20,828 nt of DNA from a virus. Location: the IMG/VR virus record IMGVR_UViG_3300025889_001159, positions 1 through 20,828 of that record, one strand, 5' to 3'. The position numbers and the translations under genes are program-made. Shown here one piece after another: positions 1 through 20,828 of the stretch (position 1 is the first letter of the stretch; every line of letters starts with the position of its first letter). The notes under the pieces were generated by a model, which did not search any database, was not told where the DNA came from, and saw only the letters and a list, made by a program, of their open reading frames with translations.

Positions 1-27
1 ACCATCACCGCTACCGACTCCGACTAA
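1..27 (+). CDS. C-terminal end of upstream gene, probably major capsid protein (partial)
   Basis: The first reading frame gives eight residues (TITATDSD) and then a TAA stop. It is followed by an intrinsic terminator and the tail tube A gene. In T7-type phages the major capsid gene lies immediately before the tail tube A gene with a terminator between, so the capsid C-terminus is the natural guess. The fragment is too short to recognise from its own sequence, so the identity is inferred from position only. Confidence 0.45.
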   Translation, partial: TITATDSD

Positions 28-42
28 TCGGATGGGTAGACC

Positions 43-79
43 GAGCCGGCCTCTGATGATTCGGGGGCTGGCTCTTTTT
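43..79 (+). terminator. Intrinsic (Rho-independent) terminator
   Basis: A 9-bp GC-rich stem (GAGCCGGCC at 43-51 pairing with GGCTGGCTC at 66-74, one G-T wobble) encloses a 14-nt loop and is followed directly by five T residues at 75-79. It sits between the presumed capsid gene end and tail tube A, the same place as the T-phi terminator of T7 between genes 10 and 11. It probably lets more capsid than tail transcript be made. Confidence 0.8.
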
Positions 80-94
80 GCGTAGAGGTTATCA

Positions 95-709
95 ATGGCT
101 GCTGGTGATACGTCAGTTTCTATTTGCGCGGATGCCCTAATTCTCTTGGGCGCCAAGCCAATATCGTCCTTTAATGATGGCACCGACGAAGCCAATACCG
201 CAGACCGCCTGTATCCCAACGTGCGCGATTCTGCGCTGATGATGTACCCCTGGACGTTTGCCTACAAAAAGGTTTTGTTGTCCAGGTTAATTACTACCCC
301 AGTTACCGAGTGGAAGTACGAGTATCAATTGCCGGGTGACCGCCTGGGCAACCCTCGGGCTATGTACACCACTTCCGACGCATCTGCGCGGCCATCAAAA
401 GAGTGGGAGGTGCAGGGCGACAAGCTGCTGACAAACGAGACTACGGTTTACGTTGACTACCCGTATCAAACGCCCGAGTTCGCCATGCCGCAGTCATTCG
501 TGCAGTTTATGAAATATATGATGGCATGGCACTTGGCTTACCCCATTACTGAACAGCAAGACAAGGCTGCGTATTGGCAGAGCATTGCTGTTGGTTCGCC
601 CGGCGAAAACTTCCGAGGCGGCTACTTCCGGGTTGCTGCCAACATCGACTCGCAGGGTCAACCCAACCAAGTTATTGAAGACTACAGCCTGGTGGCCGCG
701 AGGTACTGA
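95..709 (+). CDS. Tail tube protein A (T7 gp11-like, adaptor/gatekeeper)
   Basis: The 204-aa product resembles podovirus tail tubular protein A, which forms the ring joining the portal to the tail nozzle in T7-type virions. The length is close to T7 gp11 (196 aa). Family-typical features are the N-terminal ADALILLGA helix followed by aromatic-rich PWTFAYKK and a later YEYQLPGD stretch. The ATG at 95 is preceded by AGAGG with good spacing. The stop overlaps the start of the next gene (TGATG), so the two tail-tube genes are probably translated together. The identification rests on overall resemblance and on the neighbouring gp12-like gene. Confidence 0.85.
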   Translation: MAAGDTSVSICADALILLGAKPISSFNDGTDEANTADRLYPNVRDSALMMYPWTFAYKKVLLSRLITTPVTEWKYEYQLPGDRLGNPRAMYTTSDASARPSKEWEVQGDKLLTNETTVYVDYPYQTPEFAMPQSFVQFMKYMMAWHLAYPITEQQDKAAYWQSIAVGSPGENFRGGYFRVAANIDSQGQPNQVIEDYSLVAARY

Positions 710-2919
710 TGGCTCGGTTTGTAGACTTCCAAACCAACTTCTCGACCGGGGAACTAGACCCCCTGTTGAGGGCGCGCGTTGACCTGCAAACCTACAACAA
801 TGCGCTGGCCAAAGCAACGAATGTTCTGATTCAGCCGCAGGGTGGGCTGCGCCGCCGCCCTGGCTCCAAGCACATACTTGAGTTGCCCAACACGGGCACC
901 GAGTCTGCTGGCAATGGTGTGCGGATGGTGCCGTTCCAGTTCAGCGTTGACGATAGTTATATGCTGGTCTTTGTGCCCACCAGGATGTACGTCATCAAAG
1001 ACGGCAGCGTAATTGCCGATATCAACGGTACCGGCAACAACTACCTGACTACCACTATCACGGCGTCAATGCTGGATGATATGTGCTGGACGCAATCTGC
1101 CGATACATTGATTGCGGTGCATCCTGATTTGCAGCCTGTGCAGATTCAGCGCGACAGCGACTCTGCCTGGACGATTGCAAGCATCACGTTTGACAGCATC
1201 CCCAAGTATGCGTTTGAGTTGGATAGCCACACTTCGCAGGGCGCTGACATTACGCCGTCTGCGGTGAGCGGCAACATAACCATTGACGCCACCAGCACCA
1301 ACCACACCAGCGGCACCGCCCAGGGCGGCACGGTATCCACGATTACCCTGAAGTCTGCGTCCAGCAGCACAGACAATATCTACGAGAGTATGTTTGTCGA
1401 AATCACCGGCGGCACCGGCGCTGGCCAATCAAGGATTATTGATAGTTATGTCGGCTCGACCAAAGTGGCTACAGTTCACCCCAACTGGGATACTGCCCCT
1501 GATGCTACTAGCGTTTACTCGGTTGCTTCGTTTAAGGAAGCGGCGGTTAACCAGTACATCAACGCATCACCGCAGGGCCGCGCCCGCATCATTCGATATG
1601 TGAGCGATACCCAGGTTGAGTGCGTTACCGAATACCCGTTCTTTAACACCGACCAAATTACTGCTGGTCGCTGGGAAATCGAGCATGGTTATGTAGATGT
1701 GTGGTCTAGCACCAAGGGCTGGCCGCGCACGGTTACGTTCCATGAGGGGCGTCTATACTTTGGCGGCAGCAAGTCGCGGCCATCTACTATTTGGGGCAGC
1801 AAGATTGGCTTGTTCTTTGACTTTGTGCCAACCGAGTCATTGGACGATGACGCTATTTCTGCCACCCTGGACACCAACGAATTGAACGTAATTACGGATA
1901 TCATTAGTTCGCGTGACTTCCAAGTGTTTACGACCGGCGGCGAGTTCTATGTGCCGCAGCAGGGCACCGACCCTGTAACGCCCCTGACGTTTATTTTTAA
2001 GGCCGTAAGCCGCAATGGCATCAAGCCTGGAACCAGGGTGCAGTCGGTGGATTCGGGGTCTGTGTATATCCAGCGCCAGGGCAAGTCGCTCAACGAGTTC
2101 GTGTTCTCTGACACCCAGCTTACATACATCACGCAGCGCATATCCCTGCTTTCGGGCCATTTGCTCAAGTCGCCGAACCGCATTGCCCTGCGTAAAGCCA
2201 GCAGCACCGAAGACGCCGACCTGCTCATGATGACCAACACGACCGATGGCAGCATGGCTGTGTTCAGCATTATGCGTAGCCAGCAGGTTACCAGCCCGTC
2301 GGAGTTCACCACCGATGGCGAATACCTGGATGTTTCGGTTGATGTGACTGACATATACACCACCGTCAAGCGCACATTCGACTCGGTGGACAGGTACTTT
2401 GTCGAGTTATTTCAAAACACCCTGTATACCGATTGTGCGTTTACGGGCGGCGCGGCGGCGAGTGCCAGTAGCCTGCCGCACGAGGGCGAGACTCTGAATG
2501 TCATTTGTGACGGAGTGCCCCAGGGCGACGAGGTGGTTTCTAGCGGCTCGATTACATTTGACCGTGCCAGCGCCACCAGCTACGAGGTTGGCTTGCCAAT
2601 GACCGTATATGCCAAGACCATGCCTGCCGAAATCAGTATCGGCACGGGCACCAGGATTGGTTTTAAAAAGCGCATCGTCCAGGTAAACGTGGTGGTGAAC
2701 GATAGCCAGCACCTGAATATCAACGCGCAACCTATTCCATTCCGAAACTTTGACACCGATATGCTGGATGAGCCGGTGCCCGAGTTCACCGGCATTAAAC
2801 GCCTGGACGGGGTTCGTGGTTATTCAAGAGATGCTGCTATTGAGATTACGCAGACCCTGCCGCTCAAACTGACGCTGTTGGGTCTTGAGTACAAGATAGC
2901 GGTACACCAAGGGTCATAA
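709..2919 (+). CDS. Tail tube protein B (T7 gp12-like, tail nozzle)
   Basis: The 736-aa product has the hallmarks of podovirus tail tubular protein B, the nozzle through which DNA leaves the virion; T7 gp12 is 794 aa. The N-terminus carries the family-like FQTNFSTGELDPLLRARVDL segment, then the QGGLRRRPGSKHI stretch near residues 44-56. A central KGWPRTVTFHEGRLYFGGS motif, near residues 340-358, is typical of the beta-propeller part. The start codon overlaps the stop of tail tube A by one base. The downstream gene starts two bases after this stop, so this is one transcription unit. No signal peptide or membrane segment is visible, as expected for a capsid-external structural protein. Confidence 0.88.
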   Translation: MARFVDFQTNFSTGELDPLLRARVDLQTYNNALAKATNVLIQPQGGLRRRPGSKHILELPNTGTESAGNGVRMVPFQFSVDDSYMLVFVPTRMYVIKDGSVIADINGTGNNYLTTTITASMLDDMCWTQSADTLIAVHPDLQPVQIQRDSDSAWTIASITFDSIPKYAFELDSHTSQGADITPSAVSGNITIDATSTNHTSGTAQGGTVSTITLKSASSSTDNIYESMFVEITGGTGAGQSRIIDSYVGSTKVATVHPNWDTAPDATSVYSVASFKEAAVNQYINASPQGRARIIRYVSDTQVECVTEYPFFNTDQITAGRWEIEHGYVDVWSSTKGWPRTVTFHEGRLYFGGSKSRPSTIWGSKIGLFFDFVPTESLDDDAISATLDTNELNVITDIISSRDFQVFTTGGEFYVPQQGTDPVTPLTFIFKAVSRNGIKPGTRVQSVDSGSVYIQRQGKSLNEFVFSDTQLTYITQRISLLSGHLLKSPNRIALRKASSTEDADLLMMTNTTDGSMAVFSIMRSQQVTSPSEFTTDGEYLDVSVDVTDIYTTVKRTFDSVDRYFVELFQNTLYTDCAFTGGAAASASSLPHEGETLNVICDGVPQGDEVVSSGSITFDRASATSYEVGLPMTVYAKTMPAEISIGTGTRIGFKKRIVQVNVVVNDSQHLNINAQPIPFRNFDTDMLDEPVPEFTGIKRLDGVRGYSRDAAIEITQTLPLKLTLLGLEYKIAVHQGS

Positions 2920-2921
2920 TC

Positions 2922-3521
2922 ATGGTAACACCAGCAACAATATACGCAGGCGCCCAACTGGTTGGTGGGGTCGGGGAATACTACGCCGCCAAAGCAGAAG
3001 CCATTAACACGCAGACAGCCAACCTGCTGCGAGCAAATGACGTATTGTTTGCCACCGAAATCCAAGCGATGCAGGGCGAGGAATACGCTCGGATACAAGC
3101 TGGTCGGACAATACAGCAGGCCAATATCACCGCAATGAACCAGCGGATGATTGGCAATAAACTACTGCGCGACCACCGGCAATCTGTTGCAAGCGCAAGG
3201 GCCAGGGCTGCTGCCAATGGCGTGGCGTTCAACGAGGGCAGCGTTGCCGCATTTGAAAATGAAAACCTACGCCAAACCATGATGGATGTTGGTGTTTCAG
3301 ACTTTAACGCCCTGACCGCCCTGGTGTTTGGCTTTGAGGATGCTACCGCCCTGTTGCAATCGCAAGAGCGCCAGGCAACTCTAAGCCTGTATTCAGCCCA
3401 ATCGCAGGCACAGCAGTACCGCATGGCCGGAGAGGCGGCTCGTACTACCGGGCGGCTCAAGGGTGGCCAGGCATTGCTGGAGTCGGGATACAAGTTCTAT
3501 CAGTTGTATCCACAGGCTTAA
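2922..3521 (+). CDS. Small internal virion protein (T7 gp14-like)
   Basis: The 199-aa protein is almost the same length as T7 gp14 (196 aa), and lies at the matching place right after tail tube B. It opens with a hydrophobic ATIYAGAQLVGGVGEYYAAKAEA segment (residues 4-26). A long alpha-helical, Gln- and Ala-rich body follows. The segment DHRQSVASARARAAANGV (about residues 87-104) resembles the conserved core of this family. In T7, gp14 leaves the head and enters the outer membrane to form part of the DNA-ejection channel. The gene begins only 2 nt after the previous stop, with AAGGG just upstream. The assignment comes from order, length and composition and has not been tested by alignment. 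Confidence 0.75.
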   Translation: MVTPATIYAGAQLVGGVGEYYAAKAEAINTQTANLLRANDVLFATEIQAMQGEEYARIQAGRTIQQANITAMNQRMIGNKLLRDHRQSVASARARAAANGVAFNEGSVAAFENENLRQTMMDVGVSDFNALTALVFGFEDATALLQSQERQATLSLYSAQSQAQQYRMAGEAARTTGRLKGGQALLESGYKFYQLYPQA

Positions 3522-3537
3522 AAGAAAGAGCGCATAG

Positions 3538-5328
3538 ATGGCAACAAGAATTACAGACGCAGGCAGAGTCCAGCTAATTGCACCTGGCAGCAGCCCCATG
3601 CGCCCGGCTGAATATCGCGGTGTGGATTACCGTGGCTACACAGCAGAGGCGCAGGCAGCCGGTGCCCTGGGTGATGTGATTAGCCGCATGAGTTCGTTCG
3701 CTGCCAAGCTGGGCGAGCGCGCTGTTGGCCAGCAGGCGCAAGAAGATTATTTTGCCAAGTTCCAGGTTACGGCTGCTGATATTCGCCACGCCAAAGACGG
3801 CGACCCCGATAATCTTTTGATTGGCAATGACGCGACGATATATGGCCGCACCCTTAAGAAGATGCGGGCCATGCAGTTGTCGGGGATGTTCGAGACTGAG
3901 ATTAAAAGTCTTGCAGCCAAGTTAAAAACAGACGCTGAGAATGGTTTGCCAACTGCAAACGTGGCCTCTCAATTGGAAGCGGCTATTGCGTCGAACGTGG
4001 ATATTCTGTCAAAGCAAGACCCAGAGGCGGCGGTTAAGTTGTATGCCGCCAGCAAAGGTTACGCATCTACAGCCATCAATTCAGCGTATGAATATGAAAT
4101 TAAGCGCAATAAAGAAAGGCGCGAGGCTGCTGTTACTTTGTCCAACGAGCAAGAGAATCCTGAATTAACCAGCATATTAAATGCCGGAATTACCACAGGC
4201 GCAGAGGGCACGATAAACAATATCTCGGTGCTGGACACCCGCAGAACGCTCCGGGCGCAGCAAGCGTTTGGCGCCAGCGGCCAGCAGCTTATGGATGAGA
4301 CTATCAAGGCAACTGATGCCCACATATTGGCGTCGGCGCAAGAATATGTCTCCCAGTATGTCAGCGCATCAGACAACCCGACAAAAGCGTTTCGAGATAT
4401 CCGCAACGGCACGACCGACAACGCTGCGGTGAATGCAATCCTGACCGGCGTTAATGCTTTTGATAACTCTGCCGCCCCCGCCTGGGCAACTGACATGGCA
4501 GCCAAGGTGCGCGATTCTGCCAAAAAGGCTTATATGGATTGGGCATACGAGCAAGACCAAATTGAGAAAGCAGACAAACGCGCAGCCGAACTGTACAAGG
4601 TTGACTTTACAGAGGCAATGGCTAATGGCGACAGGGCGGGGATGGAGCAGGCGCTGTACCAATTGAAGAACAGCAACCCTGAAGCGTATTTGAAAATGAA
4701 CGAGGATTATCAGGCTTGGTCAAACGGCGGGTCTTTGTTTTCTCGATTTGATAACCAAAGCATAGTTGAGATTCTTGACAGGAAATTCAACTCGCCATAC
4801 GGCGACCCTGTTACTCCTGATGATGTCTACCAGGTTCGCGGTCAACTGACCCAAGAGACTTTCCGCAGGTATCTCGGTATGGTTAAGTCATTCGACGATG
4901 ACCAGGTACGCAAGTTAAAAGAGTTGGCTGTTGCTAGGCTGGAGATGGTGCCTGGCCCGTTGGTCGGCTCCCAGGCAAGGGCCGTGAACGCCCGCAAAGA
5001 AAAGCAGTTGGCTGACCTGATTAACAAATACATGAGCGACAGAATCCGCGCAGCCCGCGACCCCAACTTTCAAATGCCTGGGCCATTCCAATGGTTGGAT
5101 GCTAATTTTGAGACAAGCACCGCCGCATCGGATGCACAAGCAAATGCCAGTTTGGTAGCCAAGGTGAATGGCCGCACATACAGGACTGAGGCTGCTTTCA
5201 CCGCGGCTATTAAAGAAGCGCAAAAAAGAAGTGATGCCGACCGTGTAACGCAGTTAACGGCAGAGTTGGGTGAATTAAGGGAAGCCATCAGGCTAAACCT
5301 GGTCGATGAAAAAGGCAACAAAAAATAA
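3538..5328 (+). CDS. Internal virion / DNA-ejection protein (T7 gp15-like position)
   Basis: The 596-aa, strongly alpha-helical protein is rich in Ala, Glu, Lys and Gln, with no signal peptide and no clear membrane segment. It follows the gp14-like gene as gene 15 does in T7, although T7 gp15 is longer (747 aa). The N-terminus has a Tyr/Gly-rich stretch (EYRGVDYRGYTAEAQ, residues 25-39), then helices likely to stack in the internal core or periplasmic tube. The start is set by a purine-rich AAGAAAGAG at 3522-3530, 7 nt before the ATG. The stop overlaps the next start (TAATG). The function is inferred from synteny; I see no catalytic motif. Confidence 0.68.
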   Translation: MATRITDAGRVQLIAPGSSPMRPAEYRGVDYRGYTAEAQAAGALGDVISRMSSFAAKLGERAVGQQAQEDYFAKFQVTAADIRHAKDGDPDNLLIGNDATIYGRTLKKMRAMQLSGMFETEIKSLAAKLKTDAENGLPTANVASQLEAAIASNVDILSKQDPEAAVKLYAASKGYASTAINSAYEYEIKRNKERREAAVTLSNEQENPELTSILNAGITTGAEGTINNISVLDTRRTLRAQQAFGASGQQLMDETIKATDAHILASAQEYVSQYVSASDNPTKAFRDIRNGTTDNAAVNAILTGVNAFDNSAAPAWATDMAAKVRDSAKKAYMDWAYEQDQIEKADKRAAELYKVDFTEAMANGDRAGMEQALYQLKNSNPEAYLKMNEDYQAWSNGGSLFSRFDNQSIVEILDRKFNSPYGDPVTPDDVYQVRGQLTQETFRRYLGMVKSFDDDQVRKLKELAVARLEMVPGPLVGSQARAVNARKEKQLADLINKYMSDRIRAARDPNFQMPGPFQWLDANFETSTAASDAQANASLVAKVNGRTYRTEAAFTAAIKEAQKRSDADRVTQLTAELGELREAIRLNLVDEKGNKK

Positions 5329-7514
5329 TGGACTACTTAGACGCCACCTACTTATCGTCCGAGGCTAACCGCGAAATTGGCCGCGGTGTCAGGTTTGACG
5401 TTGACCAAAGCGGCAAAGTCTTTGAGGTTGCCAACGAGCCTGAGGCTTTGCCAATGGAGGTCACGGCTGGCGAGCAAGAATCAAAATCGCTGGCTGAGTT
5501 TGCTAAGTCGGGGCTGGATGTTTACGCTGGTGGCCTCAAGGGTTTGGCTCAGGCTTGGGTGGGAATTGGTGGCGACTTGGAGCGCCTGGCTACTGGGCTG
5601 CGTGATGCTGCTATGGCTGGCCCCAACGAGTCTGCGTGGGATGCGTTCCTGATGGGGTTGGGCAAAGACAGCACGATGCTGTGGGATACCAATGAAGCCA
5701 AAGCGATATTGGATAAGTATTTGCCATACCAACCCATAACCGAGGCTGGCGCTGCAAAAGTGCCTGGCGAAGATGGTCGATATATGGGCGAGGGCATGGG
5801 CGAGTTTTTTGCGCCTGGTGGTCAACTTAAGACGGGAATGCAAGTTATCCGAGGTATTCGCAAAGGTTTGCAAAAAATACCCGATATGAGGACTGTTCCA
5901 GTTATTCCATTCCCTGAGTACGGCGAAGAACTTAGAGCGGCTCTTGGCCTTTCAAATCAGGGTGTTGATGCTGGTAAAATAAACAAAGGTGGTTTATATG
6001 AAACAAGACAAGATGGCGACTTCTACAGAGTCGGCAAAACAAGCGATGCTGGAAGCAGACCAAGCGATGCTGGAAGCAGACAGGGTGCTGGAGTCGATGG
6101 GGTATACCCAGGAACAGCTATCGAAGTTAGAACTCCCGAGCGACGACAGTCTGTATACGGCAATCAAGAACGCCCAATTGACGAGGCAGTTCAAGATAGA
6201 CTAACGCCGCAAAATAATCCGGCATTGCGCGTTGCCAATGAATATAACCAGGCTACATTTAACGCGCCCTATAACTACGATATTAAGATTGAACCATCTA
6301 GCCTGAGAAAACAATCGGCAGTTGGTGTTGCATACGAATTGGCAGCAAAACGCACACCTGGGTATGCTGACGCTGTATTTAACGCATACAAGGCAGACCC
6401 TGAACTTGGCCCCATCATTGAGAACATGGGGATTAAGTCTTATGACGAACTGGTGCAGGCTTCGTACAAGCAGATGGAAAAGGAAACCATCGACCAATTT
6501 AGGAAGCTGCCGATATCCCTGTCATACCACCAGGGGCCAGGAACTTACTTAGACAGCAAAGAAATGCTGCGTGATGTGCATTTGCATAACCATATGTACG
6601 TCTACCAGGGCGGCGACCCGCATGAGTTCCTTAATGTCGTTGACCCTGAAACCGGCCTTAACAGCAATGAGATATTCCGCGCCGTGCATGATTACTTTGG
6701 CCATGCAATCAAAGGCAACCAGTTTGGCCCGAAGGGAGAAGAAGTGGCGTGGGCTTCTCACGCCCAAATGTATTCGCCTCTTGCCAGGTTGGCTATGACC
6801 GCAGAGACTCGCGGGCAAAACAGCTTCGTAAATTACACCCCCATCAACGCGGGACTTATTAAGAAAATGGAGTCTGTGCGCGTCAGGCAAAAAGAGTTAA
6901 TTCGCGCCGGCAAGAGGGACGATGCAGAAAAACTTGCTGAAACTTTAAGAGGCCTTGGTGGCCAATGGCAATACGCAGAGCAGGCCTCGGTATTGTTGCC
7001 GCCTGAAATGACCCGTATGGACTACGCCGGCGGTATACCCGATTACTTGCGTAAGTTGCAGACCCCCGAAGGCCTTACTATGGAAGCCGAGCATTACAGT
7101 CGAGTGCAGGGGCTTGAGCAATTAGACCCAAGCCAATATGGCACCGGCGCGCCAGGCAGGGAGGCTGAACGGCTTGAGTCTGCTGGGGCGCAAAAGCCCA
7201 GGTCTTTTTTCTATGAGGCTGGGGCACAGCCCGAGCCGGAAGTAGTATCAATATCAAAAGGCAAATATAGGGGAAAACTTGAGGGCTTGTATGACTTTGA
7301 TGCTGACCCATTGGGCTTAAACAAAATTGCAAGCGTTGCCAATACGAATAGCGTTATGTCCAAAATAAACGCTGGCGTTCGCAATGAGTCATCCAGGATG
7401 AATGACTTGGAACGCATGATTTATGAGCGTGGATATCGCGGGTATGTCAGCGGAGAAAAAGGCAGCCGCCGGGCGGTTGTGTTTGAGCCAACCCAAGTTC
7501 AGGAAGTAAAATAA
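5328..7514 (+). CDS. Large virion-associated protein with conserved HDYFGH / ETRGQN domain
   Basis: The 728-aa protein lies in the ejection-protein block. Residues 1-220 form a helical N-terminal part. Residues about 224-292 are a Gly/Ser/Arg-rich linker with a tandem heptapeptide. Residues about 295-560 are a compact domain with H454-D455-Y456-F457-G458-H459, G470-E471-E472 and E493-T494-R495-G496-Q497-N498. The C-terminus has GYRGYVSGE and VVFEP, a style seen at the end of toxin- or polyvalent-type domains in phage proteins. I recall the HDYFGH...ETRGQN pattern recurring in phage virion proteins without an assigned function. The spaced His, Asp and Glu residues suggest a metal site or catalysis, which is inference. 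The start overlaps the previous stop (TAATG), and the linker also encodes a gene candidate in another frame (5998-6204). Confidence 0.72.
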   Translation: MDYLDATYLSSEANREIGRGVRFDVDQSGKVFEVANEPEALPMEVTAGEQESKSLAEFAKSGLDVYAGGLKGLAQAWVGIGGDLERLATGLRDAAMAGPNESAWDAFLMGLGKDSTMLWDTNEAKAILDKYLPYQPITEAGAAKVPGEDGRYMGEGMGEFFAPGGQLKTGMQVIRGIRKGLQKIPDMRTVPVIPFPEYGEELRAALGLSNQGVDAGKINKGGLYETRQDGDFYRVGKTSDAGSRPSDAGSRQGAGVDGVYPGTAIEVRTPERRQSVYGNQERPIDEAVQDRLTPQNNPALRVANEYNQATFNAPYNYDIKIEPSSLRKQSAVGVAYELAAKRTPGYADAVFNAYKADPELGPIIENMGIKSYDELVQASYKQMEKETIDQFRKLPISLSYHQGPGTYLDSKEMLRDVHLHNHMYVYQGGDPHEFLNVVDPETGLNSNEIFRAVHDYFGHAIKGNQFGPKGEEVAWASHAQMYSPLARLAMTAETRGQNSFVNYTPINAGLIKKMESVRVRQKELIRAGKRDDAEKLAETLRGLGGQWQYAEQASVLLPPEMTRMDYAGGIPDYLRKLQTPEGLTMEAEHYSRVQGLEQLDPSQYGTGAPGREAERLESAGAQKPRSFFYEAGAQPEPEVVSISKGKYRGKLEGLYDFDADPLGLNKIASVANTNSVMSKINAGVRNESSRMNDLERMIYERGYRGYVSGEKGSRRAVVFEPTQVQEVK
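5985..5992 (+). promoter_or_regulatory. Ribosome binding site of the nested gene
   Basis: AAAGGTGG lies inside the coding region of the 728-aa virion protein, 5 nt before the ATG at 5998. It is one of the better Shine-Dalgarno matches in the window and has no reason to exist for the host frame, so it supports an internal start in the +1 frame. Confidence 0.5.
5998..6204 (+). CDS. Nested small gene in +1 frame (68 aa, unknown, helical)
   Basis: A 68-codon frame (start MKQDKMATSTESAKQ, end TRQFKID) lies wholly inside the 728-aa virion protein gene, shifted by +1. Support: AAAGGTGG 5 nt upstream of the ATG; codon choice like the true genes (GAC, AAG, CTG, CAG, GAG frequent); and an acidic, soluble-helix composition with an exact heptad pair QAMLEAD-QAMLEAD. 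In the same stretch the host frame is low-complexity and has a cluster of AGA codons. The same 21-bp duplication therefore builds a coiled-coil-like heptad here but a Gly/Ser linker in the host frame. I do not recognise the product. It could instead be a fossil of a separate gene fused into the host frame, or chance. Confidence 0.5.
   Translation: MKQDKMATSTESAKQAMLEADQAMLEADRVLESMGYTQEQLSKLELPSDDSLYTAIKNAQLTRQFKID
6040..6081 (+). repeat. Perfect 21-bp tandem duplication
   Basis: Two identical 21-bp copies lie at 6040-6060 and 6061-6081, beginning CAAGCGATGCTGG. The unit is seven codons, so neither reading frame is broken: the host frame gains SDAGSRP/SDAGSRQ and the nested frame gains QAMLEAD twice. 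It looks like a recent replication-slippage event. Confidence 0.9.
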
Positions 7515-7582
7515 TGAAAAGTATTGCAACTGGCGCTGGTTCTGCGACAATAACGCAAGACGGGAAAACTGATGGCAATTGA
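7514..7582 (+). CDS. Possible 22-aa leader/coupling ORF
   Basis: The ATG at 7514 overlaps the stop of the 728-aa protein gene (TAATG), and its 22 codons (beginning MKSIATGAGSATITQDG) end at 7582, ten bases past the start of the 1073-aa gene at 7572. It spans the only sizeable gap (57 nt) between two large virion genes. This geometry would let ribosomes travel from one gene to the next. There is no recognisable product, and it may be only a chance open frame. Confidence 0.25.
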   Translation: MKSIATGAGSATITQDGKTDGN

Positions 7583-10500
7583 ACGCGATATCAGCAAACG
7601 CCTTGACGAGATAATTCCTCCGGCCTCCAGTACCGAGGCCGAGCAGCCGATGCTGGCTGACGAGGCCGCACAGATAGCCAACCCCCTGGCGCCGCAAGAG
7701 CCGGAAGAGGGCGTCCAGGTTGCCGGTTTGGTATCCGGCTTGGCCACGGCTGGCAAAGCCATGCGGGCGGCCAGGCGAGTGCAAAAGGAAGCGCCCAGGG
7801 CTGCGGTGCTGTACGACCAGCGGGCAACTGGCCAAACGATTATTCCACCCAAGGGCAAGGTTGAAACTGACGCCGGGCTTACAGACCAGCAAGTGGTAGA
7901 TAAGGGCGTCAATGAGTTACTGCAAACCCCGTCGCCGCCTGACGTACCTGGCATAACGCCAACCCCTGCGCCGCCTGGCACGGGTGTGGTGCCGCCTGTT
8001 CGTATTGAGCAAGACGTTATTTACGTCGAGCCAGCCAGCGTGACTACCCTGGAGAAACTCAAGGCAGCAATTGCTGGCGCCCCCACATCCGGCAAGCCGC
8101 CCAATGTTCGCCCGAACCTGGACGCTATCTCTGCCGAGGATGACGTTAAGAAACTGATATACGCGACCACCGAGGTGTACAAGCAATGGGTAGATACACA
8201 GCGCCAAGCTGGCCGCACCCTGGACGATATCGCTCAAGACGCCCTCAAGATGGGCGACGATGCGGCTCTACGCGCTTTAATTAAGCGCAAGCCTGGTGAT
8301 AGACCATTCCTGGATTTTGAGAGCCTAGCGGCCCGTATGGCGGTTCTGAACCTGCAACAAGCCACTAAGCAGTTGGTGCAGCAGGCAATGACCAGCGGTG
8401 ACCCGCGCACCATGATATCAGCCCTCAAGGCTATGACCTTTGAGGGGTATGTTCAGTCTGCCCAATTGGGCAACATGGCTGAAACTGGACGGGCATTGGC
8501 GGTTGGTCGCCTGGTTGTTTCACCCGACAAGTCGCGGGTTGCTAATCTGCAAAAGACTGTGGAGCAGTTGGGCATTGATGACCCGGCTCGGTTCGCTGAT
8601 ATTGATAACCCGGCTCAAATCATCCGCGACCTTGGTGGCATGGAGATGATGCGTAACGCCTTTAAGGCGTACATGGCTTTGCCAAATGATTCTGTGCGCG
8701 GCGTGTATACAAAGCATTTAGCAAGGGCCGCCCTGGACTCTGCCGCCGAGATATATCAAAGCGCCTTATTGTCTAACCCGGTCACCCAGGGTTTCAATAT
8801 TGTTGGCACACCGATACACGCGCTTACGTTGATGGCAGAGCGCGGTGCTGCTGCGGTATTTACTGGCGATGTTGCAAGGCTGAACGGCGTGTTCGCTGGC
8901 TTGAGGGCTATACCTCGCTACACCCGCCAGGCATTGTCTGCTGCTGCCAAAGGATTCATGACCGAGCAGGCTTCTGATATGGGCAGCAAGTTTGATGCTG
9001 GCAGTCGGCTTGCCACCAAGGCTGAAAACTTTGGCGTGGCCCCGGATACCTACCTTGGCAAAGGCATTGACCTGCTTGGTCAGGGCACCCGCCTGCTCGG
9101 CTTCCGCGTATTGACCACGGTGGACGAAGGCTACAAGGCTTTATTGCGCGGCATGGAATTGGAGATGATGGCCTCCGAGGCGCAGAGCCGGGCGTTCATG
9201 GCAAAGATTGCAGACGGCGCTACAGAGGCCGAGGCCATGAAGCATTCATCCGCGGTGTATATGCGGGTGCTGGAATCGCCAACGTCATTTGATGAGGCCG
9301 CCGAGTTCGCCCGTGTTGTGGCTTTTCAAGATGAGTTGCCCGGCAAAATACTCAAGGGTATCGAGCCAATTATTCAGCACCCATTGCAACGTCTGTTTGG
9401 CCCGCTACAGTTTTACAAGACACCGACCCAGGTTGTGCTGCGTATTCAAGAGCGCACACCGCTGGCTGTGCTTATGCCTCGGTTTTGGAAAGCCGTTACT
9501 AACCCAGCCAACCCTGGCGACCGCAGCCTGGCGCTTGCCAAGTTGAGCATGGCCAGCTTGGTGGCTGGCGCTTACATGACGATTGGCGCGGATGATGACT
9601 CGACCATCCTTACCGGGTATGGCCCAACCAACCCGGCAGAACGTCGGCGTTGGCTTGAAAAACACCAGCCGTATTCGATTGGCGAAAAGCAAGAAGACGG
9701 CTCATACCGCTGGAAATCATTCGAGAGATATGACCCGCTCAGCGGGATATTGGCATTTTGGGTCGATGCTCGGGACACCATGCTTAAAGATGATGACCCC
9801 GATTCCCGCGAGAACATTGCCTTGGATGTTTCGTTGGCAACCATGCGCTACATGACCGAGGCACAGCCAAGCGTTCAAACGCTTGCTGAATTGTCGAATA
9901 CCATCGGGCCATCGTATGAGGGCGAGACTGACAAGATGGAACGCATCATGCAGATATTTGCCAAACACGCTGCTGACGTTGGACTGACCACCGGCCAGGC
10001 TGTGGTCACGGGTGGGTTAATGCCGCAGTCATTGACGGCCAACCTGCAACGATATCTTGACCCGTTCAAGAAATCCACCGTGCCGAGTGAGCAGTACGAT
10101 TACCTAAACATCCCAGGCTTTAGGACTAACCTGCGCTCGGGTTACGAGGCGCTGGCCAAGGCGCGGGCGCGCATCCCGTATTTCGCAGACTCTGCTTACC
10201 AGGAAACCAACGATTGGTATGAGCCTGTCAAGATTGGTACTGGTGACTTCCGGGCTTTCTTGCCGATGCGTATTATTGAAAAGCGGTTCAACGGTATCAA
10301 TGCCGAGTTGGAGAAAATCAAGGGCGCTTTGCCGAGGATAAGCCCCTCGATGAATGAGAGCATGATTAAGCTGAACGCCCAGCAATTCAATCGCTACAAA
10401 GAGTTGGTCAACTATCCCAACAGGTCGCCATTCTTTGCCAACGAGTTGTTTGGCAAAAACTATAGCGATATGACGCCGGAAGAGAAAAAGATATTTAAAC

Positions 10501-10793
10501 AACATCCAAACCGCGCTGACAGAATGCTGGTGGAGATTGCCTCACCTTTTTACAATATTGGCTACGATGAAGCAGGTAACGAAGTCGAATCCACCAACCA
10601 GGCAAAGCTGGAGTATTTGAGGGCTGTACACACCGAATACACCAGCCAAGCCAAAAGGCTGATGCTGCTGGAGTTCCCCGAATTGCAAGAGTTGGTTAAC
10701 CAGCGTGACGCTTTCAAAGCGCAGCAGAATCGCCTGCCACGCAACTTGCCCCTGTCAGATGAAACCAAGCGCAGCATCAAATACAACCAGTAA
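7572..10793 (+). CDS. Large internal virion / DNA-ejection protein (T7 gp16-like position)
   Basis: The 1073-aa protein is the last and largest of the ejection block, the place of gene 16 in T7 (1318 aa). The N-terminal 110 residues are charged. A Pro-rich linker (about residues 117-141) follows, then long helical regions. Residues about 609-628 (FGPLQFYKTPTQVVLRIQER) and a hydrophobic stretch at about 653-673, followed by the RRWLEKHQPYS and ERYDPLSGILA region, look like the C-terminal half I associate with podovirus internal virion proteins. I do not see the lytic transglycosylase motif that opens T7 gp16, so wall opening during entry may be carried by another protein. The ATG at 7572 is preceded by GGGA with 6-nt spacing. 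Function is inferred from position and resemblance. Confidence 0.72.
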   Translation: MAIERDISKRLDEIIPPASSTEAEQPMLADEAAQIANPLAPQEPEEGVQVAGLVSGLATAGKAMRAARRVQKEAPRAAVLYDQRATGQTIIPPKGKVETDAGLTDQQVVDKGVNELLQTPSPPDVPGITPTPAPPGTGVVPPVRIEQDVIYVEPASVTTLEKLKAAIAGAPTSGKPPNVRPNLDAISAEDDVKKLIYATTEVYKQWVDTQRQAGRTLDDIAQDALKMGDDAALRALIKRKPGDRPFLDFESLAARMAVLNLQQATKQLVQQAMTSGDPRTMISALKAMTFEGYVQSAQLGNMAETGRALAVGRLVVSPDKSRVANLQKTVEQLGIDDPARFADIDNPAQIIRDLGGMEMMRNAFKAYMALPNDSVRGVYTKHLARAALDSAAEIYQSALLSNPVTQGFNIVGTPIHALTLMAERGAAAVFTGDVARLNGVFAGLRAIPRYTRQALSAAAKGFMTEQASDMGSKFDAGSRLATKAENFGVAPDTYLGKGIDLLGQGTRLLGFRVLTTVDEGYKALLRGMELEMMASEAQSRAFMAKIADGATEAEAMKHSSAVYMRVLESPTSFDEAAEFARVVAFQDELPGKILKGIEPIIQHPLQRLFGPLQFYKTPTQVVLRIQERTPLAVLMPRFWKAVTNPANPGDRSLALAKLSMASLVAGAYMTIGADDDSTILTGYGPTNPAERRRWLEKHQPYSIGEKQEDGSYRWKSFERYDPLSGILAFWVDARDTMLKDDDPDSRENIALDVSLATMRYMTEAQPSVQTLAELSNTIGPSYEGETDKMERIMQIFAKHAADVGLTTGQAVVTGGLMPQSLTANLQRYLDPFKKSTVPSEQYDYLNIPGFRTNLRSGYEALAKARARIPYFADSAYQETNDWYEPVKIGTGDFRAFLPMRIIEKRFNGINAELEKIKGALPRISPSMNESMIKLNAQQFNRYKELVNYPNRSPFFANELFGKNYSDMTPEEKKIFKQHPNRADRMLVEIASPFYNIGYDEAGNEVESTNQAKLEYLRAVHTEYTSQAKRLMLLEFPELQELVNQRDAFKAQQNRLPRNLPLSDETKRSIKYNQ

Positions 10794-10804
10794 GGAATTG
10801 AATT

Positions 10805-12838
10805 ATGGCCGTCCCAATTTCTAATGTAACCCGCCGCGTGGTGTTTGCCGCCAGCGGTGTGGGGCCGTATGCGTTCACGTTTGAGATTCTTGCTCAGACC
10901 GATATCGCCGTTTACGAGGATGACACCCTGCTGACGTTGACCACCGACTACACGGTGACCATTAACGCCAACGGCACGGGTTCGATTACCCTGGTGTCCA
11001 GCCCCACCGGGTCACAGATATCAATTATCGGTGCCAGGGCGATTGAGCGTACCTCTGACTTTGTGACGGGTGGCGACTTCTTTGCCAACACACTCAACAC
11101 CGAACTGGATAGCCTAACTATCTTTGCCCAGCAAAACAGCGAGGCTGTGGCCCGCGCATTGTCTGCGCCGGAGACTGACCCGACCACGGTGAACATGACT
11201 TTGCCGAGGGCATCGGTGCGAGCCAACAAGACCCTGGCTTTTGACAGCAACGGCGACCCAGTTATCGGCGAGGTGATTGGCGACAACCGTGGCGATTGGG
11301 CTGCTGGCACCGCGTACAACAAGCGTGATATTGTCAAAGACACCAGCAACAACAACGTATATTTGGCAAACACGGCGCACACTTCTAGTGGCTCCCAGCC
11401 AATCAGCACCAATGCCGATGCAGCCAAATGGGATTTGTTGCTAGATGCTGCGTCAGCCGATGCAGCACAAGCGGCAGCGGAAGCCGCCCAGGCTGCGGCA
11501 GAGGCTGCTGAATCCAATGCAGAAGATTGGGCAACCAAGGTAGATGGTATTGTCGATTCAACTGACTATTCGGCCAAAGCATGGTCTATTGGTGGAACCG
11601 GCGTAACCGATACGGCCAGCCGTGGCGCTGCAAAAGAATGGGCGACCGAAACATCGGGTACGGTTGACGGCACCGAGTATTCATCCAAAGAATATGCACA
11701 GGGCACTCAGGCTGGTACTGGCGGCTCGGCGAAAGATTGGGCGATAGAAACAAGCACCAATGTCGATGGCGTTGACTATTCGTCAAAAGAGTATGCGGTA
11801 GGTACTCAAACGCGAGGCACCACCGGCTCATCCAAAGATTGGGCTACATATACCGGCGGCACCGTTAATGCCAGCGAATATTCTGCCAAAGAGTACGCGG
11901 TTGGCACAACGGCGACAGACGGGTCTGCAAAAGAGTGGGCAACCACTACTGGCGCTGCGGTGGCGGCTTCTGAATACTCGGCAAAAGAATATGCCCAGGG
12001 CACAACTGCAACTGGTGGCTCATCCAAACAATGGGCAACAACCACAGGCGCAGCAGTTAGCGGTGGTGAATATTCATCGAAAGAGTATGCTATTGGCACC
12101 ACAGTTGCTGCTGGCTCGGCAAAAGATTGGGCTACGATTACTGGCAACCTAGTCGATGCAACCGAATACTCTGCCAAGGAATACGCCAGCGGTGACCTGA
12201 CTGCAACTGGCGGCTCTGCCAAGGCTTGGGCAGAAGATGCCTCCAGCCCTGATGGCACCACAACCAAAAGCGCCAAGACCTGGGCGGCAGAGTCGGCCTC
12301 ATCTGCAAGCGATGCTCAAACCGCCCAGGCTGCCGCTGAAGCTGCCCTGGCCTCATTCAACGCAACATATCTTGGGGCGCAGGCAAGCGACCCAAGCGTG
12401 GACAATGAGGGTGACCCGGTAACGGCTGGCGATTGGTACTTCAATACCAGCAGCAATATCAGCCGTATCTACAACGGCAGCACCTGGTCGAATGTATCGC
12501 TTGACCCAGCCATTGTGGTGGCCAAGACCAGCAGCACGGGCGCGGCGGTTCTGCCGGTTGGCAGCACGGCCCAGCGTGACGGCTCACCCGTCCAGGGCTA
12601 TCTGCGGTTCAACTCAGACGATGGCGCGTTCGAGGGTTATAACGGGAGCGCCTGGGCACCAGTAGGTGGCGGGGCAACAGGTGGCGGCAGCGATGCGGTG
12701 TTCGTCGAGAACGACCAAACCGTGACCACCAACTACACAATCCCAGCAACCAAGAACGCGATGTCCACCGGGCCGGTAACCATTGACTCAGGCGTCACGG
12801 TCACGGTGTCCACCGGCTCACGCTACGTTGTAATTTAA
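10805..12838 (+). CDS. Tail fibre protein with T7 gp17-type N-terminus and eight-repeat shaft
   Basis: The 677-aa fibre has four parts. Residues 1-160 match the T7-type tail-fibre attachment domain (opening VPISNVTRRVVFAASGVGPY, with YAFTFEIL and TVTINANGTGSITL). Residues about 165-212 look like a small beta carbohydrate-binding or chitinase-A-like segment (GDWAAGTAYNKRDIV). Residues about 213-240 are an Ala/Glu coiled coil. Residues about 239-497 are eight repeats of 30-38 aa with a K-x-W-A ... Y-S-A-K-E-Y-A consensus. The C-terminus (FVENDQTVTTNYTIPATKNA then GPVTIDSGVTVTV) is a tag that recurs at the ends of phage fibre proteins. AAGGA lies 8 nt before the ATG. It likely trimerises and anchors or presents the adhesins encoded next. 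Confidence 0.88.
   Translation: MAVPISNVTRRVVFAASGVGPYAFTFEILAQTDIAVYEDDTLLTLTTDYTVTINANGTGSITLVSSPTGSQISIIGARAIERTSDFVTGGDFFANTLNTELDSLTIFAQQNSEAVARALSAPETDPTTVNMTLPRASVRANKTLAFDSNGDPVIGEVIGDNRGDWAAGTAYNKRDIVKDTSNNNVYLANTAHTSSGSQPISTNADAAKWDLLLDAASADAAQAAAEAAQAAAEAAESNAEDWATKVDGIVDSTDYSAKAWSIGGTGVTDTASRGAAKEWATETSGTVDGTEYSSKEYAQGTQAGTGGSAKDWAIETSTNVDGVDYSSKEYAVGTQTRGTTGSSKDWATYTGGTVNASEYSAKEYAVGTTATDGSAKEWATTTGAAVAASEYSAKEYAQGTTATGGSSKQWATTTGAAVSGGEYSSKEYAIGTTVAAGSAKDWATITGNLVDATEYSAKEYASGDLTATGGSAKAWAEDASSPDGTTTKSAKTWAAESASSASDAQTAQAAAEAALASFNATYLGAQASDPSVDNEGDPVTAGDWYFNTSSNISRIYNGSTWSNVSLDPAIVVAKTSSTGAAVLPVGSTAQRDGSPVQGYLRFNSDDGAFEGYNGSAWAPVGGGATGGGSDAVFVENDQTVTTNYTIPATKNAMSTGPVTIDSGVTVTVSTGSRYVVI
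11519..12297 (+). repeat. Eight in-frame repeats of the tail-fibre shaft
   Basis: Units of about 90-115 bp each encode K/E-x-WA-x(7-9)-V-x(3)-EYSAKEYA-x-GT-x(4)-GGSA. The middle units are the most alike (for example KEWATTTGAAV and KQWATTTGAAV), while the first and last are degenerate. In the DNA, stretches such as GGCTCGGC(G/A)AAAGATTGGGC recur, so unit number could change by recombination. The period fits a trimeric shaft with regularly spaced Trp and Tyr layers, which is inference. Confidence 0.85.
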
Positions 12839-12848
12839 GGAAACGATT

Positions 12849-13349
12849 ATGGCTCTTGAATTAAATGGAACAACAGGCGTCAGCCTAGTACAGGATGGCG
12901 TTATTACTGATGCCAACCTGCCAGCGGGTAGTGTGTTGCAAGTTGTATCTACTTCTTATTCAACTGCATTTACGACTTCATCTGGAAGTGCGGCAGATAC
13001 TGGTCTTTCTGTAACCATAACTCCAACAAGCGCAACAAGTAAAATTTTAATTCTTCTGTCTCAACAAATGTATATTTATAACGGCGGGGGAGACTCTGGA
13101 GTAATAATTAATATTTTAAGAAACGGAACGAATTTGATTGGGGTGAATGGTCATTCGGGGTATATTGCTGGATACAATTCAAGTAACCCTGAAATTGTTT
13201 GGAATTTGCCAATTACATTCCTTGACTCCCCAGCAACAACTTCTGCATTGACATACAAAACGCAAGCAGCGGCAACTGTTGGTGCAACTGTCATTACCTG
13301 TTGGAACAGCAACGCATCAACAATTACTGTCATGGAGATTGCAGCATGA
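12849..13349 (+). CDS. Adhesin-like tail protein 1 (beta-sandwich tip)
   Basis: The 166-aa protein opens with a phage fibre tag (LELNGTTGVSLVQDGVI, then LPAGSVLQVVST). About 125 residues of Thr/Ser/Ile-rich beta structure follow, ending NASTITVMEIA, the style of small phage jelly-roll or beta-sandwich tips. AAGGAAA lies upstream of the ATG. After about position 12940 the DNA becomes clearly richer in A and T than the fibre gene upstream. It ends in an ATGA overlap with a small assembly-factor-like gene, so it appears to be the adhesin of the first couple. Receptor binding is inferred from composition and context; there is no enzymatic motif. Confidence 0.7.
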   Translation: MALELNGTTGVSLVQDGVITDANLPAGSVLQVVSTSYSTAFTTSSGSAADTGLSVTITPTSATSKILILLSQQMYIYNGGGDSGVIINILRNGTNLIGVNGHSGYIAGYNSSNPEIVWNLPITFLDSPATTSALTYKTQAAATVGATVITCWNSNASTITVMEIAA

Positions 13350-13630
13350 ACAAAGTAGACGCACTTCAATCTCTACGCCCCGGTGCTGAATGGGTTCTAC
13401 GCGGTGACGACCTTGAGTGGCTAGACGCCAACCAAACGCAACCAACTGAAGCAGAAATTGCAGCAGAGGTTACCCGTTTAGAAGCAGACTACGCTGCCAA
13501 ACAATACCAGCGTGACCGTGCCGCAGCATACCCGTCCATCCCTGACCAGCTAGACCAAATCTATCACGAAGGCATTGACGCTTGGAAAGCGACCATTGCT
13601 GCCGTTAAACAGGAGTACCCCAAGCCATGA
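13346..13630 (+). CDS. Small tail-fibre assembly/chaperone-like protein 1 (XkdW-type)
   Basis: The 94-aa acidic protein has an N-terminal RPGAEWVLRGDDLEWLD segment and a PTEAEIAAEVTRLEADY helix. Its C-terminal segment, YPSIPDQLDQIYHEGIDAWK, is a block found in many small phage proteins next to fibre genes (XkdW-like or fibre-assembly type). The ATG at 13346 is chosen because it forms ATGA with the stop of the adhesin gene; an in-frame start further upstream would lie inside that gene. It probably helps fold or attach the preceding adhesin, or the following one. The ATGA at its own end links it to the next adhesin. Confidence 0.75.
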   Translation: MNKVDALQSLRPGAEWVLRGDDLEWLDANQTQPTEAEIAAEVTRLEADYAAKQYQRDRAAAYPSIPDQLDQIYHEGIDAWKATIAAVKQEYPKP

Positions 13631-14196
13631 GTAAAGTAGCAATTCAGGGCAACGCCAGCGGTACTGGTACGCTGACCATTGCCGCGCCCAACACGAACAC
13701 CGACAGGACGTTGACGCTGCCTGATGAGGCGGGGACTGTGTTGACCTCTGCAAGTACAACGGTGCTGCCTAAAGGTGTGCCAGCGTTTAGTTATGAAAAC
13801 ACTACTGCACAAAGCATAAGTTCTACAACTTGGACAAAAGTAACAGTCAACTCACAGATTTTTGATACAACTACTTCAGACTTTTCAAGCAGTCGGTTTA
13901 CTGCTTCTGTTGCTGGTTATTATCAATTTAATGGTTGTATACGTTGCAATGGTTCGTCAATCACCGGCATCGTAGTGGCGCTTTACAAAAACGGTAGCAT
14001 TGTTGGGTATGGAAATGCTTTGCAATCATCTGTACCAGCCGACAACTCAATTAATGTATCAGAAATTATTTACCTAAACGGCTCTACTGATTATGTTGAA
14101 CTTTACGGATTTATTATTGGAACTAGCCCAAACTTTGCATACGCAGCAGCGGGCGCAAATGCTAGATTTTCAGGCGCGTTAATGGGGGCGGCATGA
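13627..14196 (+). CDS. Adhesin-like tail protein 2 (C1q-like tip)
   Basis: The 189-aa protein has two parts. Residues 1-50 are a GC-rich-coded phage tag (ASGTGTLTIAAPNTNTDRTL, then TLPDEAGTVLTSAS) that recurs in many tail proteins. Residues about 53-189 look like a C1q/TNF-like beta sandwich: PAFSYENTTAQSISSTTWTK, then RFTASVAGYYQFNGCIR, KNGSIVGYG and a closing FSGALMG. C1q-like domains trimerise and bind ligands, which suits a fibre tip. The base composition drops sharply in G+C at about 13785, near the domain boundary. This is a sign that the tip was exchanged. It is linked on both sides by ATGA overlaps. Confidence 0.75.
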   Translation: MSKVAIQGNASGTGTLTIAAPNTNTDRTLTLPDEAGTVLTSASTTVLPKGVPAFSYENTTAQSISSTTWTKVTVNSQIFDTTTSDFSSSRFTASVAGYYQFNGCIRCNGSSITGIVVALYKNGSIVGYGNALQSSVPADNSINVSEIIYLNGSTDYVELYGFIIGTSPNFAYAAAGANARFSGALMGAA

Positions 14197-14357
14197 TGAC
14201 TCTATACGACAAAATCAAAGCACTTTATCCTGACCTGCAAGACGCAGATTTCTTGTACACCGTCGTGCTGCAAAACGATTTAGATGGTCGCGGTGACTAC
14301 ATCAAAGAGTGGAATCACCCAACCCTACCACGCCCGAGTGAGGAGCAACTAGCATGA
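14193..14357 (+). CDS. Small tail-fibre assembly-like protein 2 (XkdW-type, 54 aa)
   Basis: The product starts MMTLYDKIKALYPDLQDADF and continues with QNDLDGRGDYIKEW, then HPTLPRPSEEQLA at the end. YDKIKALYP together with the DG-G-DYI-W-HPTLP-P block is a pattern I recognise from XkdW-type proteins located after phage fibre genes. The ATG at 14193 forms ATGA with the adhesin stop; a second in-frame ATG follows at 14196, so the true product is 53 or 54 aa. The end makes ATGA with the next adhesin. It presumably serves the C1q-like adhesin before it. Confidence 0.8.
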   Translation: MMTLYDKIKALYPDLQDADFLYTVVLQNDLDGRGDYIKEWNHPTLPRPSEEQLA

Positions 14358-15490
14358 GTACCATAGCAGTCAACGCCATCACAGATGCCAGCGGCGGCAA
14401 CACGGCGTCAATCAACGGGGCAACGCCGACCACCGACAACACGATGGGTCGCAATCGTATCATCAATGGAGATATGCGGATTGATGCTAGGAACGCTGGT
14501 GCGAGTGTTGCGCTTACGGATGGATTGTATTTTGTTGACCGTTGGAAAGCGTCAATTTCTCAAACAAGTAAACTTACAGGTCAACAATCATCTACAGTAC
14601 CTGCTGGTTTTGTTAAATCGCTGTCTGCGACTGTAGGTACTGCATTTACTCCCGGCGCTGGTGACTACGCTGGTTTAGTCCAGCCGATTGAAGGCAATAA
14701 CGTATCTGATTTGAATTTTGGTTCAGCAGGTGCATCAACAGTTACATTGTCATTTTGGGTTCGCAGTTCTGTGACAGGAACCTACAGCGTTACTTTGCAT
14801 AATGCCGACCCAGCAAATAGAAGCTATGTAACGACATATGCAATCAATGCAGCAGACACTTGGGAGCAAAAGAGCGTAACAATTGCTGGCGATACTAGCG
14901 GGACTTGGGCAACAGATAATACTGCAAGCATTACGGCGTATTTTGCTTTGGGTATGGGTTCAACTTATGGTGGCGCTACCGCTAACACTTGGAACGCTTC
15001 TTTGAAGCTGGCTGCTACGGGACAAACTCAATGGGTGTCTACTGCTGGCGCAACCTTCTACCTCACAGGCGTCCAGCTTGAAGCAGGCAGCGTAGCCACC
15101 AGTTTTGAACGTAGGAGTTATGGGCAGGAGTTGGCGTTGTGTCAGCGGTATTATTATCGGATAAAAGGGTCAGATACCGCCCTTAATACGGGAATCGTGG
15201 GTGTTGGTTTTTCTCAATCCACCACTGCTGGGCGTTCTTTAATTAATTTTCCAGTAACTATGAGGTCATTTCCAAGCGCACTAGAACAAAGTGGAACTGC
15301 TTCACATTTTAGAATTATTGCTGGAAGTGCTGGGTCAATAACGTGTTCCGCTGTTCCAGTATTTAGTTCTGCTTCTACATTGTGTGGCGATATTTCATGG
15401 ACTGTTGCTTCTGCAGCAATCGCTAATCAAGGGGTGTATTTTGCATCTAATAATGCAAGCAGTTATCTCGCATGGAGTGCTGAATTATGA
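14354..15490 (+). CDS. Adhesin-like tail protein 3 (jelly-roll, carbohydrate-binding type)
   Basis: The 378-aa protein starts with a short tag (IAVNAITDASGGNTA), then GRNRIINGDMRIDARNAG (residues 32-49) and LYFVDRWKA, which open a jelly-roll domain common in phage tail proteins. Beta strands continue to FYLTGVQLEAG (235-245) and FERRSYGQELALCQRYYYR (about 251-269), a conserved junction after which a variable tip usually follows. Here the tip is residues about 270-378, coded by A+T-rich DNA. No depolymerase motif is seen. Its likely role is receptor or glycan binding. It is joined by ATGA to the genes before and after it. Confidence 0.8.
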   Translation: MSTIAVNAITDASGGNTASINGATPTTDNTMGRNRIINGDMRIDARNAGASVALTDGLYFVDRWKASISQTSKLTGQQSSTVPAGFVKSLSATVGTAFTPGAGDYAGLVQPIEGNNVSDLNFGSAGASTVTLSFWVRSSVTGTYSVTLHNADPANRSYVTTYAINAADTWEQKSVTIAGDTSGTWATDNTASITAYFALGMGSTYGGATANTWNASLKLAATGQTQWVSTAGATFYLTGVQLEAGSVATSFERRSYGQELALCQRYYYRIKGSDTALNTGIVGVGFSQSTTAGRSLINFPVTMRSFPSALEQSGTASHFRIIAGSAGSITCSAVPVFSSASTLCGDISWTVASAAIANQGVYFASNNASSYLAWSAEL

Positions 15491-15645
15491 TTTACAAAAT
15501 GCTACCTCGCCAAGAAGGCGAACCACAAATCTACGCCCGCATTGACGATGACGGCTTATGCCGCCTGACTTGCACAGAAGAACATCCACCGTTTCAAGAG
15601 TGGCTGGCAGAAGGCAACACGCCCGAACCGGCTGACGAGGTGTAA
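15487..15645 (+). CDS. Small tail-associated protein 3 (52 aa)
   Basis: The ATG overlaps the stop of adhesin 3 as ATGA. The product, 52 aa, begins MIYKMLPRQEGEPQIYARID and ends WLAEGNTPEPADEV. The WLAEGNTPEP ending is one I recognise from small phage proteins encoded next to fibre genes, so an assembly role like the other two small partners is likely. Two Cys residues lie in the middle (about residues 25 and 29). Its last codons GAGGTG also act as the ribosome site for the next gene. Confidence 0.75.
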   Translation: MIYKMLPRQEGEPQIYARIDDDGLCRLTCTEEHPPFQEWLAEGNTPEPADEV

Positions 15646-15647
15646 GC

Positions 15648-15866
15648 ATGGCGGCTGCGGATACTGATAACCGGCTGACCAGCCATGAGCAGATTTGCTC
15701 CGAGCGTTACCTGCGGCTCGAGGGCCGTATGGCCACGGTTGAGACGCGGCTCGATGGCGTGGACGCCAGGCTCAAGAAGATTGAGTCGGTCATTATTCGC
15801 TCGGTCGGCGCGCTGCTGGTCGGCATGGGTGGACTGATTGCCACGATTATTATGAAGGTTGGGTAA
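15648..15866 (+). CDS. Small coiled-coil membrane protein (XhlA-like, lysis-associated)
   Basis: The 72-aa protein has residues 12-46 as a charged helix with heptad-like leucine/valine spacing (RLEGRMATVETRLDGVDARL). One membrane segment follows at about 50-69 (a VII..VGALLVGMGGLIATII pattern). This architecture, with a cytoplasmic or periplasmic coiled coil and a C-terminal anchor, is that of XhlA-type phage proteins which assist holins. It opens the lysis block, and its stop overlaps the next start (TAATG). GAGGTG, the end of the previous gene, lies 5 nt before the ATG. The role is inferred from topology and place. Confidence 0.7.
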   Translation: MAAADTDNRLTSHEQICSERYLRLEGRMATVETRLDGVDARLKKIESVIIRSVGALLVGMGGLIATIIMKVG

Positions 15867-16354
15867 TGATTGACCCGGTGACCGCGTTTACCGTGGCCAC
15901 CGCCGCGTTCAACACCATCAAAAAAGCGGTGGAGGTTGGGCGTGAGGTCGAGGACGTCGCGTCCTATATCGGCAAGTTCTTTGGTGCCAAGGCAGACATA
16001 GTAAAGGCTGAAGAGAAAGCCAAGAACCCACCGATATTTAAGAGGCTGCTGGCTGCTGGCTCTGTCGAAGAAGAGGCGCTGCAAATCGTAGTGCAGCGGC
16101 AGAAGCTGGGCGAGATGGAGCGCGAGTTGCGTTCCCTGATTATCATGCGCTACGGCCAGGAAACGTACCTGGAGATGATGCGTATGCGGGAGCGTGTTGC
16201 CACAGAGCGCCGCCGTGCTGAACACTTGCAGGCATTGAAGCGCAAGACCCTGGCCATCAACGTGGCGCTGGGTCTGCTGACGCTGGGCTTGCTGTGGGGG
16301 CTGGCTGAACTGATATGGCTTTTGATGGAAATGGTGAGGGAACGCAATGCTTGA
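15866..16354 (+). CDS. Membrane-anchored helical protein of the lysis block (unknown)
   Basis: The 162-aa protein has a hydrophobic/amphipathic N-terminus (residues 3-24), a long charged helical region (about 40-128, many Glu, Arg and Lys) and one strong membrane segment near the C-terminus (about 129-154, rich in Leu and Trp). A tail-anchored coiled coil between an XhlA-like protein and a holin suggests a lysis accessory. Spanins of the Rz type normally carry the anchor at the N-terminus, so I do not call it a spanin. It overlaps the holin start by 8 nt. I do not recognise the family. Confidence 0.65.
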   Translation: MIDPVTAFTVATAAFNTIKKAVEVGREVEDVASYIGKFFGAKADIVKAEEKAKNPPIFKRLLAAGSVEEEALQIVVQRQKLGEMERELRSLIIMRYGQETYLEMMRMRERVATERRRAEHLQALKRKTLAINVALGLLTLGLLWGLAELIWLLMEMVRERNA

Positions 16355-16754
16355 TGCACTACTGAACGTCGGCGGCAAACTAATCGACAAACTGATACCC
16401 GACCCGCAGGCAAAAGCCCAGGCGCAACTGGAGTTGGCGCGCCTGGCGCAAGAGGGTGAGTTGGCTAAGATTGCCAACGAGTCCAAACTGTTTGAGGCAG
16501 AGCAGACCAACCTGACCAGCCGCCACCAGGCAGACATGGGCAGCGACTCTTGGCTATCCAAGAACATCCGACCCATGACCCTGATTGCCATACTGACCGG
16601 GTACTTTGTCTTTGCCCTTATGTCGGCGTTCGACCTGGACACCAACGCAGCCTACGTCGAGTTACTCGGCCAATGGGGGATGCTGATTATGAGCTTCTAC
16701 TTTGGCGGCAGGACGCTCGAAAAGATTATCGACCTGCGTAAGGGAGGCAAGTGA
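16347..16754 (+). CDS. Holin (3TM superfamily, gene-transfer-agent type)
   Basis: The 135-aa protein has an N-terminal amphipathic helix, a Gln/Ala/Glu-rich helix (20-55) and WLSKNIRPMTLIAI (69-82), followed by membrane segments at about 77-94 and 102-120 and the ending GRTLEKI. The SW-SKNIRP motif and this layout match the holin family named for three membrane helices and first noted in gene transfer agents. Holins make the hole that triggers lysis. The endolysin gene follows directly with a 1-base ATG/TGA overlap, and AGGGAGG near the end of this gene serves it. Confidence 0.82.
   Translation: MLDALLNVGGKLIDKLIPDPQAKAQAQLELARLAQEGELAKIANESKLFEAEQTNLTSRHQADMGSDSWLSKNIRPMTLIAILTGYFVFALMSAFDLDTNAAYVELLGQWGMLIMSFYFGGRTLEKIIDLRKGGK
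16741..16747 (+). promoter_or_regulatory. Ribosome binding site setting the endolysin start
   Basis: AGGGAGG lies 6 nt before the ATG at 16754 but only 3 nt before an in-frame GTG at 16751, so the ATG is the better start. Confidence 0.75.
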
Positions 16755-17200
16755 TGTACCAGTTATCCGAGCGCAGCCTGGAGAGGCTAAAGGGCGTGGA
16801 CGCTGACCTGGTGAAGGTGGTCAAGCGTGCCATCCAATTGACCCGCGTGGACTTCGGCGTGGTCGAGGGCGTCCGCACCGTGGAGCGGCAGACCGAGTTG
16901 GTAAACAGCGGTGCCAGCAAGACCATGAAGTCACGCCACATCACCGGCGAGGCGGTTGATTTGATGGCTTACCTGAATGGCCGGGCGTCCTGGGAGTTGT
17001 CGTTGTACGATGATATCGCCGACGCCATGCGCGATGCCGCCACGGATTTGCAGGTGCCTATCCGATGGGGTGGTGCCTGGCACATCCAAGACATACGCGA
17101 ACATCCCGGGACAATGGAGCAGGCGATGAATGAATACATCGACCTGCGCCGCGGCCAGGGCAAGCGACCATTTATTGATGGGCCACACTTCGAGGTGTAG
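16754..17200 (+). CDS. Endolysin, M15-type L,D- or D,D-peptidase (VanY-like)
   Basis: The 148-aa enzyme cuts peptide cross-links of peptidoglycan. Zinc ligands follow the M15 pattern: H62 and D69 in SRHITGEAVDL (S-x-H-x-x-G-x-A-x-D) and H145 in the final DGPHFEV, with D142 as the likely catalytic acid. The length is typical of single-domain M15 endolysins such as that of T5 (137 aa). There is no signal peptide and no separate wall-binding domain, so release depends on the holin encoded just before. Which bond it cuts cannot be told from the sequence. Confidence 0.9.
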   Translation: MYQLSERSLERLKGVDADLVKVVKRAIQLTRVDFGVVEGVRTVERQTELVNSGASKTMKSRHITGEAVDLMAYLNGRASWELSLYDDIADAMRDAATDLQVPIRWGGAWHIQDIREHPGTMEQAMNEYIDLRRGQGKRPFIDGPHFEV

Positions 17201-17201
17201 T

Positions 17202-17378
17202 ATGTACCAGTACATTGTCTTGATATTCTTGCTCAACCCTGACGGCTCGGCAAAGATGGTTAGGGACATTGAGGTACAAGAGCGAAGCATCTGCGTCGAG
17301 ATGGTTATCAAAATCAATGATGACAAAGAGACGCCATTCAATGCGGCTTGTTATGGCCGAACTTTGAAACGAATATAA
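17202..17378 (+). CDS. Small protein of unknown function (58 aa)
   Basis: The ATG at 17202 is used because GAGGTG, the end of the endolysin gene, lies 4 nt upstream; an earlier in-frame ATG at 17130 would sit deep in the endolysin gene. The product starts MYQYIVLIFLLNPDGSAKMV and has two Cys residues (about 32 and 50). The first 11 residues are hydrophobic but too short for a firm signal peptide, and there is no lipobox, so I do not call it a spanin. Similar short phage proteins beginning with a hydrophobic strand and LNPDG are familiar to me only as hypothetical. Confidence 0.65.
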   Translation: MYQYIVLIFLLNPDGSAKMVRDIEVQERSICVEMVIKINDDKETPFNAACYGRTLKRI

Positions 17379-17380
17379 AC

Positions 17381-17743
17381 ATGGCCACCCTGACGCCTGA
17401 CCAGCAAAAAGAGTTTGATAGTCAGATGCGTCGCTGGCAGGGCGTCCTTAACCTGCGAGACTGGCGGGTGGAGCGCGGCAAGAAGCCAGCAAAAGACGCG
17501 ATGGCGCAAGTGTCGTTCGATGAGTCAGCCAGGCTGGCCAACTACGCGACCGGCGACTTCGGTCACATAGAAGTGACACAAGAATCCATTAGTATGACAG
17601 CCCTGCACGAGTGCCTGCACATTCTGCTGCACGACCTGGTGCAGGTTGCGACAGATAGAGGCTCGGCTTCTGATGATATTGAGGCAGCCGAACACCGTGT
17701 AATTAACGTGCTTGAGAAAGTGATACATGGTAGACAAGACTGA
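17381..17743 (+). CDS. Small HExxH metallopeptidase-like protein
   Basis: The 120-aa protein carries H76-E77-C78-L79-H80 inside a hydrophobic helix (ALHECLHILLHDL), the zinc motif of gluzincin/zincin peptidases. A helix (EAAEHRVINVLEKVI, near 102-116) could supply the third ligand. The N-terminal part has RWQGVLNLRDWRVER, as in small SprT/zincin-like phage proteins. I chose the ATG at 17381 (the next codon is GCC); an in-frame ATG at 17348 inside the previous gene is possible and would add 11 residues. The end overlaps the phosphoesterase gene by 17 nt. The substrate is unknown. Confidence 0.75.
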   Translation: MATLTPDQQKEFDSQMRRWQGVLNLRDWRVERGKKPAKDAMAQVSFDESARLANYATGDFGHIEVTQESISMTALHECLHILLHDLVQVATDRGSASDDIEAAEHRVINVLEKVIHGRQD

Positions 17744-18710
17744 ACTACAGCGCCGGAACGGCATGATAAAGGCGACTGACGATGAATTTGTTGCGGCCTG
17801 GAACAAGTATCATTCGGTCACAAAAGTAGCAGCCGCGCTGGGTATGTCTACCCGGCAGACCAACACCCGGCGCAGGCAGATTGAGGTTGACCGCGGCATC
17901 AAACTCAATGCAGTCAAAGTGGTGTACGGCAATCAGCCGGGTCGCGTAGACCTGGGGATATTGAACGGCACGGTTATCGTATTCTCAGACGCCCACTTTT
18001 GGGGGTATCGCTCGACCGCTCATAAAGCGCTTATATGGGCGATTAACCGGCTTAAACCTACAGCCGTGATTGCTAACGGAGATATTTTTGACGGTGCTGG
18101 AATCAGCCGGCACCCACGCATTGGCTGGACAAAGCAGCCCACCGTGCTGGAGGAACTGCGTGCTTGCACCGATGCAATGGGCGAGATTGAAGAGGCCGCC
18201 AAGAAAGCCAGGCACAACGTATGGCTGACCTGGTGCCTTGGAAACCACGATGCCCGGTACGAGAACTTCCTGGCCGCCCATGCCTCACAGTATGAGAACG
18301 TCGAGGGCTTCCAACTCAAAGACCACTTCCCTGCTTGGCGTCCAGCGTGGGCCTGCTGGGTCAATGAAGATACGGTGGTCAAGCATCGCTACAAAGGCGG
18401 CATCCACGCGACACATAACAACACGCTTAACTCGGGGCTGAACATTATTACCGGCCACCTGCACAGCCTGAAGGTAACCCCATTCAGCGACTACCGCGGC
18501 ACCCGGTACGGCGTAGACACAGGCTGCTTGGCCGAGACCGACGGCAAGCAATTCAGCGATTACCTGGAGATGAACCCGACCAACTGGCGCAGCGGCTTTG
18601 CGGTGCTGACGTTTGTCGATGGCAAGCTGCTCATGCCCGAACTGGTTATCAAACACAGCGAGGATGCTGTCGAGTTCAGGGGCGAAATAATTGACGTCAG
18701 CGAGGTGTAG
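17727..18710 (+). CDS. Helix-turn-helix / calcineurin-like metallophosphoesterase fusion
   Basis: In this 327-aa protein, residues about 15-60 form a helix-turn-helix (KVAAALGMSTRQTNTRRRQI) and residues about 80-290 a metallophosphoesterase domain. All five metal motifs are present: D88-x-H90 (FSDAHF), G118-D119-x-x-D122, G172-N173-H174-D175, H227, and G243-H244-x-H246. The enzyme should hydrolyse phosphodiesters using two metal ions; with a DNA-binding head, a nucleic-acid substrate is plausible but is inference. It overlaps the HExxH gene by 17 nt. It could work in DNA processing or repair with the minus-strand recombination pair. Confidence 0.85.
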   Translation: MVDKTELQRRNGMIKATDDEFVAAWNKYHSVTKVAAALGMSTRQTNTRRRQIEVDRGIKLNAVKVVYGNQPGRVDLGILNGTVIVFSDAHFWGYRSTAHKALIWAINRLKPTAVIANGDIFDGAGISRHPRIGWTKQPTVLEELRACTDAMGEIEEAAKKARHNVWLTWCLGNHDARYENFLAAHASQYENVEGFQLKDHFPAWRPAWACWVNEDTVVKHRYKGGIHATHNNTLNSGLNIITGHLHSLKVTPFSDYRGTRYGVDTGCLAETDGKQFSDYLEMNPTNWRSGFAVLTFVDGKLLMPELVIKHSEDAVEFRGEIIDVSEV

Positions 18711-18712
18711 TT

Positions 18713-18844
18713 ATGAACCTAGATGTAGAGTTCCACGCCATCACCGGGTTGATGATTGGCGTGGAGTTCGTTTATATCGACGACGAAGATTGCCACTCCG
18801 TCGTGCTTGACCTATTGTTTCTTAGGGTCTTGATTCGGTACTGA
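18713..18844 (+). CDS. Small conserved-looking phage protein (43 aa)
   Basis: The ATG lies 5 nt after GAGGTG, which is the end of the phosphoesterase gene. The product starts MNLDVEFHAITGLMIGVEFV and ends VVLDLLFLRVLIRY. The pattern I-T-G-hydrophobic-G-E-F ... V-L-D-L-hydrophobic is one I recognise from very small phage proteins of unknown function, which adds to the ribosome site as evidence. It is the last + strand gene, and its 3' end overlaps the 3' end of the minus-strand 56-aa gene by 33 bp. Confidence 0.65.
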   Translation: MNLDVEFHAITGLMIGVEFVYIDDEDCHSVVLDLLFLRVLIRY

Positions 18845-18982
18845 CACCTCTTTGGTGACGTCAACCATGAACCAGGTGCCGAAGTCATCCGGGCGTTTGC
18901 CATCATCCCGGCACCGCTTGCAGTATTCTTGATACTCCGCGTCGAGCGCAGCCCAGTCCATTTGCCAGTTTGTGCTATCCAT
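18812..18982 (-). CDS. Small protein of unknown function (56 aa), end of recombination operon
   Basis: Minus-strand frame starting at 18982 with MDSTNWQMDWAALDAEYQEY; it contains KRPDDFGTWFMVDV and ends NQDPKKQ. GGAGG (18993-18989) lies 6 nt before the ATG, and the start overlaps the stop of the ERF gene by 8 nt, so it is well placed as the last gene of that operon. The two Cys in EYCKRCRD are too few for a zinc finger. I do not recognise the family. Confidence 0.65.
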   Translation of the reverse strand: MDSTNWQMDWAALDAEYQEYCKRCRDDGKRPDDFGTWFMVDVTKEVSVPNQDPKKQ

Positions 18983-19652
18983 TGGTTGCCTCCAATCGTT
19001 GAAGCGCGGTTGTGAACGCTGCCTTTGCCTTGGCTTGCAGCACTTTGTCGAACCCGTTTATTGTCTCAAGATTTGCCTCTTTCAGGGCTGAAATTTTTGC
19101 AGCCTTTTCCTGTGCATCGGCCTTGCTGCTGCGCTCGACCTGAGACACCAACTTTACGATTGCATCCACCGCGGTATCAGCGACTGTATATCTGCCATGC
19201 GGTTCATCCGAACCGGGGAGGTATACCTCAATGGTCGCAGGTGCCGATGCCATGCTGTCGAGGCTGTTTCGGCTTTTGGGGCGCGACGCGGCATTGCCGT
19301 CGTCGTCCTCCGCTGCTATGCCGCAAGCCGCCATGATTGAGTACCGGCGGGCGTATGTCAGGGCGCTGCCGTAGCCCTGCGGGTCTTGCTTGCTGGCAGG
19401 AACGTGCAGCTTGCCGCCCCGGATTGTCTCGCCCGACTCATGTATGAACACGGTCTCGACCACCACCCCGCTGTCTGACTCGGCGGTTTCCTGAATGATG
19501 GCGATGCCGTTGGCCAGCAGGGCGTCATTGACCGCCTCCAAGCAACCAGCCAGGTCGGCGTACTTGCTGCGAAAGTGCGGGTTGGTTGAAGTCTTGAGCG
19601 CCGGGGCAAACTCTTTCTTGGCGGCCACAAAGGCTTTAGCGATTGCACTCAT
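18975..19652 (-). CDS. ERF-family single-strand DNA annealing protein
   Basis: The 225-aa recombination protein resembles phage P22 Erf. Residues 1-55 match the family start (KAFVAAKKEFAPALKTS..NPHFRSKYADL). The core QDPQGYGSALTYARRYS (89-105) followed by MAACGIAAEDDDGN is the ERF signature. A charged linker and a helical C-terminus follow. The protein should bind single strands left by the YqaJ-type exonuclease and anneal them. AAGGAG lies 8 nt before the ATG, and the start overlaps the stop of the exonuclease gene (TAATG), so the pair is coupled. Confidence 0.92.
   Translation of the reverse strand: MSAIAKAFVAAKKEFAPALKTSTNPHFRSKYADLAGCLEAVNDALLANGIAIIQETAESDSGVVVETVFIHESGETIRGGKLHVPASKQDPQGYGSALTYARRYSIMAACGIAAEDDDGNAASRPKSRNSLDSMASAPATIEVYLPGSDEPHGRYTVADTAVDAIVKLVSQVERSSKADAQEKAAKISALKEANLETINGFDKVLQAKAKAAFTTALQRLEATNG
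18989..18993 (-). promoter_or_regulatory. Ribosome binding site of the 56-aa gene
   Basis: GGAGG on the minus strand, 6 nt before the ATG at 18982, is the main evidence that this very short frame is translated. Confidence 0.65.
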
Positions 19653-20599
19653 TATTTAATCTCCTTGATTGTGAGGGTTGACTGACGCACCGAGTACGCC
19701 TCTTTTGCTGGGGTAACCTTTTCAGGTTGCGCTTTGTAGTGGCGCATCGGCCAGTTGATTTGATATCGCCCAGCCTTGGCCGCGCCAAATTGCTGCATAA
19801 CAGACTTGACGGTGGTCTCATGCTTGGCTACCTGCTCGGTCAACAGTTTAATCTTTGCCCGCAGGTCTACGATTGCACCGGCTGCGGCTTCGAAGTCTTC
19901 GCCCAGGTCAATCTGCGTATCCGATGCCTGCGGCCATACACGGTCGGCGTCTTTGCTGTCAGCCGGTGGGTACCAATCAGGCTCACCCGACTCTTCCCAG
20001 GTGGTCAGCCGTCCCTCTAACTCGGTCACCGCGGCGGCGATTGCCTCTTGCGTGGGTGGGTGTCCCTTGTAAAGGAACAGGCGCATTTGGACGCCGCCGT
20101 ACAGCACGGCGATGCAGCCCACCGAGATGCCTGTACACATCATGACACCTTGAAGCTGGATTGGCCCGCGGTACATGGCCGGCTCAGTCTCTGCCGCATT
20201 GCGTGTCAGCTTGGCCTCAAGTATGACCTGGCCGTCCAGGGTAATCGAATCGCCGTCCATGACGTAGATACCCTGCTGCGGGTCATGCTGAATGACCAGG
20301 CTCTTGGCCTCGCCAATGGCGTCGGCGCTGGCGGCCAGCGGCAAGTCGGGGTGCTGGTACGCGGTCTCGGGGGTGTGCCAAGACTTGATGCCCAGGCGCC
20401 GGCAAGCCTCTTCCAGGATGCGGTCTTCCAGGGCGTTGCCCCAGTCGGCGGCCTCGCCTGCCTGGTAGCGCACATCCTCGCCCCGCCGGGCATCCATCAG
20501 GGTACGCAGGATATCGTTCGGCTTCGAGTACGGGCTGTATCCCATCAGCGCAGGCAATTGGCTGCAACTAAGTTGCGTGTCGGGGGTCAGTTTAGGCAT
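19652..20599 (-). CDS. YqaJ-type phage exonuclease (PD-(D/E)xK nuclease)
   Basis: The 315-aa protein has the lambda-exonuclease/YqaJ layout: SCSQLPALMGYSPY near the start, WGNALEDRI with E58, SADAIGE with D93, and ILEAKL with E128 and K130 as the catalytic D/E-x-K set, then a YRGPIQLQGVMM helix (143-153). The C-terminal third is a coiled coil that includes a Leu-rich segment. It should degrade one strand from DNA ends to feed the ERF protein. The ATG at 20599 is chosen because AAGGAG lies 7 nt before it; a longer frame beginning at TTG 20626 has no such site. It overlaps the regulator gene end by 8 nt. Confidence 0.9.
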   Translation of the reverse strand: MPKLTPDTQLSCSQLPALMGYSPYSKPNDILRTLMDARRGEDVRYQAGEAADWGNALEDRILEEACRRLGIKSWHTPETAYQHPDLPLAASADAIGEAKSLVIQHDPQQGIYVMDGDSITLDGQVILEAKLTRNAAETEPAMYRGPIQLQGVMMCTGISVGCIAVLYGGVQMRLFLYKGHPPTQEAIAAAVTELEGRLTTWEESGEPDWYPPADSKDADRVWPQASDTQIDLGEDFEAAAGAIVDLRAKIKLLTEQVAKHETTVKSVMQQFGAAKAGRYQINWPMRHYKAQPEKVTPAKEAYSVRQSTLTIKEIK

Positions 20600-20828
20600 T
20601 GGTGTACTCCTTGGATGCTTCGACAAGCAAGTCTTCTAAAGATATATCGAATAACTCTGAGAGTTTCATTAAAGATTCGCGCGATGGGGCGTTTTTGCCA
20701 TGCTCCCAACCGCTTACCGACTGGGGAGATGTCCCGCAAAACTTACCAACAGCATTCAAAGCCATGTTTCTTTTTAGCCTTGCTTCTCTTAGCATCTTGC
20801 CAAGCGGCGAGAATTTTTCTCCATCCTC
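20592..20828 (-). CDS. XRE/Cro-type transcriptional regulator (partial at window edge)
   Basis: The helix-turn-helix reads LREARLKRNMALNAVGKFCG, then TSPQSVSGWEHGKNAPS and LMKLSELFDISLEDLL, the standard XRE fold. The frame stays open to the end of the window with no start codon beyond ATG 20795, and the extra residues (EDGEKFSPLGK) complete the usual first helix. No ribosome site precedes 20795, so the gene probably starts outside the window. It leads the recombination operon and may regulate it. The 67-aa version from 20795 is the minimum product. Confidence 0.78.
   Translation of the reverse strand, partial: EDGEKFSPLGKMLREARLKRNMALNAVGKFCGTSPQSVSGWEHGKNAPSRESLMKLSELFDISLEDLLVEASKEYTNA
20607..20612 (-). 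promoter_or_regulatory. Ribosome binding site setting the exonuclease start
   Basis: AAGGAG on the minus strand, 7 nt before the ATG at 20599, places the start of the YqaJ-type gene there and makes it nine codons shorter than the longest open frame. Confidence 0.75.

Follow-up and report, generated by a model that had tools for sequence, protein, structure and literature searches.

The window, by which we mean the whole stretch of DNA analysed here, comprises 20,828 bases of virus DNA from IMG/VR record IMGVR_UViG_3300025889_001159. On its plus strand a tail protein gene (709-2919), an internal virion protein gene (2922-3521) and a gene for a 596-aa protein without a family match (3538-5328) lie upstream of a gene encoding a 728-aa protein (5328-7514). 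The latter, hereafter the host gene, carries a nested gene in a second frame, and the next gene after it encodes a 1073-aa protein. The host frame encodes a domain with a conserved HDYFGH motif (6207-7052, plus strand; the motif is at residues 454-459 and the outer limits of the domain are an estimate) and a C-terminal ADP-ribosyltransferase (ART)-like domain (7053-7508, plus strand; residues ~576-727, with H589, Y629 and E720). The nested gene and both of these domains lie in an exchangeable cassette (5871-7521, plus strand), taken as the interval between the stretches that the window shares with a related contig, L003.

The nested reading frame in the window

The nested ORF starts with an ATG at 5998 and ends with a TAA at 6202-6204 (5998-6204 on the plus strand, stop included). 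It has 68 sense codons in the +1 frame relative to the host gene, and a Shine-Dalgarno (SD) sequence, AAAGGTGG (5985-5992, plus strand), lies 5 nt ahead of the ATG. Coordinates, frame and SD are all as the first-pass annotation of this DNA had given them, and its description of the codon use as ordinary also holds up: the per-codon log-odds score is +0.17 for the nested frame versus -0.05 for the host frame over identical bases, and none of 177 other, overlapping +1 windows from eight other genes of this phage scores as high. The exact heptad pair that it had noticed in the product (QAMLEAD twice) originates from a perfect 21-nt tandem repeat (6040-6081, plus strand; copies 6040-6060 and 6061-6081), which reads SDAGSRP/SDAGSRQ in the host frame. 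The nested proteins of three related contigs (L004-L006) are seven residues shorter at this site, and we infer that the lineage of the window gained a duplication preserving both frames.

The product had further been characterized as helical and acidic. The predicted structure of the window product does have helices (residues 9-33, 38-42 and 51-62), although at low confidence (mean pLDDT 65), and its pI is 4.6; the charge, however, is not conserved across groups of relatives, where pI varies from 4.6 to 11.6 (22 nested proteins). None of the 22 nested products tested contains a hydrophobic stretch (maximum 19-residue hydropathy 0.53), which argues against a role in membrane lysis. Cysteine is absent from 20 of the 22, and the 68-aa window product has none. 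The window taken alone makes a weak case: when its host gene is recoded synonymously, 45% of trials yield a +1 ORF of 50 aa or more, and the presence of the ORF is not beyond chance. It is the comparative evidence that decides.

Recurrence and selection in related loci

Three contigs, L004-L006, have 58-60% identity to the host cassette. Their nested ORF preserves the +1 frame, the start, a GGAG SD, the place of the stop and the core GYT.E.LSK..L...D.LYTA; in L005 and L006 the start was assigned by homology to the ATG near the SD, which is not the first in-frame ATG. A second group (L010-L018 and L033) also has a nested ORF, with a TAA immediately 5' of the ATG where the sequence covers it. 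A wider scan for host relatives confirmed at least 303 contigs, of which 80 were kept. In the further groups C (MKDDKKA...), E, F, G and H the nested sequence differs, while its place and frame are unchanged and an SD-like motif and a roughly similar size are retained; nested ORFs range from 50 to 68 aa, and charge and most of the sequence differ among groups. Profile comparison links groups A and B (E ~1e-7), C and E (~1e-3) and G and H (~1e-6), with the between-group similarity due in part to common host-frame motifs. The host frame had been called most featureless over this segment, yet it is not so throughout: Y.GT....R and S.YG are kept there in all seven aligned group A/B proteins.

A +1 ORF of at least 50 aa beginning with ATG is present at the nested place in 57 of 62 distinct loci, versus 7.6 expected from synonymous recoding. 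No locus (0/62) has a comparable ORF in the +2 frame, and matched control windows downstream have a +1 ORF in 22 of 179 cases. The 62 loci exclude duplicates and 12 further loci without an anchor or with less than 330 nt of open host frame upstream; the 57 include two that we judge spurious, L026 and L065 (ORF of 53 aa). A nested-protein profile recognises 52 of the 62 at the nested place, to which L037 was added by eye; many of these 52 had been used to build the profiles and match by construction. Of 58 loci (ORFs of at least 44 aa, with L026, L059 and L065 included), 53 carry an SD-like motif before their first ATG, compared with 141 of 935 out-of-frame control ATGs (P = 9e-35). With these three loci excluded, 34 of 55 have an in-frame stop 0-5 codons 5' of the nested ATG, which favours independent initiation, and only two of 55 have a host-frame ATG near the nested stop.

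The first-pass annotation had proposed comparing substitutions in both frames among relatives. In a +1 overlap the third codon position of the host is the second position of the nested frame. In 21 disjoint pairs picked by hand, differences at host positions 1/2/3 number 290/187/221 in the overlap (1209 codons) versus 704/389/2198 downstream (5292 codons). This shift away from the host third position has a pooled P of 5e-46, an optimistic figure since pairs within a group have common ancestry. Individually, 16 of the 21 pairs are below 0.05; the other five, two from group F and three from group G, range from P = 0.056 to 0.81, and each of these two groups when pooled gives P below 0.006. A divergence-filtered run on all pairs per group agrees with this result. 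For group B, the rate of third-position differences drops from 0.304 to 0.015 in the overlap. In group F, whose nested products are very basic (pI ~11), the host third position is still the most variable one in the overlap (0.32 versus 0.49 downstream), and the codon-position signal is weakest in groups F and G. We also simulated partners evolving under host constraint alone, again with hand-picked disjoint pairs. In 19 of 20 pairs, those of group F among them, the observed nested-protein identity is above what this host-only simulation gives (P at most 0.005). Pair L068/L096 of group G is the one exception, with P = 0.17 on identity and 0.003 with openness.

Given that relatives keep the start, the SD and the open frame, together with a nested-frame substitution pattern, we regard it as close to certain that the ORF is a real overprinted gene under protein-level selection, a judgement made from sequence comparison with no expression data behind it. 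Overprinting by a new gene, one of two origins suggested at first pass, is supported by these observations.

The other suggested origin, capture of a small gene between two formerly separate proteins, was considered and gains no support: the searches produced no convincing free-standing small gene, and no split large protein was seen. With tblastn, the nested proteins of the window, L006, L049 and L090 found no copy in 50,697 phage records, L006 giving one match at E = 8. Group nested profiles run over six frames of the collected loci gave E <0.05 at the nested place only, and a looser profile run returned scraps of 5-8.5 bits elsewhere. Scans of viral contigs depend on short peptides that are conserved, and more distant copies may escape them. 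Such a scan found nothing with the window nested protein and, with A1, three contigs that were all previously found; the group H query A8 and the group C query A9 yielded 44 loci, many of them on contigs known beforehand from the host search. In this search by nested sequence only, 43 of the 44 loci lie inside a host gene in the same frame relation, with the host frame open across the nested ORF; the 44th, L122, has no host and is a marginal 26-residue match. A scan of genome contigs with the host alignment found none. The nested product has no match in Pfam and only weak ones in PHROGs (E 0.0095 or worse), and no confident match in PHROGs, Pfam or phage records.

Some relatives of the host lack the nested gene. 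L058 and L064-L066 (the last three on contigs of 150-168 kb) retain the HDYFGH domain and a GTA.EHR segment, and have 2-5 stops in the +1 frame; our reading is that they are relatives outside the nested clade. L101 has intact host and effector domains and no nested ORF; L059, L062, L063 and L077 have ORFs that no nested profile recognises at E <1e-3. The giant proteins L019, L024 and L025 and mycobacteriophage L026 match only the HDYFGH part and have no nested gene in the stretches examined. The first-pass annotation had held that relatives keeping the host frame with +1 stops or no start would refute a nested gene. Such relatives do occur (L058, L064-L066 and L101), but because selection inside the clade is direct they restrict the nested gene to a large clade and do not refute it. 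Our inference is that overprinting by the nested gene came later, within this clade, upon an older host frame.

The short hosts of L058, L064-L066 are stand-alone versions of the host domain (L058:1601-2878, L064:4914-6167, L065:4878-6155 and L066:4878-6155). They lack most of the ART part, including the strands that bear His and Tyr, but a vestige of the profile's final section is left.

The host protein and its exchangeable cassette

The predicted model of the host domains has a mean pLDDT of 90. With Foldseek, the best match of the C-terminus is AcrIF11 (6kyf; probability 1.00, E 9.5e-3, that is, above 0.001), and MbcT follows with probability 0.94. VIA gives Z 6.5 over 115 residues for AcrIF11 and 6.9 for MbcT; unrelated helical hairpins score higher (up to 7.6), and both values fall short of the tool's trust level. 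Sequence-family searches gave no confident match for the ART part. We nevertheless interpret the C-terminus as resembling an ADP-ribosyltransferase, a match of predicted structure only, in which the scores alone are no proof of fold, because H589 and Y629 fall in the expected strands and E720 follows a late strand. A study of polyvalent-protein ARTs describes a clade, Tox-ART-HYD2, that has His in its first strand, Tyr in its second and an acidic residue after a late strand (PMC5512222). The His and Tyr of the window host are placed as in the clade: H589 is in model strand 290-298, in a column at least 90% conserved, and Y629 is in model strand 333-337. The candidate for the clade's Asp in strand 5 is E720, just past model strand 422-425. 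The Tyr is kept in the rows reaching it in groups A, B, C, E, G and H and is often Phe in group F. In contrast to the clade so described, the hosts here differ in their third catalytic residue (E in the window and in group C, D in L004/L006, N in group B) and have an additional HDYFGH domain; the word 'overlapping' is absent from the main text of PMC5512222. In the case of an AcrIF11 homologue, activity is reported to be abolished by mutating H20/Y46 or D146/E147 (PMC12421852).

VIA also aligns the ART-like part with residues 1421-1602 of chain B of the cyanophage A4 pre-ejectosome (PDB 9k3a; Z 5.7, 120 residues), a hint that ejectosome proteins may bear ART-like domains. The HDYFGH domain is common to giant phage proteins and phrog_3170 and is present in many mycobacteriophages too; its HDY.GH, GEE and ETRGQNS motifs are strongly conserved, and no confident solved relative of it was found.

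A terminase large subunit gene lies ~0.2-2.3 kb 3' of the host gene in groups B, C, G and H (representatives L012, L049, L071 and L090). In group F the host gene is 3' of terminase (L083) and 5' of portal (L063, L083), and in both L006 and the window a tail gene lies 5' of it, accompanied in the window by the gene for an internal virion protein. This neighbourhood fits a protein that is delivered or part of the virion, which makes such a role plausible from context, but it does not show it.

Two contigs, L002 and L003, are 96.5% identical to the window over window positions 328-5870, and identity resumes at 7522 (97.8% in L003). Between these shared stretches they have a different C-terminus and no match to the nested profile. 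As identity breaks at 5870 and resumes at 7522, we infer that the small gene has been exchanged together with the effector cassette in one event. The cassette of L003 (L003:5544-7333, opposite window 5871-7521) is wholly different and matches phrog_7348, annotated as endolysin; flanked by stretches 96.5% and 97.8% identical, it marks a polymorphic effector slot.

Among loci of known ART state the nested gene is present in 51 of 56 with ART (L037 by eye) and recognised in none of four without. This tally omits L085 and L086, which stop short of the ART; the window and L037 were entered as nested by hand, and the window also matches a profile. ART-less loci are few, and three of the four represent one clade; one of them, L065, has the 53-aa ORF judged spurious. 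Five ART-bearing loci (L059, L062, L063, L077 and L101) have no recognised nested gene, which is therefore not obligatory.

A possible partner of the effector

How might the two products work together? We propose that ribosomes start at the nested gene's own SD and ATG within the host mRNA, and that each message would yield the effector and a small, soluble, mostly helical protein; both steps are inferred. The small protein would then act in the producing cell as a dedicated partner of the effector. It might serve packaging as a chaperone or loader, or it might be an inhibitor, in which case the ART would be held silent until delivery. The partner role is suggested by the message, cassette and distribution that the nested gene shares with the effector. 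Our confidence is limited because the overlap itself would force much of this linkage: an overprinted gene cannot easily leave, and its sole residence in the host gene could merely follow from that. We favour, with moderate confidence and without expression or interaction data, an overprinted gene tied to an ART-ending effector whose product is the partner of that effector. That the nested protein is a dedicated chaperone, loader or inhibitor is in itself a tentative inference, made in the absence of interaction data. It is doubtful whether the whole amounts to a delivered phage ADP-ribosyltransferase with its own antidote or loader in the second frame, a toxin-partner module in which the fusion is one of reading frames. 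Inhibition of the ART specifically we hold to be rather unlikely, neutralisation being inferred from linkage and co-occurrence only.

A real possibility remains that the nested protein is an independent anti-host or virion factor, merely carried along with no functional tie to the effector. Overprinted genes are often functionally unrelated to the host gene, and the strong sequence differences between groups as well as the five ART-bearing loci without a recognised copy are compatible with such a factor. Against this, the gene keeps one location and one frame across groups, there is no convincing free-standing copy (43 of the 44 group C and H matches are inside the host) and it is swapped along with the cassette. 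It is also conceivable, although improbable in our view, that the act of translation rather than its product matters, nested translation tuning that of the downstream host message through ribosome traffic or coupling. Start and SD are indeed more reliably conserved between groups than the peptide; but amino-acid selection along the ORF goes beyond openness, and the rarity of a host-frame ATG near the nested stop (2/55) leaves no general ATG re-initiation site.

Programmed frameshifting from the host into the +1 frame, giving a truncated host protein with a different tail, would account for the same +1 direction in the groups examined. What the loci carry is instead an initiation signature, with a stop 0-5 codons before the ATG in 34/55 and an SD-like motif in 53/58, and we consider a frameshift very improbable. 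Least credible of all is a chance ORF that stays open because the host protein is conserved or because an RNA element lies there. Such an ORF is easily had in the window (45% of recodings), and five group F/G pairs alone lack a significant shift; yet the recurrence in 57 of 62 loci is far from the expected 7.6, simulated host-only evolution loses the nested identity, nested codon use in the window is above all 177 other +1 windows, and an RNA element would not shift codon periodicity toward the nested frame, as observed. The overprinted gene with a product that partners the effector remains our best explanation.

To our knowledge, well-supported fully nested phage genes are few. Lambda Rz1 in Rz and phiX174 E in D are nested phage lysis genes with membrane or lipoprotein signals. 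The gene described here is similarly small, fully inside another gene in a different frame and equipped with its own start; unlike Rz1 and E, its products have no hydrophobic stretch and mostly (20/22) no Cys, and the Rz/Rz1-type criterion is not met. In the MbcT-MbcA toxin-antitoxin pair the partner genes sit side by side. MbcT is structurally similar to the enzyme domain here and likewise has a dedicated protein partner (PDB 6fkg), whereas the candidate partner in our case is inside the enzyme gene and its inhibition is only inferred. In a further system, an out-of-frame homing insertion in a phage gene encodes an endonuclease that is proposed to be translated separately (PMC11855218). As in that system, the other-frame ORF lies within a phage gene that remains open in its own frame; unlike that endonuclease, the nested ORF here is of 50-68 aa, has no Pfam match and sits in a cassette of effector domains. 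Phage genes nested out of frame are of a known kind; among the literature matches listed, no paper concerns this nested gene or any nested gene in such an effector.

The present case adds to environmental phages a small-protein family unmatched in the libraries searched, with a codon-level signature of selection across several distinct phage groups, and same-strand +1 overlaps of this type can be detected by comparing substitution periodicity. It suggests that effector cassettes may hide a second gene that annotation may miss. Should the product restrain or load the effector, it would offer a direct handle on how a host-modifying enzyme is stored safely before delivery; should the toxin-partner module be real, effector and partner would be hard to separate by recombination and would be exchanged as one cassette.

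Elsewhere in the window, a tail-fibre-like gene (10805-12838, 677 aa) has a weak match, below the family's cut-off, to a carbohydrate-binding module (PF02839), and contains imperfect internal repeats at 11672-12231 with 72-76% identity.

Follow-up and report, generated by a model that had tools for sequence, protein, structure and literature searches.

In the Alteromonas phages A5, V22 and P24, cognate tail-fibre chaperones resemble intramolecular chaperone domains and have been proposed to cap the fibre tip transiently (PMC10579305), and the cobavirus tail module encodes three tail assembly chaperones (PMC6775973). Here, we analyzed a window of 20,828 nucleotides from a virus (IMG/VR record IMGVR_UViG_3300025889_001159), in which a gene for a 677-aa fibre is followed by three adhesin genes, each with a small partner gene behind it. 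The locus is best explained as an array of genes for receptor-binding proteins in an aquatic, short-tailed (T7-like) phage. A base-by-base check of the six ORFs confirmed the first-pass annotation that they are joined by five ATGA overlaps, which lie at positions 13346, 13627, 14193, 14354 and 15487 (Table 1).

Table 1. Features of the adhesin array and of the fibre gene that precedes it
Feature	ORF	Position	Strand	Basis or remark
677-aa fibre, whole gene		10805-12838	+	
C-terminal end domain of the 677-aa fibre; common connector preceding the first adhesin		12605-12838	+	DNA 97% identical to L164, fibre shaft differing
Adhesin 1: shared head (residues about 1-29) and predicted TNF/C1q-like jelly-roll tip, C-terminus ITVMEIAA	12849-13349 (166 aa)	12849-13349	+	
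Partner 1, N-half: helix, beta-hairpin, long helix	13346-13630 (94 aa)	13346-13525	+	AF2 model, pLDDT 96.3
Partner 1, swappable tail AAYPSIPDQLDQIYHEGIDAWKATIAAVKQEYPKP	as above	13526-13630	+	DNA 92% identical to L096 over 13526-13633
Adhesin 2, head (residues 1-40)	13627-14196 (189 aa)	13627-13745	+	Heads 68-95% identical carry different tips and different partners
Adhesin 2, C1q-like tip	as above	13746-14196	+	Profile against solved structures
Partner 2, XkdW family	14193-14357 (54 aa)	14193-14357	+	PF09636, 34.7 bits (cut-off 24.6)
Adhesin 3, head (residues 1-51)	14354-15490 (378 aa)	14354-14508	+	Identity to L164 ends at 14508
Adhesin 3, body and tip, C-terminus YLAWSAEL	as above	14509-15490	+	PHROG, Pfam, homology profile
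Partner 3, N-half of RIDDD type	15487-15645 (52 aa)	15487-15597	+	Last 10 residues of the tip predict the type (balanced accuracy 0.94)
Partner 3, swappable tail EWLAEGNTPEPADEV	as above	15598-15645	+	DNA 96-98% identical to L178 and L102

All five junctions inside the set are 4-nt overlaps compared with 0/14 elsewhere in the window, with a single gene caller used throughout (Fisher p = 9e-5). Because 22% of adjacent gene pairs in relatives have a 4-nt overlap, we regard such an overlap in itself as ordinary. The end of each upstream ORF also contains a ribosome-binding-like motif, and the overlap together with this embedded motif would couple translation of the partner to that of its adhesin. 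We note that the 94-aa ORF has an alternative upstream TTG start, giving 109 aa, and that an alternative upstream GTG start of the lysin ORF would give a 4-nt overlap. The assembly is backed by the independent contigs L164 (97% over 12605-14508) and L083 (100% over 14875-15900). A repeat search around the locus returned only fibre-shaft repeats and short matches, and no template/variable repeat pair of a diversity-generating retroelement. This fibre end domain is present in 90 relatives, and in 87 of these a large or adhesin gene comes next.

The AF2 model of adhesin 1 (pLDDT 85.4) matched the TNF-like lectin PLTL (9ib7) with Z 15.5 over 127 residues at 2.2 Å, and C1q domains with Z of about 10; based on this model, we predict that the protein is a TNF/C1q-like jelly roll. 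Its tip class matches the C-terminal residues 464-658 of orf22 in PDB 9EFK (E 8.7e-23), and the protein belongs to PHROG 6942 (tail fiber). For adhesin 2, the earlier description as C1q-like was borne out by the family profile, which matched cerebellin, collagen X and C1q structures (cerebellin-1 chain, 5kca, best E 4.6e-11; collagen X, 1gr3, 8.3e-8), while the 189-aa protein itself scored 13.0 bits against Pfam C1q, below the cut-off of 23.7. Moreover, the profiles of the 166-aa protein and of the 189-aa family match each other with a probability of 96.7%. Together, the fold match and the profile match rule out for adhesins 1 and 2 the suggestion that the three adhesins have three different folds. 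Adhesin 3 consists of a CBM-like middle, a conserved linker (15047-15157) and a hypervariable distal portion, and was assigned to PHROG 4492 (tail fiber C-term; 6e-52), with a sub-threshold match to Pfam GH43_C. Peptidase_S74 was matched by none of the three adhesins in the window.

The label XkdW-type, previously given to the partners, applies by Pfam to the 54-aa protein, the family of which has a mean column identity of 68%, but not to the 94- and 52-aa proteins. Specifically, the 94-aa ORF had no match to PF09636 above the gathering score, 0/35 members of its family matched XkdW, and it falls in PHROG 9114 (unknown function); the best PDB match of the p94 model was XkdW (2hg7), and this match was weak (Z 4.5, 51 residues, 3.2 Å). 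The p52 family has neither an annotated relative nor a Pfam match, and a tblastn search of cultured phages with the 52-aa protein returned no homologue. Phage_tail_APC (PF16778) was matched by none of the three partners in the window, and no PDB homologue of p94 or p52 was convincing. Among relatives there are hybrid partners, in which the tail behind a p94 N-half is a Pfam Phage_tail_APC domain (L332, L356) or an XkdW N-half carries the IDAWK tail of the p94 family (L349).

In a comparison of hundreds of related viral loci, tips ending in AEL were followed by p52-type partners (86/89), tips ending in MEIA by p94-type partners (82/96), KAWV tips by p61 (23/34) and C1q tips by XkdW partners (7/12); when loci were retrieved via the adhesin instead of the partner, p52 still followed 59 of the 62 AEL tips. 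The tip was informative beyond the head (1.55 bits versus 0.80 with partners permuted within head class, p < 0.0005), and with one head type held constant, MEIA was paired with p94 in 30/32, C1q with XkdW in 6/8, KAWV with p61 in 5/7 and S74 with no partner in 4/5 cases. Exceptions were P-SSP7, with three consecutive MEIA-type tips and then a single p94, and L330 and L331, in which a MEIA-type tip has no partner. Judged from these sequence comparisons, the adhesin-plus-partner couples are real and class-matched. Conversely, all 10 scanned coiled-coil-ended adhesins carried a Peptidase_S74 chaperone, and the small partner was absent in 23/28 cases of this class. This complementarity with self-chaperoned adhesins, which comparison of relatives establishes together with the class coupling, fits partners that are trans-acting tail-fibre chaperones. 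As is expected of tail-fibre assembly chaperones, the partner genes lie directly behind the adhesins and are matched to the tip class.

Our working hypothesis, which we consider likely, is that the locus encodes an array of adhesins with tip-class-matched chaperones acting in trans, and that recombination renews the tips by way of four conserved joints, i.e. head/tip, tip end/partner start, partner N-half/tail, and tail/next head. Each adhesin would combine a conserved N-terminal head, probably docking on the fibre, with a variable C-terminal lectin-like tip, and three such tips may be displayed simultaneously. The small gene behind it would supply an assembly chaperone of the XkdW/Phage_tail_APC kind for that tip class, with an N-half that matches the tip class and is probably the part that binds the C-terminal strand of the tip, and a C-terminal tail that is exchanged independently of the tip. 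The assembly-factor role assigned to the partners in the first-pass annotation fits the complementarity with S74 adhesins at the level of classes, but not as one-to-one dedication.

T-even gp38 adhesins stay on the virion as tip subunits. The partners might similarly be stable structural subunits of the tip that remain on the virion and are themselves involved in host recognition, which would account equally for the class coupling and the compact predicted fold; along the same line, point mutations in an XkdW-like gene of the Bacillus phages Sam46/112 alter plaque type (PMC8190038). We consider this unlikely: conservation is higher in the partners than in the tips, which is not the pattern of receptor-contacting parts; most adhesins that carry an S74 chaperone of their own lack a partner; Phage_tail_APC tails occur on related p94 N-halves; and solved structures include no convincing p94 or p52 relative.

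We also considered which part of the partner follows the tip. The N-half was informative on the tip (H decreasing from 2.66 to 0.73 bits; 122/145 correct) while the tail was not (95/157 correct versus 97/157 for the majority class), and the tail class of partner 1 occurs behind 15 tip classes. Using leave-one-out nearest neighbours, the last 10 tip residues in the AEL class predicted the N-half with the accuracy given in Table 1 (null 0.49, p 0.001) but not the tail (0.49, p 0.56), and the adhesin head also held some signal (0.69). A regular-expression version of this test gave an odds ratio of 69 and is not relied on because it was composed after examples had been seen. In the MEIA class, the tip's end did not predict the three partner N-half families (0.39, p 0.12), whereas the adhesin head did (0.66), and therefore any code there would be at class level only. 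Within-class co-divergence was weak in AEL (Mantel rho 0.35) and absent in MEIA (0.06, p 0.15), and unsupervised tip clusters gave mostly weak or no signal on the partner halves, probably because the clusters were unbalanced. A further idea, possible but rather doubtful, is that each partner works as a two-ended adaptor, whose N-half reads a ~10-residue C-terminal address of a tip class and whose lineage-set tail docks to a constant element such as the fibre end domain, the next head or the assembly machinery. If so, any tip could be mounted on any phage by exchange of tip plus N-half between four standard joints, amounting to a combinatorial parts system that spans unrelated aquatic phages.

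The conservation at the junctions bears on whether the coupling could be purely genetic, with small genes of general protein function hitch-hiking via stop/start overlaps and embedded ribosome-binding sites. The C-terminal glutamate codon of MEIA tips is GAG in 78/86 cases versus 58/233 elsewhere, so that part of the MEIA C-terminal conservation serves the ribosome-binding site; a strong ribosome-binding motif is present in 87/96 MEIA junctions, and the frequency of 4-nt overlaps among all adjacent pairs points in the same direction. However, the EL ending is invariant both with (45/46) and without an overlap (38/40), and the constraint is therefore on the protein, so that conservation purely as a ribosome-binding site explains part of MEIA and fails for EL. 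Moreover, different tips on the same head type have different partners, and the tip is tracked by the N-half and not by the tail although the junction is unchanged. Purely genetic coupling is, therefore, very improbable.

In relatives, couples recur across many genomes and arrays are gained, lost and reshuffled. L183 retains the order MEIA-p94-C1q-XkdW-AEL on another backbone, and L164 has a multi-gene block at 97% DNA identity in a phage with other upstream tail genes. To this extent, the reading as interchangeable cassettes first proposed is supported, and an exchange of whole pairs, each adhesin moving with a dedicated factor and with borders at the ATGA junctions, would account for these patterns. 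The borders, however, lie inside genes. DNA homology begins inside the last ~30 nt of adhesins 1 and 3, and behind the head of adhesin 2 it drops from ~26 loci to 1-2. Partner tails are 92-99% identical in DNA while N-halves and tips are near background; the N-half of partner 1 is at background in L096, and L178 and L102 share their tail with partner 3 but have N-halves of the other type. Because adhesin heads swap apart from tips and partner tails apart from N-halves, the joints are inside both genes; at the sequence level, this modularity and its breakpoints are established. Partners at least 80% identical followed tips less than 50% identical in 39 comparisons for MEIA and 19 for AEL, and the reverse case (similar tips, dissimilar partners) occurred in 0 and 0. 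Thus, the couples are not swapped strictly as units, the partners are not dedicated one-to-one, and gene-bounded one-to-one couples are ruled out by the breakpoints; whole-pair exchange, contradicted in its strict form, is hardly tenable.

These results imply that the unit of exchange in adhesin arrays is not the gene, and they locate natural recombination cut sites in such arrays, which matters for metagenomic host-recognition genes. They also suggest a likely role for unannotated small-protein families of many aquatic phages, namely PHROG 9114 and the 52-aa family, and provide a simple test of chaperone recognition in that the last tip residues predict the partner half used.

The hypervariable host-recognition regions of marine metaviromic islands likewise contain carbohydrate-binding, C1q, tail fibre, XkdW and tail fibre assembly genes, whereas the gene table lists XkdW with unknown function and tip-partner pairing was not found in the sections consulted (PMC3909814). 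The 54-aa protein is an XkdW protein and the hybrids link the p94 family to both XkdW and Phage_tail_APC, although neither Pfam model recognizes the 94- or the 52-aa protein. Peptidase_S74 adhesins occupy the same array positions and have heads in common with partner-bearing adhesins, but the chaperone is within the adhesin, a separate partner is usually absent, and the window contains none. Three consecutive couples are also present in the Methylophilales phage MEP402 (OP830907), in which an A378-type adhesin and then a 53-aa gene come after a p94-type partner, and in the Lentibacter phage ICBM2 (MF431616), with partners annotated as tail assembly chaperones; both differ in having other tips and mostly 1-nt overlaps, and the MEP402 partners are annotated as hypothetical. 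As in the Alteromonas phages A5, V22 and P24 (PMC10579305), a small putative chaperone gene lies beside its fibre in a module common to unrelated phages, but there a single fibre-chaperone pair is present, whereas here three couples are stacked, the candidate chaperones have 52-94 aa, and the partner halves are exchanged separately.

The window (20,828 bases of an IMG/VR virus record) has a T7-like order of tail and internal-protein genes, in which the gene for the 677-aa fibre is followed by six small-to-medium ORFs and then by small membrane, holin and lysin genes. All six ORFs (adhesins 1 to 3, each with its own small partner behind it) and their five ATGA junctions are exactly as the first-pass annotation described them. 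Four-nucleotide overlaps occur at 5/5 junctions inside the set and at 0/14 elsewhere in the window (p = 9e-5); because 22% of neighbouring gene pairs of related phages have one, such an overlap is ordinary for tightly packed phage genes. Third-position G+C is 0.15-0.4 in most bins of the regions coding for adhesin tips (C-terminal parts), below the heads (N-terminal parts) of adhesins 2 and 3 (0.55-0.85), partners (about 0.5) and backbone genes.

The AF2 model of adhesin 1 (166 aa; pLDDT 85) has the TNF-like bacterial lectins PLTL (Z 15.5) and BC2L-C (Z 14.8) as closest solved folds, with C1q domains at a Z of about 10, and its class matches the C-terminal 195 residues of solved PDB 9EFK orf22 (E 8.7e-23). 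In that 18-chain entry the domain lies at the protein's end, and the entry could reveal the position of an adhesin-1-type tip on a virion. Adhesin 2 (189 aa) belongs to the C1q family (E 4.6e-11), and adhesin 3 (378 aa) is the end of tail-fibre family PHROG 4492, with a weak carbohydrate-binding-like match in its middle. Partner 2 (54 aa) is XkdW, partner 3 (p52, 52 aa) had no match among the annotated families searched, and partner 1 (p94, 94 aa) falls in PHROG 9114, a family of unknown function; its very confident model (pLDDT 96; helix, hairpin, long helix, helical tail) has XkdW as its best, weak, structural match (Z 4.5). In the related loci L332 and L356, p94-type N-halves are fused to Phage_tail_APC tails, and in L349 an XkdW N-half is fused to the p94 tail. 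Through these hybrids, partners 1 and 2 of the window are linked to proteins annotated as tail assembly chaperones.

The fibre shaft has repeats of about 32 aa, and its motif GSAKDWAT...EYSAKEYA is encoded by six direct repeats of ~96-102 nt. In L003, a near-identical relative (gp12 98% identical), the fibre DNA matches only up to about residue 233, behind which the shafts differ; therefore, the shaft is exchanged too. The C-terminal end domain (VTVSSGSRYVVI) terminates very different shafts in relatives and is also encoded by itself, as a 71-72-aa protein placed after the fibre and before the first adhesin; a role as constant docking platform or as chain extender is possible.

Coordinates of features in the window and in related loci
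Feature	Window	Relatives
Adhesins 1, 2 and 3	12849-13349; 13627-14196; 14354-15490	
Fibre DNA match to near-identical relative	10700-11503	L003 14156-14959
Fibre-shaft direct repeats	11624-12186	
VTVSSGSRYVVI end domain (examples in relatives)	12605-12838	L086 594-812; L165 4274-4489
Stretch shared with L164	12605-14508	
KAWVNF...IFR adhesin and two small genes		L086 1187-1998; L165 5282-6525; L265 1340-2424
P-SSP7 adhesins and p94-type partner		L326 3074-5794
~370-aa NILRAQGYVHLPEFLDKENC protein		L087 8213-9331; L092 8895-10001

Several hundred IMG/VR loci, many of them metagenomic fragments, were gathered with gp12, the gp16-like 1073-aa protein, the 162-aa pre-holin protein, p94 and the three adhesins as queries, and cultured phages were added; we called all genes ourselves with one dynamic-programming caller, and dealt with kinship by discarding duplicates and near neighbours, not with a phylogenetic model. 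When adhesins were classed by their C-terminal 90 residues and the genes behind them by family, tips ending in AEL were followed by p52 (86/89), MEIA tips by p94 (82/96), C1q tips by XkdW (7/12) and KAWV tips by p61 (23/34), while coiled-coil-ended adhesins had no small partner (23/28) and fibre ends preceded a large gene (87/90). The MEIA figure is inflated because p94 fetched many of the loci; the AEL figure is not, since adhesin-fetched loci gave 59/62, and incidental MEIA tips in those loci all had p94 (8/8). Given the head, the tip still contributed strong information on the partner (1.55 bits vs 0.80 with partners permuted within head class, p < 0.0005); given the tip, the head contributed little (p 0.04). 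Loci fetched with adhesin 2, many sharing its head only, carried C1q, MEIA, S74 and other tips, each kind with its own partner kind or none; Peptidase_S74 was found in 10/10 coiled-coil adhesins scanned. Behind KAWVNF...IFR-tipped adhesins lie two successive small genes, of YPNDEGG and KAKGIAHDKRRA type, usually across a gap rather than an overlap. The well-studied cyanophage P-SSP7 combines four MEIA-type adhesins with a single p94-type partner, which may serve several tips.

Within the AEL class, leave-one-out nearest-neighbour prediction with close relatives excluded reached a balanced accuracy of 0.94 (null 0.49) for the partner N-half type (RIDD or PFD) when given the last ten tip residues, falling to 0.84 for the last 20, 0.80 for residues -60 to -20 and 0.69 for the head. 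The tip failed to predict the partner tail in this test (0.49), which the head predicted weakly (0.69). Whether or not the genes overlap, the EL ending hardly varies, and the last residues of the AEL tip are a candidate recognition signal for the partner N-half. In the MEIA class, whose ending is in part accounted for by an embedded ribosome-binding site, the three N-half families followed the head (0.66) and were not predicted from the tip end (0.39, same test); therefore, MEIA coupling holds at class level only.

Partners at least 80% identical stood behind tips less than 50% identical in 39 MEIA and 19 AEL within-class comparisons, and the reverse case occurred in none of them. In a set of 157 partners that share tails, knowing the N-half lowered the uncertainty about the tip from 2.66 to 0.73 bits (122/145 correct); the tail predicted the tip in 95/157, no better than the 97/157 reached by guessing the commonest class. 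The partners of L338, L350, L356 and L332 have tail DNA 92-99% identical, N-halves near background in all pairs except L332-L356, and tips near background in every pair. In tip bodies, DNA homology to relatives drops to 1-3 loci. It reaches about 20-26 loci at the heads of adhesins 2 and 3, about 30 over p94 together with the final 30 nt of adhesin 1, and about 36 over p52 together with the final 30 nt of adhesin 3, the peaks over p94 and parts of adhesin 3 arising partly from how loci were selected. As read from these sequences, partners are two-part, couples are not one-to-one and exchange is not gene-bounded.

Arrays differ greatly even where the neighbouring 162-aa gene is 80-100% identical between phages. 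L164 is 97% identical to the window over a stretch that stops within adhesin 3 where its head ends, despite different upstream tail genes, and in L183 a different backbone carries the genes in the window's order, MEIA-p94-C1q-XkdW-AEL. In several relatives, the adhesin array includes a ~370-aa protein (NILRAQGYVHLPEFLDKENC...), which looks oxygenase-like by eye, directly upstream of the gene for the 162-aa pre-holin protein.

The suggestion that adhesins and dedicated assembly factors form interchangeable cassettes thus holds at the level of tip class, but it fails on borders, as breakpoints fall inside genes, and on exclusivity, as near-identical partners accompany divergent tips. At the sequence level, tip-partner coupling is association, which is not contact, and three tips on one particle, from three intact couples, are plausible. 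Three couples are also present in each of the cultured phages MEP402 and ICBM2; for cobaviruses, a variable tail-fibre region and three tail assembly chaperones are reported (PMC6775973), and the cognate chaperones of Alteromonas phage fibres are similar to intramolecular chaperone domains (PMC10579305). We conclude that the locus varies the known arrangement of fibre plus chaperone in a new way.
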